A stretch of 64,000 nt of DNA from an archaeon (GTDB lineage: Archaea; Thermoproteota; Nitrososphaeria; Nitrososphaerales; Gagatemarchaeaceae): the NCBI GenBank assembly GCA_902812495.1, contig CADDZR010000007.1, forward strand, positions 1 through 64,000, in the 5' to 3' direction. Below are positions 1 to 64,000 of this stretch, one piece after another. Under the pieces are notes generated by a model that did no database searches, was not told the DNA's origin, and was given only the letters and a program-made list of their open reading frames with translations. The number at the start of each line of letters is the position of its first letter. Position 1 is the stretch's first letter. The position numbers and the translations under genes were made by a program.

Positions 1-238
1 TGTTTGTCCTATGGTTGGAGCAAACTCGTCTGTATCGCTAGCAGCCTCGCTACATCTGGCATCTTCCTTGGGCTTGGAACTTGTCGAATACGACCCCTTT
101 GAAAATCCACTCTACAGAATAACAGAGGGTTTCCCCTCCCTACGTTCAGGTAAACTTGTGCTCCCAAGAGGACACGGCATAGGTATTGAGCTGGACAAGA
201 GGTTCCTTAGAGAAGCAAGCTTAAAGATAATCGAGTAG
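1..238 (+). CDS. Mandelate racemase/muconate lactonizing enzyme family protein, C-terminal fragment
   Basis: The reading frame is open from the left edge (codons from base 2), so only the last ~79 residues are present. They match the end of the enolase-superfamily barrel: a small-residue and His stretch (SLAASLHLASSLG), then YDPFENPLY, then a closing strand LVLPRGHGIGIELD that corresponds to the usual 'vP.gPGLGveld' tail. Family members abstract a proton alpha to a carboxylate (sugar-acid dehydratases, muconate cycloisomerase); the catalytic residues lie outside the window, so substrate cannot be judged. It overlaps the convergent HAD gene by 18 bases. Confidence 0.72.
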   Translation, partial: VCPMVGANSSVSLAASLHLASSLGLELVEYDPFENPLYRITEGFPSLRSGKLVLPRGHGIGIELDKRFLREASLKIIE

Positions 239-1006
239 ACTGTCAGCTTCTTTAACAACTCCCAGGACATGCATTCCTCCTGCTTCCTTGTCGACACCAG
301 TCTTAACGAGGATAGAATCAATGCCTGCCCTCCTTGCACCTTCTATATCTGTGTCCAGCTGGTCACCAACCATAACAGCATCCTCCTTCCTCTTTCCCGC
401 GAGCTTTAGAGCAAGTCTGAACATAAGTGTCGAGGGCTTTCCTATTATAGTTGCCTTGACGTTTGAAGAGTACTCGAGTGCCCTGAGTATCGGTCCTGTT
501 GCAACAGCAGGGCCGTCCTTTGACATGTAGAACCTTGAAGAATGAGTCCCGATTATCTTACTGGATTTTATGGCTGCAAAAGTCGCTCTGTTCAATTTGT
601 CGTAGGTTAGGAAGCGGTCAAGCCCAACGACAACCACATCAACATCTGTTTCATCGCTTCTTTGATGCCCAAACTTTGACATCTCTTCTTCTAAACCCTT
701 CTCCCCTACCAAGAAGTACTTGACCTTGCCAAGCTTCTCTTTAATGTACATCCCAGTCAGCATAGAGCTGGTGAGTATTTCGTTACTTTCTATCTCAAAT
801 CCAAGTTTCAGAAGGTTGAGATGAATGTTCTCTGTCTTCTCTGTCGAGTTATTTGTTAAGATGAGAACCTTCTTTCCGCTTTTCTTTAATTTCTTTATTA
901 GCTTTCTTCCTGAAATGTAAACAACCTTTTCCTTTCCTTTGTAAAGAACACCGTCCAGATCGAAGAGAAATAAGCTCTTTTCCTTGAGGGAATGCAGGCT
1001 TTCTAT
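221..1006 (-). CDS. HAD-superfamily phosphatase (NagD-like), apparent AUA start
   Basis: Predicted phosphatase of 261 residues. The first ATG (763) would delete the catalytic nucleophile; reading upstream in frame gives the motif FLFDLDGVLYKG (nucleophile and acid/base aspartates) and ILTNNST (motif II), and the C-terminal half has GKPS and the metal-binding GDQLDTDIEGARRAG loop typical of NagD/p-nitrophenylphosphatase-type HADs. A stop codon at 1013-1015 closes the frame, and no ATG, GTG or TTG exists before the DxD motif. The best start is ATA at 1006-1004, which overlaps the stop of the upstream gene as ATAG and sits 9 bases after a GGGGAGG Shine-Dalgarno sequence. Third gene of an operon with the two phosphomevalonate dehydratase subunits, so its substrate may be a small phosphate ester of that pathway (inference). 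Confidence 0.85.
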   Translation of the reverse strand: MESLHSLKEKSLFLFDLDGVLYKGKEKVVYISGRKLIKKLKKSGKKVLILTNNSTEKTENIHLNLLKLGFEIESNEILTSSMLTGMYIKEKLGKVKYFLVGEKGLEEEMSKFGHQRSDETDVDVVVVGLDRFLTYDKLNRATFAAIKSSKIIGTHSSRFYMSKDGPAVATGPILRALEYSSNVKATIIGKPSTLMFRLALKLAGKRKEDAVMVGDQLDTDIEGARRAGIDSILVKTGVDKEAGGMHVLGVVKEADSLLDYL

Positions 1007-1419
1007 GCTAGTTCAACCTCCCCTTTCTCGCTAATTGTTATTTTTGAAGCTAAGGCTGCTCTTTCGTAAAATTCATTTTCTGTACAGAGCACTACGGGTA
1101 TTTTTAGACCATAGTTTATTCCAGAAAGTAATGAACCAACGACAGTTCCGTTGTCCAGCGTGGCTATAATTATACCAGCAGGACAGTTTCCTAGCCTAGC
1201 TGTCTCAAGGAACCATGCAGAAGCGGTAGTGGAACCTTTCCCATATCGATACACAAGTATCTTTCCCTTTATGTTCTTTCCCTTTATGTCACTTCTTACA
1301 TCTGTTACAAGTCCAGTCTCAGGATTAACACCGTGGGCAAAGGTAAATGGCTTTGTGGAAACAAGCGGTTCACCGCTTGCCTTCCCTCCAACAAGTACCT
1401 TGCATGCGTATTTTTTCAT
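1003..1419 (-). CDS. Phosphomevalonate dehydratase small subunit (aconitase X swivel domain, DUF126)
   Basis: 138 residues, the usual size of the separate AcnX small subunit. Visible family features are EPLVSTKPFTF, HGVNPETGLVTD and the conserved GKGSTTAS loop followed by AGIIIATLDNGTV. In archaea this subunit joins the large subunit to dehydrate mevalonate 5-phosphate to trans-anhydromevalonate 5-phosphate in the modified mevalonate pathway to isoprenoid lipids (family knowledge from the Aeropyrum enzyme). Its ATG overlaps the large-subunit stop by four bases and its own stop overlaps the HAD start, so the three genes are translationally coupled. Confidence 0.9.
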   Translation of the reverse strand: MKKYACKVLVGGKASGEPLVSTKPFTFAHGVNPETGLVTDVRSDIKGKNIKGKILVYRYGKGSTTASAWFLETARLGNCPAGIIIATLDNGTVVGSLLSGINYGLKIPVVLCTENEFYERAALASKITISEKGEVELA

Positions 1420-2627
1420 GCAATTGTTACCTCTTCTATTATGGTTCTAAGCGGCCTGTACCTTATCTTTATCTCTCCTTCAGACGATACGATCTCAGCA
1501 AGTTTAGCTGAGTTTGTCATCACAACCTCAAAACCCATATCTGATAGGGGAGAAATCTCCGCATCAGTTGAGTGTGTAAGCCTCGCACCTGAAGCCTCTA
1601 TTACCTGCTTCATGCTGTACCTTGTCACCATGTCGTAGGTAAGCTTTGAAGTGTAAACGTAGAGCTTTATTCCTTCCTTTAGCTTCCTTCCCTCAATAAG
1701 CTTAGCAAGCAAGGCTATTTCGTTTGTTGAAAGATGAGGTACACCGAACGCCACTAGCTGAGGTTTCTCCTCCGTCTGGTTCAGTTCCTCCTCGACCTCT
1801 CTTACCTCGCTTTCTGTTATGTCTATTGTCTCAACTTTTTCATTCTTAGTTGCTTCCTCGAGCGTTCTTGAACCGGGTGTAAAACCGATGTAGTGTATCA
1901 TTGTTACTGGTCCCGAAGCAGCTGCGGCTGCACCGAGATGCTTCAGGTCGTCTGATGTCACGTTGGATGGCAGGCCTGTTAGTGCTGGTACCCTTCCTCT
2001 TGAGTTCTTTCCAATATAATAACCGATGCTCCTGTAGTCAAGCTCATTCCTTGGCTCGAAAGATATCCTGAAATTTACCGAAGCAGTCCTATTTTCATCA
2101 AGCAGCATACCGTAGCGTGGTGTCAGGCCGAGAATGGCTGATGCAACGTCTAGACCGAATGTTATCTTGTTTGTTCTGCATCCGAGAAGGGAATTTGCAA
2201 AGACAACCGAATTTGATTCGGCCCAAGAAAGGTTCTCCCCCATCTTTGGAAAGTTGCATACCTGGTACTGTGCACAAGACCAACATTCTGTACCTCCCAT
2301 TTTCACGAAAGCCTCCCTCAACCTCATTTGCTTTGAAGCATATTCCTTGTCTATACCAAATTCTTCCCATCTTTCCAGGTCTATGCTTGCGGGGTCGACT
2401 GTTGTGTACACGGAAAATTTAGCACCCAAGCTTGCAAGTCTCTCGTAAAATTCAATCCCGGATTCATGCAAGCTACTGTAATGAGCAAGGACGTGGGCAC
2501 TCGAAACTGGGACAAGTGAATCAGCACCTACAGCATCGCCAAACTTCACAAGTAATTCCATTGCATCAGCCCTTGCCTCCCCCTCCTCGCCCGAAAGAAT
2601 CCTCTCCTGCTCTTTGGTGAGATACAA
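1416..2627 (-). CDS. Phosphomevalonate dehydratase large subunit (aconitase X catalytic subunit, DUF521)
   Basis: 403 residues covering the whole AcnX catalytic domain. Diagnostic stretches are SSAHVLAHY near residue 43, GTECWSCAQYQVCNFPKMGE, then AESNSVVFANSLLGCRTNK, which carry cysteines expected to ligate the iron-sulfur cluster. Partner of the small subunit immediately downstream. Unlike bacterial cis-3-hydroxyproline dehydratases, which are fused or sit in proline clusters, this pair has the archaeal split form, favouring phosphomevalonate dehydratase. Divergent from the alcohol dehydrogenase gene; the AT-rich block at 2640-2660 probably serves one or both directions. Confidence 0.9.
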   Translation of the reverse strand: MYLTKEQERILSGEEGEARADAMELLVKFGDAVGADSLVPVSSAHVLAHYSSLHESGIEFYERLASLGAKFSVYTTVDPASIDLERWEEFGIDKEYASKQMRLREAFVKMGGTECWSCAQYQVCNFPKMGENLSWAESNSVVFANSLLGCRTNKITFGLDVASAILGLTPRYGMLLDENRTASVNFRISFEPRNELDYRSIGYYIGKNSRGRVPALTGLPSNVTSDDLKHLGAAAAASGPVTMIHYIGFTPGSRTLEEATKNEKVETIDITESEVREVEEELNQTEEKPQLVAFGVPHLSTNEIALLAKLIEGRKLKEGIKLYVYTSKLTYDMVTRYSMKQVIEASGARLTHSTDAEISPLSDMGFEVVMTNSAKLAEIVSSEGEIKIRYRPLRTIIEEVTIA

Positions 2628-2680
2628 CGTTTCCTCCAGCTTTAAAAACAGTTTAAAAGGTGTTTGATAGGAGAAAAAAT

Positions 2681-3832
2681 ATGAGCTTCAATTTTTACCT
2701 TCCAACCAGGATCATCTTCGGGTGGGGTTCCTCTGAAAGAACAGGGGAAGAGGTAAGGGCTCTTGGAGCAAGGAAGGTTCTAATTGTTACTGATAGCTAC
2801 TTGTCAAAAAGCAAGTACCTTTCTTCAATTCTGGAGAAATTTGAAGGCATAGGATACGAAATCTATGATAGTGTTGCTCCTGAACCAGAGATAGACGTTG
2901 CCGAGGATGTGGCTGAGAAGGCGAGAAAAGGAGGTTACGACTGTGTTTTGGGTTTTGGAGGAGGAAGTTCGATAGACATGGCAAAGGTGGCATCACTGGC
3001 ACCAACAAACCCAGGGAAGATTGCAAACTATGTTGGAAACAACATTTTCAGGAACAGAGGTATACATTCGATAATGATACCCACTACCTCGGGCACAGGA
3101 GCCGAGTTAACTGTGACATCTATGGTTACAGTGGCAGGACATAAGCAGTGGATAAACAGCCCTCTTCTCATGCCAGAGCTTGCAATAGTTGACCCGGAAC
3201 TCACAATCTCCATGCCACCAAACGTAACCGCATCCACTGGCTTGGATGCACTCTGCCATAACACTGAATCTGTATTTTCTTCCCTCTCAAACCCTGTTAC
3301 AGATTCCGTAGCTGTAAAGGGAATAAGCTTGGTAATGCAAAGTCTGGAGAGGGCGTACAGAGACGGTAAAGACAGGGTTGCAAGGAGTAACATGAGCATT
3401 GCAGCGATGCTTGGAGGTATAGCATTACAGGCAAGGATGGTTTACGGGCACTCAATAGGCTATACAGTTGCAACGAGGTACAAGCTACCTCATGGTATTT
3501 CTTGCGGCATACCTCTTCCGTACATAATTTCGAACTACTCAAAGGCATGTGCAGACAAGATGGACCAGCTCTCCCTCGCCTTTGATGTTGAGAGGGATAG
3601 CGACCCCGTAAAGACGGGAATCAAGATAGCCGAAAGGGTTATTCAGCTTCTGAGATCTCTTAAGGTCCCTACATCCTTTAGAGAGCTGGGTATTCAACGA
3701 AGTGAGATAAGGGAGCTTGCAGAGGAATGTATCAAGATCTATCCAAGAAAAAACAGCACGCTCGTTTTTGACATTGATTCAATGACTGAGCTCTATGAGA
3801 GAATCTGGGAAGGCAGAGTAGAGCCAGAATAG
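2681..3832 (+). CDS. Iron-containing alcohol dehydrogenase
   Basis: 383 residues from ATG 2681, chosen because GGAG lies 7 bases upstream; an in-frame GTG at 2660 would add seven residues without a ribosome site. Group III NAD(P)-dependent alcohol dehydrogenase: nucleotide-binding GFGGGSSIDMAK near residue 97, TTSGTGAE, and metal ligands in TGLDALCHNTES and in GHSIGYTVATRYKLPHG. It interconverts an alcohol and aldehyde in the cytoplasm. The next gene is an aldehyde dehydrogenase, so the pair could run alcohol to acid or, as in hydroxyacid metabolism, handle a semialdehyde (inference). Confidence 0.92.
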   Translation: MSFNFYLPTRIIFGWGSSERTGEEVRALGARKVLIVTDSYLSKSKYLSSILEKFEGIGYEIYDSVAPEPEIDVAEDVAEKARKGGYDCVLGFGGGSSIDMAKVASLAPTNPGKIANYVGNNIFRNRGIHSIMIPTTSGTGAELTVTSMVTVAGHKQWINSPLLMPELAIVDPELTISMPPNVTASTGLDALCHNTESVFSSLSNPVTDSVAVKGISLVMQSLERAYRDGKDRVARSNMSIAAMLGGIALQARMVYGHSIGYTVATRYKLPHGISCGIPLPYIISNYSKACADKMDQLSLAFDVERDSDPVKTGIKIAERVIQLLRSLKVPTSFRELGIQRSEIRELAEECIKIYPRKNSTLVFDIDSMTELYERIWEGRVEPE

Positions 3833-3869
3833 GGCAAGTTTTAATACAACAAAGAAAAGCTGAAAAAAC

Positions 3870-5333
3870 ATGCAGATGCTTATAGACGGAAGGTGGGTTG
3901 AAGCAAGCTCAAGAGAGAGGATACAAGTATACAATCCAGCAACTGGGTCTGTTGTTGACACAGTTCCAAGGGCGGAGAGGGAAGATGTTAGGGCTGCCGT
4001 TGATGCAGCTGAGGAATCGCTAAAGAAATGGTCTGAACTACCTGCAATAGAGAGATCTAGGATTTTGTTAAAAATAGCAGAAAACGTGAGACAAAATTCC
4101 GAAGAGCTTGCACGAACACTTACCCTTGAGCAGGGAAAGCCACTGAACGAAGCGAGGTCAGAAGTGAATTCTTTTGCAAACTGCTGCGAGTACTATGCAG
4201 GTCTGATCGGGAGGCATAGAAATGTTCAGAACGAATTCTTGACAGGTGAGGGTTTCTTCGTTGTTACAAAAATTCCCGTTGGCGTCGTCGGTGCTATCCT
4301 ACCGTGGAACTTTCCTGTCTCTCTTCTTGGATGGAAGGTTGCACCTGGTCTTGCCGCAGGAAATACATTTGTTGTTAAGCCTGCATCTTCGACACCGTTG
4401 ACAGATATAAAGGTCGTTGACCTAATGTACAAGAGCGGTCTTCCTGCCGGAGCTGTAAACATAGTAACAGGCCCTGGTATCACCGTTGGAGAGGAGATAG
4501 TTAGGAATCCCAAGGTCTCGAAGATAGCATTCACGGGTGAAACAGGAACAGGAAAGAAGATAATGGAGATGGCCTCGGACCAAATAAAGAGAATAACGCT
4601 GGAACTTGGAGGCTCAGATCCAATGGTTGTCTTTGAAGATGCCGATCTTGAGCTGGCAGTTGAAGGAGCTGTATGGGGAAGGTTCAGGAACTGCGGACAG
4701 AGCTGTACATCTGTGAAGAGGCTTATACTGTTGGAAGGCATTGCAGAGCAGTTCATCTCTAAGCTTGTGGAGAAAGTAAGGACAATAGTTGTAGGGAACG
4801 GGATTGAACCAAGTACCCATATGGGTCCACTTCACAACGAGCAGCAGAGGGAAAAGATAGAAAATATGGTTGAGGATGCGGTATCATTGGGTGCAAAGGT
4901 TCTTGTTGGAGGTAAAAGGCCTGAAGGTGAGGAGTTCTCAAAGGGCTATTTCTACCTGCCTACAGTCCTTACAAATGTAAGCGAGGAAGCAACAATCTCT
5001 AATGAGGAAGCTTTTGGACCTGCGCTTCCTGTCTACGTTGTTAGGTCTGAGGAGGAAGCCGTGGAGCTCGCTAACAGAACAATATATGGTCTAGGTTCTT
5101 CCGTCTGGACAAAAAACCTAGAGAGGGCCTTCCGTGTTGCAGAAATGATACAGGCTGGAACAACATGGATTAACTCACCTCCTATAGCAAGGGCGGAGGT
5201 GCCATTCGGTGGCTTCAAACAAAGCGGCCTTGGGAGGGAACTTGGTGTCGAAGGGCTTGAGCATTACTACGAAACAAAGAGCATACAGGTTTACGATTAC
5301 TCGAAGGGAAGAAAGTGGAGATTCCCAATATAA
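3870..5333 (+). CDS. NAD(P)-dependent aldehyde dehydrogenase
   Basis: 487 residues, full length for the family. Catalytic set visible: PWNFP (oxyanion Asn), KPASSTP (cofactor Lys), LELGGSDP (general base Glu) and the nucleophile Cys in NCGQSCTS; the C-terminal IARAEVPFGGFKQSGLGRE block is typical of the succinate-semialdehyde/lactaldehyde branch. A TATA-like GTTTTAATAC lies about 25 bases before the ATG with no Shine-Dalgarno sequence, so the message is probably leaderless. Paired with the preceding iron alcohol dehydrogenase. Exact aldehyde unknown; succinate semialdehyde is a reasonable guess. Confidence 0.92.
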   Translation: MQMLIDGRWVEASSRERIQVYNPATGSVVDTVPRAEREDVRAAVDAAEESLKKWSELPAIERSRILLKIAENVRQNSEELARTLTLEQGKPLNEARSEVNSFANCCEYYAGLIGRHRNVQNEFLTGEGFFVVTKIPVGVVGAILPWNFPVSLLGWKVAPGLAAGNTFVVKPASSTPLTDIKVVDLMYKSGLPAGAVNIVTGPGITVGEEIVRNPKVSKIAFTGETGTGKKIMEMASDQIKRITLELGGSDPMVVFEDADLELAVEGAVWGRFRNCGQSCTSVKRLILLEGIAEQFISKLVEKVRTIVVGNGIEPSTHMGPLHNEQQREKIENMVEDAVSLGAKVLVGGKRPEGEEFSKGYFYLPTVLTNVSEEATISNEEAFGPALPVYVVRSEEEAVELANRTIYGLGSSVWTKNLERAFRVAEMIQAGTTWINSPPIARAEVPFGGFKQSGLGRELGVEGLEHYYETKSIQVYDYSKGRKWRFPI

Positions 5334-5368
5334 ACTAATAAATACACACCAAGAAAAAGGATACTGAA

Positions 5369-5683
5369 ATGCCTCAGTATGCAAGGATAAAACTGACAAG
5401 CACAAACCTAAAAGAGCTTGAGAAGGTTGCAAAAGATATCAGAGAGATAGCTCTAAAGACAGGCGTTAAGGTTAGAGGACCACAGCCACTTCCAACAAAG
5501 AAACTAAAGATAACAACAAGAAAGGCACCAACAGGTGAGGGGAGCCACACCTTTGACCACTGGCAGCTAAGAATACACAGAAGGATACTTGACGTTCAGC
5601 CGGACGACAGAACGATGAGGCAATTAACAAGGCTGAAAATACCGGACGACGTAAAGATGGAGGTAATCCTTACCTCATCCTAA
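5369..5683 (+). CDS. rps10: 30S ribosomal protein S10 (uS10)
   Basis: 104 residues, the archaeal S10 length. Recognised from the RIKLTSTN start, KVRGPQPLPTKKLKITTRK and the HTFDHWQLRIHRRILDV segment that contacts 16S rRNA at the 30S head. It has its own TATA-like element (5336-5345) and an AAAAGG Shine-Dalgarno sequence 8 bases before ATG. In many archaea it follows the EF-1A gene; here it follows an aldehyde dehydrogenase, so it is separated from the usual translation operon. Confidence 0.96.
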   Translation: MPQYARIKLTSTNLKELEKVAKDIREIALKTGVKVRGPQPLPTKKLKITTRKAPTGEGSHTFDHWQLRIHRRILDVQPDDRTMRQLTRLKIPDDVKMEVILTSS

Positions 5684-6576
5684 AGAAGTGCTTTCTTAAC
5701 CCACTCTATTGTCCTTTTAAGTCCTTCATCAAGTGTCAGAATCTGCTTATATCCTAGCAGGCTCTTTGCCTTCTCAATTGACGGATAGCTGATTAAAGGA
5801 TCTTTCTCGAGCTCAGAACGCGGAGGTGCAAGTACTATCTCTGAACTTGAGTTTGTAAGCCTCCTTATGATTTCAGCATACTCCCTAATGCTAAGTACCT
5901 TTTCTCCACCAAAGTTAAATGCCTCTCCAACAGCCTCGTCCTTTGTTAGTATCAGGTAAAGTAGCGATGCATAGTTCAATGCGTGTGTTGGTGCTGTTAC
6001 ATCTCTTCCTGAGTTGTATAGGGTTATGCTTGAATTCTTGAGGCAAGAAAGTATGAATCTAACTGTTGCTCTGTTCTGGTTATCGTACTCGCCAAAAAGT
6101 AGCCAGCTTCTTGTTATTGAAACAGGTAGGTTCCTTGATTTGTAATAACTCCATGCCATTTTCTCTGATATAACCTTTGAGTAATCGTATGGAACCCTTG
6201 GGGAGAACCTTGCTTCCTCAGTAACAGGGTTCTGTTTAGGAATACCGTAAACGTTGGCGGAGCTTGCATAGACAAACCTCTTGACATTCTTCCTCGATGC
6301 AAGCTCAAGCAAATTGAGAGTGCCGTATGCATTGACTAGGAAGCATGAGTAAGGATCCTGTATAGTTCTCTTTATGTCAGTTATTGCTGCTAGATGCACA
6401 ACTGCATCAAAGTCATGGCCTGCAAGATTTGAGAAAACAAAGTCCTTCTGTGATATGTCACCGTTGACGTCAGAGCCCGAGACGTCAGAGGTTAGGACCT
6501 CGATACCTTTATCCTTAAGGTAGGAGGAGACATGCCTCCCAACCATACCTGAAGCGCCTGTTACTAAAACTCTCAC
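5680..6576 (-). CDS. NAD-dependent epimerase/dehydratase (extended SDR)
   Basis: 298 residues from GTG 6576. The start was chosen because the Rossmann strand VRVLVTGASGMVG begins there; an ATG at 6654 would lie inside the upstream gene. SDR motifs: TGASGMVG (NAD binding), HLAAITD, and catalytic YDYSK near residue 143 with the Ser in YASSANVYG. Members include UDP-glucose 4-epimerase and dTDP-glucose dehydratase acting in the cytoplasm on nucleotide sugars for surface glycans. Substrate cannot be assigned. Ends 4 bases into the end of the convergent S10 gene. Confidence 0.88.
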   Translation of the reverse strand: MRVLVTGASGMVGRHVSSYLKDKGIEVLTSDVSGSDVNGDISQKDFVFSNLAGHDFDAVVHLAAITDIKRTIQDPYSCFLVNAYGTLNLLELASRKNVKRFVYASSANVYGIPKQNPVTEEARFSPRVPYDYSKVISEKMAWSYYKSRNLPVSITRSWLLFGEYDNQNRATVRFILSCLKNSSITLYNSGRDVTAPTHALNYASLLYLILTKDEAVGEAFNFGGEKVLSIREYAEIIRRLTNSSSEIVLAPPRSELEKDPLISYPSIEKAKSLLGYKQILTLDEGLKRTIEWVKKALL

Positions 6577-6598
6577 GGCAACGACACATGTGAACTGC

Positions 6599-6982
6599 TT
6601 AAGAAGTATACGCGTTTTTTTCGTAATTGAGAACTGTTTCTCTGTCCACAGCACCGTAAACTACAAACTGTGAACCATCTGGGAGAGATAGCGGCATTCT
6701 TGCAACAAAGAAAGGCACCTCAAAGGACTTCGCCCTCTCACCTTCCAAATGAAGGAGCTTTGTTGCTGCGCCGTTCTTGAGAATAAATTCCATAACAACA
6801 GAAACACTTCTGCTGCCCATTGCCCCTATCCTGCCGCCGCCTTCAGATGAACCCTCTACCAAGAGAATAAAAAACCTGTTCTCGTCCTGACTTGAAAAAT
6901 CTAGCTCCTTCTCTGACACAATAACAAACCTTTGTTTACCTTTCAGGATACTAAGAAACTCAGAGTTACCAGAGTTGCTCAA
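6599..6982 (-). CDS. Uncharacterised 127-residue protein
   Basis: No family recognised. The start is TTG 6982, inside the last codons of the upstream gene (17-base overlap), which suggests coupling to the two desulfidase-like genes. The protein is soluble by composition, alternating beta-rich segments (QRFVIVSEKELDF, NRFFILLVEG, SVSVVMEFILK, QFVVYGAVDRE) with a charged middle, consistent with a small beta-barrel or sandwich. No cysteine or obvious metal site. Its only clue is context: it may be an accessory subunit or regulator of the neighbouring TudS-like pair. Confidence 0.6.
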   Translation of the reverse strand: MSNSGNSEFLSILKGKQRFVIVSEKELDFSSQDENRFFILLVEGSSEGGGRIGAMGSRSVSVVMEFILKNGAATKLLHLEGERAKSFEVPFFVARMPLSLPDGSQFVVYGAVDRETVLNYEKNAYTS

Positions 6983-7385
6983 TCTTATTCACAGCTGTAC
7001 CCTTCTGTATCTCTTCCTCGCTTATTGTCTCAAATTTAAAAGAGTCTATGCCCCTTTCCTTCAGCTCATCCCTGAGTCTGCTCATCCAGACACCACCGTC
7101 TTGTAGAAATGAAAGGCAGAGAACAGCTATCTTGAACCCTCTGTTTGAGTATTCTTGGATCTGGTCTGCTGCAGAAACAATCCATGGTTCTACCTTCTTC
7201 TGATCCAAATGAATCGGCGGCATCTTGATTATACCGAAGCCTCTCTCCTCAATTCTCTCGAAAAGTTTCTTTATGCTAAGATCTGCTCCATACCTGCCTG
7301 GGTTTACGATGTAGTCAGAAACGATTAGGACCCGAAACGACCTTTTATCCCTGAACTCCAGAGCTCTCACCCAAGAATTCTTCAA
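6966..7385 (-). CDS. Cysteine-poor paralogue of the adjacent TudS-like protein
   Basis: 139 residues from TTG 7385 (GTG 7370 is an alternative), overlapping the upstream gene by 41 bases. Compared with the neighbour it keeps the same order of segments: RVLIVSDYIVNP for the neighbour's KVAFVAHCLLNQ, GFGIIKMPPIHL for DFIIEQLPCPEI, NRGFKIAVLCLSFLQDGG for RRGFEIILVGLDGSPSSG, then SRLRDELKERGID for EELEKELQSRGIP. Every position that would carry a cluster cysteine is replaced. It looks like a shortened, non-catalytic partner that arose by duplication. Function unknown; a structural subunit is the simplest reading. Confidence 0.65.
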   Translation of the reverse strand: MKNSWVRALEFRDKRSFRVLIVSDYIVNPGRYGADLSIKKLFERIEERGFGIIKMPPIHLDQKKVEPWIVSAADQIQEYSNRGFKIAVLCLSFLQDGGVWMSRLRDELKERGIDSFKFETISEEEIQKGTAVNKIEQLW

Positions 7386-7914
7386 ATTCCTTTACAGCTT
7401 TATCCATGTCGAAGTCCTGCGAGTCCATAGGTATCCCTGTAGCCCTTGGAAATGGGATTCCCCTTGATTGCAGCTCCTTTTCGAGCTCTTCAATCCATAT
7501 ACCCTTTCCCGGGACTATTTTGTATTGATCAACAGTAGCCTGAGGCCTTCCACCCCATATCGGGTCCGAGGAACCAGTGTATCTTACACCGCTGGAAGGA
7601 CTACCGTCAAGACCAACAAGTATTATCTCGAAACCTCTTCTGTAATAGTCCTCTATCAGGTCGGCAGTGAATTTAGCTAGGTTCCTGCAGTGCCTCCTGT
7701 ATCCGGGGTTATCGTATATATCTCTGGTAGTCCACCATCTTGTGAGACCCATTGCAAGTATTTCGGGGCAAGGAAGCTGCTCAATTATGAAATCCTTCTC
7801 CCTTAGCTTCCCTATAATAGGTGAAACAACGCCAGGGAGCCTCGCAAATTCGGCTACCTTGGCGTTCTGGTTAAGAAGGCAATGTGCAACAAACGCAACC
7901 TTTCCCTTCGCCAT
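7345..7914 (-). CDS. TudS-related (CD3072-type) putative desulfidase-like protein
   Basis: 189 residues. The N-terminus (VAFVAHCLLNQNAK, Cys12) and QLPCPEI (Cys49), followed by YRRHCRN (Cys76) and GLDGSPSSGV, match the TudS-related family; TudS itself is a [4Fe-5S]-type thiouracil desulfidase. The third cluster cysteine, normally in an SPSCG/SPTCG loop, is Ser108 here, so the cluster may be incomplete or differently ligated. Located next to a carbamate kinase and a molybdenum hydroxylase cluster, it could act on thio-bases, but the missing cysteine argues caution. The gene is divergent from the carbamate kinase gene, with about 70 bases between their starts. Confidence 0.72.
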   Translation of the reverse strand: MAKGKVAFVAHCLLNQNAKVAEFARLPGVVSPIIGKLREKDFIIEQLPCPEILAMGLTRWWTTRDIYDNPGYRRHCRNLAKFTADLIEDYYRRGFEIILVGLDGSPSSGVRYTGSSDPIWGGRPQATVDQYKIVPGKGIWIEELEKELQSRGIPFPRATGIPMDSQDFDMDKAVKEFEEFLGESSGVQG

Positions 7915-7952
7915 CTGGTGTTGTACTTTTCTCCGATGTATTTAAGAGTGAA

Positions 7953-7961
7953 GTTTTAAAC
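7953..7961 (+). promoter_or_regulatory. TATA-like promoter element of the carbamate kinase gene
   Basis: GTTTTAAAC lies about 28 bases upstream of TTG 7986. There is no Shine-Dalgarno sequence between it and the start, so a leaderless transcript beginning at or near the TTG is likely. A second AT-rich block (7939-7945) could serve either strand. Confidence 0.45.
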
Positions 7962-7985
7962 TGCTTTCCAAGCTGGGCGTGTTCA

Positions 7986-8927
7986 TTGAAGGTAGTTATT
8001 GCGCTAGGGGGCAATGCAATAGAGAGGCCTAAACAGAGTGGCAGATATGAAGAAATGGTTCAGAACGTAAGATTAGCATGTGAGAGCATATCTTCCATCA
8101 TCCAGCAAGGGCATGAGGTTGTCTTGACGCACGGGAATGGACCTCAAGTTGGAAACATACTGATACAGCAGGAAAGGGCATCAGACATAATACCTCCTCA
8201 GCCGTTAGACGTACTTGGCTCCATGACGCAGGGCTGGATTGGATACCTGATACAGAGGGAGCTCAGGAACGTTTTTTCAAGAAAGGGAATAAGGAGGAGG
8301 GTTGTCAGTGTAATTACACAGACAGTTGTTAGGAGGGATGACCCAGCATTTGAGAACCCGAGCAAGCCCGTAGGCCCGTTTTACACTGAAGAGCAGCTTA
8401 AAGCCCTTGACAGAAAGGGCAAGAACTTTGCAAGGGTAATGCACGAGGGAAAGTACTACTTTAGGAGAGTTGTCCCATCCCCAGACCCTTTAAGGATAGT
8501 GGAAGGTGACACAATATCAAACCTTGTCGAATCGGGTGACGTTGTCATTGCTTCAGGCGGTGGTGGCATACCTGTCATCATTGATGAGGAAGGGAGCCTC
8601 TCGGGGGTGGAAGCTGTAATAGACAAGGACCTGGCAGCAGAAAAGCTTGCGGAGGCTGTAGGTGCAGAGAGGCTACTCATCCTAACAAACGTTGAGTACG
8701 TTAAGCTGAACTATGGAAAGGAAGGTGAGAAAGACCTAGTTTCCATGAACGCCCAGGAAGCAAGGAGATACCTACAGGAAGGACATTTTGCAAAAGGCAG
8801 CATGGGACCAAAAGTCCTGGCCTGCATCAGGTTTGTTGAGTGGGGAGGTAGGGACGGAAAGATAGCACACCTCGAAAAGGCAATAGAGGCGATGGACGAC
8901 AAATCTGGAACAACAATTGTCCCGTAG
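7986..8927 (+). CDS. arcC: Carbamate kinase (catabolic)
   Basis: 313 residues from TTG 7986, which places the canonical VVIALGGNAI strand at residues 3-12; starts further upstream would add an unrelated extension overlapping the divergent gene. Amino acid kinase fold motifs: GGNAI, LTHGNGPQVGN, MTQGWIGY, SGGGGIPV, DKDLAAEKLA and ILTNVEYV. It converts carbamoyl phosphate and ADP to ATP, NH3 and CO2. No arginine deiminase or ornithine carbamoyltransferase is present; instead FdrA/YlbE/YlbF homologues lie downstream, pointing to carbamoyl phosphate made by a ureido-compound carbamoyltransferase, as for E. coli YbcF/AllK. Confidence 0.95.
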   Translation: MKVVIALGGNAIERPKQSGRYEEMVQNVRLACESISSIIQQGHEVVLTHGNGPQVGNILIQQERASDIIPPQPLDVLGSMTQGWIGYLIQRELRNVFSRKGIRRRVVSVITQTVVRRDDPAFENPSKPVGPFYTEEQLKALDRKGKNFARVMHEGKYYFRRVVPSPDPLRIVEGDTISNLVESGDVVIASGGGGIPVIIDEEGSLSGVEAVIDKDLAAEKLAEAVGAERLLILTNVEYVKLNYGKEGEKDLVSMNAQEARRYLQEGHFAKGSMGPKVLACIRFVEWGGRDGKIAHLEKAIEAMDDKSGTTIVP

Positions 8928-8953
8928 AAGCAACTCTGTGTAACTCAGAAAGT

Positions 8954-8962
8954 CTTTTATAC
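8954..8962 (+). promoter_or_regulatory. TATA-like promoter element of the molybdenum hydroxylase operon
   Basis: CTTTTATAC centred about 23 bases before ATG 8980, without a ribosome-binding site in between; a leaderless transcript for the three-gene oxidoreductase operon is expected. Confidence 0.5.
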
Positions 8963-8979
8963 TTTCTTCAGCCGTAAAC

Positions 8980-11379
8980 ATGCCCTTGAGTGAGGGTACG
9001 GTAGGGAAGCCGATACCGCCACAGGATATGCCGCTCAAGGTCACAGGAACTGCAACATATGCATATGATGTTGAGATACCTGGCATGCTGTACGCAAAGC
9101 TGGTGACAAGCACTGTTCCACATGCAAAGCTGAAGAAGGTGGATACGAAGAGGGCAGAGAGAGTCGAAGGAGTTCTGTTTGTCTTCACAGGCAATGAAAT
9201 GCCTTACAGGGTTGGAATGTATGCAGGGGACAGGGATCTTCTTGCAAAGGATAAGGTTAGATGGGTTGGCCATCCTGTTGCTGTCGTAGTTGCCGAGAGC
9301 CTTGAGGCCGCTGAGAAAGCAGCTGAAATGGTGGATGTTGAATATGAAACACTGCAACCCGTGTTTGACCCGCTTGAAGCCCTCAAAGAGGGCGCTCCAC
9401 TTCTCCACGAAAGCATGCACGAATACAGACATGCACCTGCCTTTAACCCTGTTCCAGGTACAAATATAGCAAACAAGTTTACACTTGTACATGGAGACGT
9501 GGAAGAGGGATTCAAGCAATCTGACGTTATAATAGAGGATGAGTTCAGGATATCTCATGTTAGCCATGCTTACATGGAAACACAGAATGTTCTAGCGCAC
9601 TACATGAGAGATGGGACGCTGGAAATATGGACAAGCTGCCAGTCGCCTTTCATAGTGAGGCAGATAGTCTCAGAATCTCTTGGGATACCGTACAGCAAGG
9701 TCGTTGTTAAGACACCATTTGTTGGAGGTGGCTTTGGAGGAAAGGCAGGGCTCGGATGGGAGGCTCTTGTAGCTATGACTTCAAAGCTTGCAGGCTTCAG
9801 GCCTGTGAAACTAGTACTCTCAAGGAAGGAGAACTTTGCATCCTCTGCGTCGAGGGAAGCTGTCATTGCAAAGGTAAAGGCAGGTTTTACGAAGGAAGGC
9901 AAATGTGTTGCATACAAGGTAACTTTTATACTTGATGCGGGTGCATATGCTGATTACACTGTGAATGTGTCAAGGGCAATGGGTTACTCAGCTGAAGGTG
10001 TTTACGAGATACCAAACGTCTACTGCGAATCAATTGCAGTTTACACAAACAAGATACCGACAACAGCCATGAGGGGGTTCGGCTATCCCGAGAGTAACTG
10101 GGTTCTCGAACAAGTATTTGAGAGAGCCGCAGCAAAGCTTGGTATCGATTCTGTGAGGATAAGGAGGATAAACCTTCTGAGGCCTGGAGAATCCCATACT
10201 GCAACAGGTGAGAGGCTAAGGGAGGACGTCGGAGATCCAAGAAAGGTCCTGCAGAGCTTGCTGCAGCAGATAGGCTGGGGTGAGAAGCCTCAACCACCTT
10301 CGAAACCGTGGAGAATAAGGAGTAAGGGCTTTGCTCTGTGCGTTAAGGGACCGTCCCAGCCTCCGAACGCTGCTGCTTCAGCCATAGTCAAGTTTAACGA
10401 AGATGCAACTGTTGACGTCGTAGTTGGAACGGGCAACTTCGGACAGGGAACAGCGACATCACTCTCCCAGCTTGTTGCAGACCAGTTTGGCCTGCCTGTA
10501 GAAAGAGTGAGGGTTGACCTGGTGAGAGATACAAGCAAATCTGCTTACACCTGGCAGACTGTCGGGAGCAGGGGTCTCTTCACAGACGGAGTTGCAGTTC
10601 TTCGTGCGTGCGAAGATGCGAAGAAGCAGATAAAGGGAATTGCATCTCAGGTATTCCGCGTCAATGAGGAGGACATTGAGATAATTGATGGGATGGTTAG
10701 GGTTAGGGGTAGACCTTGGATTTCGATTCCACTTAAGGATCTTGTCTTTGGGTATGTCTATCCAAATGGTAACACTGTTGGTGGACCAGTAATTGGAAGA
10801 GGGTACTTTGCATCAACACTGAACACTTACCTTGACCCCCAAACAGGACAGGGTATACCTACGATATTCCACACATTTGGTGGAACAGGCGTGGAAATAG
10901 AGCTAGACCCTCTAACTGGAGAGATAGAAGTTATCAAGGCTGTTCAGGTCTTTGACGTTGGAAAGGCGATAAACCCTTTGCTCCTGAAAATGCAGCTCGA
11001 CGGTGGTTTCATCATGGGTATGAGCATAGCACTGTTCGAGAAAATAAAGTTTGACGAGCAGGGAAACATACTGAATCCAAACTTTACAGGATACTATATT
11101 GCAAGGTCCAAGGACATACCTGAGAGTTTCTCCTGCAGCTTGGTTGAGACACCGCAGTTTGATGGACCGATGGGTGCGAGGGGCATAGGAGAGCTTAGTA
11201 TGATATCTGTTGCTTCGGCTATTTCAAATGCTATATTCCTCTCAACAGGAATAAAGCTAAACAATCTCCCTATGAATCCAGAAGAGGTATGGAGGCAGAT
11301 AATGAACCAGAGACCAGAGCTTGTGGAGCAGGCCTTGGAAAATATGCTAAAGCTCACACAAGAAGCTAAGGTACAGTAA
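8980..11379 (+). CDS. Molybdenum hydroxylase large subunit (xanthine dehydrogenase/aldehyde oxidase family)
   Basis: 799 residues, the normal length of a separate Mo subunit. It binds the molybdopterin (probably cytosine dinucleotide) cofactor and hydroxylates a heterocycle or aldehyde with water as oxygen donor. Seen: N-terminal hammerhead domain (DMPLKVTGTATYAYD), VGGGFGGKAG near residue 246, TTAMRGFGYPESN, GNFGQGT, and the catalytic Glu in GARGIGELS near the C-terminus. MRGFG rather than the AYRCSFR loop excludes aerobic CO dehydrogenase. First gene of an operon with the FAD and [2Fe-2S] subunits. The neighbouring ureide-type genes suggest a purine, pyrimidine or related N-heterocycle as substrate. 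Confidence 0.93.
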   Translation: MPLSEGTVGKPIPPQDMPLKVTGTATYAYDVEIPGMLYAKLVTSTVPHAKLKKVDTKRAERVEGVLFVFTGNEMPYRVGMYAGDRDLLAKDKVRWVGHPVAVVVAESLEAAEKAAEMVDVEYETLQPVFDPLEALKEGAPLLHESMHEYRHAPAFNPVPGTNIANKFTLVHGDVEEGFKQSDVIIEDEFRISHVSHAYMETQNVLAHYMRDGTLEIWTSCQSPFIVRQIVSESLGIPYSKVVVKTPFVGGGFGGKAGLGWEALVAMTSKLAGFRPVKLVLSRKENFASSASREAVIAKVKAGFTKEGKCVAYKVTFILDAGAYADYTVNVSRAMGYSAEGVYEIPNVYCESIAVYTNKIPTTAMRGFGYPESNWVLEQVFERAAAKLGIDSVRIRRINLLRPGESHTATGERLREDVGDPRKVLQSLLQQIGWGEKPQPPSKPWRIRSKGFALCVKGPSQPPNAAASAIVKFNEDATVDVVVGTGNFGQGTATSLSQLVADQFGLPVERVRVDLVRDTSKSAYTWQTVGSRGLFTDGVAVLRACEDAKKQIKGIASQVFRVNEEDIEIIDGMVRVRGRPWISIPLKDLVFGYVYPNGNTVGGPVIGRGYFASTLNTYLDPQTGQGIPTIFHTFGGTGVEIELDPLTGEIEVIKAVQVFDVGKAINPLLLKMQLDGGFIMGMSIALFEKIKFDEQGNILNPNFTGYYIARSKDIPESFSCSLVETPQFDGPMGARGIGELSMISVASAISNAIFLSTGIKLNNLPMNPEEVWRQIMNQRPELVEQALENMLKLTQEAKVQ

Positions 11380-12227
11380 TGAGCTTCGGCTCCCCGTACT
11401 TCACATTACCTGAATTCACATATCTTAGAGCAAGGAGAATAGAGGAGGTCCTCCAGCTTCTCGAAGAGAAAGGAGAAGATGCAAGACTGCTTGCAGGGGG
11501 TGTTGGGTTAATCTCGTTCATGAAAGAGAGGCTTGTCTCCCCTTCCATTGTAATAGATATAAAGGGAATAGAGGAGCTGAGAGGCATAAAGCTAGAAGGT
11601 AGCAAGATATCTATAGGTGCATGTACAACACTACAGGAAATTTCAGAAAATGAATTGATAAGGAAAGAAATTCCAGCACTCCACCAGGCTTCAGGTGAGG
11701 CAGCCGACATAGCGATAAGAGGAAGGGCAACAATAGGGGGCAATGTATGCGAAGCAATACCTTGGGTTGATATGCCTGTTGCACTTTTAGCATTGGATGC
11801 GGATATCCATCTGCTGAGTAGGAGAGGAGAGAGGATGCTGAAGGTAGGGAACTTCTTGAAGGGTATGCTTGAGACAGACTTGAGACAAAACGAATTAGTA
11901 ACTAAATTCACAGTACCAACACCAAAGAGAAGGAGTATATTCAGAAAGTATGCTAAAGGTTCTGAATTTGCAATTGCAAGCATATCAATTTGCGTAGACG
12001 GAGAAGTAAGGGTTGTTTATGGGTCTGTTGCTCCAACGCCGGTTAGATGCAAGGAAGTAGAGCAAATAATAGAAAGGGAAGGAATTTCAGAGAGCAGTAT
12101 AAGAAAGGCAAGCAAGGTTGCAAGAGAAAGTGTTGAATGCATGGACGATGTGCTTGCCTCCTCCGCATACAGAAAACATATAGTTGGCATACTTACTGCA
12201 AGCGCATTAAAGGAGATTCAGAGATGA
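11379..12227 (+). CDS. Molybdenum hydroxylase FAD-binding medium subunit
   Basis: 282 residues of the CoxM/XdhB-like family. FAD-binding features are LLAGGVGL near residue 39, ISIGACTTLQEI, and AIRGRATIGGNVCEA, which surrounds the flavin pyrophosphate; the C-terminal domain (VVYGSVAPTPVRC) is also present. It passes electrons from the iron-sulfur subunit to NAD or another acceptor. Its ATG overlaps the last base of the large-subunit stop (TAATG), and the small subunit begins inside its 3' end. Confidence 0.92.
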   Translation: MSFGSPYFTLPEFTYLRARRIEEVLQLLEEKGEDARLLAGGVGLISFMKERLVSPSIVIDIKGIEELRGIKLEGSKISIGACTTLQEISENELIRKEIPALHQASGEAADIAIRGRATIGGNVCEAIPWVDMPVALLALDADIHLLSRRGERMLKVGNFLKGMLETDLRQNELVTKFTVPTPKRRSIFRKYAKGSEFAIASISICVDGEVRVVYGSVAPTPVRCKEVEQIIEREGISESSIRKASKVARESVECMDDVLASSAYRKHIVGILTASALKEIQR

Positions 12228-12685
12228 AAAAGCTATCCTTTAATGTGAACGGCATAAGGAGAAATACGCTTACAAAGGACAACGAGCTTCTGCTCGACCT
12301 TCTCAGGGAAAGGCTTGGTGTGAAAAGCGTTAAGGCAGCTTGCTGGAGGGGCGAGTGCGGCCTCTGTACAGTTCTTTTTGATGGAAAGCCCGTAAAGTCA
12401 TGCCTCGTTCTTGCTGTCGAGGCTGAAGGAAGAGAAATAACAACTGCAGAGGGTCTTGCAGAGGGAGAGAGACTGAGTGATATACAAGATGCATTCGTAA
12501 AGTATGGGGCGTCACAGTGTGGTTTCTGCACCCCTGCATTTGTTTTAACATGCCACTACATAATAGAGAGCGGGAAGGCTAAGACAGAAAAAGAGGCCCT
12601 TGAACTGTTAAATGGATTGATATGCAGATGTGGAACATATAACCAGATAAGGGAAGCTCTCGCCTCCCTCTTGTCAGGAAAATAA
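12224..12685 (+). CDS. Molybdenum hydroxylase [2Fe-2S] small subunit
   Basis: 153 residues from ATG 12224, four bases overlapping the FAD-subunit stop (ATGA). It has a plant-type ferredoxin domain (ACWRGECGLCTV and VKSCLV cysteines) and a C-terminal four-helix cluster domain (SQCGFCTP and CRCGTYNQI), the standard two-cluster arrangement. It relays electrons from molybdenum to FAD. A longer frame starting at 12137 was dismissed because the ferredoxin fold begins at MKKLSFNVNG. Confidence 0.94.
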   Translation: MKKLSFNVNGIRRNTLTKDNELLLDLLRERLGVKSVKAACWRGECGLCTVLFDGKPVKSCLVLAVEAEGREITTAEGLAEGERLSDIQDAFVKYGASQCGFCTPAFVLTCHYIIESGKAKTEKEALELLNGLICRCGTYNQIREALASLLSGK

Positions 12686-12692
12686 CTTCAGG

Positions 12693-12860
12693 TTAAAGGA
12701 GCTTCTCAAGCGCTTCTTCAAGTTCTCTCTCAATTTTCCTTCTCTGTCTTGGCCTTACGTTTACTACCTTTACATTCTGCTGTACGAGAGCTATGTAAAA
12801 GTTTTCAAGACCTATGTTAAGAACCCGTAGCTCTTCCTTCAGCAACCTCTCATAGCCCAA
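12693..12860 (-). CDS. Detached C-terminal domain of FdrA (55 residues)
   Basis: A small gene after fdrA, in a +1-shifted frame. Starting at TTG 12860, with GGTGA 6 bases upstream, it encodes LLKEELRVLNIGLENFYIAL, then VKVVNVRP and an Arg/Glu-rich helix. This aligns with the last ~50 residues of E. coli FdrA (SLLENVAVINIGLRSFALEL, then VVHYQWSPVAGG, LARLLERLQ). In most FdrA proteins it is fused; here the fdrA stop (TGA at 12850-12852) falls before it and the two frames overlap by 11 bases. The usual WxPxAGG motif is replaced by RPRQRR. Either a genuine split gene with coupled translation or a single-base indel. Confidence 0.75.
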   Translation of the reverse strand: MGYERLLKEELRVLNIGLENFYIALVQQNVKVVNVRPRQRRKIERELEEALEKLL

Positions 12861-14388
12861 ACAATCTCACCCACAACTTCTCTACCTTTCTTTCAACCCT
12901 GCATCTTGTTGCTATCAGGCATGCAAGTACAGCCATCTCAGCATTCGACCTGCAGACAGCTATTCCACTATCTTCAAGTTTTTTCTTTTGTCGCTCTAAA
13001 CCCTGCCTGTCCTTCTTCGTGCCTACCAACCTGCATAGCAGGACAGGGCCATTAACCTGTTCGATTGTATCAGCTATCTCACCCGCCGGGTCGTCTGATA
13101 CACCGTACCCAAGAATTACGTCAAACATAAGGACAGCAACCCTCCTATCTTTTATCTCATTCTTCATCCTCAATATCTTCAATGTTGAGTCGATCATCGG
13201 ATGAGCCCTTCCCTGCGTAAAGAACTCGTCGCCCATATCGATGATGCTGTTTCCAATGCTCTTAAGCGGGTTTTGGAGAAGATATCTTTTTTCGTATGAT
13301 GTATTGCTGTAAGCCCTTATACCAAGCTTGCTCAGAATTAAAAATGATTCATGTGCAAGGGTCCCACCGCTGTATACTCCTCTAATGAAGATCCTTTCCT
13401 TCTGTAGCTTCGAGGAAAGCGATTCTGCATTTGATAAAATTTCCTTAAAGGAAAAGAACTGTTTGGATTCTCCTTTCTCTTTCGCTATCTTTACTGCACA
13501 TGCGTGCAGCGTTTCACTGTTTTCCAGACCCAGATTATCCTCTACTCCAAGAAAACAGGCAAATGTCTTCTTTCTGACTTTGCTGCAGTAACTTGCTATC
13601 TCAGAAACAACCTCCCTTGAGTGTTGCTTTGCTATAATGCAGAGTATTTTTGTGCTAGGGTCACTGTTCAGGGCCTCGATGCATTTCTTTGTCATGATTC
13701 CCCCAACCTCCTTCGAAAGGTCTGAGCCACCTACCCCGAACGCATGGGATACACCCAAGCTGAGCGAATCAAGGATAGAGATTATCTCTTGCAGCCCTGT
13801 TCCGGCCGAGGCAACTAAGCCTATGTCCCCCTTCTCAACCTCGTTTGCAAAGCATATACCCTTGCCACCTATTATTGTTGTTCCCGCTCCCGGACCTAGA
13901 AGGAGGAGGTTTTTTTCGTTTGCAAGCTTCTTTAGCCTAACCTCATCCTTCAAACTCACATGGTCACTAAAGAGATGTACGTTAATGCCTTTCATTATCA
14001 TATCCTCAGCAACATCAACAGCCTGGTCGCCGGGAAGGGAAATCACAGCGAGGTTTGGCCTCAGGGAAAGTATAGCATCCTCAACAGACGCGTATTCCTG
14101 TGTACCCTTGGTCTTACTGGAAAAGATCAAGGCCTCAACTTCCCTGATCACAGCTGCCCCTTCACCTTTCTCATCCATCTCAATTGCTATTATCAGGTCA
14201 TCAGGACCAGCTTTTCTTGCCTCTTCAGTTAGGAAGCCGAGTTCTGACATGAGCTTCTTGTTAGCTTCAGTCCCGAGAGAGAGAAAAGCATTCTTAACCT
14301 TAGGTATTTTCTTTGCTTCCTCAGTCGCTTTCATGAGGCGTATCGAGTCCAAGTAAACTCCTTTCTTGACTATAACAAACCTCTGCAT
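12850..14388 (-). CDS. fdrA: FdrA family protein (oxamate-type carbamoyltransferase subunit)
   Basis: 512 residues. Two succinyl-CoA synthetase alpha-like halves: residues ~1-270 with KGVYLDSIRLM, AVISLPGDQAVDVAEDM, LGPGAGTTIIGG and LVASAGTGLQEI followed by FGVGGSDLSKEVGG; and a C-terminal half with GVYSGGTLAHES, IIDMGDEFFTQGRAHPMID and DVILGYGVSDDPAGE. All match E. coli FdrA closely in order. FdrA, YlbE and YlbF have been linked to oxamate carbamoyltransferase, which phosphorolyses oxalurate to oxamate and carbamoyl phosphate. The protein lacks the normal C-terminal domain, encoded separately just downstream. Transcribed divergently from the ylbE-ylbF operon. Confidence 0.92.
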   Translation of the reverse strand: MQRFVIVKKGVYLDSIRLMKATEEAKKIPKVKNAFLSLGTEANKKLMSELGFLTEEARKAGPDDLIIAIEMDEKGEGAAVIREVEALIFSSKTKGTQEYASVEDAILSLRPNLAVISLPGDQAVDVAEDMIMKGINVHLFSDHVSLKDEVRLKKLANEKNLLLLGPGAGTTIIGGKGICFANEVEKGDIGLVASAGTGLQEIISILDSLSLGVSHAFGVGGSDLSKEVGGIMTKKCIEALNSDPSTKILCIIAKQHSREVVSEIASYCSKVRKKTFACFLGVEDNLGLENSETLHACAVKIAKEKGESKQFFSFKEILSNAESLSSKLQKERIFIRGVYSGGTLAHESFLILSKLGIRAYSNTSYEKRYLLQNPLKSIGNSIIDMGDEFFTQGRAHPMIDSTLKILRMKNEIKDRRVAVLMFDVILGYGVSDDPAGEIADTIEQVNGPVLLCRLVGTKKDRQGLERQKKKLEDSGIAVCRSNAEMAVLACLIATRCRVERKVEKLWVRLFGL

Positions 14389-14438
14389 CCTCTTCCCAAG
14401 CGAAAAGATGTAGTACTTAAATCGTTTTTAACAGTAGG

Positions 14439-15704
14439 GTGGAAAAGATGGTAAGCAGGGAAGAGGTTGAGCAAGCAAACAAGAAAGCAACAGAAAGGAT
14501 GATGGAATCAGAGCCAATGTGGGTGGACGTTGTAAGGGCTGATGAGGCACTTCGTCTGAAGGAAAAAACACTGCTACATGCAGGTCCTCCTGTCAGATGG
14601 GAGGATGCGAGTGGCCCCCTCAGAGGCGCGCTAATAGGTGCTTCAATTTATGAGGGTTGGGCAAAAGATGAGGTGGAAGCAACGAAAGCACTCAGTAGGG
14701 GGGAAATAACATTTGAACCAACACACCATCATGCATGTGTTGGTCCAATGGCAGGAGTTATATCTCCAAGCATGTACTTGTTTGCAGTTAGAGATAGGAA
14801 GAACACCCTTGAAGCATTCTCAAACATGAACGAGGGCATAGGGAAGGTGTTGAGGTATGGTGCATTCGACAAGGATGTCATAACTAGGCTGAAATGGCTC
14901 GAGGAAGTCTTTGCTCCCGTTTTGAAATCTACAGTCAGAAGAATTGTCAAGGAGAAGAAAGGCCTGAACGTGAAGCAGCTAATCTCAAAGGCTCTAACGA
15001 TGGGGGATGAATGTCATAACAGGTACATTGCAACTACCTCTCTTTTTGTAAGGGAAATAGCAAGGTATGCTGTTGAGGTTTCGGGTAAGAAAGAAGCAAG
15101 CCAGGTTCTGAGGTTCCTCGAGGAGAACAACTTTGCTACACTCAACCTTGGTATGGCTGCTGCGAAATGCATGGCTCTTGCAGCACACGGCATCGAGATG
15201 AGCACAATTGTTACAGTTATGTCAAGGAACGGAACGGAATCGGGCATATGGGTAAGCTCTCTTGGGGAGAGATGGTTTACCTTCAAGGCACCTGTACCAA
15301 GGGGGCTCTTCTTTCCTGGCTACAGCCAGGAGGATGCTAACCCTGATATCGGGGACAGTGCTATCACCGAAACAGCTGGTTTTGGAGGCTTTGCAATGGC
15401 TGCGGCCCCGGCTATAACTTCATGGGTTGGTGGCTCGGTTGAGCAGGCTATAGAGATAACAAAAAAAATGTACGAAATAACATTCACAGAGCACAGGTAT
15501 TTCCAAATACCGTACCTTGAGTTCAGGGGAACACCTTGCGGTATAGATATCAGAAAGGTGCTAAAGACAGGCGTAACGCCAATTATAAACACAGGAATAG
15601 CACATAAGAAGGCAGGTGTCGGCCAGATAGGGGCAGGAACAGTTGAGTTCCCCTTTGAGCCGTTCAAGGATGCTTTTAAGACATACCTGGAGAACTACAG
15701 ATGA
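14439..15704 (+). CDS. ylbE: YlbE family protein (DUF1116; oxamate-type carbamoyltransferase subunit)
   Basis: 421 residues from GTG 14439; ATG 14448 with GGTGG upstream is an equally good start. Nearly every conserved block of E. coli YlbE is visible: LLHAGPPVRWEDASGPLRGA, FEGWAKDE-type YEGWAKDE, ITFEPTHHHACVGPMAG, NMNEGIGKVLRYGAFD, TMGDECHNR, VTVMSRNGT, LGERWFTFKAPVPRGLFF, PDIGDSAITET and INTGIAHKKAGVGQIGAGTV. It is thought to form the catalytic complex with FdrA and YlbF. A TATA-like TACTTAAAT lies at 14414-14422. The next gene starts within its stop codon. Confidence 0.94.
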   Translation: MEKMVSREEVEQANKKATERMMESEPMWVDVVRADEALRLKEKTLLHAGPPVRWEDASGPLRGALIGASIYEGWAKDEVEATKALSRGEITFEPTHHHACVGPMAGVISPSMYLFAVRDRKNTLEAFSNMNEGIGKVLRYGAFDKDVITRLKWLEEVFAPVLKSTVRRIVKEKKGLNVKQLISKALTMGDECHNRYIATTSLFVREIARYAVEVSGKKEASQVLRFLEENNFATLNLGMAAAKCMALAAHGIEMSTIVTVMSRNGTESGIWVSSLGERWFTFKAPVPRGLFFPGYSQEDANPDIGDSAITETAGFGGFAMAAAPAITSWVGGSVEQAIEITKKMYEITFTEHRYFQIPYLEFRGTPCGIDIRKVLKTGVTPIINTGIAHKKAGVGQIGAGTVEFPFEPFKDAFKTYLENYR

Positions 15705-16510
15705 CAGCATTTGAACCAAAACATGTTGGAAGTCTCTTCCGCAGAAGGAGTAACTATGGTGTATGGAAAGGAAAGGCTGTAAGGGACGACACTCTTTACA
15801 TTGAAAGACGTGGAAAGGTTATGGTCATCACTTCAATCGAATTCTACGCTCCTTTCTCCGTATGCCTTGATAAAAGCTTTAGTTTTGAGGGTGACGCCAT
15901 GATCGATGAAGAACACCTGAGATTCGGAAACGTCTTTGTGAAGAAAAGCACTGTAACGCTTGAAGAGCCCATCAAGGTTAAGGAACTATACCCCCTCTCA
16001 GGTAAGGGGCTGGACAAGGTTGAAAGTACAATCAAACTCCTTTACCCTGAAGAAGAAGAGCTAGAGTTTGTCATCTCCTCTTCAAGAAAGCTGGCCGAAT
16101 TGGGGTCGACAAGGGAGCTCTACGAGGGGCTGTGTTCTCTTGTTGGAAGAGGAAGGGGGCTTACACCTTCGGGTGACGATATGGTCTCGGGTTTCCTATC
16201 GGTTTATAACGCAGCAAGTACCTACGCGGGAAGGAGGAAACTTTGCATAAGTTCTAAAGCCTTGGAAAAGACAAACTCATTTGGCAGGTCAATGATATAC
16301 TACTCTCAAAGTCTTCAACTAGATAAGAAAGCGTTGAAGCTTGTAACTTCACTTCTAGAGGGAGATCTTTCGTTGACACTCGAAGCAGTTCTTGAACTTT
16401 CGAAGAGGGGCCACAGTTCCGGTCTCGACTACTCTGTCGGTGCTCTATCAGCATGTAGACATATTCTTTCCATGTGGGAAGTTGTTAAAAGGGAAGAGAG
16501 GACGGAATAG
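15701..16510 (+). CDS. ylbF: YlbF family protein (DUF2877; oxamate-type carbamoyltransferase subunit)
   Basis: 269 residues. The diagnostic loop GRGRGLTPSGDDMVSGFL near residue 150 matches the DUF2877 signature, and the C-terminal half carries the KRGHSSGLDYSVGAL segment. ATG overlaps the ylbE stop by four bases (ATGA), so stoichiometric synthesis is likely. Third component of the FdrA/YlbE/YlbF complex. The importer ATPase gene begins one base after its stop, tying this enzyme to uptake of its substrate. Confidence 0.92.
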   Translation: MTAFEPKHVGSLFRRRSNYGVWKGKAVRDDTLYIERRGKVMVITSIEFYAPFSVCLDKSFSFEGDAMIDEEHLRFGNVFVKKSTVTLEEPIKVKELYPLSGKGLDKVESTIKLLYPEEEELEFVISSSRKLAELGSTRELYEGLCSLVGRGRGLTPSGDDMVSGFLSVYNAASTYAGRRKLCISSKALEKTNSFGRSMIYYSQSLQLDKKALKLVTSLLEGDLSLTLEAVLELSKRGHSSGLDYSVGALSACRHILSMWEVVKREERTE

Positions 16511-16511
16511 G

Positions 16512-18023
16512 ATGTTGGAGTCCACCCCTGTCCTTGAAGCCGTTAGTATAACAAAGAGATTTGGAAATCTTGTTGCAAATGACAGAATAAACTTTACTCT
16601 TAAAAGAGGTGAGATACACGCACTTCTTGGAGAGAATGGAGCTGGAAAGACAACTCTTTGCAGCATACTGTATGGATACATAAGACCAGATGAGGGAGAA
16701 ATAAAGCTTAGCGGGAGGCAGGTTAAGATAAACAACCCAAAAGAGGCAATGAGGCTTGGAATAGGGATGGTTCATCAGGATTTTATGCTTATACCTAACA
16801 TGACTGTATCTGAGAACCTCAGCCTTCTTCTTGACCCAAAGATAAGAAAGCCAGTAGTTGACCTTGAAGAAATAGGAAAGAAAATAGTTAGCATGGGAGA
16901 GAGCTACGGGTTGAGGGTCGACCCTGATGCCAGAATAGAGATGCTCTCGGCAGGAGAGAAGCAGATGGTTGAAATAATTAAGTGCCTTTTCCTGAACTCC
17001 AAGATACTGATATTTGATGAGCCGACAAGCCATTTGGCAGGTGTTGAAACAGAGAAACTATTTTCCAGTCTCAAGCTAATGAAGAAAGAGGGAAGGTCCA
17101 TAATATTTGTGACACACAAGATTGATGAGGTTATGAATATCGCCGACAGGATAACTGTGCTCAGGCAGGGGAAGGTTGTTGCTTCAGTTAACAGGGCAGA
17201 TGTCACTAGAGAAGAGCTTGCATCCTTGATCGTGGGAAGGGCTGTTCAAAGAACTGTCAAGGAAACTTTGATGCAAAGTTCCGAACCTGTCCTTGTAGTC
17301 CAAGGTGTATCAGCAAAGAACGACCTCGGCGTTACTGCTCTAAAAGACGTGTCCTTCACTCTGAGGAAGGGCGAGATACTTGGTATAGCTGGTGTTGCAG
17401 GAAATGGACAGAGGGAGCTTGACGAAGTAATAACAGGTATGAGAAAGGTTATCTCAGGCAGGATAATCCTTGATGGAAGGAGTATTGAAAACCAGACACC
17501 TGACGTGGTCAGGAGAGAGGGAATTGCCCATGTTTGTGAAGAACACAAAACAGGTTTCATTTTCGAGATGTCCTTGAAAGAAAACCTAATTGTCTCACCC
17601 TTTATTGCTGAGAGGTTCAGGAAGGGCATATTCATAGACTATGAAAAGCTGGACAAAACAGTTAGGGAGCTTATAAAAGAGTACGGGATAGTTGCGAAGT
17701 CTCCTGATGTTAAGCTTGGAACGCTAAGTGGTGGAAACAGGCAGAGGTTTCTTCTTGCAAGAGAGCTATTCTGGGGTCCTAAGGTAATAGTGGCCAACAA
17801 TCCAACAAGGGGTCTCGATATAGCTGCAACAAACTACATCAGGGAGAAGCTGCTCGAAGCTAGGAAACAAGGGAAATCAGTGATAATGATATCTTCAGAC
17901 TTGGATGAGGTCCTTGAGATTTCGGATAGAATTGCTGTCATTAACTCCGGCAGGATTGTTCACATAGAGGATGCTTCCTCAGTGGATGTCCAGAGGCTTG
18001 CATACATGATGACAAAGTCATGA
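16512..18023 (+). CDS. ABC transporter ATP-binding protein, nucleoside-type (two fused NBDs)
   Basis: 503 residues from ATG 16512, the first base but one after ylbF; a frame beginning at 16392 lies inside ylbF and is not credible. Two ATPase domains: the first with GENGAGKTT, HQDFMLIPNMTV, LSAGEKQMVEI and IFDEPTSHL; the second with the degenerate Walker A GVAGNGQRELDE and LSGGNRQRFLLARE, ANNPTRGLD. This is the layout of RbsA/NupO-type ATPases that serve BMP-dependent nucleoside importers. It ends back to back with the convergent permease genes, which together with the BMP protein complete the transporter. Confidence 0.93.
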   Translation: MLESTPVLEAVSITKRFGNLVANDRINFTLKRGEIHALLGENGAGKTTLCSILYGYIRPDEGEIKLSGRQVKINNPKEAMRLGIGMVHQDFMLIPNMTVSENLSLLLDPKIRKPVVDLEEIGKKIVSMGESYGLRVDPDARIEMLSAGEKQMVEIIKCLFLNSKILIFDEPTSHLAGVETEKLFSSLKLMKKEGRSIIFVTHKIDEVMNIADRITVLRQGKVVASVNRADVTREELASLIVGRAVQRTVKETLMQSSEPVLVVQGVSAKNDLGVTALKDVSFTLRKGEILGIAGVAGNGQRELDEVITGMRKVISGRIILDGRSIENQTPDVVRREGIAHVCEEHKTGFIFEMSLKENLIVSPFIAERFRKGIFIDYEKLDKTVRELIKEYGIVAKSPDVKLGTLSGGNRQRFLLARELFWGPKVIVANNPTRGLDIAATNYIREKLLEARKQGKSVIMISSDLDEVLEISDRIAVINSGRIVHIEDASSVDVQRLAYMMTKS

Positions 18024-18968
18024 CTACCTCTTCTTGTAAGGCACCATGAGGTACTTGGGGGGTCTCGCTTTCCTTCCAAACACAGGTATTAGAGCAACAA
18101 GAAAGAGATAAGGTAGCATTGCAAATAGCTGGGAGCTTGTCTGAAAGGCGGGGCCAGCAACAAACAAAAACTCTGTTTGGGCTGCATCAACTACATTGTA
18201 AATTAATGCACCAAAAAGAGCCCTTATTGGTCCCCAGTTTGCAAAGTAAATTAGTGCAAGTGAAACGAATCCCCTCCCGGCTATCACGTCAAACTGAAAG
18301 TTCTGAAGAAAACCAATCTCAAAATAAGCACCCGCAAGACCTGCAGTTATACCGCCAAAGAGGACAGCAAGGAAGCGAACCCTATTGACGTTTATTCCCA
18401 TGTTATCCGCAGCTACAGGATTTTCTCCAACTGCCTTTACACGCATTCCATAGCTTGTTCTGTTCAGGAAAAGATAAACAGCTAAAACAAGAATTAACGA
18501 GATGTATACTAGAGGATTTTGAGAGAAGATAATTGGCCCGAGGAATGGTATCCTGCTTAACAAGGGTACATTTACTGGTTGAATATTTGTGAAAAGAGCA
18601 ACTGGGTTAGTGGAGCTAAACTTTATGAAAAGCACGTATGAAAAGCCTAGGCCGAATAGGTAAAAAGCAAGGCCTGTAACAACCTGGTCAAAACCAAGCC
18701 TTACAGTCAGCAAACCAAAGACAGATGCAAAGAGAATGGCAACAGCTAGAGCACCGAATATAGCCAGGTAAGGGCTACCCGAAATTACATCTATGACGAA
18801 CGTTGTTAATGCTGCCATAAGCATTAGACCCTCTATCCCGAGATTCACAACCCCTGCTTTCTCTGAAATTATTTCGCCCATTCCAGCAAAGATATACAGA
18901 GGAGCAAAACGAAAGGTCAGGCTTAAAACATCAACTACAGCATTTTCCACAGAAACCATATCATTCAC
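18024..18968 (-). CDS. ABC transporter permease (nucleoside/BMP type)
   Basis: 314 residues, about eight to nine hydrophobic segments, of the branched-chain-type permease superfamily: AGMGEIISEKAGVVNLGIEG at the N-terminus and GENPVAADNMGINVNR in the cytoplasmic coupling loop are hallmarks of the NupQ/YufQ subunit. It pairs with the second permease whose end overlaps its start by eight bases. The gene's last base abuts the ATPase stop on the other strand. Confidence 0.92.
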   Translation of the reverse strand: MNDMVSVENAVVDVLSLTFRFAPLYIFAGMGEIISEKAGVVNLGIEGLMLMAALTTFVIDVISGSPYLAIFGALAVAILFASVFGLLTVRLGFDQVVTGLAFYLFGLGFSYVLFIKFSSTNPVALFTNIQPVNVPLLSRIPFLGPIIFSQNPLVYISLILVLAVYLFLNRTSYGMRVKAVGENPVAADNMGINVNRVRFLAVLFGGITAGLAGAYFEIGFLQNFQFDVIAGRGFVSLALIYFANWGPIRALFGALIYNVVDAAQTEFLFVAGPAFQTSSQLFAMLPYLFLVALIPVFGRKARPPKYLMVPYKKR

Positions 18969-20013
18969 CTAGAAGGACTGTTCCTATCTTTGTCCTTTCT
19001 AGTATGAATGTGCTGAGTAAGACACCAGCAAGCATTATGCCCTCCATTGCGAAAACGACACTTGTAGGGACGTTGACTGAAACAGCCATTTCCTCGGTAC
19101 CTATTGTTATGTAGCCGACAAAGAGAGATGAAAATGCTATACCAAGCATATTCTTTCTCCCTAACATGGCTGCAATTATGGCAAGCAACCCAAAGCTTGT
19201 ACCGAACTGACCCGCATCTAGATGTTTCAGATAACCCATTATGTATGTTGCACCCGCAAGACCTGCAAGACCACCTGCGGCCAGCATCGTGATCAGCATT
19301 ATCCTTGAGTAGTTTATACCAGCATAGAGCGAAGTTTCAAGGCTCTCGCCTACGACCCTTGCATGCATTCCAAAGGGAGTTCTCTCAACAAGTAAGTAAA
19401 GAAGCACACCTATGGCAAGGGTGAATGGTAGGGCATAGGTTATGCCCTGAGTTATCTCTGGAAAGGTCAAGTACTGTGGAAGTGTATCCGTTATTGGATA
19501 TCCGAATGACTGGGAACCTCTTATTGGACCGTTTATCATGTATGTTCCGAAATATAGAGCAACAACGTTAAGGAGGAGTGTTATGACAATCTCGTTTGCC
19601 CCGAACTTTATTCGCAGGATAGCGGGTGCTAAGATCCAAACCATCCCACCCACAGTTGCTAGGAGTATCATGACAAAGAATAACCCGACAGGATGTAGGT
19701 AGCGAAGATAGACGTAAGCAACAAAGACCATCACCATTCCTACTGTGAACTGTCCCTGAGCCCCTATATTCCAGAGACCTGCTTTAAGGGCTAGTCCAAT
19801 ACCAAGGGCCATAGTGTAGAGAGCAATAAATCTGATAACTATCTGCTGTATTCCTGATGAGGAAGAAAGCGGGTCAAAGAATATAGCTTCAATTGCTCTT
19901 ATAGGGCTACCGCCTGCGAAATAAATAATAATCAGACCAGAAACTATTCCAAGTATCACTGCAATAAAATTAAACAAAATAATTATGAAGGCCTTTCGGC
20001 CTCTCGAATTCAT
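18961..20013 (-). CDS. ABC transporter permease (nucleoside/BMP type)
   Basis: 350 residues of the NupP/YufP subtype. Seen: N-terminal membrane segment, ALGIGLALKAGLWNIGAQGQ, FGANEIVITLLLNVVALYFG, then the coupling loop GMHARVVGESLETSLYAGIN and GLAGATYIMG. Forms the membrane channel with the following permease. Eight bases separate its start from the BMP gene stop, so the three minus-strand genes form one operon, with the ATPase supplied from the opposing operon. Confidence 0.92.
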   Translation of the reverse strand: MNSRGRKAFIIILFNFIAVILGIVSGLIIIYFAGGSPIRAIEAIFFDPLSSSSGIQQIVIRFIALYTMALGIGLALKAGLWNIGAQGQFTVGMVMVFVAYVYLRYLHPVGLFFVMILLATVGGMVWILAPAILRIKFGANEIVITLLLNVVALYFGTYMINGPIRGSQSFGYPITDTLPQYLTFPEITQGITYALPFTLAIGVLLYLLVERTPFGMHARVVGESLETSLYAGINYSRIMLITMLAAGGLAGLAGATYIMGYLKHLDAGQFGTSFGLLAIIAAMLGRKNMLGIAFSSLFVGYITIGTEEMAVSVNVPTSVVFAMEGIMLAGVLLSTFILERTKIGTVLLGE

Positions 20014-20021
20014 TTCCTTGG

Positions 20022-21221
20022 CTAGAGACTCGAGAACCTAGGTAAGTAGTTGAATTGTGCAGCGGTTGTCGTTAAAGAAGAGTCGGAGCATCCAGCTTGG
20101 TTAGGATTATCGAAACAGAGAGGGTCTCCTGTTGCCGGATTTGTCTTGAAGTACATTACAATTGCCCCCACTGTGAACATGTCTTGTAGTTTTGATGCAA
20201 TTGACTTCACGTTGGCAGGCACGTTTGGACCTGGTTGCACCTTAACCATTCCACCTCCCATGTTTGCTGTCACAAAGCCCCACCTCCAGTTACCGTTTAC
20301 GTAGTCGTTAAGAGCTGCGTTATAGAGAGGACCCCAGTTAACAACAATAGAGCCAAGCAACACATTAGCTACCGTTGGATCGACTGCCGAGAGATTGGAG
20401 TAGACGTTTGTTGCCCAGACCTGCTTTGTCGAAGAGACAGATTTCGCAGCACCAATTACACCTACATCGATACCGTCCCCAGACGAGAACACTACATCCG
20501 CACCTTGGTTATATGCTGCTGTTGCATCCTTCTGTGCACCCGCAGAGTCGCTCCAAGAGAATGCTTCGTACTTCTCAATGAATGTCGGAGTGGTTCCGGG
20601 CTTGGTTGCATTAAGCGAGTAAAGTACACCAGCCTTGAAGCCTTCGTGACCAGCCCAAATCGAAGGAACTCTCCCACCGCCTATTAAGCCAAAGGTATCT
20701 GTCTTCGACACAAGTCCTGCCATTACCCCAAGAATGAATCCACCCTGCCCGAGGTCGAGCCATATTCTGTAAACATTTGAGTAGTTTGCTGCAAAGCAGT
20801 CAACGCAGACAAAGAGTGTATTTGGATACTTTGGTGCAATTGTTGAAGCCATAACCTGATACTGTATCCCTTGAAGGAAGATTACATTGTATCCCTGGCT
20901 TGCATACTGCTCAGCAACTGGCTGTGCAGAGGTTCCGTCGAACTTGTTCTCCGTTATGCTGAGAGAGAAGTTGTACTCTTTCTGAAGTAGCTGGAGAGAA
21001 TGCTCTGCTTGGTAATTCCATGAATGGTCGCGTGAATCTATGGGTACAATCATACCAACCTTAAGCTTCGATATTGCGAGAGCTGCAGCAGTTGAAGTAG
21101 TTTGGGTTTGGCCTCCTGGAGGTCTGCTTACAAAGGCATATGTAGCGAGAGCCGCAAGAATTATGACCAGAACGATCAAGCCACCCTCGAGTTGTGTTAG
21201 AGCTTTTCTTTTCATTAACAT
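20022..21221 (-). CDS. BMP family substrate-binding protein, membrane-anchored
   Basis: 399 residues (ATG 21221, or ATG 21215). Residues ~12-34 form an uncleaved signal anchor without a lipobox Cys, followed by a Gly/Thr/Ser linker (GGQTQTTSTAAA), so the domain is exposed outside the cell. The rest is a PnrA/Med-like periplasmic-binding fold: GMIVPIDSRDHSWNYQAEHS, QGYNVIFLQG, GFILGVMAGLVSKT, GLIGGGRVPS and GADVVFSSGDGIDVG. BMP proteins usually bind purine or pyrimidine nucleosides. Its position between the carbamoyltransferase genes and the cyclase/amidase genes suggests it supplies their substrate. Confidence 0.9.
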   Translation of the reverse strand: MLMKRKALTQLEGGLIVLVIILAALATYAFVSRPPGGQTQTTSTAAALAISKLKVGMIVPIDSRDHSWNYQAEHSLQLLQKEYNFSLSITENKFDGTSAQPVAEQYASQGYNVIFLQGIQYQVMASTIAPKYPNTLFVCVDCFAANYSNVYRIWLDLGQGGFILGVMAGLVSKTDTFGLIGGGRVPSIWAGHEGFKAGVLYSLNATKPGTTPTFIEKYEAFSWSDSAGAQKDATAAYNQGADVVFSSGDGIDVGVIGAAKSVSSTKQVWATNVYSNLSAVDPTVANVLLGSIVVNWGPLYNAALNDYVNGNWRWGFVTANMGGGMVKVQPGPNVPANVKSIASKLQDMFTVGAIVMYFKTNPATGDPLCFDNPNQAGCSDSSLTTTAAQFNYLPRFSSL

Positions 21222-21245
21222 TTGCGGTCAGACCTCTTATTGTAA

Positions 21246-21254
21246 ATTATTTAA
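21246..21254 (-). promoter_or_regulatory. TATA-like element for the BMP-permease operon
   Basis: An AT-rich block reading ATTTAAATAATT on the minus strand lies about 27-35 bases before ATG 21221. It sits in the 140-base divergent region between the binding-protein gene and the cyclase gene. Confidence 0.4.
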
Positions 21255-21348
21255 ATCTCTGCGTGTGGATTTCAGATGCTAATTTAACTTGATTTTCAAC
21301 CCTTACTTAAAAAAGTTTCATTTGAAGAGAGGGCAGCTCCGAATAGGA

Positions 21349-21356
21349 TTAATATA
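21349..21356 (+). promoter_or_regulatory. TATA-like element for the cyclase-carboxyltransferase operon
   Basis: TTAATATA lies about 25 bases before ATG 21377, the spacing expected for an archaeal promoter with a leaderless or very short 5' end. Confidence 0.42.
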
Positions 21357-21376
21357 CGTTTAAGGTGGCTAAGGGC

Positions 21377-22183
21377 ATGGACTGGAGCAAGGTAGTTGAT
21401 TGGAGCAGGGTGAGAATTTATGACCTCTCACAACCAACTAGCTGGAAAGCACCACCTTTTATGTGGTATCCACCTTTCAAGGTCTCATGGATAAAGACAC
21501 TCTCGGAGCACAGGGTAAGGGCCCAGTACATAGAAACTTCCCTTCATTTTGGAACGCACTTCGATGGACAGATGCACTTCATGACAGGTGGGAAGGATAT
21601 AGCAAGCCTTCCCTTGGAGAACTATCTTGTTGGAGAAGGCGCAATAGTAGATATAGGACCGTACGTCGGAGACTATGATATTTATACGCCAGAGCTTATC
21701 CAGAAGGCAGCTAAAGATGGGAATGTAGAGATAAAGAAGGGTGACATACTCGTCATAAGAACTGGCTACCATCACTATGCATGGTGCGGTGACAAGCCAG
21801 ACGAGGTCAGGTACATGGTTAAACATCCAGGCCCTGACGTAAGGTTTGCAAAATGGTGTATAGAAATGCAGTTCAAGTGGCTCGCTGTGGATGCGATATC
21901 TCAGGACCATCCCCTTAATACAGTTGTCAGGAACGCAAGACAGGACCTTGTTGCCGAGGCAGAGAGGAAATGGGGGAGGAAGATAGACGAGGTTCTTCCA
22001 TGGCCTGAGAACTACCAGGTAATGCATGTACTTCTCTTTCCCCATCTAATTCAACATGCCGAGAACCTGGGAGGTGAAATAGACCTCTGTTCAAACAGGA
22101 GGGGGATAATAGGCGCGTTCCCATTTAAGTTCCAAGACGGGGAAACAGCATTTGCAAGGATAGTTGCGTTCATGACGGAGTAG
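21377..22183 (+). CDS. Cyclase family metal-dependent amidohydrolase (kynurenine formamidase/isatin hydrolase-like)
   Basis: 268 residues from ATG 21377; GTG 21365 is an in-frame alternative. The metal-binding signature appears as HFGTHFDGQMHF near residue 54 (family form HxGTHxDxPxH, with Gln in place of Pro), and a second conserved His in QDHPLN near residue 175; C-terminal RRGIIGAFPFKFQDGETA closes the fold. Family members hydrolyse cyclic or linear amides, for example isatin or N-formylkynurenine, with Zn or Mn. In this cluster it is the best candidate for opening a hydroxylated N-heterocycle. No barbiturase- or allantoinase-like gene is present to do that job. Confidence 0.87.
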   Translation: MDWSKVVDWSRVRIYDLSQPTSWKAPPFMWYPPFKVSWIKTLSEHRVRAQYIETSLHFGTHFDGQMHFMTGGKDIASLPLENYLVGEGAIVDIGPYVGDYDIYTPELIQKAAKDGNVEIKKGDILVIRTGYHHYAWCGDKPDEVRYMVKHPGPDVRFAKWCIEMQFKWLAVDAISQDHPLNTVVRNARQDLVAEAERKWGRKIDEVLPWPENYQVMHVLLFPHLIQHAENLGGEIDLCSNRRGIIGAFPFKFQDGETAFARIVAFMTE

Positions 22184-22186
22184 GAT

Positions 22187-23422
22187 TTGCGCGGCCTAGA
22201 TAGGCTCCTGAGGCTTGTCGATGAAGGGAGCTTCAGGGATGTAGATGGATACGACACAGCAAATGTTGAAGAGTGCGATGGTGTATACGCGGGTACGGCA
22301 AAAATAAAAGGGGTCAGTAGCTGCGTTATAGTGCAGGAGCAGGATTACCTTGCTGGGACGATGGGTGAAAAGCAAATAGGAAGGATGGCCAGGGTTGCAA
22401 GAGAATCTTTAAGGAAGGGAATACCACTCTTGTGTATATACAGTTCAGGCGGTGCAAGGTTTCAGGAAGGGACAAGGACACTTTACATGGTGTCGGAGTT
22501 TATAAAAGTTCTTGCACGTGTGAGAATGAAGGTTCCGTATTTCTCTGCAATATTAGGTCCATGCGCAGGAGGAGCATCTATTTCTGCATCCTTATCAGAC
22601 TTGATAGTTATGAGAAAGGAGAACTCTTCCCTCTTTGTCTACGGACCCCTTGTTTCAAGAGAAGAGTTTGGATTGAGCGTAGGAGCTGATGATATGGGAG
22701 GTGCAATGGTACAGGCAAAGAACCTAACAGCCTCGATCGTTTGTGAGAGTGAGGAAAAGTGTATCGAGAACTTGAAAAGTTTGCTTCTCATTAGTAGAGG
22801 AAAGGAGGAGGGACTAGATGGAGCCCCATCATTAAATGAAAAGGTGCTTGAGGAGGTAGGGGTGAAAAAAGGTGTGGAACTTTTTTCTCTTGCAGGAGAG
22901 AATGTCAAGGCTTATCTAACACTATACAAGCATCGACCACTAGCTGTCCTTATTGTAAAAGGTAAAGAAAATTTGGGATACGTTGGTTATAGGGATGCGC
23001 TAAAGATATACCGCGTTCTCGAGTTGTGTAACAGGAGAGGTGTAGCTATTCTCCAGATAATCGATAGCCCTGGATTTGCTCCCCTTCCATCCGAAGAAGC
23101 AGCAGGACTTGTTTCATTAACAGGCAGGATTGCTGACCTTCTTTCAAGAAGGAAATTTAAATGTGCATCCTTGATCCAGCGAAGATGCTACGGTGGTCTG
23201 TTTGTTCTGCTATGTAGTAAGGGCCTAGGATGCGATTTTTCTCTTGCGTACGAGGACTCGATTATTTCCTTCGCACCCGAGACAGCTTACTATGCAGTTG
23301 TAGGTAAGGAAGGTAAATTCGAGAGCAAATTTTCAGCCTCCGCTGCAGAGAGAGAGGGCTTTGTAACGCTACTCAAAGAAAACTCAGAGCTTAGAGAATA
23401 TCTTTCAAGGCTTGTTAGATGA
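22187..23422 (+). CDS. Biotin-independent-looking carboxyltransferase (ACC/malonate decarboxylase family)
   Basis: 411 residues from TTG 22187, two bases after the cyclase stop; shorter than the ~510 residues of propionyl/acetyl-CoA carboxylase beta subunits. Two crotonase-like halves: the first with SSGGARFQEGTRTL and ILGPCAGGASIS (oxyanion holes), the second with IIDSPGFAPLPSEEAAG and RRCYGGLFVLLCSKGLG. The half-site FAPETAYYAVVG replaces the usual MGPEGAV. No biotin carboxylase or biotin carrier gene occurs in the window. Together with the convergent CoA-transferase it could decarboxylate an acyl-CoA such as malonyl-CoA, as the MdcD/MdcE subunits do (inference). Confidence 0.8.
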   Translation: MRGLDRLLRLVDEGSFRDVDGYDTANVEECDGVYAGTAKIKGVSSCVIVQEQDYLAGTMGEKQIGRMARVARESLRKGIPLLCIYSSGGARFQEGTRTLYMVSEFIKVLARVRMKVPYFSAILGPCAGGASISASLSDLIVMRKENSSLFVYGPLVSREEFGLSVGADDMGGAMVQAKNLTASIVCESEEKCIENLKSLLLISRGKEEGLDGAPSLNEKVLEEVGVKKGVELFSLAGENVKAYLTLYKHRPLAVLIVKGKENLGYVGYRDALKIYRVLELCNRRGVAILQIIDSPGFAPLPSEEAAGLVSLTGRIADLLSRRKFKCASLIQRRCYGGLFVLLCSKGLGCDFSLAYEDSIISFAPETAYYAVVGKEGKFESKFSASAAEREGFVTLLKENSELREYLSRLVR

Positions 23423-24605
23423 CTTTTCTTTTAATCAGATGGTCTATCTCTTTTTTACTCAAGCCTAGTTGCTCAAGTAAGTCATATGTGTGCTCTCCTA
23501 GGGCTGGAGCAGGAAGTCTGAGGTCAGGAGGCGTGGCTGACATCTTTGGAAGGGGAAATACGTACGGTATTAGGCCGAGGGACTTGTGCTTCACCTTTCT
23601 GAAAACATTCCTTGCATTTAGCTGTGAATCACCTGGGAGCTCCTCTATGCTGTTAATCAGGCTACACGGTATACCTTCCTTTGAAAGCAAACTAACCCAG
23701 TAGCTTGCTTCCCTTTTCGCAATCTCTTGCTGGAGGATGAGGTTAAGTTCCTTCCTATTCTCCTCCTTTATCCTGTCCAGGTTTGTCCTGAACCTCCTGT
23801 CTTCTACCAGGTCCTTCCTTCCTAGGGAGAGGCATAGTTTAGACCAAAGTTCGTCGTTACCAACAGCTATAACAATCTCCCTGTCCTTTGCTTTGTAAAC
23901 CTCATAGGGAGAGAGGAGGGGATAGCTGTTACCGAACCTCTCTATCCTATTACCTGTAAGCATGTTTATGGTTATCCACTGCCCTACGAGTGAGACACCC
24001 GACTCGAATAAGGAGACATCTATGTACTGTCCCCTACCCGTTCTTTCCCTGTAGAATAAAGCGGACAATATAGAAATAGAAGCAAACATGGCTGCGGCTA
24101 TATCTGTTACAGGAAACCCAACCCTTAGAGGTGGGCCATCTTTCTCCCCCGTTACTGCCATTACGCCACACATAGCTTGGACTATTGCGTCGTATCCACC
24201 CAAATCTCTGTAAGGACCGCTCTGCCCGAAGCCGGAGACAGAACAGTAAACAATAGAGCTGTTTAACTTCTTAAGTCTCTTGTAGGAAAGGCCCAGTCTT
24301 TCAGCCACACCTGGCCTGAGGTTCTCGACGAATACATCTGCCCTTGAGAGAAGCCTCTCCATCAAAGCTAAACCTTCTTTCTTTTTTAGGTCAATTGTCA
24401 GGCTCATCTTGTTTCTGTTATAGTAAATGAAATAGGGGCTCTCCCCTTTTACCTGCTCACCCCATCTTCTCGAATCATCTCCCTTCCTTGGCTGCTCAAT
24501 CTTTATCACTTCCGCACCCAGGTCCCCTAAAAGTGCAGTGCAGAGAGGCCCAGCTACAGCATTCCCGACCTCAACTACCCTGATGCCTGAAAGTGGACCT
24601 TTCAT
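23415..24605 (-). CDS. CaiB/BaiF (family III) CoA-transferase
   Basis: 396 residues, full length. Family features: GIRVVEVGNAVAGPLCTALLGDLGAEVIKIE at the start (split as GIRVVEVGNAVAGP and LLGDLGAEVIKIEQP), NRNKMSLTIDLKK, VFVENLRPGVAERLGL, and the catalytic aspartate in GGYDAIVQAM near residue 160, the residue that forms the acyl anhydride. It exchanges CoA between organic acids. The ATG overlaps the amidase stop by four bases, so amide hydrolysis and CoA activation are co-expressed, consistent with activation of the acid the amidase releases. Confidence 0.92.
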   Translation of the reverse strand: MKGPLSGIRVVEVGNAVAGPLCTALLGDLGAEVIKIEQPRKGDDSRRWGEQVKGESPYFIYYNRNKMSLTIDLKKKEGLALMERLLSRADVFVENLRPGVAERLGLSYKRLKKLNSSIVYCSVSGFGQSGPYRDLGGYDAIVQAMCGVMAVTGEKDGPPLRVGFPVTDIAAAMFASISILSALFYRERTGRGQYIDVSLFESGVSLVGQWITINMLTGNRIERFGNSYPLLSPYEVYKAKDREIVIAVGNDELWSKLCLSLGRKDLVEDRRFRTNLDRIKEENRKELNLILQQEIAKREASYWVSLLSKEGIPCSLINSIEELPGDSQLNARNVFRKVKHKSLGLIPYVFPLPKMSATPPDLRLPAPALGEHTYDLLEQLGLSKKEIDHLIKRKVI

Positions 24606-25981
24606 ATCTCTTTCACCCTTGCAACGCCGTACCTTTTCTCATAAATTGTACATGCTTCCAAAAGCTTCGAGTCCTCGTATGGTTTGCCGACAAGCTGGAT
24701 ACCTACAGGAAGGTTCTTTCTGAAACCGCAAGGAATGGATATTGCTGGAAAACCTAGAGCATTGAACAGTCTCGTGTTTCTGCTTAAAGCGTCGTAGACA
24801 TCAAGTGTTCTCCCGTTAACATCAACCTCATTTTCCTCTATCCTTGGAGCTGTTACAAGGGTTGTTGGCATTGCAACGAGGTCTAGCTCCTCAGCTGCGG
24901 AGAGGAAAAGGTTTCTCAGGTGCGGTCTTATATTTTGAGAATTTATGTACTCAAAAGCATATATCTTGAGGCCAAGTTCAAGCTTTTCTCTAACGTCTTT
25001 GCCATACATCTCTGGGAATTTGGCTAGCCATTCCGAATGGAATGCAGAGGCTTCAGCTCTCCTTATTATCTCCCACACCTTTTGCAGCTTCTCAATTTCA
25101 GGCAACTCGAATTCCTTTATTTCAAAGCCCATGGAACCAAGGTTTGCCTTGAACTCCTCAAACACTTTCATTACATCATCACTGACATCATCCAGAAGGC
25201 TGGCAGGTATTCCAACTGCGTAGCTTTTGTTATCATCTAACTCTTTCCAGTCTTCCATCTTGAATTCTACAGTGGTTACATCATAGCCCTCGTGTCCCGA
25301 AATCTCTTTCATAGCAATCCAGCAGTCAAGAGAGGACATTGTTATAGGGCCGACTGTATCGAACGATGGGGCAAGAGGTATCACACCGAGCCTGCTCACG
25401 GTCCCGTATGTTGGCTTGAAGCCAACGGCACCGCAAAGGGCTGCAGGAATTCTAATCGATCCACTTGTATCCGTTCCCAGGGCTAGCGGTACGATACCTG
25501 CTGAAACTGACGCGGCAGAACCACCTGAGGAACCGCCTGCAATCCTTGAAGTGTCCCATGGGTTCTTTACAGGGCCGTAATGTGGATTAACACTTGTTAC
25601 ACCTGAAGCAAACTCGTGAAGGTTGGTTGTTCCTACTATTATTGCTCCCGCCTCTTTTAGCTTCTTTACTACAACAGCATCGTAGCCTGCTATGTTTTCT
25701 GAGAGTATTTTTGAGCCAGCCGTGCACCTCACACCTTTTATGTAAATTATATCCTTCACTGCAACAGGTATGCCGTGTAACGGCCCCCTGTACTTGCCTT
25801 CAAGTATCTCCTTTTCTGCCCTTTCCGCCTGACTTAGTGCCTCTTCCTTCATGACTGTTATGAAACAGTTAAGCAATGGATTTGTTTTCTCTATCCTTTC
25901 GAGTGCATTACTTACAACCTTTACAGGGGAAATCTTCCTTTTTGCAATTTCTGCTGCTAAGCTGTATGCTGTATTTTCCAC
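24602..25981 (-). CDS. Amidase signature family enzyme
   Basis: 459 residues. The Ser-cisSer-Lys triad is complete: Lys in PVAVKDII near residue 78, cis-Ser in GGSSGGSAASV near 153, nucleophile Ser in LGTDTSGSIRIPA near 177. It hydrolyses a carboxamide to acid and ammonia. A role as GatA is unlikely because no gatB or gatC is near and the gene is coupled to a CoA-transferase. Ureidomalonase of oxidative pyrimidine breakdown belongs to this family, so ureidomalonate or malonamate is a plausible substrate here (inference). GC content and codon use resemble its neighbours. Confidence 0.92.
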   Translation of the reverse strand: MENTAYSLAAEIAKRKISPVKVVSNALERIEKTNPLLNCFITVMKEEALSQAERAEKEILEGKYRGPLHGIPVAVKDIIYIKGVRCTAGSKILSENIAGYDAVVVKKLKEAGAIIVGTTNLHEFASGVTSVNPHYGPVKNPWDTSRIAGGSSGGSAASVSAGIVPLALGTDTSGSIRIPAALCGAVGFKPTYGTVSRLGVIPLAPSFDTVGPITMSSLDCWIAMKEISGHEGYDVTTVEFKMEDWKELDDNKSYAVGIPASLLDDVSDDVMKVFEEFKANLGSMGFEIKEFELPEIEKLQKVWEIIRRAEASAFHSEWLAKFPEMYGKDVREKLELGLKIYAFEYINSQNIRPHLRNLFLSAAEELDLVAMPTTLVTAPRIEENEVDVNGRTLDVYDALSRNTRLFNALGFPAISIPCGFRKNLPVGIQLVGKPYEDSKLLEACTIYEKRYGVARVKEI

Positions 25982-26035
25982 AGCAAGCCAACAACAGATT
26001 GACTTATCAGTTTGCCTGTAGCAGGCTAAAAGGTC

Positions 26036-27268
26036 ATGTTTTCTGAGTACTCTAGTGTTGGAGATGTGATTAAAAAAGTTAAGCGCAGTGTTATTTCAAA
26101 GAAAGAAAATATCTCTTTGGAGACAGAGAGGGCTGTTGGGTTCTTTTCTGGAATGGATGTTATCTCCAACAAGGACTGGCCTGAATGGGATGTAACCCAC
26201 ATGGACGGCTATGCTGTAAGATTCTGGGAAGAAAGCTACTTCACGCTTGTTGGACAAGTAAAACCAGGTCAGAGACCTTCAATCAAGCTTGGTAAAGGAG
26301 AGGCTGCTTACGTTCCAACAGGGTCCTACCTCCCAGAAGGCACAGATGCTGTTTTGAAGGTGGAGGAATGCACCTTGAAAGCAAACATGGTTATAACAAA
26401 ATCTAAGCTTGTGAAGGGTCAATACATTTACGGAAGAGGTTCCGATTTTAAAAAAGGAGACAAAATTCTAAGGGAGGGAGAGAGGATAAAAGTTCAGCAT
26501 ATACCACCTCTCCTTGCACTTGGGTACGAGAGTGTAGAAGTAAGGAAACCACTTAGGGTTGCATTGTTTGCGACCGGCAACGAACTCTCAGAAAGGAACG
26601 AGCCCGGGAAGGTTAGGAATACGCATACTGCCATGATATCCAACTTTGTTATACAGAATGGATGTAAACCAAACTATCTTGGAATTGTAGGAGACGAGGA
26701 GGATGAGATATGTGTTGCTTTAAAGAGAGGAGTCGGGGTTGGGGACGTTGTTCTCATAACTGGGGGAACATCGATGGGAAGGAAAGATGTTACTGTCTCA
26801 GCCCTAAAGAAGATGGAGCCTCAAGTACTATTTCACGGTGTGAAGATGGACAGGGGCAGAGTTACATGTGTTGCAGTTCTGGGCGGTAAGCCCGTAATAG
26901 TACTTCCAGGGCCAATTCAAGCAACCATGAACGCTCTTGTTGTATTTTTCCTTCCTTTAATCAGGCATATGATGGGTGTTAGCGAGGATTTTGTGGAGGT
27001 TAAAGCAAGGATTGCATCTGGATGGAGATCAAGAGCTGGATTTGAAAATTTCACAAAAGTACTTTACGTCAAGCTTGTCGAGGGTAAAGATGGCTACATT
27101 GCTAAACCCCTGACAGGACCGACAGAATCAATGAGCGTCCTCTTTTCCTCAAACGGTGTTGTGATAGTACCTGAAGAAATTGAGCAAATTAATAAGGGAA
27201 GTTATGTGCACGTTAAACTCTTGCCAGGCTTTAGTCTCTCCCTCCCGTCATTGTCTTGGCTTTCTTGA
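26036..27268 (+). CDS. moeA: Molybdopterin molybdenumtransferase MoeA
   Basis: 410 residues with all MoeA domains: N-terminal HMDGYAVR, domain III with VALFATGNEL and ITGGTSMGRKDV, and the C-terminal VLPGPIQATMNALV. It inserts molybdate into adenylylated molybdopterin. A second copy of the MogA-like fold is provided by moaB 4 kb downstream. It opens the molybdenum cofactor block and overlaps the convergent mobA-like gene by 38 bases. Confidence 0.95.
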   Translation: MFSEYSSVGDVIKKVKRSVISKKENISLETERAVGFFSGMDVISNKDWPEWDVTHMDGYAVRFWEESYFTLVGQVKPGQRPSIKLGKGEAAYVPTGSYLPEGTDAVLKVEECTLKANMVITKSKLVKGQYIYGRGSDFKKGDKILREGERIKVQHIPPLLALGYESVEVRKPLRVALFATGNELSERNEPGKVRNTHTAMISNFVIQNGCKPNYLGIVGDEEDEICVALKRGVGVGDVVLITGGTSMGRKDVTVSALKKMEPQVLFHGVKMDRGRVTCVAVLGGKPVIVLPGPIQATMNALVVFFLPLIRHMMGVSEDFVEVKARIASGWRSRAGFENFTKVLYVKLVEGKDGYIAKPLTGPTESMSVLFSSNGVVIVPEEIEQINKGSYVHVKLLPGFSLSLPSLSWLS

Positions 27269-27845
27269 GGTCTAGTGGAGTATCTATATCCAAGGATATA
27301 CCGCGGTCATCAAGCTCTAGGAAAAGGGTTTCACTCAAATGCTTTCCTATGATATCCCTTGCTCCCTTGTCTCCCTTAAGGGAGGAGGCAAGTGTCTCGA
27401 CCATAGAGATATCGAAGAGCACTGGATTGCCCCTAATTCCCCTGTACACAGGCACTACTATTTTCGGCCTTTTCTCTCTATAGGCACGGACCATCAGTCT
27501 AAGCGTGCTTTCAGCAAGAAACGGCTGGTCTCCAAGTGCAAGGAAGAATGCCTTTTGCTTTGAAGAAAGGCAGAGCAAGCCTATCTTTATTGACCTGCTC
27601 ATCCCTTCCTCTGGTTTTGAGTTAACTGCAATCTTACTCACCTCCCTAGCGCACATGCTTATCTCTTTCTCATTTGGTGCGGATACAAGTATTATCTCAG
27701 AGAAAAGACCGCTGAAATTTCGAATTGCACGTATAAGTATTGGTTTTCCAACGAGCTTCAAGAGCATCTTATTACTCCCCATTCTCCTCGATAGCCCAGA
27801 AGCAAGTACTATCACAGCAACGTTTCTGAACACAGCCCAAGCCAA
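27231..27845 (-). CDS. MobA/MocA-like molybdenum cofactor nucleotidyltransferase
   Basis: 204 residues from TTG 27845 (GTG 27833 also fits and has a TATA-like block ~25 bases upstream). Nucleotidyltransferase features: VIVLASGLSRRMGSNKMLL (NTP and Lys site; quoted as LASGLSRRMGSNKMLL), ALGDQPFLAEST (metal Asp), and RGNPVLFD. It would add GMP or CMP to the cofactor; xanthine dehydrogenase-type enzymes of this class generally use the cytosine dinucleotide form, so MocA activity is more likely. Adjacent xdhC-like gene supports this. Confidence 0.85.
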   Translation of the reverse strand: MAWAVFRNVAVIVLASGLSRRMGSNKMLLKLVGKPILIRAIRNFSGLFSEIILVSAPNEKEISMCAREVSKIAVNSKPEEGMSRSIKIGLLCLSSKQKAFFLALGDQPFLAESTLRLMVRAYREKRPKIVVPVYRGIRGNPVLFDISMVETLASSLKGDKGARDIIGKHLSETLFLELDDRGISLDIDTPLDLKKAKTMTGGRD

Positions 27846-27887
27846 ATTTCAGCTAAAGATAAATATGACAGGAGAAGGCAAGATCAT

Positions 27888-28733
27888 GTGAAGAATACGG
27901 AACTTGTGAGTGTTATGGCTTCCCTTCTTGAAAAGGGCGAGCCTTTTGCTCTTGCGACAGTTATAAGGATAGAGGGCTCATCACTTGGGAAGCCTGGATT
28001 CAAGGCTGTACTCTCAAAGGAAGGAGAGATAATTTACGGAACGGTTGGAGGTGTATGCCCTGAGTCGGCAATTGCTGAGGTTGCAAAGGAAGTGCTTGAA
28101 ACGGGCAACCCAAAGGTAATAAGGGTTCATCTTGAGAGTGTGGAAAATGCTGTCCAGGCTGTTGTAACAGGTAGGAAGGGAGATGAGATTTACGTTGAGA
28201 CAAACTGCGGAGGTGTGATGGAGATATACGTTGAACCATACCTGCAAGAGCACAGGCTTGTGATAGTCGGCCAAGGAGGGAAAGACGATGTTGAAGATGC
28301 ATTAGTAAAGCTGGGTAAGATGCTTGGATACAATGTAATTGTTATAGACCATAGCCCTGTGCTGAATGAAAAGCCAGATACACTTATCTCTTCCCTGGAC
28401 TTCGATATTTCAAAATTTGAGTTCAGGGAAACAGATGCTGTCGTTGTATTAACAAAGGGTGCAAGGGATGTAGAGGTACTTAAGGCAATTTCCAAGCACA
28501 GGCCGATGTACGTCGGCCTTCTAGCGAGCAGGCAGAGGGTTAGGACAGATGTTGAGCAGCTTGAGAAGGAGGGTGTTAGCAGGGATTTCATAGAGAGACT
28601 GAGAGCACCGATAGGTCTTGATATTGGAGCAGTTACACCTGAGGAAATAGCAATAAGTATAATGGCTGAGATAACCGCTTTCAGAAGAAAGAGGGCTGAA
28701 ACACTGCAAGCACTTTCTATGAAGAAGGATTAG
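27888..28733 (+). CDS. XdhC/CoxI family molybdenum cofactor maturation protein
   Basis: 281 residues from GTG 27888 with GGAGAAGG 9 bases upstream. N-terminal XdhC/CoxI domain (GEPFALATVIRIEGSSLGKPG, GTVGGVCPESAIA, NCGGVMEIYVEP) and a C-terminal Rossmann XdhC_C domain (VIVGQGG, VVVLTKGARD, YVGLLASRQR, PIGLDIGAVTPEEIA). These proteins carry the cofactor, sulfurate or deliver it to xanthine dehydrogenase-type enzymes. The expected client is the molybdenum hydroxylase at 8980-12685. Confidence 0.92.
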   Translation: MKNTELVSVMASLLEKGEPFALATVIRIEGSSLGKPGFKAVLSKEGEIIYGTVGGVCPESAIAEVAKEVLETGNPKVIRVHLESVENAVQAVVTGRKGDEIYVETNCGGVMEIYVEPYLQEHRLVIVGQGGKDDVEDALVKLGKMLGYNVIVIDHSPVLNEKPDTLISSLDFDISKFEFRETDAVVVLTKGARDVEVLKAISKHRPMYVGLLASRQRVRTDVEQLEKEGVSRDFIERLRAPIGLDIGAVTPEEIAISIMAEITAFRRKRAETLQALSMKKD

Positions 28734-29146
28734 AGCTTCTCTCCTCTCACCCACTTCTCACTTCCATCCTCGAATTTTTCCTTTTTCCATATGGGAAGTT
28801 TCTTCTTTACAAGGTTTATTGCATACATGCATGCCTTGAATGCTTCTTCCCTATGCAATGAGGAAGAAGCGATAACAACACTTATCTCTCCTGGAGCAAG
28901 GGTTCCAAATCTATGTACTATTTCTACATCAGAACCAGGGTATTTATTCTTTACCTGCGCAAGTATATCTTCAAGGACATTTTCAGCAAGATCCCTGTAG
29001 ACCTCATATTCAAGACTCTTCAGCAACTTTCTACCCCTCCTTTCTCTAACAGTTCCTATGAAGAGTACATTTCCTCCCTTTGAACTTCCCTTTACCCTGC
29101 TTAGGACCACGAGCGGGTCTATTTGGGATTCAGTTATTCTCTTCAT
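28730..29146 (-). CDS. moaE: Molybdopterin synthase catalytic subunit MoaE
   Basis: 138 residues. The conserved LEYEVYRDLAENVL, IVHRFGTLAPGEISVVIASSS and REEAFKACMYAINLVKKKLPIWKKE segments are those of MoaE; the two lysines near the C-terminus belong to the active site. With MoaD it transfers two sulfurs to cPMP to give molybdopterin. Last gene of the minus-strand moaA-moaD-moaE operon, preceded by GGAG, and overlapping the convergent xdhC-like gene by four bases. Confidence 0.95.
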   Translation of the reverse strand: MKRITESQIDPLVVLSRVKGSSKGGNVLFIGTVRERRGRKLLKSLEYEVYRDLAENVLEDILAQVKNKYPGSDVEIVHRFGTLAPGEISVVIASSSLHREEAFKACMYAINLVKKKLPIWKKEKFEDGSEKWVRGEKL

Positions 29147-29151
29147 AGCTC

Positions 29152-29397
29152 CTAACCTCCAGCAACTGGAGGAAGCACTGCAACTGTATCTCCTTCCTTG
29201 AGCCTTACATTCTTGTTTCTAACGATTCTCATGTTAACAGCAAAAGAGCAAGACCCTAGAACCTTCTTTATGCCAGGGTTCTTCTCTATTATTGAATTGA
29301 GTAAGCTTTCAAGCGTTTCACCACTGAAATCAAGTACATCCTCACCAGTACCGGCTGCCTCCCTTGCCTGTGCAAAATACAGAACCCTGATCTTCAC
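29152..29397 (-). CDS. moaD: Molybdopterin synthase sulfur carrier subunit MoaD
   Basis: 81 residues from GTG 29397, ending in the functional di-glycine VLPPVAGG whose terminal Gly becomes a thiocarboxylate. Beta-grasp fold with RVLYFAQAREAAG and the EGDTVAVLPP hairpin. Lies 3 bases after moaA and 5 bases before moaE. Confidence 0.95.
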   Translation of the reverse strand: MKIRVLYFAQAREAAGTGEDVLDFSGETLESLLNSIIEKNPGIKKVLGSCSFAVNMRIVRNKNVRLKEGDTVAVLPPVAGG

Positions 29398-29400
29398 AGC

Positions 29401-30399
29401 CTATCCCCCAATAGCATTCATACTCCTCGGCCTCTCCCATCCGTTCTTTACCCACGGCATGTAAGCTATACCGTCAGGCTTCTTCCATACTGAGGATACG
29501 ATAAACCTAGCAATTTCCCTCTCATCTTTACCCTGTCTTAGCATCGACCTTACGTCGTGATATTCGACATCAAAAAGACAAGAGAGAAGCTTTCCGTCTG
29601 AGGTAAGCCTGAGCCTGTCGCAGTCGTCACAAAAAGGTTCGCTAATTGGTGTTATAAGACCTATCGTGCCCCTGCCCTCTACACTCCAGAGAGAGGACGT
29701 TTCGCCCTTTGCCCTACCTACCTGGGATATTCTATAGTTTTGCCTTATCTTCTCTAATATTTCCTGACCAGTCATAACCATGTCCTGGCTCCAAATTCCA
29801 AGTCCGTCGAGAGGCATGAACTCTATGAAGCGGAGAGATGCATTCATCTCCATAGCGAACTCAACAAGCATGGGTATCTCATCTTCATTGTATCCCTTTA
29901 TAGCTACGGTATTTATCTTCAGGGGGCTTAATCCAACATCTCTAGCTTTCGATATTCCAGAAATAACCTTGTCGAGAGCATCTATACCTGAAATTTTTCT
30001 GAACCTTTCCCTCTTTAGACTGTGAAGGCTTACAGTGACACCTCTCAGACCCGATTCCTTCAGAACCTTTGCTTTTTCTCCCAGATACCAGCCGTTTGTT
30101 GTCATGTCTACAGACTCTATACCTTCTGTTGAGGCAACCATCTTCACTAGGTTCTCAACGTTCTTTCGAAGAAGTGGTTCTCCCCCGGTAATCCTTACTT
30201 TAGTTATGCCAAGCCTTGTCATTATCTTGACTATCCTATGTATTTCCTCAAATGTAAGCAGGTCCTCATCTCTGAAAAACTTAATGTTCTTTTTATCTGG
30301 CATGCAGAAGAGGCATGCAAAGTTGCATCTATCTGTAACAGATATTCTAAGCTTCCTAGCTATCCTACCCCTTCTATCTATAAGGAGACCTGACTGCAA
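29401..30399 (-). CDS. moaA: GTP 3',8-cyclase MoaA
   Basis: 332 residues from TTG 30399. Radical SAM cluster CNFACLFC near residue 26, followed by the GGEPLLRK SAM motif, and the C-terminal [4Fe-4S] cluster CDDCDRLRL plus LLSCLF. The essential C-terminal GG is present (NAIGG). Catalyses the first step of molybdopterin synthesis from GTP. Divergent from moaC with about 60 bases between them. Confidence 0.96.
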   Translation of the reverse strand: MQSGLLIDRRGRIARKLRISVTDRCNFACLFCMPDKKNIKFFRDEDLLTFEEIHRIVKIMTRLGITKVRITGGEPLLRKNVENLVKMVASTEGIESVDMTTNGWYLGEKAKVLKESGLRGVTVSLHSLKRERFRKISGIDALDKVISGISKARDVGLSPLKINTVAIKGYNEDEIPMLVEFAMEMNASLRFIEFMPLDGLGIWSQDMVMTGQEILEKIRQNYRISQVGRAKGETSSLWSVEGRGTIGLITPISEPFCDDCDRLRLTSDGKLLSCLFDVEYHDVRSMLRQGKDEREIARFIVSSVWKKPDGIAYMPWVKNGWERPRSMNAIGG

Positions 30400-30459
30400 T
30401 TAGACTTTGAATTAGTCAAGTTATTAAAAAAGGTATTGCATCCACCACTACGGTGAGAT

Positions 30460-30912
30460 ATGTTCAAGCAGGTTGATGTCTCAGGAAAAGAAGTAGTTTA
30501 CAGGGAAGCAGAAGCTACTGGGAAGATAATTCTAAGCAGGGAGACAGTAAAGAGGATAAAGGAAGGGAATGTAGAAAAGGGCGACCCCCTTGCACTTGCA
30601 ACAGTGGCCAGCATACTTGGCGCGAAGCTTGCCTCTCAGCTAATACTGTTATGCCATCCAATTAAAGTGGAGAAGGTGGAGCCGAGGGTGAAAGTTATGG
30701 AAGATTCCTTGGAGGTTAGTGTGACAGTAGGTGCGCATGAGAAAACAGGTGTTGAAATGGAAGCAATTGCAGCCGTTACCTCAGCCCTTCTGAACATTTG
30801 GGACTCTGTAAAGCAGTACGAGAAGGATAACAGGGGCCAGTACCCTCACACAGCCATAAGCGATATCAGGGTCGTTAGGAAGGTAAAGAACGATGGCACA
30901 CGTAAAGCATAG
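30460..30912 (+). CDS. moaC: Cyclic pyranopterin monophosphate synthase MoaC
   Basis: 150 residues. Conserved QVDVSGKEVVYREAEATG, GDPLALATVASILGAK, LLCHPI and the KTGVEMEAIAAVT active-site helix. Works directly after MoaA to form cPMP. A TATA-like TTATTAAAAAA lies around 30421-30431. The moaB gene starts in its last 20 bases. Confidence 0.95.
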   Translation: MFKQVDVSGKEVVYREAEATGKIILSRETVKRIKEGNVEKGDPLALATVASILGAKLASQLILLCHPIKVEKVEPRVKVMEDSLEVSVTVGAHEKTGVEMEAIAAVTSALLNIWDSVKQYEKDNRGQYPHTAISDIRVVRKVKNDGTRKA

Positions 30913-31411
30913 GAAGCTCTCGGAGAAGAGACTTTCATTTTTTGTTGTAACTGTCAGCACAAGCAGGTACATGAAGAAGGTCTCTTCTCAGAAATATGAA
31001 GACCAATCGGGAGACATTGCGGAAAGGATAATTAAGAGGGAGGGGCACGAGGTGAGGAAGAGGACACTGATATCTGACGAGAAGGACCAGATTGAGGATT
31101 TGATCAAAGAGTTTTCTGCAAGCGAAGCTGACGTACTTGTTTTCACGGGAGGAACTGGAGTTTCAAGGAGAGATATAACAGTTGAAACTGCAAGGAAATT
31201 CTTTGAAAAGGAGATTGAAGGGTACGGAGAGATTGTTAGAATGTTAAGCTACAGAAAGATTGGACCTGCTGCAATGCTCACAAGGGCAACAGCTGGTGTC
31301 TTAGGAGGAAGGCTGATTGTCTGCCTCCCAGGTTCGCCAAATGCAGTAAAGCTAGCACTTGAAAAGACAATATCTGAATTCCCTCATATAGTCTTTGTTG
31401 CAAGAAGTTGA
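30893..31411 (+). CDS. moaB: Molybdopterin adenylyltransferase MoaB/MogA family
   Basis: 172 residues. MogA-fold motifs VVTVSTSRY, SGDIAERIIKREGHEV, FTGGTGVSRRDITVE and CLPGSPNAVKLALE. Activates molybdopterin by adenylylation before MoeA inserts molybdenum. Overlaps moaC by 20 bases and the next gene by four, so all three form one transcript. No molybdate transporter gene is visible in the window. Confidence 0.94.
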   Translation: MAHVKHRKLSEKRLSFFVVTVSTSRYMKKVSSQKYEDQSGDIAERIIKREGHEVRKRTLISDEKDQIEDLIKEFSASEADVLVFTGGTGVSRRDITVETARKFFEKEIEGYGEIVRMLSYRKIGPAAMLTRATAGVLGGRLIVCLPGSPNAVKLALEKTISEFPHIVFVARS

Positions 31412-32499
31412 AGACAGTTCTACTTGTGATGTACCTCCTGATTCCTCCTTTAGACGCAGGCATAATCTTTGTTTCAAATGTGCAAATTGGTATGTCTTGG
31501 CCCATTGCCATTGCACCTGACCCGTCTGCAAACATGGTTTACGTTTTCTCAGTTAGCGGAGAGTACCCTCCAAACGGTTTTTTCATGACAGTGGTTGATA
31601 CAGAAAGAGGCACTATAGTTAGAAACTTTACGATACCTTTCAGCGTTTCTCAAATTAGACTTGACACATCAAGCTCCAGGCTCTACGCGTCCTCTGGAGA
31701 TAGCCTCTATTACATAGAAGTTCGAAGTGGGACATACCAACCTATTAGGAAGGAAACTGAAAACATCTATCAAATATTGCCTATCAAAGGTACAGGCTAC
31801 GTTGCAGAGGGGCTAGGAAACAGGCTAATACTCGTTGATGGAATAAACGGCAGTTTGGTCTGGAGTGTGACACTTCCTTCTTATCCTACAGTTCTGCTAC
31901 AGTACAAGGAAAAAATTGTTGCTGTCTGCCCCGTTCCAAGGGAGATAGAAATAATTGACATATCAAATGGTTCAATCCTCTCAACTGTAAAAATAAAAGA
32001 GAGTATCTTTGTGCAGGACGCAGTGATCTACGGTCATGAAATCTACATGCTGAGTGGAACAAACAAGGTCTACTCATTCATGCTACCTAGCTTGCAATCA
32101 GACAGTGTAATTCAGTTGGACGGATTCAAAAACCTGACACTTTTATCAGTTGATGACAGAAGAGGTCTGTTGTATGCTGCTGGTGATAACAGGTTGGCAG
32201 TGATAAGCCTTCCATCTTTGAATCAGGTTTCAACTTTTGAAACAAACTATACAATTTCGAGCATTGAAACTAATAGTAATACAGGGGAGGTCTACGTAGC
32301 TAATTATCACATGCTAACACTTCTTAGGTATGTTCAGAACGGGTCAGGCAATTATCCAGCCTATGCTGTTGCAGCTTTTGTTGTACCAACATCCATACTT
32401 GTATTTGTCATATTGATGATTAGGGGCTGGAAAGGAAAAAGGAATAGCAGGTTAATTCGACACAACTTAACCCCCAGAGCGATACAGAGGCATTGTTGA
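31408..32499 (+). CDS. Extracytoplasmic beta-propeller protein with C-terminal membrane anchor
   Basis: 363 residues from TTG 31408. A short hydrophobic N-terminus (VLLVMYLLIPPLDAGIIF) is a likely signal sequence; then repeated ~40-residue units such as IAPDPSANMVYVFS, RLDTSSSRLYASSGDSLY, SVDDRRGLLYAAGDNRL and ETNSNTGEVYVANY typical of NHL/YVTN propellers; then a transmembrane helix near residues 317-338 and a basic tail. Probably faces the outside and binds protein or sugar. It overlaps moaB by four bases, but a link to cofactor synthesis is not evident. Confidence 0.75.
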   Translation: MKTVLLVMYLLIPPLDAGIIFVSNVQIGMSWPIAIAPDPSANMVYVFSVSGEYPPNGFFMTVVDTERGTIVRNFTIPFSVSQIRLDTSSSRLYASSGDSLYYIEVRSGTYQPIRKETENIYQILPIKGTGYVAEGLGNRLILVDGINGSLVWSVTLPSYPTVLLQYKEKIVAVCPVPREIEIIDISNGSILSTVKIKESIFVQDAVIYGHEIYMLSGTNKVYSFMLPSLQSDSVIQLDGFKNLTLLSVDDRRGLLYAAGDNRLAVISLPSLNQVSTFETNYTISSIETNSNTGEVYVANYHMLTLLRYVQNGSGNYPAYAVAAFVVPTSILVFVILMIRGWKGKRNSRLIRHNLTPRAIQRHC

Positions 32500-32568
32500 A
32501 AGACAAGGAACTGACGCAACGCCGGGGGTGGGATTCGAACCCACGAGACCCATAACGGGTCACGGGCT

Positions 32569-32578
32569 TTCTCGTCTA
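32569..32578 (-). other. 10-base tRNA intron between positions 37 and 38
   Basis: The insert TAGACGAGAA places CTTG (positions 32-35) against intron CGAG as a four-base helix (one G-U pair) with bulges AG^T and AA^A, next to the anticodon stem. There is no room for an inner intron helix, so this is a relaxed form of the motif at the canonical intron site. Confidence 0.72.
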
Positions 32579-32608
32579 CTCAAGGCCCGCGCATTAGTCC
32601 ACTCTGCT

Positions 32609-32621
32609 CTCGGGCTTTCGA
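32609..32621 (-). other. 13-base tRNA intron between positions 8 and 9
   Basis: The insert TCGAAAGCCCGAG is flanked so that CGGG of the acceptor strand pairs with CCCG of the intron (four-base central helix) with a GAAA loop closed by C-G. Three-base bulges GT^T and AG^A lie on opposite strands, and an outer helix forms between CTGC (leader plus G1-C2) and GCAG of the D stem. Cleavage in the bulges restores T8 and A9. A non-canonical intron position. Confidence 0.8.
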
Positions 32622-32702
32622 ACCCCGGCAGGCCCCGGCAAGCAGTGCCATTATTTGCACCTCCATTAAACCTTTAGTGTACTTCGGGAGAAGGCGTGCT
32701 AG

Positions 32703-33533
32703 ATGAGGCTCAGTATAAGGCAGGCAACCATGGATGATAAGAAAGATGTGATGGAGTTTGTTTCTAGGATATGGCACGGAAACGACTACATACCAAAGGT
32801 CTGGGATAAATGGCTACAGGATAGCTCTGGCAGGATACATGTTATTGAGCTTGACGGGAAGGTTGTGGGCATGAACAGGATAAAGTTTCTGGCAGACGGA
32901 TACTGCTGGCTTCAGGGAGCAAGGATACATCCGGACTACATGGGAAGAGGTCTTGCAACGATCCTAGGCAGATATGTGATTGAATGGGCGGAAAGGCAGG
33001 GCTACAGAAAATTCAGGCTATCGTGTGCTGTCAACAACTTTCCTGCAATAGCTCAGGTCAGGAAAATGGGCTTTAGAGAGATATCGAGGATGAGTGTCTA
33101 CCTGCACAAGAGGAAAAAGAAAAACTGTGTTAGGCTTGAAATTTACGAAGACATAGCTGAGATATTGGAGGCTGTAAAAAGTACAAAGGAATACAAACTC
33201 TCATCTGGTGTTCTCTGGGACTCGTACATTGCTATGAGTATAAATGAAAAGATATTGGAAGATTTTGTTAAGAATAAGACAGCATTTGGATATAACGGTT
33301 CTGTCTGCTTGGTTAAGAATGGTATGGAGGAAGAGAGAAGGATCCTCCAAGTGTGCTTTATCGGTGGCAGGGTAGAAAGTGTCGATAGGATATGCGATGC
33401 TGTGATAGGTATGTCAGAGGAAAAAATGTTCTTCATCCCACAAAAATCTTCTGTGATATCTGTACTAAGAGAGAAAGGAGCCGAAAGGGAAGGTTCTTTC
33501 ATACTTTTTGAGAGAAGTATAGCTAAGAGTTAA
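32703..33533 (+). CDS. GNAT family N-acetyltransferase, two-part protein
   Basis: 276 residues. The N-terminal ~145 form a complete GNAT domain: LSIRQATMDDKKDVMEF, the acetyl-CoA loop HPDYMGRGLATIL (Q/RxxGxG/A type) and NNFPAIAQVRKMGFRE. The C-terminal half has no recognised motif and resembles the second domain of tandem acetyltransferases. It acetylates an amino group of unknown substrate. Starts seven bases after a stop-rich leader, just upstream of the tRNA-Ser gene on the other strand. Confidence 0.85.
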   Translation: MRLSIRQATMDDKKDVMEFVSRIWHGNDYIPKVWDKWLQDSSGRIHVIELDGKVVGMNRIKFLADGYCWLQGARIHPDYMGRGLATILGRYVIEWAERQGYRKFRLSCAVNNFPAIAQVRKMGFREISRMSVYLHKRKKKNCVRLEIYEDIAEILEAVKSTKEYKLSSGVLWDSYIAMSINEKILEDFVKNKTAFGYNGSVCLVKNGMEEERRILQVCFIGGRVESVDRICDAVIGMSEEKMFFIPQKSSVISVLREKGAEREGSFILFERSIAKS

Positions 33534-33557
33534 ATCTACCAGGAAAAAAGTTTGTGT

Positions 33558-34445
33558 ATGCGAGAGATAAGGAACGTAGCTGTAATAGGAGCAGGACTAA
33601 TGGGTCACGGCATATCCCAGGTTGCTGCCCAGTTTGGTGGCTATAATGTCTACATGGTTGACGTAAAGAACGAATTCCTTGAAAGGGGGATGGGCATGAT
33701 AAGGGAGAGCCTTGGAAAGTTTGTCGAGAAGGGAAAGATAACAAAGGAACAGGCTGAGAGGATTTTTTCCATGATAAGACCAACAACAGACCTTGGAAAG
33801 GCTGTCTCTGAGAGCGATTTCGTAATAGAGGCAGCAACTGAAGATGCGAACCTCAAGTTAGAAATATTTAGGAAGATAGGTGAAAGTGCAAGAGAGGATG
33901 TTGTAATAACGTCAAACACGTCCTCAATAAGCATAACACTCCTTTCCTCTGCTGTAAAGAGGCCTGAGAGGGTTGCAGGTATGCATTTTTTCAACCCGCC
34001 ACAACTCATGCCCCTTGTGGAAGTTGTGAAGGGGATGAAGACATCCGAAGAAACTGTGACTACTGTTAGGGAAGTCGCTAAGAGTCTCAACAAGGAAACT
34101 GTTCTATGCAAGAAGGACAGCCCTGGCTTCATTGTTAACAGGATACTTGTTCCAGCTCTTAATGAAGCCGTGTTCCTTGTTGAAGAAGGTGTAGCAGACC
34201 CTGAGGAGATAGACAAGGCAATAAAGCTCGGACTTAACTGGCCAATGGGGCCGCTACAGCTCCTCGACTATGTTGGTCTAGACACAACACTTAACATAAC
34301 ACAGGTATTTATGAACGAGTTCCAAGACTCAAAGTACAGACCGGCAAACCTCCTGAGAAGGATGGTTAGGGCAGGGCTTCTTGGTAGGAAGACGGGGAAG
34401 GGCTTTTACACTTGGGAGTCTGCAGCTCTAACAAAAACAAAGTGA
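33558..34445 (+). CDS. 3-hydroxyacyl-CoA dehydrogenase
   Basis: 295 residues from ATG 33558; the TTG two codons earlier is less likely. Rossmann motif AVIGAGLMGHGI, ATEDANLKLEIF (catalytic Glu region), SNTSSISIT, GMHFFNPPQLMPLVEVV (catalytic His and Asn nearby) and PGFIVNRILVP. Oxidises L-3-hydroxyacyl-CoA with NAD, third step of beta-oxidation. First gene of a block with two crotonases and a thiolase on the same strand, spaced 45 bases or less. Confidence 0.95.
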   Translation: MREIRNVAVIGAGLMGHGISQVAAQFGGYNVYMVDVKNEFLERGMGMIRESLGKFVEKGKITKEQAERIFSMIRPTTDLGKAVSESDFVIEAATEDANLKLEIFRKIGESAREDVVITSNTSSISITLLSSAVKRPERVAGMHFFNPPQLMPLVEVVKGMKTSEETVTTVREVAKSLNKETVLCKKDSPGFIVNRILVPALNEAVFLVEEGVADPEEIDKAIKLGLNWPMGPLQLLDYVGLDTTLNITQVFMNEFQDSKYRPANLLRRMVRAGLLGRKTGKGFYTWESAALTKTK

Positions 34446-34489
34446 TATACAAATGAACCCTTTTTAATACTTGCATGGAGGTTCTGTAC

Positions 34490-35266
34490 ATGGAATACAG
34501 CACGATAATAGTACAGAGGGAAGGAAGGATAGGAATAATAACACTTAACAGGCCCGAGGCATTGAATGCACTGAACTCGCAGATGGTGAAGGAGCTTATC
34601 TCCGCTCTTGATTCTCTAAACCAGGATGAGAGTGTGAGATGCGTTATCGTAACGGGAAGCGAGAGAGCCTTTTCCGCTGGAGCAGACATAAAAGAGATGG
34701 TAAACATGAATTCTGTCCAGATGGCGATGACAGAGCATTTCTTTCCCCTATGGGATAAGGTTGGAAGATATCCAAAGCCAATCGTAGCTGCAGTCAGCGG
34801 CTTTGTCCTTGGTGGAGGACTTGAGCTTGCTATGAGCTGTGACATAATTGTTGCATCTGAGACAGCAGTATTTGGACAGCCTGAGATAGACATAGGTGTG
34901 ATGCCGGGAGGGGGTGGAACACAGAGGCTCACTAGGGCAATTGGAAAGTACAAGGCAATGGAGATGATACTGACAGGAAAGAGAATAAATGCAGAGGAAG
35001 CTTATAAGTTCGGGCTTGTTAACGCAGTTGTACCCAAGGAACTCTTCATTGAGGAGGCAAAAAAAATAGCGACAAAAATTGCAGAGAAGTCACCTGTTGC
35101 TGTTAAGCTTGCAAAAGCTGCAGTCAACAAAGCCTTGGAGGTTGGTTTGACCCAGGGACTTGACTTTGAAAGGGAGCTTTTTTACCTCCTCTTTTCTTCA
35201 GAGGACAAACAGGAAGGCATGAAAGCGTTTATAGAAAAGAGAAAACCAGATTTCAGGGGAAGATAG
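34490..35266 (+). CDS. Enoyl-CoA hydratase/isomerase (crotonase family)
   Basis: 258 residues from ATG 34490, which has GGAGGT 7 bases upstream; the ATG at 34475 contains that ribosome site and is not the start. Oxyanion-hole residues in AFSAGADIKEM and VSGFVLGGGLELAMSCD, and both active-site glutamates are present (FGQPEIDIGVMPGGGGTQRL), as in true enoyl-CoA hydratases. Hydrates trans-2-enoyl-CoA. Second gene of the beta-oxidation block. Confidence 0.95.
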   Translation: MEYSTIIVQREGRIGIITLNRPEALNALNSQMVKELISALDSLNQDESVRCVIVTGSERAFSAGADIKEMVNMNSVQMAMTEHFFPLWDKVGRYPKPIVAAVSGFVLGGGLELAMSCDIIVASETAVFGQPEIDIGVMPGGGGTQRLTRAIGKYKAMEMILTGKRINAEEAYKFGLVNAVVPKELFIEEAKKIATKIAEKSPVAVKLAKAAVNKALEVGLTQGLDFERELFYLLFSSEDKQEGMKAFIEKRKPDFRGR

Positions 35267-35269
35267 CAG

Positions 35270-36064
35270 ATGGTATACGAAACAATAATAACGGAGGCCG
35301 AGGATAAGGTACTCTGGATAAGGCTGAACAGGCCGGATGTTTTGAATGCATTTAACTGGAAGATGGGAGAGGAGCTCAACGATGCACTCAAGAACGCTGA
35401 GAAGGACCAGTCTGTAAGATGTGTTGTTCTGACAGGGCAGGGAAGGGCCTTCTCCGTTGGAGAGGACCTCAATACAAACAAGGCAGACTATGAACAGGGA
35501 AGGAAAATGTCCCTAGGAGAAGTCTTGAGAAACAAGTACAACCCTATTGTTGCAAGGATGAGGAGGATGGAGAAGCCCATACTCGCAGCAATAAACGGTG
35601 TCACTGCAGGGGCAGGGTTGGGGATAGCCCTTGCATGCGACCTCAGGGCTGCAAGTGAGAAAGCAACTTTCCACGAAGCTTTCATAAAGGTAGGGCTTGG
35701 ACCTGACTCTGGGGTCAGTTTCTGGCTTCCAAGGATTCTAGGAATGGGAAGAGCGATGGAATTTGCAATGCTTGGGGGAAGCGTTGATGCAAAAACAGCA
35801 TACAGCTTTGGACTTGTGAACTGGGTATTTCCTGAGGATAGGTTTCTTGAGGAGGTAAAGGCAATTGCATCAAGGCTTGCATCAGGGCCAACAAAGGGCA
35901 TTGCTCTGACGAAGAGGGCACTTAACAGGGCCGTTGTGCTTGATTTTGAATCTGCGCTCGAGTACGAGGCATACCTTCAGGAGATAGCAGGCAGGACAAA
36001 GGACCATATCGAGGGTGTAAAATCCTTTTTTGAAAAGAGAGAACCAAAGTTTATAGGTGAATAG
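35270..36064 (+). CDS. Enoyl-CoA hydratase/isomerase family protein (PaaG-like)
   Basis: 264 residues beginning 3 bases after the previous gene. Crotonase fold with AFSVGEDLNTN, INGVTAGAGLGIALACD and FIKVGLGPDSGVSFWLPR. It has an aspartate (GPDSG) where hydratases carry the second glutamate, a pattern seen in isomerases such as PaaG. It may shift double bonds for unsaturated acyl-CoAs. About 30% of residues match its neighbour by eye; an old paralogue. Confidence 0.92.
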   Translation: MVYETIITEAEDKVLWIRLNRPDVLNAFNWKMGEELNDALKNAEKDQSVRCVVLTGQGRAFSVGEDLNTNKADYEQGRKMSLGEVLRNKYNPIVARMRRMEKPILAAINGVTAGAGLGIALACDLRAASEKATFHEAFIKVGLGPDSGVSFWLPRILGMGRAMEFAMLGGSVDAKTAYSFGLVNWVFPEDRFLEEVKAIASRLASGPTKGIALTKRALNRAVVLDFESALEYEAYLQEIAGRTKDHIEGVKSFFEKREPKFIGE

Positions 36065-36082
36065 AAAAAAGAAGATAGAAGG

Positions 36083-37279
36083 ATGGAGAAGGAGGCAGTC
36101 GTCGTAGGGTGTGTTAGGACACCTATAGGAAAGTACAACGGGATACTAAGAAGCGTGAGGCCAGACGACCTCGCGGCACTTGTGATCGCAGAGGTTGTCA
36201 AGAGGTGCTCGTTCGATTCTAATATGCTCGAAGAGATATACTTTGGCTGCTCCAATCAAGCAGGAGAGGACAACAGGAACGTTGCAAGGATGGCATCCCT
36301 ACTCGCTGGAATACCACACACTGTCCCGGCAGCAACTGTGAACAGGCTTTGCGGCTCTGGCCTAGAGGCTGTTGCATCTGCTGCAAGGGCAATAAGGGTG
36401 GGGGAGGTTAGAGCATGCATTGCGGGAGGAGTTGAGAGCATGACAAGGGCACCCTATGTTATGCTCAAGAGGGAAGCTGCCTTTGCAAGGGGTAACGTAG
36501 AGCTTGTAGATACAACAATAGGGTGGAGGTTTGTTAACCCGAACTTTCCACGTGAATATCCACCACTATCAATGGGCGAGACAGCCGAAAATCTGGCAGA
36601 GAAATACAAGATAACAAGGGAGATGCAGGATATATTTGCACTTGAGAGTCACAGGAAAGCTGTGAGGGCGATGGACGAGGGCAAGTTTAAGGAGGAGATA
36701 GTGCCTGTTAAGACGAGGGAAAACCCTGACGGAGTGCGTTTTGACGAGGGACCAAGAAGGGACACATCTCTTGAACAGCTCTCAATGCTTAAACCTGTCT
36801 TCAGGAAGAATGGTACGGTAACGGCAGGGAACTCGAGCGGCATAAACGATGGTGCGGCAGCACTCTTGCTCCTTGAGAGAGATTTTGCAGAAGAACTTGG
36901 AATGAAACCTATTGCTAGGATTCTTGGGAGCGCCACTGCAGGTGTCCATCCAAGCTACATGGGAATAGGCCCAGTTCCAGCAACAAAAAAGCTTCTCTCA
37001 AGACTCTCGATGGAGCTAAAGGATTTTGGTTTAGTTGAGTTGAACGAAGCGTTCGCCTCTCAGGTACTTTCATGCATGGAGGAGATGCCAGAATTAAAGG
37101 AGGTAAGGCTTAACCCCAATGGAGGTGCAATAGCTTTAGGGCATCCTATAGGTTGCAGTGGTGCAAGGATAGCTGTCACGCTTCTTCACGAGATGAAGAG
37201 GACAGGAACGAGGTACGGGCTTGCAACGATGTGCATAGGTGTTGGTCAGGGGATATCTGTAGCATTCGAGCTTGCCTAG
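36083..37279 (+). CDS. Acetyl-CoA C-acyltransferase (thiolase)
   Basis: 398 residues with the full thiolase set: nucleophile Cys in VNRLCGSGLEAV near residue 90, GGVESMTRAPY, NEAFASQVLS, NPNGGAIALGHPIGCSGAR (His base) and the second Cys in TMCIGVGQG. Cleaves 3-ketoacyl-CoA to acetyl-CoA, last step of the block, or condenses two acetyl-CoA. Overlaps the convergent adenosyltransferase gene by four bases. Confidence 0.95.
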   Translation: MEKEAVVVGCVRTPIGKYNGILRSVRPDDLAALVIAEVVKRCSFDSNMLEEIYFGCSNQAGEDNRNVARMASLLAGIPHTVPAATVNRLCGSGLEAVASAARAIRVGEVRACIAGGVESMTRAPYVMLKREAAFARGNVELVDTTIGWRFVNPNFPREYPPLSMGETAENLAEKYKITREMQDIFALESHRKAVRAMDEGKFKEEIVPVKTRENPDGVRFDEGPRRDTSLEQLSMLKPVFRKNGTVTAGNSSGINDGAAALLLLERDFAEELGMKPIARILGSATAGVHPSYMGIGPVPATKKLLSRLSMELKDFGLVELNEAFASQVLSCMEEMPELKEVRLNPNGGAIALGHPIGCSGARIAVTLLHEMKRTGTRYGLATMCIGVGQGISVAFELA

Positions 37280-37803
37280 TACACCCACAGCTCATCATCG
37301 ACTCCCTCGAGAAAGTTGGCGTACCTCGCAAGGTTGAAGAGTAAAGATGATAGCCTGTTCAGAAAAGGTATTATTTCATCGTTTATCTTTTCCTTCCTCT
37401 TCAACGAGACAACTCTTCTCTCAGCCCTCCTGCAAACGGTCCTCGATATATGGAGAGCAGAGGAGAGCATTGTCCCTCCAGGAAGAATGAACTTTGTCAG
37501 CCTCGGGAGAGAGCTGTAAACCTCGTTTGTCATCTGCTCTATTCTTGCTGTATGCTCTTTAGTTATCGTTGGTGTCTCCTTCTTGCTTTTACCTGCTAGG
37601 TCCGCAGAAGCAACAAATATTGCTCTTTGCACCTCTCTCAACATAGCTTTTATTTTATCTTGTCTCGATATAGATGCAGCAAATCCAAGCCAGCTGTTGA
37701 GTTCATCAAGCGTTCCGTATGCTTCTACCCTAGGATCGTCCTTGAAAACTCTCTTACCGCTGAGGAGGTATGTTTTTCCGTCGTCCCCCTTTTTGGTGTA
37801 CAT
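37276..37803 (-). CDS. Cob(I)alamin adenosyltransferase (PduO type)
   Basis: 175 residues. The ATP-binding N-terminus YTKKGDDGKTYLLSGKRV, VEAYGTLDELNSWLG, and the helix SRTVCRRAERRVVSL are the PduO family signatures. Makes adenosylcobalamin, needed here by methylmalonyl-CoA mutase at 53-55 kb. Monocistronic. Confidence 0.94.
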   Translation of the reverse strand: MYTKKGDDGKTYLLSGKRVFKDDPRVEAYGTLDELNSWLGFAASISRQDKIKAMLREVQRAIFVASADLAGKSKKETPTITKEHTARIEQMTNEVYSSLPRLTKFILPGGTMLSSALHISRTVCRRAERRVVSLKRKEKINDEIIPFLNRLSSLLFNLARYANFLEGVDDELWVY

Positions 37804-37905
37804 ATCATAGCTTTAATATGCCTAACTTATTAATCCATTTAGACAAGCAGGTCGGATATTTTGAAGCGAGAGTAAATTTATTCTTAAAGGATAGGGGGCG
37901 ATAAC

Positions 37906-38334
37906 ATGAGGGTCTCCTTCCTGCCTGACGACAGGGTTGAGAAAGTCTTCACACCACAAGAGGCAACAAGGCTCCTTTCAGACATAAAACCAATAATAAG
38001 GAGACTCATAGAAAAGAAGAGGATAGCTGATAACCTCAAGGAGGAGCTTGAGAGGTACAGGCTCCTAGGTCTTAAGACAGGAGAATGGAAGGCAAAGGCG
38101 GAGTATCTTGAAAGAGTAGCAGAGGAGATAATGGATATTGTTGAGATGCTTGCTGATATGGGTGTAGTTGTCAGGGACATAGATATGGGCCTGATAGATT
38201 TCCCGGCTGAGAGGTATGGCGAGAGGGTCTACCTATGCTGGAGGTACGGGGAAAAGGAGGTTATGTTCTGGCACAAGGCTGAGGAGGGGCTCGCCGGCAG
38301 GAAACCTCTAAGGACACAGGTCATACCTAGGTAA
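37906..38334 (+). CDS. DUF2203 family protein
   Basis: 142 residues. Starts with FTPQEATRLLSDIKPIIRRL, continues as a helical hairpin, and ends with the DUF2203 signature: VVVRDIDMGLIDFPAE, VYLCWRYGE, VMFWHKAEEGLAGRKPL. Function of the family is not established. About 100 bases of AT-rich sequence precede it, including a TTTATTCTTAAAGG stretch that may hold its promoter. Confidence 0.88.
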   Translation: MRVSFLPDDRVEKVFTPQEATRLLSDIKPIIRRLIEKKRIADNLKEELERYRLLGLKTGEWKAKAEYLERVAEEIMDIVEMLADMGVVVRDIDMGLIDFPAERYGERVYLCWRYGEKEVMFWHKAEEGLAGRKPLRTQVIPR

Positions 38335-39175
38335 AAAGTAGCTTCTTAGCATTGGTGTAGAGGAGTCTATCCAAAACATCTTCTTTCAGTCTGTTCTTAA
38401 GCGTCTTGTTGAAGTCCTCGACCCACCTCCCATGTCTTATCATGGGATAGTCTGTTCCAAAAAGGAACCTCTCCTTCAGTGGACCGTTAATGTAAGATAC
38501 GACATTTTCCGGTATATACCTCGGTAGCCAGCCGGATATGTCGAGGTAAACATTTTTGCTCCTCAATGCTATTGCGATAGCTACATCGGACCAGGGCCAT
38601 CCAAAGTGTGCCATTATTATCTTGAGGTCTGGGAAGTCCTGGCAAACGTCATCTAGATACTCTGGTTTGCTGAACTTTATCCTGCATCTTCCTAGTCCTG
38701 TAGTCCCAGTGTGCAGGAGAACAGGCACGGAGTATTCCTGGCAGATTTCGTAGAGTGGATACATCCTTTCCTTGTCATTGGGATAAACTGAATGAACGCT
38801 GCTATGTATTTTCAAGCCACGGAATCCGAGATCTTTCAGAGCACGCTTTAGTTCCTTGACAGCATCATTTCCTGCGTTCGGGTCAACGCCTGCAAAGGGT
38901 ATAAGCCTATCTCCTGATGAATTCGAGAGCCTGTAAAGCCACTCGTTTGATATTGTATAGTATTTGAAACCTGGGTTTTCCGTTGAATCTGTGTTCTGGC
39001 CAAGAATTACACCTACTTCCACTCCATACCTATCCATATCTTCCAGAAGTTCCCTGTTTGATGAAGGAAGGTAGTTAAGAGGAATCCTGAAAAAATCGCA
39101 CGCATCCATAATAGGCTTGTTCTTTTTCATGAAATTCCTCGTCCACGGATGGATGTGAACGTCTATCAGCCTCAA
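38327..39175 (-). CDS. Amidohydrolase 2 family metal-dependent hydrolase or decarboxylase
   Basis: 282 residues. TIM-barrel metal sites: DVHIHPW at the N-terminus, GLKIHSS, VLLHTGTTG, IMAHFGWPW and LFGTDYPM (catalytic Asp). Members of this group include aromatic acid decarboxylases and lactonases; substrate cannot be told. Convergent with the DUF2203 gene by an eight-base overlap. Confidence 0.88.
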   Translation of the reverse strand: MRLIDVHIHPWTRNFMKKNKPIMDACDFFRIPLNYLPSSNRELLEDMDRYGVEVGVILGQNTDSTENPGFKYYTISNEWLYRLSNSSGDRLIPFAGVDPNAGNDAVKELKRALKDLGFRGLKIHSSVHSVYPNDKERMYPLYEICQEYSVPVLLHTGTTGLGRCRIKFSKPEYLDDVCQDFPDLKIIMAHFGWPWSDVAIAIALRSKNVYLDISGWLPRYIPENVVSYINGPLKERFLFGTDYPMIRHGRWVEDFNKTLKNRLKEDVLDRLLYTNAKKLLFT

Positions 39176-39211
39176 TGAGGAGTAAGTTTTTTAGAGTGGA
39201 TTAAAATTCTT

Positions 39212-39682
39212 ATGTTTATGGAAGCTGAGGTTAAGGAAGGAGAAAAGGCCCCAGACTTTGAGCTACCTTCGACTAATGGTAGTGTGAGGCTAAGTGATTT
39301 TAGAGGCAAGAAGGTCGTTCTTTACTTCTATCCGAAGGACGACACGCCAGGCTGCACTGCTGAAGCCTGCTCATTCAGAGATAATATAGAGAGGGTTAAG
39401 AAGTTAGGTGCTGTTGTCTTGGGTATAAGCAGGGATAGCCTCAAGTCGCACGAAAACTTTGCAAAGAAGTATGGCCTGAACTTCCCACTTCTTAGCGATG
39501 AGGATCTTAAAGTTCACAGGCTGTATGGAACTTGGAAGAAAAAAAAGATGTACGGAAAGGAGTACTGGGGAACAGAGAGGTCTACATTTGTAATAGATGA
39601 GGATGGAAGAATAATCAAGGCATTTAGGGGAGTGAAGGTTGATGGACATGTTGATCAGGTAATTGAAGCATTGAGAGGCTAG
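39212..39682 (+). CDS. bcp: Thioredoxin-dependent peroxiredoxin (Bcp/PrxQ)
   Basis: 156 residues (second ATG at 39218 possible). Peroxidatic Cys in DDTPGCTAEACSFRD with a resolving Cys five residues later, plus FYPKD and the STFVIDEDGRI strand. Reduces hydroperoxides in the cytoplasm with thioredoxin-like donors. A TATA-like ATTAAAATTC lies just upstream. Confidence 0.95.
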   Translation: MFMEAEVKEGEKAPDFELPSTNGSVRLSDFRGKKVVLYFYPKDDTPGCTAEACSFRDNIERVKKLGAVVLGISRDSLKSHENFAKKYGLNFPLLSDEDLKVHRLYGTWKKKKMYGKEYWGTERSTFVIDEDGRIIKAFRGVKVDGHVDQVIEALRG

Positions 39683-39683
39683 C

Positions 39684-40388
39684 ATGGGTTCAGCATTAGG
39701 CGGTCTAAAGGCAGGTGTTATTGCTGGTATTTTCTTTGTTGGCTTACTCGGTTTAGTGAATCTCGTTTTACTTTACATATTCAAGCAGGATGCAATAAAA
39801 CTAATCGAGCAGAATTATTCTGAACAATGTGCAACAATTACAGCTGAGGGTTGCTTTCTTTCTGTTGTCGAGGTTTATCTTCCTGTTAACATTTTCGTTA
39901 ACTACATGGTTCTTCTTGTTTTCTCTTCAATCTACGGAAGGCTGTTTGAGTATATACCTGGGAGGAGCTACTCCGCGAAGGGTTTCAGCATAGCCCTGGT
40001 GCTCCTCCTAACACTAAGATTTCTTGGATCAGTTGTAACACAGTTTACTTTCCTTGGAAGGGTCATTGTCCTTGCTTCAGCCCTTGTTCTCACGGTTGTA
40101 TTTGGTATAATGCTTGGAAGGTTTTACAGAAGATACACAAGGATAGTGGAGTTCCAGAGCACTCATCCGGAGGAGCTCAGGGTTATAGTTGATGGAAGGG
40201 ACGTGACAGGTAAGAAACTTACTTTTCCTGTTCACTCAATACATAAAGCAAGGGCAGAGGGTAATGTGCCCTTCAGAAGCTGGGCAGCCACAGGTGGCGT
40301 CAGCGTTGAGGACCAGAAATCGTTCGAGACAGAGTTTGAGGTATCTGGAGACGGTGTGCTCAGGGCAAACGGAAGACATGAGACTTGA
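39684..40388 (+). CDS. Uncharacterised four-helix membrane protein
   Basis: 234 residues starting one base after the peroxiredoxin stop. Transmembrane segments near residues 10-32, 68-85, 99-118 and 124-144, followed by a ~90-residue cytoplasmic domain (EELRVIVDGRDVTGKKLTFPVHSI) with a beta-rich, antibody-like spacing that ends in GDGVLRANG. The extracellular loop between helices 1 and 2 has two cysteines (SEQCATITAEGCF) that could form a disulfide. Family not recognised; coupling to peroxiredoxin may be incidental. Confidence 0.7.
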   Translation: MGSALGGLKAGVIAGIFFVGLLGLVNLVLLYIFKQDAIKLIEQNYSEQCATITAEGCFLSVVEVYLPVNIFVNYMVLLVFSSIYGRLFEYIPGRSYSAKGFSIALVLLLTLRFLGSVVTQFTFLGRVIVLASALVLTVVFGIMLGRFYRRYTRIVEFQSTHPEELRVIVDGRDVTGKKLTFPVHSIHKARAEGNVPFRSWAATGGVSVEDQKSFETEFEVSGDGVLRANGRHET

Positions 40389-40391
40389 TAT

Positions 40392-40859
40392 TTACTGCTT
40401 AGCGAATATCTGCTGGAGTGACCTGAAACCTCTCTTGTTGTAAAATCTTACTGCTATTTCGTTAAGTGTCGGAACCTCCGCCGTAATCATCTCAGCACCC
40501 ATCTTCTTTAGCTCCGAGGATGCTCTTTCTATCATCTCGTTACCTAAGGCCTTCCTCCTGAACTCAGGGAGTATGTAAAAGTCTGTTATTCTTCCCTCTG
40601 CCTCAGGAAGATAGAAGTACCTGTGCCTCACCTCAGCCCTTAGAACGCCGATAACTTTCTTTGACTTTGAAGCAACAAGCAATAGAACGTTCGGGGATGA
40701 TAACGATTCCTTCACGTATGATTCTGACTTCTCATCAAGCTTTTCCGCGACTGTGAACAGGGGGTCAAACTCGTTGTTGAGCCTCTTCATCCTTACTATC
40801 AACGAGGATACATCCTTGATTTCATCCTTCTGAGCCTTTCTAATTATGATAGCTTCCAT
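40392..40859 (-). CDS. GNAT family N-acetyltransferase
   Basis: 155 residues from ATG 40859 behind GAGAGAAGG; the TTG at 40883 is a weaker start. GNAT motifs IIIRKAQKDEIKDVSSL, VIGVLRAEVRHRYFYL, ITDFYILPEFRRKALGNEMI (acetyl-CoA loop) and IAVRFYNKRGFRSLQ. Substrate unknown; the fold resembles protein or small-molecule amine acetyltransferases. Confidence 0.9.
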   Translation of the reverse strand: MEAIIIRKAQKDEIKDVSSLIVRMKRLNNEFDPLFTVAEKLDEKSESYVKESLSSPNVLLLVASKSKKVIGVLRAEVRHRYFYLPEAEGRITDFYILPEFRRKALGNEMIERASSELKKMGAEMITAEVPTLNEIAVRFYNKRGFRSLQQIFAKQ

Positions 40860-40890
40860 ACCAGCCTTCTCTCTCAAGCTCAATTTATTC

Positions 40891-42225
40891 TTAATCTGGA
40901 AGTCCCCTTATAATTCCACTCTCCATTAGTCTTGACACTGTCTTCCTCGAGGTCTCAACTGCGTTTGTTGCGCTTTCAAGGAGCTCTGAATAAGACAAGT
41001 TCTTTCTTGCTAGTCCCTCCTTCTCTGCTTCTATGCCTACACGTGCCGCAACCCTCGGGTAGAACTCCCATTCAACCATCGTTGGAAGAATTCTCTCCTC
41101 TGTTAATCCTGTCTCCTTTGCGTAAAGTGCTAGTTCCTTTGAAGCTTCTATAACCATTGTATCAGAGACAGTTCTTGCTCTCACGTCAAGACAACCTCTG
41201 AAGATGGAAGGAAAGAGAAGGCTGTTGTTGACTTGGTTCGGATAATCTGACCTGCCTGTTGCTATTATAGCAGCCCCGGCCTTCTTTGCATCCTCAGGCC
41301 ACATCTCAGGAACAGGGTTAGCAAGCAGAAATACAATCGGCTCCTTTGACATCGCAGAAATATCTTCCATGCTAATGACATTAGGACCAGGTCTAGAGGC
41401 AGCTATTAACACATCTGAACCTGAAAGGGCTTCCCTCAGACCTCCCTTGACCCTGGCACCGTTTGTCTTGAGGGCAAGCTCATACTTCCACTTGTTCCTT
41501 AGCATTAGCTGATCCATGTCTTCCCTTTCAGGGTGCAATGTGCCCCTCGAATCCACAAGTATAATCTTCTGCGGGTCAAACCCTGCTTCAATGAGTAACC
41601 TTGCTGTTGCTATGTTTGCCGCACCGGCGCCCAACAATGTTACATTTGTCCTTTCTATCTCCCTTCCCGTAAGCTCAATCGCATTAAAGAGAGCAGCGAG
41701 AACAACACCTGCTGTACCTTGCTGGTCATCATGCCACACAGGTATTTCCATCGAGTTTCTCAGTACTTCTAGTATCTCAAAGCACTTTGGAGATTCTATA
41801 TCCTCGAGGTTAATTCCACCAAATGCAGGCTCTATCGACTGCGCAACGGAAATAAATTCTTCCTTGCTGCTCGAGCGTACAGGAAGGGGGAACGCATCCA
41901 CACCTCCAAAGTATTTGTAAATGAGTGCCTTACCCTCCATTACAGGTAGAGAAGCCTCAGGCCCGACAGGCCCAAGACCAAGAACCCTGCTCCCATCTGT
42001 GAGTATTGCAATTGTGTTCCATCTATTTGTAAGCTCAAATGAAAGCTCTCTGTTGCTTTGAATCGCGTTCGAGACCTCAGCTACACCCGGAGTGTACCAG
42101 ATTGAAAAATCCTCAAGGGATGAGATAGGAACCTTTGGAATTATTCCAACCTTTCCTCCGTAGAGCCTTGCGTATTTTAATGCCTTTTCCTTAAACACTT
42201 TCTCGTGTGCTTCTCCTGATTCCAT
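40891..42225 (-). CDS. NAD(P)-dependent malic enzyme
   Basis: 444 residues, the short prokaryotic form without the phosphotransacetylase domain. Motifs WYTPGVAEVS, LGPVGPEASLPVMEGKA, FGGINLEDIESPKCF (metal), VWHDDQQGTAG and LLGAGAANIATA (NAD site). Converts malate to pyruvate and CO2. Eight bases from the acetyltransferase gene downstream. Could drain C4 acids produced by methylmalonyl-CoA mutase (inference). Confidence 0.94.
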   Translation of the reverse strand: MESGEAHEKVFKEKALKYARLYGGKVGIIPKVPISSLEDFSIWYTPGVAEVSNAIQSNRELSFELTNRWNTIAILTDGSRVLGLGPVGPEASLPVMEGKALIYKYFGGVDAFPLPVRSSSKEEFISVAQSIEPAFGGINLEDIESPKCFEILEVLRNSMEIPVWHDDQQGTAGVVLAALFNAIELTGREIERTNVTLLGAGAANIATARLLIEAGFDPQKIILVDSRGTLHPEREDMDQLMLRNKWKYELALKTNGARVKGGLREALSGSDVLIAASRPGPNVISMEDISAMSKEPIVFLLANPVPEMWPEDAKKAGAAIIATGRSDYPNQVNNSLLFPSIFRGCLDVRARTVSDTMVIEASKELALYAKETGLTEERILPTMVEWEFYPRVAARVGIEAEKEGLARKNLSYSELLESATNAVETSRKTVSRLMESGIIRGLPD

Positions 42226-42352
42226 TCGCTACTTTGACCCCCGGCTGGAGATACTTTTATTGATTTCAATATTGCAATCCTGCCTTAGGACAACTGAGAT
42301 GCAATAAGTAGCTGGAGGAATTCACAAACATAAAAAACGAGCACTTGAAAGG

Positions 42353-43720
42353 TTGTTCGGTTTGGTTGACAAAAGGCTAGTTGAGTACGTTAACAACAAC
42401 ATAGAAAGATTTGCAGGCGATGTTGCGAGGCTTGTATCCCAGCCGAGCGTATCAGCAAGGAAGGAAGGTCTTGAAGAATGCGCGGAGCTTGTAAGGAAGA
42501 TGATGGAGGAGGTTGGAGTGAGGGCAAGGATACTGAAGTATCAAGATGCTGCTCCTCTTGTCTACGGAGAGATAAGCTCTTCTAAGAGCTCGAAGACAGT
42601 ACTCTTTTACAATCACTACGACGTACAGCCTGAAGATCCGAGGGAACTCTGGAACTCTGACCCGTTTAAGGGGGAGATAAGGGATGGAAGGGTATACGGA
42701 AGGGGTGCATCCGACGACAAAGGGGAGCTTGTCTCGAGGCTAAAGCTTGTTGAGTCCTATGTCAAGACATTCGGAGAGCCGCCATGCAACTTCAAGTTCT
42801 GTGTTGAGGGGGAGGAAGAGGTTGGAAGCGTCCACCTGCACGAGTATGTAGAGAGGAACTCTGAGCTCTTCAGGTCTGATGCTGTTTTCTGGGAATATGG
42901 TGAGATAGACCTCGCCGGGAGACCTTCGATTGCACTCGGTATGAAGGGTATGATATATCTTGAATTCAGGGTAAAGGAGCTTGAAGCAGACGCGCACTCA
43001 AGTGCAGCTGCTGTGCTTCCAAGTGCCCCCTGGAAGCTCGTTAGACTGCTAAACATACTTAAGGATGAAAATGAGAGAATACTAGTTCCTGGCTGGTACG
43101 ACCATGTTGAGAACATATCAGAGGAGGAGGAAGCAGTTCTTAAGGAGCAGGAATTCGATGCGGAGTCCTTCCTTAAAGCATATGGTGCGAAGTCTTTCGT
43201 TGGTAACATGAACGCTGAACAAGCAAAGAAAGCATTGGCACTCAGACCAACTGCAAACATAGCAGGAATACACTCTGGGTATACAGGACCGGGCTCAAAA
43301 ACAGTCCTTCCAAGCGAGGCCTTCTGCAAGATAGACTTCAGGCTTGTGCCGGAGCAAGACCCCCAGGATTTGATGGAGAAACTAAGGAAGTATATTACAG
43401 AGAAGGGTTTTGGAGATATTGAAATAAAGGTGGAAAGCATGGAAAGAGCGGCAAGGACAAGCTTCAAGGACCCTTTTGTTAGGGCTGCTCGTGAAGCAGC
43501 TCAGGCAGTATTTGGTGTCAAACCAATTCTCAAACTATCTGAAGCGGGTACAGGACCCCTTTATGTATTTACAAAGAGATACGGTGTCCCTGCTGTCGTA
43601 ATGGGTGTTTCTTCAACAGACAGCATGATACATGCTCCCAACGAGAACCTAAGAATAGAAAATTTAAGAAAGGGGATATTGTGGTTTGCAGAAACAGTTG
43701 AAAGGTACATTACCACTTAG
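42353..43720 (+). CDS. M20 family metallopeptidase (dipeptidase-like)
   Basis: 455 residues from TTG 42353 (TTG 42362 possible). Di-zinc ligands in YNHYDVQPEDP, GRGASDDKGE and VEGEEEVGSVHL, and the dimerisation 'lid' domain with DAHSSAAAVLPSAP. Nearest to carnosinase-like/Xaa-His dipeptidases; some family members act on acylated amino acids or ureido compounds. The upstream 127 bases contain no gene; only an AT-rich patch is seen. Confidence 0.93.
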   Translation: MFGLVDKRLVEYVNNNIERFAGDVARLVSQPSVSARKEGLEECAELVRKMMEEVGVRARILKYQDAAPLVYGEISSSKSSKTVLFYNHYDVQPEDPRELWNSDPFKGEIRDGRVYGRGASDDKGELVSRLKLVESYVKTFGEPPCNFKFCVEGEEEVGSVHLHEYVERNSELFRSDAVFWEYGEIDLAGRPSIALGMKGMIYLEFRVKELEADAHSSAAAVLPSAPWKLVRLLNILKDENERILVPGWYDHVENISEEEEAVLKEQEFDAESFLKAYGAKSFVGNMNAEQAKKALALRPTANIAGIHSGYTGPGSKTVLPSEAFCKIDFRLVPEQDPQDLMEKLRKYITEKGFGDIEIKVESMERAARTSFKDPFVRAAREAAQAVFGVKPILKLSEAGTGPLYVFTKRYGVPAVVMGVSSTDSMIHAPNENLRIENLRKGILWFAETVERYITT

Positions 43721-44243
43721 AGACATTTCCCTCTAGCAGGCCCTTTCCAATGTGCACTTGGTCTATGTGCTTTGAGAGCATCTCTGGTGGCCCAATCTCA
43801 GACCCGCAGTACGGACACACAAGGGCTTCCCTAGAATGGAGCTCAGGGAGGGGTAACTTACCCTTACCTGTAAGGAGAGCTCTTTGTGTAACTATACCTG
43901 TTATCCTGCCACCGCTCGTGACACAGAGCCTCCTTATGCCAAGCCTCGACATCTTTACGATTGCATCCTCGACAGTTGAGTTCTCGTCTATCGTTTCTAT
44001 CGGTGCCGACATCACTCTGTCCACAGGTGTTGAAGGAAGGACGCCCTGTGCAACAACCCTGTAGACAATGTCCCTTTCTGTCACTATGCCTATCGGCACG
44101 TCGCCTTTCACAACAACCAGTTCAGTGACATTTTTCTCATACATTATTTTTGCTGCCTCCGAAACGGGTGTCCCCGACTGCACACTAACAAACTCGGAGG
44201 CATACTTCGAAACTTTTTCCGTTAGCTTTTGAGCAAGACTCAT
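43710..44243 (-). CDS. CBS-pair protein with C-terminal C2H2 zinc finger
   Basis: 177 residues. Two CBS domains (residues ~15-70 and ~75-128) with GIVTERDIVYRVVAQG and GRITGIVTQRALL, the adenosine-ligand type, followed by a small zinc finger CPYCGSEI...SKHIDQVH (Cys143, Cys146, His159, His164). The arrangement suggests a nucleotide-sensing regulator that touches nucleic acid or protein. Overlaps the convergent peptidase gene by 11 bases. Confidence 0.9.
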   Translation of the reverse strand: MSLAQKLTEKVSKYASEFVSVQSGTPVSEAAKIMYEKNVTELVVVKGDVPIGIVTERDIVYRVVAQGVLPSTPVDRVMSAPIETIDENSTVEDAIVKMSRLGIRRLCVTSGGRITGIVTQRALLTGKGKLPLPELHSREALVCPYCGSEIGPPEMLSKHIDQVHIGKGLLEGNVSKW

Positions 44244-44321
44244 CCTGTTGCAGTACCCCTCTCACATCTTACTTAATAGTGTTCTGAGCACTCAAGACTT
44301 TAATAGTTCAAAATTCAAAAG

Positions 44322-45458
44322 ATGGTTGTGAAAGTGGCTGTTTTAGGAGCAGGAATGATGGGCTCCGTGATTGCAAAGGACCTTGTCCAGCAAGGAGAAT
44401 TTGATACTGTTGTTGTTGCTGACAGCGATGAAAAGAAGCTTTCGAATGTGGAGAGGTTTGTTGGAAGGAGGGTCGTTGCAGAGATACTAGATGTTAAGGA
44501 TCTTGAAAGAGCCTCCAGGTTTATAGGTTCTTTTGACGTTGTTGCTTCTGCTTTACCGCATGGCGCAGTCCACTATGCGAATATAGCAGCTGTGAAAGCA
44601 GGAGGAAGAATGGTTGACATAGCATTCGAGGATGAACAGATGAGCCTGAATGAAGAGGCTATAAGCAGGGGCGCCATGCTCATACCAGGCTGTGGTCTTG
44701 CACCTGGCCTCGGTGGGATACTTCTTGCAAATGGTGTAAAGGAAGTAAAGGGCTATGATGGAAGGATACTTGTTGGCGGCTTGCCTCAGAAGCCTGAGGA
44801 ACCATTTCGCTACAGGCTTCTATTTTCAATTGTGGGTCTTATAAGGGAGTACACGGAGGATGCAAGAGTAATCAAAGAGGGAAAGTTACTTAGGGTAAAG
44901 CCCTTCGATCACGTAATGAGTTTTCGCTTCCCAAGACCTGTAGGAGAGCTCGAGGGCTTTTACACAGATGGCCTCGCAACACTCCTTTATACGATGAAGG
45001 GAATGAGAAACATGTCGGAGGTAACCCTTAGGTGGCCAGGGCATGCAAGCAAGATTAAGTTTTTGATAGATGCTGGCTTCTTTGACAGGAAAGAAATGGA
45101 GGTTAACGGCTTGTCTATCTCACCATATGATTTCACTCTTGCCCTTCTTGAGAAAAAGCTGAGTCAGGGGGACAGCAGGGACATGACTGTAATGAGGGTA
45201 GAGGTAAGAGGCGAAAGGGGTTCAATGTCTTACTACATGCTTGACCTCTACGACGAGAAGAACGGTATAACTTCCATGGCAAGGACAACAGGATACACTT
45301 GCTCTGCTGTTGCATCCTTTGTTGCAAGGCATTTGATTAAGGGAAAGGGGATTGTCGCCCCTGAAACTGCAATTTCAGGGAAACTATTCGAAAAACTTCT
45401 TGAAGAGCTTGCAAAGAGAAAAGTTACAATCAAGAAAAGCAAGAAAAGCAAATTATAG
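44322..45458 (+). CDS. Saccharopine dehydrogenase-like (lysine 6-dehydrogenase-type) oxidoreductase
   Basis: 378 residues. Rossmann N-terminus VAVLGAGMMGSVIAKDL with DSDEKKL, then VASALPHGAVHYANIAAVKAG and MLIPGCGLAPGLGGIL, typical of the lysine 6-dehydrogenase branch; C-terminal saccharopine-type domain with FYTDGLATLLYTM and VTLRWPGHASK. The last residues are Lys/Ser-rich. Oxidises an amino acid epsilon-amino group or a related imine; substrate not certain. A TTTAATAG element lies ~25 bases upstream. Confidence 0.88.
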   Translation: MVVKVAVLGAGMMGSVIAKDLVQQGEFDTVVVADSDEKKLSNVERFVGRRVVAEILDVKDLERASRFIGSFDVVASALPHGAVHYANIAAVKAGGRMVDIAFEDEQMSLNEEAISRGAMLIPGCGLAPGLGGILLANGVKEVKGYDGRILVGGLPQKPEEPFRYRLLFSIVGLIREYTEDARVIKEGKLLRVKPFDHVMSFRFPRPVGELEGFYTDGLATLLYTMKGMRNMSEVTLRWPGHASKIKFLIDAGFFDRKEMEVNGLSISPYDFTLALLEKKLSQGDSRDMTVMRVEVRGERGSMSYYMLDLYDEKNGITSMARTTGYTCSAVASFVARHLIKGKGIVAPETAISGKLFEKLLEELAKRKVTIKKSKKSKL

Positions 45459-45479
45459 CATCATGGAATGTAGCTTGAC

Positions 45480-45866
45480 ATGGGAAAGAGATACTCTCTA
45501 AGGAGAAGGGCGGCGTATTCAGCAACAATTATAGCTCTTGTACTGGCACTTGGGACACTTGGGATGCACTTTATAGAAGGTATGTCACTCGTCGATTCTT
45601 TTTACTTTACGTCCCTTATTGCTACTGGAGAAGGGCCCAGCACAACTCCGGAAACCGCGGCTGGGAAGATATTTGCATCATTCCTATCCTTTATCTCGAT
45701 AGGCTCTGTAGTTGCGAGTTTGATTTTTTTGTTAGGCCCTTTTGCAGGCACACTGCTGAAGTATGGAATTGAATTTGGGGAGGAAGAGCTAAAGAGGATT
45801 GAAAAGGCTGCAGAGCATAAGAATGGTCAGGCAAGGAAAGAAGAGAGCAGTTCCGGGTCAAAATGA
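45480..45866 (+). CDS. Two-helix K+ channel-like membrane protein with altered selectivity filter
   Basis: 128 residues. The layout is that of a minimal 2TM potassium channel: TM1 (residues ~11-32), pore helix SLVDSFYFTSLIATGEG and TM2 (~67-86), then a charged C-terminal tail. The filter position reads ATGEG (48-52) rather than TVGYG, and the usual Asp after it is absent. It may conduct another ion or be non-conducting. Overlaps the convergent coiled-coil gene by 40 bases. Confidence 0.65.
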   Translation: MGKRYSLRRRAAYSATIIALVLALGTLGMHFIEGMSLVDSFYFTSLIATGEGPSTTPETAAGKIFASFLSFISIGSVVASLIFLLGPFAGTLLKYGIEFGEEELKRIEKAAEHKNGQARKEESSSGSK

Positions 45867-46936
45867 TACAGCTTCAATCTCTGTTGTATTGCAGAATACG
45901 TTAACTTTCCACTCTTTGCCAATATTTCCCTTTCCTTAGACTCAACTACAAGCTTCCTGAATTGCTGGCCGTAGTGCTCCAGCACTTTGTCTGCAAGCTT
46001 TCTTATATTCATATTTTCAAGTATATCTTGACCCTCCACGCGAACCTCCTTCAACGTCCCCTTCTTGTCCTCTAGTGAAGTTACTTCCTTTCTAAGCTTT
46101 GAGAGAAGTGAAATTATCTCGTCCCTTTCAATGAAGGGAAACAGTTCCTGACTACTTGTTATGTCAAGCCTGTTATCTCCCTCCACGTAGTTAATGCCTA
46201 TGAGGTTCTTCTCCTCTGGGAATGGAGAGGAAATGATGACAAGCGAGTTTGCTTCCTCCTCAAAAAGTACGACGTAAGAGTGCTTATCTGAGAATTCAGC
46301 ATCCTTCACAACGTAGTTTGAAAGCTTTTCGAACTTCGCCGTTCCCTTCCTTCTCATCCAGTTGGACGAAACTGCTACAGGTATCCTTATCTCATCTAAA
46401 AAATAAGAAACCCTGAGAACGTCGGAAAAGGGTTTGGATTCATGACATAGAAGGTTAAATGTATATTCAATACCCATTGGTGAGTTGTATTTTACTTGGC
46501 ATACGTAAACACCGTTCATATAACTTAGTTTGAAGGACCTCTCCACAGAAGGGAAATCTACACTTTGAAGGTACTTTTCTAAGAGCCTCTGAGATTTTAC
46601 CTTCTCTACACTAAGTCTTTCGTTGATGGAAGCTACCTCACGCTTAAGCTCATCCTCAAGTTTAGCATTTACCTCTTCGATCGCCATCTTGCAAAATGAT
46701 TGTATCTTTTCTATCGCCGTGCTAACAGTTTGGGAGTTTAGGTCGTCTTCCAGCCTTTTAGAGAGCTTGTTTATACTTTCGAGAAACTCGGAAAGTCTCT
46801 TTTTCTTCGTATCGTACTCTTGGAGCTTGTCTATAGATTCCTCCTGTATTTTGTGAAGATTCTCTGCGTAACGTAGGGATTCAAGTAAATTATTAACGAA
46901 TTGCCAGAGATGTTCTGATAGATCGATTGTTTCCAA
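45827..46936 (-). CDS. Uncharacterised coiled-coil protein
   Basis: 369 residues. Residues ~5-135 and ~275-345 are predicted coiled coil by heptad pattern (for example IDKLQEYDTKKKRLSEFLE), flanking a central globular beta-rich domain (~135-265) with SPMGIEYTFNLLCH and LVIISSPFPEEKNL. No signal peptide or membrane segment. Nothing in the neighbourhood defines its role; a cytoplasmic scaffold or chromosome/cell-envelope organising protein is possible. Confidence 0.75.
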   Translation of the reverse strand: METIDLSEHLWQFVNNLLESLRYAENLHKIQEESIDKLQEYDTKKKRLSEFLESINKLSKRLEDDLNSQTVSTAIEKIQSFCKMAIEEVNAKLEDELKREVASINERLSVEKVKSQRLLEKYLQSVDFPSVERSFKLSYMNGVYVCQVKYNSPMGIEYTFNLLCHESKPFSDVLRVSYFLDEIRIPVAVSSNWMRRKGTAKFEKLSNYVVKDAEFSDKHSYVVLFEEEANSLVIISSPFPEEKNLIGINYVEGDNRLDITSSQELFPFIERDEIISLLSKLRKEVTSLEDKKGTLKEVRVEGQDILENMNIRKLADKVLEHYGQQFRKLVVESKEREILAKSGKLTYSAIQQRLKLYHFDPELLSSFLA

Positions 46937-47019
46937 CGTTGATTTTTGACCCTAGCTAATATTTAAACGTATAAAGCTTGACCGATTAGGTTTTATCCGA
47001 ACAAGGGACGTGGAATGCC

Positions 47020-47475
47020 ATGGGTGAAGATGAGAGAAGGGATGCATTTCTTAGGCTCAAGCTTGACATAAAGGCAGCATCCATGCTATGCCAGAGCGAT
47101 GAACTATTCAGCAGGTTTGTGAGGAACGAGTTATTACTTTCTCCAGACCCTGATATACAGAGGTTCATCGAGAGCGCGAGAGAGGAAAGGATATCTACAC
47201 TTAATATGCTCGGTGTAGCTGGAAACATGGTTCTCGCTTCAATTTTCCTCTTCTTTGGCATACTCTTCGTAACACCCCTTGTTACAGGCTTTACTGACCT
47301 TGGCTTCCTGCATGACTTTTTTGCTAGAATTTTAAGTATCATGCAGCAGGGGACAAGTTCACAGCCTCTTGCTGTCGTGGAGGATGCTATAATTTCCTTC
47401 ACTCTAATATTTTCGGCACTCTATTTGGTAAGGTACTCCTCCAAGCTTCTTAAGAGCAAAGTTGTCCAGTCTTAA
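47020..47475 (+). CDS. Uncharacterised two-helix membrane protein
   Basis: 151 residues. A soluble helical N-terminus (FLRLKLDIKAASMLCQSDEL) is followed by two membrane segments near residues 66-90 and 124-142. No known family. Overlaps the APC permease gene by 14 bases, so it may be an accessory or regulatory subunit of that transporter (context inference). Confidence 0.7.
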   Translation: MGEDERRDAFLRLKLDIKAASMLCQSDELFSRFVRNELLLSPDPDIQRFIESAREERISTLNMLGVAGNMVLASIFLFFGILFVTPLVTGFTDLGFLHDFFARILSIMQQGTSSQPLAVVEDAIISFTLIFSALYLVRYSSKLLKSKVVQS

Positions 47476-49246
47476 GGGTCCAAGAAAACTCAGGGTGGCA
47501 AAGCTTACCATTGGCGTTGTGTCCTTGTTACTCTTTGTCATTTTTTTCCTTGCGCTCTATGACGAGGTGCAAACTTCAATCTCAATAAAACTAAATCCAT
47601 CAACAATAATTATTGTTATCTCATGCATTGGCGGACTCCTTTCCCTCTCGGCAACCATCGCATCTGCATTCGGTGCATTCAGGATCAAATTCAGGAAAAA
47701 AGAGACACAGCAGCAAAACACGAAGATATTTGGTTTCTTCACACTTCTCGCAATAGGTGTTGGTTCAACCATAGGCTCACCTCTGTTTGTTCTTATACCC
47801 CTCAACGTTATCCAATACGAAGCTGTATCTTTTGGGTCTCTCGTCATTGCTACAGTTCTCTCTGTCCTGATGGCAAAGGTTTACTCTGATATGTATGTAG
47901 GAGCACAGAAAGCTGGGCTCGAGTCTGTAGGTGGGCCTTCTTTTACGAGAATTGCATGCGGAAAGAGAAGCCTTCGCTATTTTATCTCTCGTGTCTCGAT
48001 GTGGGTATCCAACACAACACTTGCTGCTTATTCAAAGCTTATCTTCCTTGTCTTTGACCTGGAGGTCTTTCCAGGCATAATGGACAAGGCTGGGCTTCAT
48101 GTATTCTCTAACCTGATTGCTTATGTTGTTGCTTTCATATTCATAGGCTGGTCTGTCGTTAACGCGGCTTACGAAAGGAGGATACTAAGGTCTGTTGGTA
48201 TACTGCAGATTGTCTCCATGGTTGTGATGGTAGCATTACTCCTCTACCACATAATCTACCTGGGAGGTTTGGGAGGCTGGAACCTAAGCGGTATTGGGCT
48301 TCCAAGTTCTATAGGAAGAAATTTTCTTGCTGCTCTTGTTATAAACACAGGTTACCTCTACCTGCTTTTCTTCGGGTTCCAGGAAATACAGGCACTTGAG
48401 AGGGATGCATTAGATGTTGCAAAGATAAAGATACCGCCATTCTATGAGAAAGAGATAAACAAGACAGACTACTTCAAGTACTCAATGATACTATCTGTCG
48501 TGATAGCATCGCTTATAAACATACTTTACGGGCTTGCTGTGTTCTCTGTCCATCCGTCCCTCAAGGAGCTTGAAACATCTTCCATACCTGCGCTTTACAT
48601 AGCTCAGAAGTACGGGGGAGGAATGCAAGAGCTTGTTGTTGCAATTGCTTTTCTCATTGCATCTATAACAACTTTTGTCCCAGTGTTTGTTGCGGCTTCA
48701 AGACACCTCGGAGCCCTCTGCGAAGACGGCTACCTTCCAAGAGTTTTTGGAAGAGTGTCTTGGGTGTTTACACTTCTTGCTATATTCATTCTCTCCGTAG
48801 GTAATGCTGATTTCCTGGTAAGTATAACGGACCTTCTCGTTCTCATAAGCCTTGGTGTAATATCACTTTCACCTGTATGGCTGAAGGAATACACGCATGG
48901 AAAGATGCTACCCCTGATTGTTGGCCTAAGCTGCTTTGTTGCAGGAGGTGCAATTTATTTCATCAGCCCGAATGTCGTTATTGCAGGTATGTTTACTTTC
49001 CTGCTTTCTTATACAGTATTTGATGTATTCGAGCTTGGTTTGAGGGGGACGCAGCTTTTCTCAATATTTTTCTGTATAGTACTTTCTTTCTTCGCAACAG
49101 TTTTTCAAGTTAGCACTCCTGCAGGTCAGGTGCTTAGCTTATTTCTCAGAGGCATCAATATAGGCACTTTTGTCGAGTACTCCCTTCTCCTATGTTGCGT
49201 ACTCCAGGCTTCTGACTTTGTAATTAGCTCGATAAAGCAAAACTAA
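47462..49246 (+). CDS. APC superfamily permease
   Basis: 594 residues with about 14 hydrophobic segments. After two N-terminal helices, the APC core begins at GFFTLLAIGVGSTIGSPLFV, the unwound helix 1 substrate-binding motif (GxGxxIGxxxF), and continues with ESVGGPSFTRIACG, the helix 3 region. Likely amino acid or amine uptake at the cytoplasmic membrane; substrate unknown. The extra N-terminal helix pair makes it longer than the usual 450-480 residues. Confidence 0.85.
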   Translation: MSSLKGPRKLRVAKLTIGVVSLLLFVIFFLALYDEVQTSISIKLNPSTIIIVISCIGGLLSLSATIASAFGAFRIKFRKKETQQQNTKIFGFFTLLAIGVGSTIGSPLFVLIPLNVIQYEAVSFGSLVIATVLSVLMAKVYSDMYVGAQKAGLESVGGPSFTRIACGKRSLRYFISRVSMWVSNTTLAAYSKLIFLVFDLEVFPGIMDKAGLHVFSNLIAYVVAFIFIGWSVVNAAYERRILRSVGILQIVSMVVMVALLLYHIIYLGGLGGWNLSGIGLPSSIGRNFLAALVINTGYLYLLFFGFQEIQALERDALDVAKIKIPPFYEKEINKTDYFKYSMILSVVIASLINILYGLAVFSVHPSLKELETSSIPALYIAQKYGGGMQELVVAIAFLIASITTFVPVFVAASRHLGALCEDGYLPRVFGRVSWVFTLLAIFILSVGNADFLVSITDLLVLISLGVISLSPVWLKEYTHGKMLPLIVGLSCFVAGGAIYFISPNVVIAGMFTFLLSYTVFDVFELGLRGTQLFSIFFCIVLSFFATVFQVSTPAGQVLSLFLRGINIGTFVEYSLLLCCVLQASDFVISSIKQN

Positions 49247-49275
49247 AATAAGCTGCCAAAAGGGAGAGTGCAACA

Positions 49276-49330
49276 AAGCGGGTGAGCCGACCTCGGTCCG
49301 TTCCGCTTAAAAAACCCCGGAGAGCGAGGT
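49276..49330 (+). promoter_or_regulatory. Putative cis-regulatory H-type pseudoknot before queT-queC
   Basis: Between the APC permease and queT. Stem 1 pairs AAGCGG (49276-49281) with CCGCTT (49303-49308); the loop segment ACCTCG (49290-49295) pairs perfectly with CGAGGT (49325-49330), the six bases directly before the queT ATG; an A-rich linker AAAAAA (49309-49314) lies between. The second stem would block the ribosome site (GGAG at 49319-49322, and GAGGT). The plan resembles preQ1 riboswitches, which regulate queT-type transporters in bacteria, but the loop sequences were not matched to a known class. Confidence 0.5.
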
Positions 49331-49810
49331 ATGAGATTAAGAGAAAAGAAAGGTCTAGCATTTGCAGCTGTCTACGCTTCTGTTTACTATGTTGTTAGTA
49401 CTTTTCTTGGACCTCTGAGCTTTAGCGTACTGAATTTCAGATTATCTGACTCGCTTCTTGCTCTTGTACCTGTTGTGGGTATGCCTGCTGTTGTTGGGCA
49501 CACGATTGGTGTCTTCGTCACAAACATATTCAGCCCGCTCGGACCTCTTGACCTTGCAAACACGATACCTTCTTTTGTATGCAGCTGGCTAATTTTCAGG
49601 CTGAGAAATCTCAGCGTGCTTCTTGGACTGTCTATCTACACAATTGTACTTGGATTAACTGTTTCACTTCTAATAAGCTACGTTACAAACATACCTTTTC
49701 TCTTTGCTTTCGCAAGTGTAACGGCTGGAATTGGTATCGTTGTAATTGGAGCAGGATACATTATCTATAGGGCAATTTTGAGGGCAGGTGTAAAAAGATA
49801 TGCAGAATGA
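49331..49810 (+). CDS. queT: QueT-family transporter (queuosine/archaeosine precursor uptake)
   Basis: 159 residues with four to five membrane helices. The QueT signature LNFRLSDSLLALVPVVGMPAVVGHTIG and NIFSPLGPLDLANTIPSF is present. The family is an energy-coupling-factor-like S component for deazapurine bases (preQ0/preQ1). Its stop overlaps queC by 11 bases, so import and synthesis of the preQ0 used for archaeosine in tRNA are coupled. Preceded by the possible regulatory pseudoknot. Confidence 0.9.
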   Translation: MRLREKKGLAFAAVYASVYYVVSTFLGPLSFSVLNFRLSDSLLALVPVVGMPAVVGHTIGVFVTNIFSPLGPLDLANTIPSFVCSWLIFRLRNLSVLLGLSIYTIVLGLTVSLLISYVTNIPFLFAFASVTAGIGIVVIGAGYIIYRAILRAGVKRYAE

Positions 49811-50552
49811 AGAGAGAAGGAGTGCAGTGTGCCTCACATCTGGAGGGGTTGACTCTGTAACAGCAACCTACTATGTAGTAAGGGAATTAAAACCTCCTAA
49901 GACTCTGATTATTTTCTGCAATTATGGACAGAGGACATCCAAATACGAAGAGTTCTGCATAAGAAGGATAGCCAGAATGCTTAATTCTAGGATGAAGATA
50001 ATTGACATGAGATGGCTTGGCGAGATAAGCACATCACTTCTAACTCATCCTGAAAAGGATATTCCCGAAACAAAAGAGGAGGAACTGTGGGACGAAGAGA
50101 AAGCAAGGGAAAGGATCCTGAGATGGTGGGACCCATGCAGGAATGCCCTTCTTCTTCTAGTTGGCCTTGCACACGCAGAGTCAATGTTTATCTCTAGCAA
50201 AGAGAGATACGACGTTTACATAGGAATAAGGAGGGAAACACCCGTTGCAATGAAGGATAACACTCCACAATTCATGGAAGAGATGAATAGACTTCAGGAG
50301 GTAGCGACACACCACGGTGGATACAGACTGCTCGCACCGCTCATAACCTACGATAAAGACAAGGTTGTTGAGCTTGGAGAGAGGTTGGGTGTGCCCTGGA
50401 AGTACACATACAGCTGCTACGCGGGTGCAGGCTTCAAGAAAGTGGGGAGGGAGGTCTTGCCTGTGCATTGCGGTAGATGCTCAAACTGCAAGAGAAGAAA
50501 GCTTGCATTCAAGGATGCTGGAGTGAAGGACCCTTCAATTTACCTTGCTTAA
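49800..50552 (+). CDS. queC: 7-cyano-7-deazaguanine synthase QueC
   Basis: 250 residues. PP-loop LTSGGVDSVTATYY at the N-terminus activates the carboxylate with ATP; C-terminal zinc site YSCYAG plus HCGRCSNCKRRKLAF supplies four cysteines. Converts 7-carboxy-7-deazaguanine to preQ0, precursor of archaeosine at tRNA position 15. It has a somewhat longer middle region (GEISTSLLTHPEKDIPETKE) than bacterial QueC. Start overlaps queT. Confidence 0.93.
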   Translation: MQNEERRSAVCLTSGGVDSVTATYYVVRELKPPKTLIIFCNYGQRTSKYEEFCIRRIARMLNSRMKIIDMRWLGEISTSLLTHPEKDIPETKEEELWDEEKARERILRWWDPCRNALLLLVGLAHAESMFISSKERYDVYIGIRRETPVAMKDNTPQFMEEMNRLQEVATHHGGYRLLAPLITYDKDKVVELGERLGVPWKYTYSCYAGAGFKKVGREVLPVHCGRCSNCKRRKLAFKDAGVKDPSIYLA

Positions 50553-52027
50553 ATAACTTTAATAATCACGTATGCACTTTGGTATATCAAGCCGTCGTCA
50601 ACTGTTACTGCAGCTGTGTAAATTCCTGGCTTCAGTTCCTTGCTCACTTTGATCGTTACGTCAAAGGAAAAGGTGCCACCTCCGGCTGGGACATGCGCTG
50701 TACTTGGCCTGAAACTTATAAGGTGTGTTGCACCTGTAAAGTTCTCTGTGTCGGAGAAACTTATGTTAAGAGGCTTTGACCAGTTACCAGTAACTGTAAA
50801 CTTTAGAGTTACGTTCGAAGAGGCAGGTATTGTAATATTCATAGGTCCATCAAAAGAGAGAGCAAAGTCAGGTCTTCCTTCCAAGTTTAAATAGGCAACG
50901 TAATTTGAAGTAACGGAAGTGAACCACAGAGTTCCATTTCCAAGTGCAAGTGTGAGTACATTTTCAATCTGCTGTATGTTCTTGGCAGGTGGGTTCGAGA
51001 CACTGTATTCTGTTAGAAGCAGCTTTCTTTGCTGTAGGACTGCAATTTTATTGCCGTAATGCTCATTGAAGTATGCATATTCACCTGATGAAACTATGAA
51101 GTAAGGAAGTGCTGTATTTGTGAGATTATTTAGGGATGTAGGATACACGCTCCAGGCATGACTTTTCAAGTTATAGGATACTACATCAGACGGACCGTGC
51201 TCTGCTATCCAGATTGTTCCATTACTGTATGATATGCTGTTTGGTGATGTGAGGTTGATCCCTCCTACCTTCTCGGGCACTATTGCATTATGATCCTGGG
51301 AAGGATTGAAATTAAACAGATAGCCTGTGTAAGTGCTAAGACTGAAGGCAGTATAGTATGCTAGTGTGCTGTTGAGAAAAATAATGCTTGATGGGATATA
51401 ATAGCCGCCCGCGACAACAGGGTGAATAATCAGCGTCATGTTCTTGAGTATTTCTCCCAGCGCTGGTTTGTTCGAGATCATGGTAAACCACACTGAACCC
51501 TGCGGGGATAGTGCCAGAGTATATGGAGATTCGTACCCTTCTGGCAGCTTTATCACTGTAAATTTTGCTGTCTCTGTGTCAAGTGCCACTATCTGGTTGT
51601 AGTCCATCAGGGTAGCCCAAACGTATCTGCCTGCCCTCAATACACTCCAAATTGATGTTTGTAACCCACAGCTTGTCTGCGTGGTTTTCACACCGCTCAG
51701 AGAAAGCTGATACTCTATCAGTGTGCCGTTCCAAGGAAAGAAATGAGCCAGTCCCGGTAGGGCCCACTCACCAAACCAAACAGAACCGTCTCTGTCAACG
51801 TATGGAGCGTTAGGCCATCTGTTCGGAGAGGGAAGGGTATACTTTGTTATCTGTCCAAAGGATGAGCCCTGAACCTTGCTAACTATTGGAACACCAGCTG
51901 TTGCACCTATGCAATCGCTTGTTGTTGACCGGAAGGATGTCGTTTTGAGAAATAGGAAGGATGAAACAGCGGCAATGACTATGACAAGAGTTATGATAAC
52001 TATTACTAGGTACCTTGTTATTGGCAT
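50549..52027 (-). CDS. Extracellular Vgb-like beta-propeller protein with N-terminal anchor
   Basis: 492 residues. N-terminal signal anchor (residues ~5-28), then a propeller of repeated blades such as NAPYVDRDGSVWFGEWALPG, LALSPQGSVWFTM and ISYSNGTIWIAEHGPSDVV, the pattern of virginiamycin B lyase-like folds, then a C-terminal immunoglobulin-like domain (~400-492: VTLKFTVTGNWSKPLNISF, VPAGGGTFSFDVTI, LKPGIYTAAVTV). Many N-x-S/T sites suggest surface glycosylation. Binding or adhesion is likely; lyase activity is not supported. Confidence 0.82.
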   Translation of the reverse strand: MPITRYLVIVIITLVIVIAAVSSFLFLKTTSFRSTTSDCIGATAGVPIVSKVQGSSFGQITKYTLPSPNRWPNAPYVDRDGSVWFGEWALPGLAHFFPWNGTLIEYQLSLSGVKTTQTSCGLQTSIWSVLRAGRYVWATLMDYNQIVALDTETAKFTVIKLPEGYESPYTLALSPQGSVWFTMISNKPALGEILKNMTLIIHPVVAGGYYIPSSIIFLNSTLAYYTAFSLSTYTGYLFNFNPSQDHNAIVPEKVGGINLTSPNSISYSNGTIWIAEHGPSDVVSYNLKSHAWSVYPTSLNNLTNTALPYFIVSSGEYAYFNEHYGNKIAVLQQRKLLLTEYSVSNPPAKNIQQIENVLTLALGNGTLWFTSVTSNYVAYLNLEGRPDFALSFDGPMNITIPASSNVTLKFTVTGNWSKPLNISFSDTENFTGATHLISFRPSTAHVPAGGGTFSFDVTIKVSKELKPGIYTAAVTVDDGLIYQSAYVIIKVI

Positions 52028-52032
52028 CCTAA

Positions 52033-53262
52033 TTACCTGTAGGCCTCAAAATCCTTTCCTAGCAAGCTAACAGCAATCTTTTGTTCAAGAATCTCGTTTG
52101 TACCTTCATATATCATTGTTACCCTTGTATCAAGAAGGTGCCTTGCGGGCCTGTTTTCAAGAGAGTAGCCGTTTGCCCCAAATACCTGAACAGCTCTGTT
52201 CGCAGCATCAAAAGATGCGTTTGCAGCATAGTACTTAGCAAGAGCGATCATCCTGTCAGCCTCTTCTCTTAGCTGGATGTTTGATGTATTCTCCACGTAC
52301 CTCTGCTTTAGGTAAGCAGCCTTAAGGACAAGAAGGTAAGATGCCTCAAGCTCTGCGGAGACCTTTGCTATATGTCTTTGGACAAGCTGATGCTTTCCTA
52401 TCTTCTTCCCATGCTGGACCCTGACTGACGAGTAATTTAACATCTCTTTAAGACAGTCTCTTATGACACCTACACATCCTGCAGCAACACTTAACCTCCC
52501 GTTCATTAGAGCTGAGTAAGCAACGGAGAGCCCTTTCCCCTGAGGCCCAAGCATCATATCCTTCGGGACCTCGACATTATCAAGGTATACTGCAGCTGTA
52601 TCAGATGTTGGAAGACCCATCTTGTTCTCTATCCTTCTAGCTTCAAAACCAGGCGAGTCCTTGCTAACAATGAATGCGCACATTCCCTCCCTTTTGCCCT
52701 TAGGATATGCAAAGACGATAACGTAGTCTGCTATGCTTCCATTAGAGATCCACATCTTCTGCCCGTTTATTACATATCTACCGTTCCTTTCTTCAAAGTT
52801 TGTTGAAAGTGATGCGGGGTCGCTTCCTGCGTTTGGCTCTGTTAGCCCAAAAGCAAATATGTACTCACCCCTTGTACCCTTCGCAAGAAGTGCTTCCTTC
52901 TGCTCTTCAGTTCCCCACTGCTGTATTGTTAGCTGGCAGAGAGAGGTGTGAACAGAAAGGAATGTTCTGACACCAGTGCCTTCCTCGCCAATCCTTTCCA
53001 GCGCTAGTGCGTATGTTACAGTATCGGCACCCTGACCGTCGCCATACTTCTTTGATATCGGTAGTCCGAGCATGTGGTAAGATGAAAGAATGTCCTTTAG
53101 GGAGTCGTTGAACCTTCTCTCGAGATAGCACCTGTCCTCTATCGGTCTTATCTTCCTGCACATCTCGTCAACAGTCTTAAGGAGAATTCTCTGCTCCTCT
53201 GTAAGATCGAGATTTATCGAAGAGAGTGCGTTAAACTCCTTTTCCTCTATCATTCCTTCCAT
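52033..53262 (-). CDS. Acyl-CoA dehydrogenase
   Basis: 409 residues. FAD and substrate motifs: FGLTEPNAGSDPASLST, QKMWISNGSIADYVIVFA, QVFGANGYSLENRPARHLLD and MIYEGTNEILEQ. Oxidises acyl-CoA to enoyl-CoA with electrons passing to an ETF. It overlaps the mutase small subunit by 13 bases, linking it to the branched/odd-chain acyl-CoA route. No etfAB genes are in the window. Confidence 0.94.
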   Translation of the reverse strand: MEGMIEEKEFNALSSINLDLTEEQRILLKTVDEMCRKIRPIEDRCYLERRFNDSLKDILSSYHMLGLPISKKYGDGQGADTVTYALALERIGEEGTGVRTFLSVHTSLCQLTIQQWGTEEQKEALLAKGTRGEYIFAFGLTEPNAGSDPASLSTNFEERNGRYVINGQKMWISNGSIADYVIVFAYPKGKREGMCAFIVSKDSPGFEARRIENKMGLPTSDTAAVYLDNVEVPKDMMLGPQGKGLSVAYSALMNGRLSVAAGCVGVIRDCLKEMLNYSSVRVQHGKKIGKHQLVQRHIAKVSAELEASYLLVLKAAYLKQRYVENTSNIQLREEADRMIALAKYYAANASFDAANRAVQVFGANGYSLENRPARHLLDTRVTMIYEGTNEILEQKIAVSLLGKDFEAYR

Positions 53263-53678
53263 CTCTCCTTCCTGACTCTTTCTTTAATGTGCTCTATTAT
53301 CTCCTCTAGTGAGCTCCCAGGACCGAACAAACCTGTAATACCCATCTTGAGGAGTTTTTTCTTGTCTTCCTCAGGAATTATACCACCGCCGACAACAACT
53401 ATGTCCTTTCCTCCCATCTTTTCCAGTAGCCTCTTTACCTTTGGGAAAGCTGTCATGTGTGCACCGTTCAAGAGGGAGAGTGCGACAACATCAACGTCCT
53501 CCTCTATGGCCATCTTGGCAACCTGTTCAGGGGAGGGAAGAAGACCGCTATATATCACTTCCATACCTGCGTCCCTGAATGCACGAGCAAGTACAAGTGC
53601 TCCCCTGTCGTGCCCGTCGAGCCCTGGCTTTGCGACAAGTATTCTTATCCTCCTTTCCTTCATTCGCTTTCCAGACAT
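53250..53678 (-). CDS. Methylmalonyl-CoA mutase small subunit (cobalamin-binding)
   Basis: 142 residues. B12-binding fold with the DxHxxG lower-ligand motif PGLDGHDRGA near residue 18 and the conserved S-L and GGG loops (VVALSLLNGAHM, VVVGGGIIPEEDKKKLLKMG). Forms the mutase with the large subunit encoded 140 bases upstream. Start ATG 53678; ATG 53663 would also keep the domain. Confidence 0.95.
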   Translation of the reverse strand: MSGKRMKERRIRILVAKPGLDGHDRGALVLARAFRDAGMEVIYSGLLPSPEQVAKMAIEEDVDVVALSLLNGAHMTAFPKVKRLLEKMGGKDIVVVGGGIIPEEDKKKLLKMGITGLFGPGSSLEEIIEHIKERVRKERWKE

Positions 53679-53818
53679 CTCTCAGGATTAGAAAAGGTTT
53701 AGGTTATTGGTCCTCGCGGAGAAAAGTATGTAAAGAATGGGAAACTTATTCTGCGAGATAAGTATCAGTATTCTTCGGAGGCAAGAAAAATTGTGTTAGA
53801 ATAGAGTTGATTTAGTTT

Positions 53819-55576
53819 TCATATTAAAAGAGGTTCCTTCCATTCACCAAATACCTTCCTCCCAACGTCAACTATCTCCCCAAGCGTTGCATAGTTCATG
53901 ACAGCCTCCATCATTGGATAGATGCAGTTTTTGCTATCATCCTCAAATGCCTTTTCAAGCCTTCTGAGAGACTCCTCAACCTTTGACTTGTCCCTTTCCT
54001 TTCTGACCTGCCTGAGCCTTCTTACCTGCATTCTCTGTGCTTTGAAGTCTATCCTTAGAGTCTCTATTGGCTTCTTCTCTTCCACCTTGTATTTGTTAAC
54101 ACCCACTATTACATCCTCCCCACTCTCGACTCTCCGGGAGAGCCTGTATGCGTTCTCAGCTATTTCCCTCTGAAGGTATCCTTTCTCTATTGCCTTCAGG
54201 ACACCGCCCATCGACTCTATCTTGTCGAAGTACTTGAATGCCTCCTCTTCCATCTGGTCTGTAAGCCATTCAACATAGTATGAACCGCCAAGCGGGTCTA
54301 TTACACTTGCAACACCTGTCTCCTCCGCTATTATCTGCTGTGTTCTCAGAGCCACCTGCACAGCCTTCTCAGTTGGAAGGGCCCAAGCCTCATCATAGGA
54401 ATTTGTGTGAAGCGATTGTGTCCCACCCAGAACTGCAGCCAGTGCTTCAATTGTTGTCCTGATTATGTTGTTCAGTGGTTGCTGCCATGTCAGTGAAGCA
54501 CCTGAAGTCTGTGTGTGGAATCTGAGCAGAAGGCTCCTCTTGTCCTTTGCTCCGTACCTTTCTTTCATCACTGTCGCCCATATTCTCCTTGCAGCCCTGA
54601 ACTTTGCTATCTCTTCAAAAAAGTCCATTGTTGAGTTAAAGAAGAAGCTTAACCTGGGTGCAAACTCATCAACCTTCAGGCCAGCCTCAAGGCCAAGCTC
54701 TACGTAAGCAAATCCATCTGCGAGTGTGAAGGCAAGCTCCTGTATTGCGCTTGAACCAGCCTCCCTTATGTGGTAGCCGCTTATACTTATGTAGTTCCAC
54801 TTCGGCATGTTTTTTGTGCAGAAGACCATCATGTCCCTTATTATTCTGAGATGTGCCTCAGGAGGGTAGATCCATTCTTTCTGAGCTATATACTCTTTTA
54901 AAATATCAGCCTGGACTGTACCCCTAAGCTGTGAGATAGGTATTCCCCTTTTCTTTGCAACAGCAGCGTACATGCACGTTAAAACCGCAGCTGGAGCGTT
55001 TATAGTCATCGAGGTACTGACCTTGTCAAGAGGAATACCGTCAAAGATTATTTCCATGTCTTTAAGGGATGATACGTTAACGCCACATCTTCCCACCTCG
55101 CCGTGGGCCTTTGGATGGTCGCAGTCATATCCGTAGAGGGTCGGCATATCGAATGCAATGCTTAGTCCTGTCTCTCCGTGCTCAAGAAGAAGCTTGAGCC
55201 TCCTGTTTGTGTCCTCAGGTGTGCCGTATCCTGAAAACATTCTCATTGTCCAGAGCTTCCCTCTGTACATGCTCGGGTAGATGCCCCTGACGTAAGGGAA
55301 AGAGCCTGGCATTCCTAGGTTCTCGTAATCGATGTTTGAAATGTCAGATGGTGTGTAGACAGGCTTTAGATTGATGCCTGAAGCAGTTTGGAACACTTTT
55401 TTTATCTCTGGATTTTCCTTTATCCAAGGATAGTAGATACTCCTTTCCCACTCCTTTACCTGCTTCCTAACGTTCTCTATAGCTTCCTTGCTGAAAAGCT
55501 TACCGTTCTTTGCCCTCCTCTCAACTATCTGCTCGAGCTTCTTACTCCAAAAGGCATCCTTATCGTCCCTGAGCAT
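53819..55576 (-). CDS. Methylmalonyl-CoA mutase large subunit
   Basis: 585 residues. Substrate-binding barrel with [20 protein letters not shown] (in pieces), [60 protein letters not shown] and [17 protein letters not shown]. Interconverts (R)-methylmalonyl-CoA and succinyl-CoA with adenosylcobalamin. About 30 residues longer than the minimal archaeal form at its C-terminus. Divergent from the MeaB gene. Methylmalonyl-CoA epimerase and propionyl-CoA carboxylase are not in the window. The 140 bases between it and the small subunit hold nothing I can identify. Confidence 0.95.
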
Positions 55577-55633
55577 TGTACCTAACCATTCAATACGCTT
55601 AAAGATAAATGCTGTGCAAGAGTTGATTGTAGA

Positions 55634-56560
55634 ATGGAAACCAAGGAAATAGAGAGACTTGCTAGGCGTATTGTTGAAGGCGATATGCTGTCAGTTTCGA
55701 GGGCTCTAACGCTTGTTGAGAACGATGAAAAAGAAGGCCTGAAGCTTATTTCGAAGCTGGTTCAGAGTACAGGTAACTCCTTTGTTGTTGGAATAACTGG
55801 CCCGCCCGGCGTAGGCAAAAGCACTTTGATAAACAGGCTGATAGAGGAATACAGGAATCTGAACGTGAAGGTTGGGGTCCTTGCCATAGATCCTTCGAGC
55901 CCGTTAACGGGGGGCGCTTTTCTCGGCGATAGGATAAGGATGGTTGACCATACGTCGGATAAGGGTGTTTACATAAGGAGTATGGCGTCGAGGGGATGGC
56001 AGGGAGGCCTCTCTGCATCAGCAGCAAAGGCAGTATGTGTTCTTGACTCTGCTGGAATTGACGTCATCCTTATTGAAACAGCGGGTGCAGGCCAGAACGA
56101 TTTCGAGGTTTCTTCCGTATCTAACGTTGTGGCTGTTGTACTCATGCCAAACAGCGGGGATGTGATACAACTCTCGAAAGCAGGGCTGCTCGAAGTTGGA
56201 GATATTTTTGTTGTTAACAAGTCAGATATCGAAGGCACAAACTACTTTGTCAGCTCCATTCTTTCTATCCTTGGTGCTTCATCTGTAAAGAAACCTGTGT
56301 TTAGTGTCTCCTCCCTGTCAGGAAAAGGAATAAGAGAGCTCTTTAATGAGCTAGAAGCGAGGAGGAAAAAATTTTTGATGCAGGGGAGGGAAAATGTAAA
56401 GATAAGAAACTTGGCTGCGGTTCTGAAGTCAGTAGCAAAGAAGAGGATTATGGAGAGATTTGAGGCGAAGGTTAATTCTGGGAAAGTGGAGGAACTGGCT
56501 AGGATGGCTGCTGAAGGCAAGGTTTCGCTCGAACAGGCGCTCGAAAGGCTCTCTTCCTGA
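55634..56560 (+). CDS. meaB: MeaB/ArgK-type GTPase, methylmalonyl-CoA mutase chaperone
   Basis: 308 residues. G1 [61 protein letters not shown] and NKSDIEG (G4). It protects and reactivates the mutase by gating cobalamin loading. A TATA-like CTTAAAGATAAA lies about 25-30 bases upstream. Ends one base before the convergent citrate synthase gene. Confidence 0.94.
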
Positions 56561-57670
56561 CTATCTCGTTTCAATAGGTATGTACTTGAGATCCTTCTTT
56601 CCCACGTATATTGCGTCAGGCCTGAAAAGTTTGTTCTCTTCCAGCTGTTCACTGTAATGTGCAAGCCATCCAAAGACCCTGCTTGAAGCAAATATTGGTG
56701 TGTTCAGGCTGACTGGAATTCCGAGCAGGTAAAAAATTGGCGCCGCGTAAAAATCAAGGTTTGGGGGTATTTGTTTCAAAGCCCAAACAGCTTTCTCTAA
56801 CATGTCGCATACCTTGTATATTCTTTCACCGTCCCTCTTTTTTCTTGCTAGGAGCTCTAGATATTTCTTACTCAAGACAGCCCTTGGGTCAAATTTCTTG
56901 TAAACCCTGTGGCCGAAACCCATTATCTTCCTCCCTGCCTTCAGCTCCTCCCTCACAAAGTTCTCCGCATCCTCAGGCCTCAGCCTCAGTATGTATTCCA
57001 TGACCTCTTCGTTGGCCCCCCCATGTAGAGGTCCCTTTAGAGCTGCAAGCCCTGCTGTAACTGAGGAATAAGGATCTGAGAGGGTGGAAGCAACAACCCT
57101 GACAGTAAAGGAGGAAGCGTTCAGATCGTGTTCCATGTAGAAGATAAGCTCCCTCTCGAATATCCATGCATCCTCCTTTTCAGGTATCTTTGACGTAAGC
57201 ATGTAGAGCATGTTCTCTGCGTAGCTGAGATCCTCCCTAGGCTTGACAAACTCATGGTTCAGGAGTGCCCTGTGGCTGTTTGGAACTATTACAGCAAGCT
57301 TTGCAGCAATAGATATCTGCTTCGACTCAAGACTATCCTTCCTTTCAAGGGACCCGATAAAAGAGACGGCTGTTCTTATAACATCCATAGGGTCAGAATT
57401 TGGTGGAAATAGCTTCATTAATGTGTATATCCTTTCGTCGAGTCTCATCTCCCTTTGAAGCTTCGAAGAGAATTCTTCAAGTTCATACTTCTTTGGAAGG
57501 TATCCTTTCAGTATTAAAAAGGCAACTTCCTCGAAGTTTGATTTCTCTGCAAGCACCTCAATAGGGTAACCTCTGTAAATTAGCTGGCCGCTGGGGTCGC
57601 TCTTTGAGATAGATGTTTCTGTTACAGCAACGCCTGCGAGCCCCTTTGGAACACGAATCTGCTCTGCCAT
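56561..57670 (-). CDS. Citrate synthase / 2-methylcitrate synthase
   Basis: 369 residues, the compact archaeal/Gram-positive type. Active-site His in GPLHGGANEEVMEYI and GFGHRVYKKFDPRA, Asp in NLDFYAAPIFYLLG. Family members from hot archaea use both acetyl-CoA and propionyl-CoA. It lies 9 bases after a PrpB-like lyase gene, as in methylcitrate operons, so methylcitrate synthesis is plausible; the aconitase/PrpD step is not in the window. Confidence 0.93.
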   Translation of the reverse strand: MAEQIRVPKGLAGVAVTETSISKSDPSGQLIYRGYPIEVLAEKSNFEEVAFLILKGYLPKKYELEEFSSKLQREMRLDERIYTLMKLFPPNSDPMDVIRTAVSFIGSLERKDSLESKQISIAAKLAVIVPNSHRALLNHEFVKPREDLSYAENMLYMLTSKIPEKEDAWIFERELIFYMEHDLNASSFTVRVVASTLSDPYSSVTAGLAALKGPLHGGANEEVMEYILRLRPEDAENFVREELKAGRKIMGFGHRVYKKFDPRAVLSKKYLELLARKKRDGERIYKVCDMLEKAVWALKQIPPNLDFYAAPIFYLLGIPVSLNTPIFASSRVFGWLAHYSEQLEENKLFRPDAIYVGKKDLKYIPIETR

Positions 57671-57679
57671 GGGCCTGGA

Positions 57680-58570
57680 TCAGTTCCTCCCGCTATTATC
57701 CCTTTTCAAGAGTGCCCTTGCTCTCTTCATTATGGAGCTATCGGCACTTTCGTATTCATAGTAGTTTATGACTTTGTAGACCTCATCCCTTGTCATGATA
57801 GCTTCGAGCATCCCTTTCTGTGTACCGTACTTCTTAATTGTTTGGAGTGCTCTTTCTGCTGCTTTCATAGCTGCCCTGAATGTTGTTACAGGAAAGATAA
57901 CTATGTTATAACCTATCTTCCTGAACTCTTCAACAGATATGTACGGTGTAACTCCAAACTCTGTCATGTTTGCGAGGAGGGGTTTGCTTATCTTCTTCCT
58001 GAACTCTATAAATTCGTCAACACTTTGGAGTGCTTCCGGAAATATCACATCTGCACCTGCTCTGCTATATGCTCTCGCTCTATCTAACGCGGAGTCCATG
58101 CCTTCAACGCTTCTTGCGTCTGTTCTGGCAACAACCATAAGCCTGCCAGATGAGGAATCCTTTGCAGCAATTATCTTCTTGACCATCTCCTCAACTTCAA
58201 CGACCTCCTTCTTCGGAAGGTGACCGCATTTTTTAGGTAAGACCTGATCCTCTATCTGTATTGCAGAGGCACCTGCTCTTATCATGTGGAGAGCCGCCCT
58301 CTGGACGTTTACAGCTTCACCATAGCCTGTGTCCAGGTCTACAATTACGGGTATGCTCACAGCATCAGTTATCCTGCTGACCTCGTTGTAAACCTCTGTC
58401 ATTGTTATAACACCAAGGTCAGGAAGTGCCAGGTTGTTCGAGAATGCCGCACCCGAGAAGTAAACAGCATGAAAACCTGTCTTTTCAGCAAGCCTTGCTA
58501 CAAAAGGACTGAACACACCTGGCGCAACAACAATCTCCTTTCTCTGGATGAGTGATTTTAGCTTGTTCAT
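57680..58570 (-). CDS. Isocitrate lyase/PEP mutase family protein (methylisocitrate lyase, PrpB-like)
   Basis: 296 residues. TIM-barrel ICL family with the catalytic KKCGHLP motif near residue 114, the metal-binding VIVDLDTGYG and QIEDQVLPKK, and VARTDARSVEG. Length and KKCGH favour methylisocitrate lyase (2-methylisocitrate to pyruvate and succinate) or a related C-C lyase over phosphonopyruvate hydrolase. First gene of the operon with citrate synthase. Confidence 0.9.
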   Translation of the reverse strand: MNKLKSLIQRKEIVVAPGVFSPFVARLAEKTGFHAVYFSGAAFSNNLALPDLGVITMTEVYNEVSRITDAVSIPVIVDLDTGYGEAVNVQRAALHMIRAGASAIQIEDQVLPKKCGHLPKKEVVEVEEMVKKIIAAKDSSSGRLMVVARTDARSVEGMDSALDRARAYSRAGADVIFPEALQSVDEFIEFRKKISKPLLANMTEFGVTPYISVEEFRKIGYNIVIFPVTTFRAAMKAAERALQTIKKYGTQKGMLEAIMTRDEVYKVINYYEYESADSSIMKRARALLKRDNSGRN

Positions 58571-58624
58571 AGTCAGCAGTCAAGAATCACACATATTTTA
58601 TTTATTGTTTGTTCCTAGAGGTAT

Positions 58625-59344
58625 GTGGAATACATAGAGGGAAGGGCAGGGAAAGATATTATCTTTATACATGGAGCCGGCCTTTCTGCAAATGAATGGC
58701 TGGATGTGATTGGTATGCTCTCCGGTGATTCAAAAGCGTACGTATTGAATTTGCCTGGTCATCCGGTTGGCGAGCTAACATGCAGAACAGTGGAACAGTA
58801 TGCAAAGGAAGTTGAGAGATTTATAAGTGAAAGGAGAGGCAAGAAGGTTCTATGCGGTCACTCGATGGGTGGTGCAATAGCTCTCAGGGTTGCACTTTCC
58901 CAACCTGAAAGTGTCTCTGGCCTCTTACTTGTATCGACTGCGGCAAGGCTACCAGTGAGCAGGAGGATACTTGAGGGACTGAAGGAAGAACCGCTTAGAA
59001 CAATAGAGGATTTGATAACGCCTCTTTCCTTCTACAAGGCTAACGAGAGACTTACAAGGAAGGCAAGGGAAGTGCTTTCATTAAAGAACATGGCTGTCTT
59101 TCTCAACGATTTTCTGGCATGTGACGCGTTTGACGTAACAGGTGAGCTAAAATATCTCTCTGTTAAGACAATGATTGTTTGCGGGGAGCAAGACAGGATG
59201 ACACCTGTTAGCTCAAGCCATTTCCTGAAGCAGAATATAGCTGATTCAAAGCTTTTTATTGTAAGGAATTCGGGCCACATGCTGCCTCTGGAGAAACCTT
59301 CGGTTCTATCTGAGCTCATATCATCCTTTCTGATGGAAGTTTAG
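58625..59344 (+). CDS. Alpha/beta hydrolase
   Basis: 239 residues from GTG 58625 with GAGGT just upstream. Fold landmarks: FIHGAGLSANEW (oxyanion), nucleophile elbow CGHSMGGAIAL (Ser near residue 82), VCGEQDRMTP (Asp) and NSGHMLPLEKP (His). Esterase or lactonase of unknown substrate. Convergent with the GPN GTPase gene by a four-base overlap. Confidence 0.92.
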   Translation: MEYIEGRAGKDIIFIHGAGLSANEWLDVIGMLSGDSKAYVLNLPGHPVGELTCRTVEQYAKEVERFISERRGKKVLCGHSMGGAIALRVALSQPESVSGLLLVSTAARLPVSRRILEGLKEEPLRTIEDLITPLSFYKANERLTRKAREVLSLKNMAVFLNDFLACDAFDVTGELKYLSVKTMIVCGEQDRMTPVSSSHFLKQNIADSKLFIVRNSGHMLPLEKPSVLSELISSFLMEV

Positions 59345-60096
59345 TCAAGGAGCTCTTCCCCTCCTGAGGCTATCCTTGTTATCTCCCCTACAAGCGCAAC
59401 CATTCCCTCCCCTGTAACGGAAGATACAGGGTAAAGGCTTACACCGTAGGAAAGGCTCCTAAGGATGCTGAAGAGCTTCGAGTAAAGCAAGCTTTTCTCT
59501 CCGTCTGATCTTGAAAGTGCCTCCTCAAAGGATGATGCCTCGGAGCTCCATCCAATTATCTTTGAAGAATCTTCTCTTGCCATGTCCTTCTTTGTGAGGA
59601 CAGCTATCCTTGGAAGCTTGAGCCTCAGGCCAACGGAGGCATAGAGCAATGTTAGAGAGAGGAAGTTTGAAGGTGTATTACAGAGCTTCGGGTCAAAGAG
59701 GAAAAGAAGGATCTTTGAATCTGACCTCATCTCAGAAGCTATATAGTGCCCACTTTCCCTGAAGGCAAATAGCTCCGTCTGACCTGGTGTGTCTATAAGG
59801 ACATAGTCAGAGTTGTATGAATCTATCTCTTCCTGTATCTCTGCAAGCCTTGTCGCAATCATGTCCGAGGCAAGTATTAGAGCACCATTAGGACCTAGAG
59901 AGTATTCCTCCATTATCTGTGCGTAATCAACATAATTCCTTATGTCGACGTCTGGCTCATAGGGAAGAGAGAGGACACCTGGGTCGAGATTGCAAGTTAT
60001 AGCATCTTGGCCCCTTTCGTTAAACCAGTCATAGAGTGCCTTGGTAAGCATTGACTTTCCTGAGCCAGCCGTGCCTGTAACGAATACTGTTATCAT
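59341..60096 (-). CDS. GPN-loop GTPase
   Basis: 251 residues. P-loop GTAGSGKSMLTKAL, the diagnostic GPN insertion SLGPNGALIL, DTPGQTELFAF (G3), LTKKDMARED (G4) and CNLDPGV. Archaeal and eukaryotic family; eukaryotic members assist RNA polymerase II assembly. Its ATG overlaps the stop of the CinA-like gene by four bases. Confidence 0.94.
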   Translation of the reverse strand: MITVFVTGTAGSGKSMLTKALYDWFNERGQDAITCNLDPGVLSLPYEPDVDIRNYVDYAQIMEEYSLGPNGALILASDMIATRLAEIQEEIDSYNSDYVLIDTPGQTELFAFRESGHYIASEMRSDSKILLFLFDPKLCNTPSNFLSLTLLYASVGLRLKLPRIAVLTKKDMAREDSSKIIGWSSEASSFEEALSRSDGEKSLLYSKLFSILRSLSYGVSLYPVSSVTGEGMVALVGEITRIASGGEELLD

Positions 60097-60908
60097 TGCT
60101 TCAGGACCTCAGCCTTACCTCCCTTTAGTTTAACGTAGCTAACAACCTTACCTTCAATCTCCTCGAGAATATTTCTTAACGATGATCGGTTTAATGCTCT
60201 AATGTCTAGCTCTAGAACCAGCTTCGAGACGCCTTCCTCGAAGCCTTTTGGATGAGACTTTATGTATGCGTTTGGATAGGATTTTTGAAGCTCCTTCAGG
60301 AATGGTGCAAGTGTTGACTCAAAGATGCCACTTATAGTTATGAGCCTTCTCACCCTCTGTACCCTGCCTGCCATCTTCACTATCTCTCCCTTCACACTTT
60401 CTCTGAAGATGGACTTCATCTCTCTTGGAACTCCAGGAAGGCAGAGGATAATACAGCCTTCCAGCTCAAGCTTCACTCCAGGAGCAGTTCCCTTGTTGTT
60501 TCTCAGTGGCACAGAACCCTCTGGAAGCATTGCCATCTTTATCCTCTCTGCTGTCATTCTAACCTTGAGGCCTTTGCTCCTGTAATATTCCCTTACCATC
60601 TCCATAGCTTCCCTGTTAAGGACGAGTTTCCTTCCAATGCACTTTGATATTGATTCAAGTGTTATGTCGTCATGAGTCGGACCAAGCCCACCCACGAAGA
60701 TTATGAGCGAAGAGTTCCTCGAAAGAGATTCTTTGAGAGAAGAACATATTTCTTCGCTGCTGTCATCAACGACGGATACCCTGTTAAGAATAAGACCAAG
60801 CCTCGCAATGTTCCTTCCTATCCAAGATGCATTTGTGTTTACTGTTGAGCCTGTGAGAAGTTCGTGGCCAACTGTGATAAGCTCTATCCTTGCATTTTCA
60901 TTCTTCAT
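60093..60908 (-). CDS. CinA N-terminal/MoaB-fold protein
   Basis: 271 residues. The CinA-like molybdopterin-binding fold is clear: LITVGHELLTGSTVNTNASWIGRN (in two parts), VGGLGPTHDDITLESI and CLPGVPREMKSIF. It lacks the C-terminal NMN deamidase domain. In bacteria the N-terminal part is an ADP-ribose pyrophosphatase; the archaeal stand-alone role is not established. Coupled to the GPN GTPase. Confidence 0.9.
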   Translation of the reverse strand: MKNENARIELITVGHELLTGSTVNTNASWIGRNIARLGLILNRVSVVDDSSEEICSSLKESLSRNSSLIIFVGGLGPTHDDITLESISKCIGRKLVLNREAMEMVREYYRSKGLKVRMTAERIKMAMLPEGSVPLRNNKGTAPGVKLELEGCIILCLPGVPREMKSIFRESVKGEIVKMAGRVQRVRRLITISGIFESTLAPFLKELQKSYPNAYIKSHPKGFEEGVSKLVLELDIRALNRSSLRNILEEIEGKVVSYVKLKGGKAEVLKQ

Positions 60909-61007
60909 AACACTGAACTTTCATTCAAGCAGGTAATAGGATTTGGGATTGATTACAGAATCCTACTGCTACCGTCTAACTGGAAATAAACGGGAAAGTG
61001 CGTTGCC

Positions 61008-61265
61008 TTACTTTTCCTTGTTTCCGCTCAGCCACCACTCGAGATAGTCTGACTGCTCCCTTGCCTTTTTCCTCTTCTGGTCCTCCTCGGGTATCCTCAT
61101 CTTGTATCTGAGCTCTGAAAGTTCTTCCCTTGTTATGTAAAGGCCGCACTTCTTACAAGCATACCTCCTATTCTGGATATCGTAAAGCATCTCTCCTCCA
61201 CATTCAGGACAGAACTGCTCCAAGGTATACTGGCTAGAATCCTTCCTTGATTTAACCTTTGGCAT
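61008..61265 (-). CDS. Small zinc-ribbon protein
   Basis: 85 residues from ATG 61265, chosen over an ATG 114 bases upstream that lies inside the divergent prs gene. TFIIB-type zinc ribbon FCPECGGEMLYD...RYACKKCGLYITREE (CPxC/CxxC), followed by a basic helical tail. Found widely in archaea as a conserved hypothetical near prs and RNA genes; likely nucleic-acid or protein binding. Confidence 0.88.
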   Translation of the reverse strand: MPKVKSRKDSSQYTLEQFCPECGGEMLYDIQNRRYACKKCGLYITREELSELRYKMRIPEEDQKRKKAREQSDYLEWWLSGNKEK

Positions 61266-61280
61266 AATGCATGAACTACC

Positions 61281-61289
61281 TTTTATAAT
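61281..61289 (+). promoter_or_regulatory. TATA-like element between the zinc-ribbon gene and prs
   Basis: TTTTATAAT lies about 20 bases before the prs TTG start and in the 40-base divergent region with the zinc-ribbon gene. AAAGGAAAGG immediately before the TTG may act as ribosome site. Confidence 0.42.
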
Positions 61290-61304
61290 ACTAGAAAGGA
61301 AAGG

Positions 61305-62207
61305 TTGCTGGACATTTTGGCAGGAAAATACTTGCTTGCAGGTCCAGCATCGGAAGAACTTGGTAGAAAAATATGCCATAAAACAGGCAGAGAGCTTCTT
61401 GAATCAGAATTCAAGGTATTTCCTGATGGCGAAACAAAGGTCACGATAAGGAGAAAGGTTTCTGACTGTGATGTTCTGATAGTACAGTCAACTTACCCAC
61501 CTGTGGACAGACACCTCATTCAGCTTTTCTTTGCAGCACACCATCTTAGCCAGGAGGGTGCAAGGGTCACTGCAATAATACCGTATCTTGCTTACTCGAG
61601 GCAGGACAAGGAGTTCCTTCCGGGAGAGGTTGTTAGCATAGGTGTTGTAGCTCACCTCCTCCGCTCGGCTGGTGTAAGGAGGGTTGTTACGGTTGATATA
61701 CATTCAGCAGAGGCTATGGCACACTTTTCCTTTCCAATATTCAGTGTCTCGGCCATACCTTACCTTGCAACGTATTTTAAAGAGAATAAACTTGTCGAGA
61801 ATCCAATAGTGGTTGCACCTGACTTTGGTGCCTCTAAGAGAAGTGAGGTGTTTTCAAGGCTTGTTGGAGGGCAGATGGTCCAGCTATCAAAGAAAAGAGA
61901 CAGGGTAACAGGGGAGGTCAAGATAGCTAGCTCGAAGGTCAGTCTGGAAGGAAGGGACGCTGTGATAGTTGACGACATAATTTCAACGGGAGGCACTGTT
62001 TCCGAGGCAGCATCTCTGCTTTACAAGAAAGGTGCAAGGAATGTGATAGCCTGCTGCACCCATCCGCTCATGGTTGACGGTGCAGAAGAAAAGCTAAGAG
62101 CTGCAGGAGTGAAAAACATAGTTGGAACAAACACAGTTGCAAGCAAGTACAGCTTTGTAGATGTGTCAGATGCTATTGTGTCCCATCTGAAGACGATAGA
62201 TGAGTAA
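61305..62207 (+). CDS. prs: Ribose-phosphate pyrophosphokinase (PRPP synthetase)
   Basis: 300 residues from TTG 61305. Visible: FPDGETKVTIRRKV, IIPYLAYSRQDKEF, VTVDIHSAEAMAHF, APDFGASKRSE and the PRPP motif VIVDDIISTGGTVSEA. Makes PRPP from ribose 5-phosphate and ATP for nucleotide and histidine synthesis. The start is supported by the strand LAGKYLLAGPASEELG beginning at once. Overlaps the methyltransferase gene by eight bases. Confidence 0.95.
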   Translation: MLDILAGKYLLAGPASEELGRKICHKTGRELLESEFKVFPDGETKVTIRRKVSDCDVLIVQSTYPPVDRHLIQLFFAAHHLSQEGARVTAIIPYLAYSRQDKEFLPGEVVSIGVVAHLLRSAGVRRVVTVDIHSAEAMAHFSFPIFSVSAIPYLATYFKENKLVENPIVVAPDFGASKRSEVFSRLVGGQMVQLSKKRDRVTGEVKIASSKVSLEGRDAVIVDDIISTGGTVSEAASLLYKKGARNVIACCTHPLMVDGAEEKLRAAGVKNIVGTNTVASKYSFVDVSDAIVSHLKTIDE

Positions 62208-63150
62208 GCTTCTCATCCTGCTTACAGGGGAGGAAGGCTCACTGCCCGCGGCTGAGGCTGTTGCAACAATCAGGACTTACGACAAAAGAGCTTCATTCAG
62301 ATTTCCATCCAGAAGGATTGTCCTAGCAGAGACTTCTGCGCCCTCTGAACCTATTATGAAGAGGATAGCATATGCTAAGGTTGTCGGGAAGGTTATTGAA
62401 GATATAGAAGGCGTTATGAACATCTTGAAGGGGAAGAGGATAAGATGGAGGTGCTACACTGTTGATGGAGGGGGCACAGCGCTGCCTGCATGGATAGAGA
62501 AGATTGATGCAAAGGTCTCACTTGATGACCCGGAATATGAAATAGCTACAGTTGTTTCGGGAGAGAAATACGATGTTTTAACCATACCAAGTCTAATGAA
62601 GAAATCATGGAGTTCCAGGAGACCGAGAGTAAGAAGCTTCTTTCATCCCTCAGCCATCTATCCAAAGCTGGCCAGGGCGCTTGTTAATTTAACGGAATGC
62701 ATGGAAGGTTCCACGTTACTTGACCCATTTGCAGGTACGGGGAGCATACTCATAGAAGCTTCTATCGTGGGTATCGAGCCCGTTGGAATTGATATATCTA
62801 GGAAGATGGGGCTGGGCATGAAAATGAACATGGAGTTCTTTGGGCAGGATTGGCTTAGTGTAATAATTGCAGATAGCAGGAGGCTGCCCATCAGAATGGT
62901 AGATGGGATAGTCACAGATGTCCCGTACGGAAGGGCCTCAAAGACATATTTCTCAGACACAGAGAGCTTAACTGCCCTTCTTCTTGAACAGGCAAGGGAA
63001 ATCCTTGCTGCTGGGAAAAAGATAGTTATTATGCATCCGTCTGGTACAAAGGTCAAGTGCGACGGATTTAGCGTAGAAGAGAGGCACTACATCCCAGTTC
63101 ATAGAAATCTGACGAGAGAGATAACAGTGATGAGGAGGCTTGGAGTCTGA
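62200..63150 (+). CDS. tRNA (guanine-10-N2) methyltransferase, Trm-G10/Trm11 family
   Basis: 316 residues. An N-terminal THUMP-like region (residues ~1-140) with few conserved motifs, then a Rossmann methyltransferase: LLDPFAGTGSILIEAS (SAM site), VGIDISRKMG, IIADSRRLPI and TDVPYGRAS, the catalytic DPPY-type motif with Val for the first Pro. Makes m2G10 or m2,2G10 in archaeal tRNAs, some of which stabilise folding at high temperature. Confidence 0.88.
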   Translation: MSKLLILLTGEEGSLPAAEAVATIRTYDKRASFRFPSRRIVLAETSAPSEPIMKRIAYAKVVGKVIEDIEGVMNILKGKRIRWRCYTVDGGGTALPAWIEKIDAKVSLDDPEYEIATVVSGEKYDVLTIPSLMKKSWSSRRPRVRSFFHPSAIYPKLARALVNLTECMEGSTLLDPFAGTGSILIEASIVGIEPVGIDISRKMGLGMKMNMEFFGQDWLSVIIADSRRLPIRMVDGIVTDVPYGRASKTYFSDTESLTALLLEQAREILAAGKKIVIMHPSGTKVKCDGFSVEERHYIPVHRNLTREITVMRRLGV

Positions 63151-64000
63151 CAAAGTTAAGGATTTGTTTCCTAGGTACGAGCTCAGCAACACCAACAAGG
63201 AGCAGGAACCTCCCTTCTGTTGTAATTCAGAGGGAAAGCGATCTGTTTGTAATGGACTGCGGCGAGGGTATGCAAAGGCAGTTCCTTTCCATGGGTCTTG
63301 GTTTAAACAGGAAGACAACCATTGCAATAACGCATCTTCATGGAGACCACGTAATAGGCATACTTGGCCTTCTCCAGACAATGGCTTTGTCCCAGAGAAC
63401 ACTTCCAGTGACAATTATAGGCCCATCAAAGCTAAAGGATTGGTTAGAGTTCACTTTCGAGACAATAGGAATAGGTCTTACGTTCGACCTGAATTTTATC
63501 TATGCAAAGGAAGGCATTGTGCTGAATGAAAAGGAATACAGTATAAAGTGCATCAGGACAGTGCACTCTACAGAGTCGTACGGCTACCTCTTTGCAGAGA
63601 AAGAAAGACCTGGAAGGTTTTACCCTGAGAAAGCACTGGAGCTCGGCGTGCCTGAGGGCAGAAAGTGGTCGATACTGCAGCACGGGAGGCCTGTATTTGT
63701 CAGGGGGAAGAAGATACTACCGAGCATGGTTATGGGTAAGAAAAGGGCTGGAAGAAAGATTGGCTACTCAGGCGATACAAGACCTGCAGAAAGGCTCGTC
63801 AAATTTTACACTTGCTCTGATGTTCTAATATTTGACTCTACATTCTCCTTTAAGGATAGGAGGAGGGCAGAGGAAAGAATGCATTCAACTTCGTACGAGG
63901 CTGCACTGCTTGCGAAAAGAGCCCGTGTCGGAATGCTTATTCTTACACATTTCAGTGCTAGGTACAGGAGTGTCCTTCCCCTGCTGAAGGAGGCAAGAAG
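63147..64000 (+). CDS. rnz: Ribonuclease Z, 3'-truncated by window edge, apparent CUG start
   Basis: At least 284 residues, cut off at the right edge. Reading begins TKLRICFLGTSSATPTRSR, the RNase Z N-terminus, followed by FVMDCGEGMQRQ, the metal motif THLHGDHVIG, YSGDTRPAE and ILTHFSARY. It trims tRNA 3' ends. In frame upstream there is no ATG, GTG or TTG; CTG 63147-63149 lies 8 bases after AGGAGG and overlaps the previous stop as CTGA. The CCA end of tRNA-Ser is not encoded, consistent with RNase Z processing. Confidence 0.9.
   Translation, partial: MTKLRICFLGTSSATPTRSRNLPSVVIQRESDLFVMDCGEGMQRQFLSMGLGLNRKTTIAITHLHGDHVIGILGLLQTMALSQRTLPVTIIGPSKLKDWLEFTFETIGIGLTFDLNFIYAKEGIVLNEKEYSIKCIRTVHSTESYGYLFAEKERPGRFYPEKALELGVPEGRKWSILQHGRPVFVRGKKILPSMVMGKKRAGRKIGYSGDTRPAERLVKFYTCSDVLIFDSTFSFKDRRRAEERMHSTSYEAALLAKRARVGMLILTHFSARYRSVLPLLKEAR

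Follow-up and report, generated by a model that had tools for sequence, protein, structure and literature searches.

A conserved leader element accompanies the intron between positions 8 and 9 of a tRNA-Ser(UGA) gene in Nitrososphaeria and may act as a surrogate acceptor strand

How can a tRNA precursor be spliced when the splice motif of its intron is built from the bases of its own acceptor stem? The question arises from a gene in the window, by which we mean the whole 64,000-nt stretch of DNA that was analyzed. The parts of the gene and of its leader, numbered on the forward strand and encoded on the minus strand, are as follows (BHB, bulge-helix-bulge).

32520..32629, minus strand: tRNA-Ser(UGA) gene of 110 nt with two introns, 87 nt when mature (sequence, fold).
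32665..32670, minus strand: TATA-like hexamer TTTAAT (-41), some 30 nt upstream of the leader element (simple score only).
32633..32640, minus strand: leader element UGCCGGGG, -11 to -4, a second acceptor 5' strand that complements CCCCGGC and G73.
32630..32632, minus strand: spacer CCU between the leader element and nt 1; C-2 and U-1 lengthen the predicted BHB outer helix (CUGC/GCAG).
32622..32629, minus strand: exon 1 (nt 1-8), GCCGGGGT; nt 1-6 double as BHB bases (sequence, fold).
32609..32621, minus strand: intron 1 at 8/9, 13 nt, TCGAAAGCCCGAG (sequence).
32579..32608, minus strand: exon 2 (nt 9-37), AGCAGAGTGGACTAATGCGCGGGCCTTGAG; G10 C11 A12 G13 are the 3' side of the BHB outer helix.
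32569..32578, minus strand: intron 2 at 37/38, 10 nt, TAGACGAGAA (sequence, fold).
32520..32568, minus strand: exon 3 (nt 38-73), AGCCCG...CCCCGGCG, with the variable arm, the T arm, CCCCGGC and G73 at 32520.

Read from 32629 down to 32520, the gene has both introns at exactly the boundaries that an earlier sequence-only reading had assigned. Removal of the 13 nt at 8/9 and the 10 nt at 37/38 leaves an 87-mer that is predicted to fold, at -44.8 kcal/mol, into the perfect class II cloverleaf which that reading had described, with long variable arm, anticodon UGA and discriminator G73. The exons are contiguous and in order, so this is neither a split nor a permuted tRNA gene. It is missed by ARAGORN, and by Rfam at the gathering cut-off: the RF00005 match reaches only 26.7 bits, below the cut-off because the model puts the acceptor inside intron 1, a placement that produces mismatches and that we rejected. 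tRNAscan-SE includes a thaumarchaeal intron model. Failure of the standard finders would suit a pseudogene or a degraded tRNA with chance insertions. We find this hardly credible and have rejected it: the cloverleaf is perfect, the gene is the only one for Ser(UGA) that was found, and the same site is occupied in 27 genes (see below). In the genome (Nitrososphaeria, 1.34 Mb, 94.87% complete), the anticodon UGA occurs in a single gene among the 46 hits to RF00005 and every Ser-like match at the DNA level, the remaining Ser genes having GCU, GGA and CGA, and a Ser pattern that is blind to the leader also matches just one place. In this genome, 94.87% complete, the search did not turn up the second intact Ser(UGA) gene that the sequence-only reading had named as grounds for taking this one as a pseudogene. 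Elsewhere in the same genome, a tRNA-Ser(CGA) of which RF00005 detects the T arm only (L087/L104, G000:C1 ~90950-91068) seems to be interrupted both within the anticodon stem and at 37/38, and a multi-intron tRNA of unsettled isotype (L095, G000:C2:65118-65227; D arm and anticodon loop) has an exact copy of its own acceptor strand AGCCCGG one base upstream, which may be chance. A MoaA-like protein is encoded near the window gene, its nearest named relatives being Nitrososphaerota archaea.

Both introns have motifs of the BHB type, as had been proposed, and the two differ in kind. Intron 1 has the strict form, a 4-bp central helix between two 3-nt bulges with predicted cuts after the second bulge base: the helix is C3GGG6/CCCG, the bulges are G7U8|U and AG|A9, the cap is C-GAAA-G (a GAAA loop), and the outer helix G1C2/G10C11 is extended by the leader bases C-2 and U-1. 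Its removal restores a standard tRNA. Intron 2 has the relaxed bulge-helix-loop form, with one 3-nt bulge, a 4-bp helix and a loop that replaces the second bulge and helix; here CUUG (nt 32-35) pairs with CGAG around a 6-nt loop AGUAGA, the 3' bulge is AA|A, and the structure is present in the minimum-energy fold. The involvement of acceptor and D-stem bases in the first motif also holds, nt 3-6 pairing with CCCG and the outer helix reaching nt 10-11. Because this motif takes acceptor bases 1-6, it competes with the acceptor stem, and the two are mutually exclusive, which the earlier reading overlooked.

The 8/9 site is indeed unusual. Archaeal tRNA intron positions have been described as seemingly random (PMC8450103), and the non-canonical sites given in a review include 20/21, 25/26, 45/46 and, as an extreme, 3/4 (PMC4090602); 8/9 is absent from these examples, in a list that ends with “etc.”. 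The size of the introns is less exceptional than had been supposed. To call them the smallest plausible, and a test of the lower size limit of the endonuclease, was an overstatement, since shorter introns are known: nucleomorph introns of 3 nt are spliced (PMC4090602). Other introns of the same genome are similarly short, as judged by eye. As for the endonuclease type, which had been proposed as a check, separate alpha-like and beta-like EndA genes are found. The alpha-like ORF has an Aeropyrum-type chain (3p1z_B) as its best match, with the catalytic Tyr, His and Lys region aligned, and the beta-like paralogue has no His motif. With separate genes for a catalytic alpha and a structural beta subunit, EndA would by sequence be of the (alpha-beta)2 type, and such enzymes have been reported to accept non-canonical and relaxed motifs (PMC6379350). 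RNase P RNA is encoded in the genome as well.

An intron between U8 and nt 9 is found in 27 tRNA-Ser genes from seven families (f1, f2, f9, f13, f14, f17 and f20). The search covered 61 relatives by DNA, 400 genomes of the class by the leader-blind pattern and 42 selected genomes by the D-arm, and the fetched stretches were read; one of the 27 genes (G218) came from a leader-based pattern. The inserts are 13-37 nt long and variable in sequence, and they follow the same BHB logic: every one closes with a stretch complementary to nt 3-6 and then a 2-nt bulge, and the central helix has four pairs in 19 and three in 7 of the 26 genes measured. Recurrence of the same site with a matching BHB argues that the insert in the window is not a chance event. 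Beyond the class, another 250 genomes of the phylum yielded no convincing case as far as the pattern can reach; the four matches obtained do not resemble tRNA-Ser genes. In families f8 and f10 of the order, neither the acceptor nor the D-arm pattern picked up a Ser(UGA)-type sequence in most genomes, which places both families outside the survey. Two Ser(UGA) genes of genus g2 (L072 in G010, L073 in G001) have an apparent T-arm intron instead of the 8/9 intron.

The main interest of the locus is a conserved leader element tied to this intron, which the sequence-only reading had also passed over. The window gene is preceded by GCCGGGG-CCT (GCCGGGG at 32639-32633), so that the acceptor 5' strand is present twice. 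In each of the 27 genes with the intron, a stretch of the leader can form 7-11 bp with the 3' acceptor strand plus G73 or the bases beyond it, and this stretch mostly repeats the acceptor 5' strand. We scored the best helix without gaps that the final 32 bases of the leader can form with nt 66-73 and the three bases that follow: a score of at least 19 is reached by 27/27 genes with the 8/9 intron and by 5/52 intronless genes (Fisher 2e-16, a value that, like the other association statistics, ignores the relatedness of the 27 genes). The duplex energy is better than that of shuffled leaders (p<0.05) in 26/27 against 7/52, again with kinship ignored, and in 2/25 of the other tRNAs of the window genome. 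U-1, which extends the BHB outer helix, occurs in 22/27 intron-bearing and 16/52 intronless genes. In the window, a TATA-like box lies about 30 nt before the element, and transcription should therefore start just upstream of it; by the same simple score, most of the 27 genes have a TATA-like hexamer about 30-40 nt upstream of the element. Judging from these TATA-like sequences, transcripts probably start near the element.

Within four genera, intron and element tend to come and go together. Full copies accompany the intron in G007 (g2), G008 and G013 (g6), G035 (g7), and G048 and G305 (g19), whereas there is none in the intronless Ser(UGA) genes read in G001 and G010 (g2), G005 (g6) and G297 (g19), nor in many intronless ones read in g7. 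The exceptions are two intronless g7 genes that reach the score of 19 (L062, L065), a g7 Ser(CGA) without the 8/9 intron and with the leader copy (G025), a gene that keeps the copy and has an apparent 14-nt D-loop intron instead of the one at 8/9 (L070/L150, G046), and G288, where the scoring stretch is 9 bp long. A further family, f3, has Ser(GCU) genes with an insertion near 7/8 (G038 L201, G054 L083). Their outer helix would use leader AGGA and G1, complementary to the D arm, and a leader stretch complements the 3' acceptor strand if a 2-nt bulge is allowed (p values against shuffled leaders, 0.07 and 0.04), which is at most suggestive of a second case of the same leader design.

Identity of the copy to the acceptor strand in most genes could mean that it is a functionless relic of intron gain by partial duplication of the 5' end. 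We regard this as improbable, given that the copy is present in every one of the 27 genes across the seven families despite diverged spacers and introns and is missing in intronless congeners, and that where it has changed, pairing to the 3' end has been preserved. The element of six f2 genomes, GGCGCCGG, shares just five bases with the acceptor strand but pairs over eight with CCGGCGCC, that is, nt 68-72, G73 and the next two bases, a register shifted to the 3' end. In G189 it is GCGCUGGGA, where one changed base makes a G-U pair. Nucleotide 73 is unpaired in mature tRNA; in all 27 genes, however, the element is preceded by a pyrimidine, which could pair with G73. Of 18 distinct rows, 15 have a last element base that suits nt 66, G facing C66 and A facing U66. 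Covariation pair by pair is a weak test here, since the 3' strand hardly varies: only one pair of the leader:3' helix has changed on both sides, the 3' strand being almost invariant. What is kept thus seems, from the sequences, to be complementarity to the 3' end and not identity to the acceptor. The f2 genes also bear on the idea that the true acceptor strand is the upstream one, with a longer intron that spans the spacer and the second copy. Geometrically, a similar BHB could presumably be drawn with the upstream copy. In f2, G299 and G300, however, that copy cannot make a 7-bp acceptor stem, and most genes would lack U at nt 8; the inner copy, in contrast, is perfect and followed by U8 in 27/27. 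The sequence contradicts this arrangement, which we rejected on U8 and stem pairing as very improbable.

Predicted folding agrees with a role of the element before splicing. BHB formation is cheaper with the native than with a shuffled leader in 25/26 genes, by a median of 3.3 kcal/mol at 37 C and 3.0 kcal/mol at 60 C, and in the unspliced precursor the element is predicted to outcompete the acceptor for the 3' strand in 24/27. The BHB itself is a minor conformer in the energy model (P ~0.002 for the window gene). After removal of intron 1, the share of the acceptor rises in 21/27, usually without winning; acceptor pairing exceeds leader pairing in 4/27 with 34-nt leaders and in 0/27 with short leaders, and the outcome for the window gene swings with leader length (0.96 at 22 nt, 0.29 at 34 nt). 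A clean thermodynamic switch, seemingly perfect for the window gene with a 22-nt leader, was rejected because it is not general across the 27 genes. The hand-back of the 3' strand to the true acceptor strand is unexplained by the folding model, which excludes tertiary contacts and proteins. The same pairing and intron association would also be expected if the element merely ordered processing, the occupied 3' strand keeping RNase P and tRNase Z away until splicing is done, with no direct help to the BHB. In Methanopyrus, end trimming normally precedes splicing (PMC3695527), an order that would be awkward for an intron that depends on the acceptor strand. The enrichment of U-1 and the greater length of the outer helices suggest that the BHB is itself involved, and we consider a pure ordering role unlikely.

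Together, our data suggest, with a probability of about two in three, that the window holds a functional tRNA-Ser(UGA) gene, the only one found in its genome, with two EndA-spliced introns and a leader that provides a surrogate acceptor strand in aid of 8/9 splicing. The cut at 8/9 would require acceptor nt 1-6 to pair both with nt 10-11 and with the intron (CGGG/CCCG), at the price of open acceptor and D stems in the precursor. The surrogate 5' strand in the leader would pair with the 3' acceptor strand and G73, hold the precursor ends together and free the true 5' strand for the BHB, whose outer helix the spacer would lengthen. After splicing, the true acceptor strand would displace the surrogate, and RNase P would then cut off the leader. 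The data establish the sequence, the intron boundaries, their recurrence, the association with the leader element and its predicted pairing before splicing; from these we infer cleavage of intron 1 by EndA, the help of the leader and the drive of the strand exchange. In a stronger form, for which the odds seem to us even, the surrogate strand at the start of the primary transcript would be a required folding helper in cis that forces splicing before end maturation, is kept class-wide and lost with the intron, and whose trick the Ser(GCU) genes of f3 may share. For acceptor-proximal introns, the bases of the splice motif are those of the stem, a conflict that a spare strand lent by the leader would solve simply. 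If this is true, tRNA leaders can carry conserved folding information, and a reversed processing order is predicted for tRNA-Ser(UGA). The pattern of leader and intron also offers a means of detecting and checking tRNA genes that escape ARAGORN and Rfam.

Searches of the openly accessible literature turned up neither 8/9 introns nor a leader of this kind. Their combination, an 8/9 intron with a spare leader strand, is apparently undescribed, although absence from these texts is no proof of novelty. The closest systems are the non-canonical BHB introns of Crenarchaeota and Thaumarchaeota, which are likewise short, lie at non-canonical sites and have BHB or relaxed motifs and an EndA of the (alpha-beta)2 type. 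The present BHB differs from these in that it consumes the acceptor 5' strand and is accompanied by a leader element, at a site outside the examples of PMC4090602 noted above. The 3/4 introns of Thermoproteales (cited in PMC4090602) share the location in the acceptor region, where leader bases should join the splice motif; unlike here, no surrogate acceptor strand is described for them in the accessible literature. In split and permuted archaeal tRNAs, too, sequence that flanks the mature tRNA pairs to build a processing structure, whereas the window gene is contiguous and colinear, and its leader pairs with the mature 3' strand and not with another leader or trailer.
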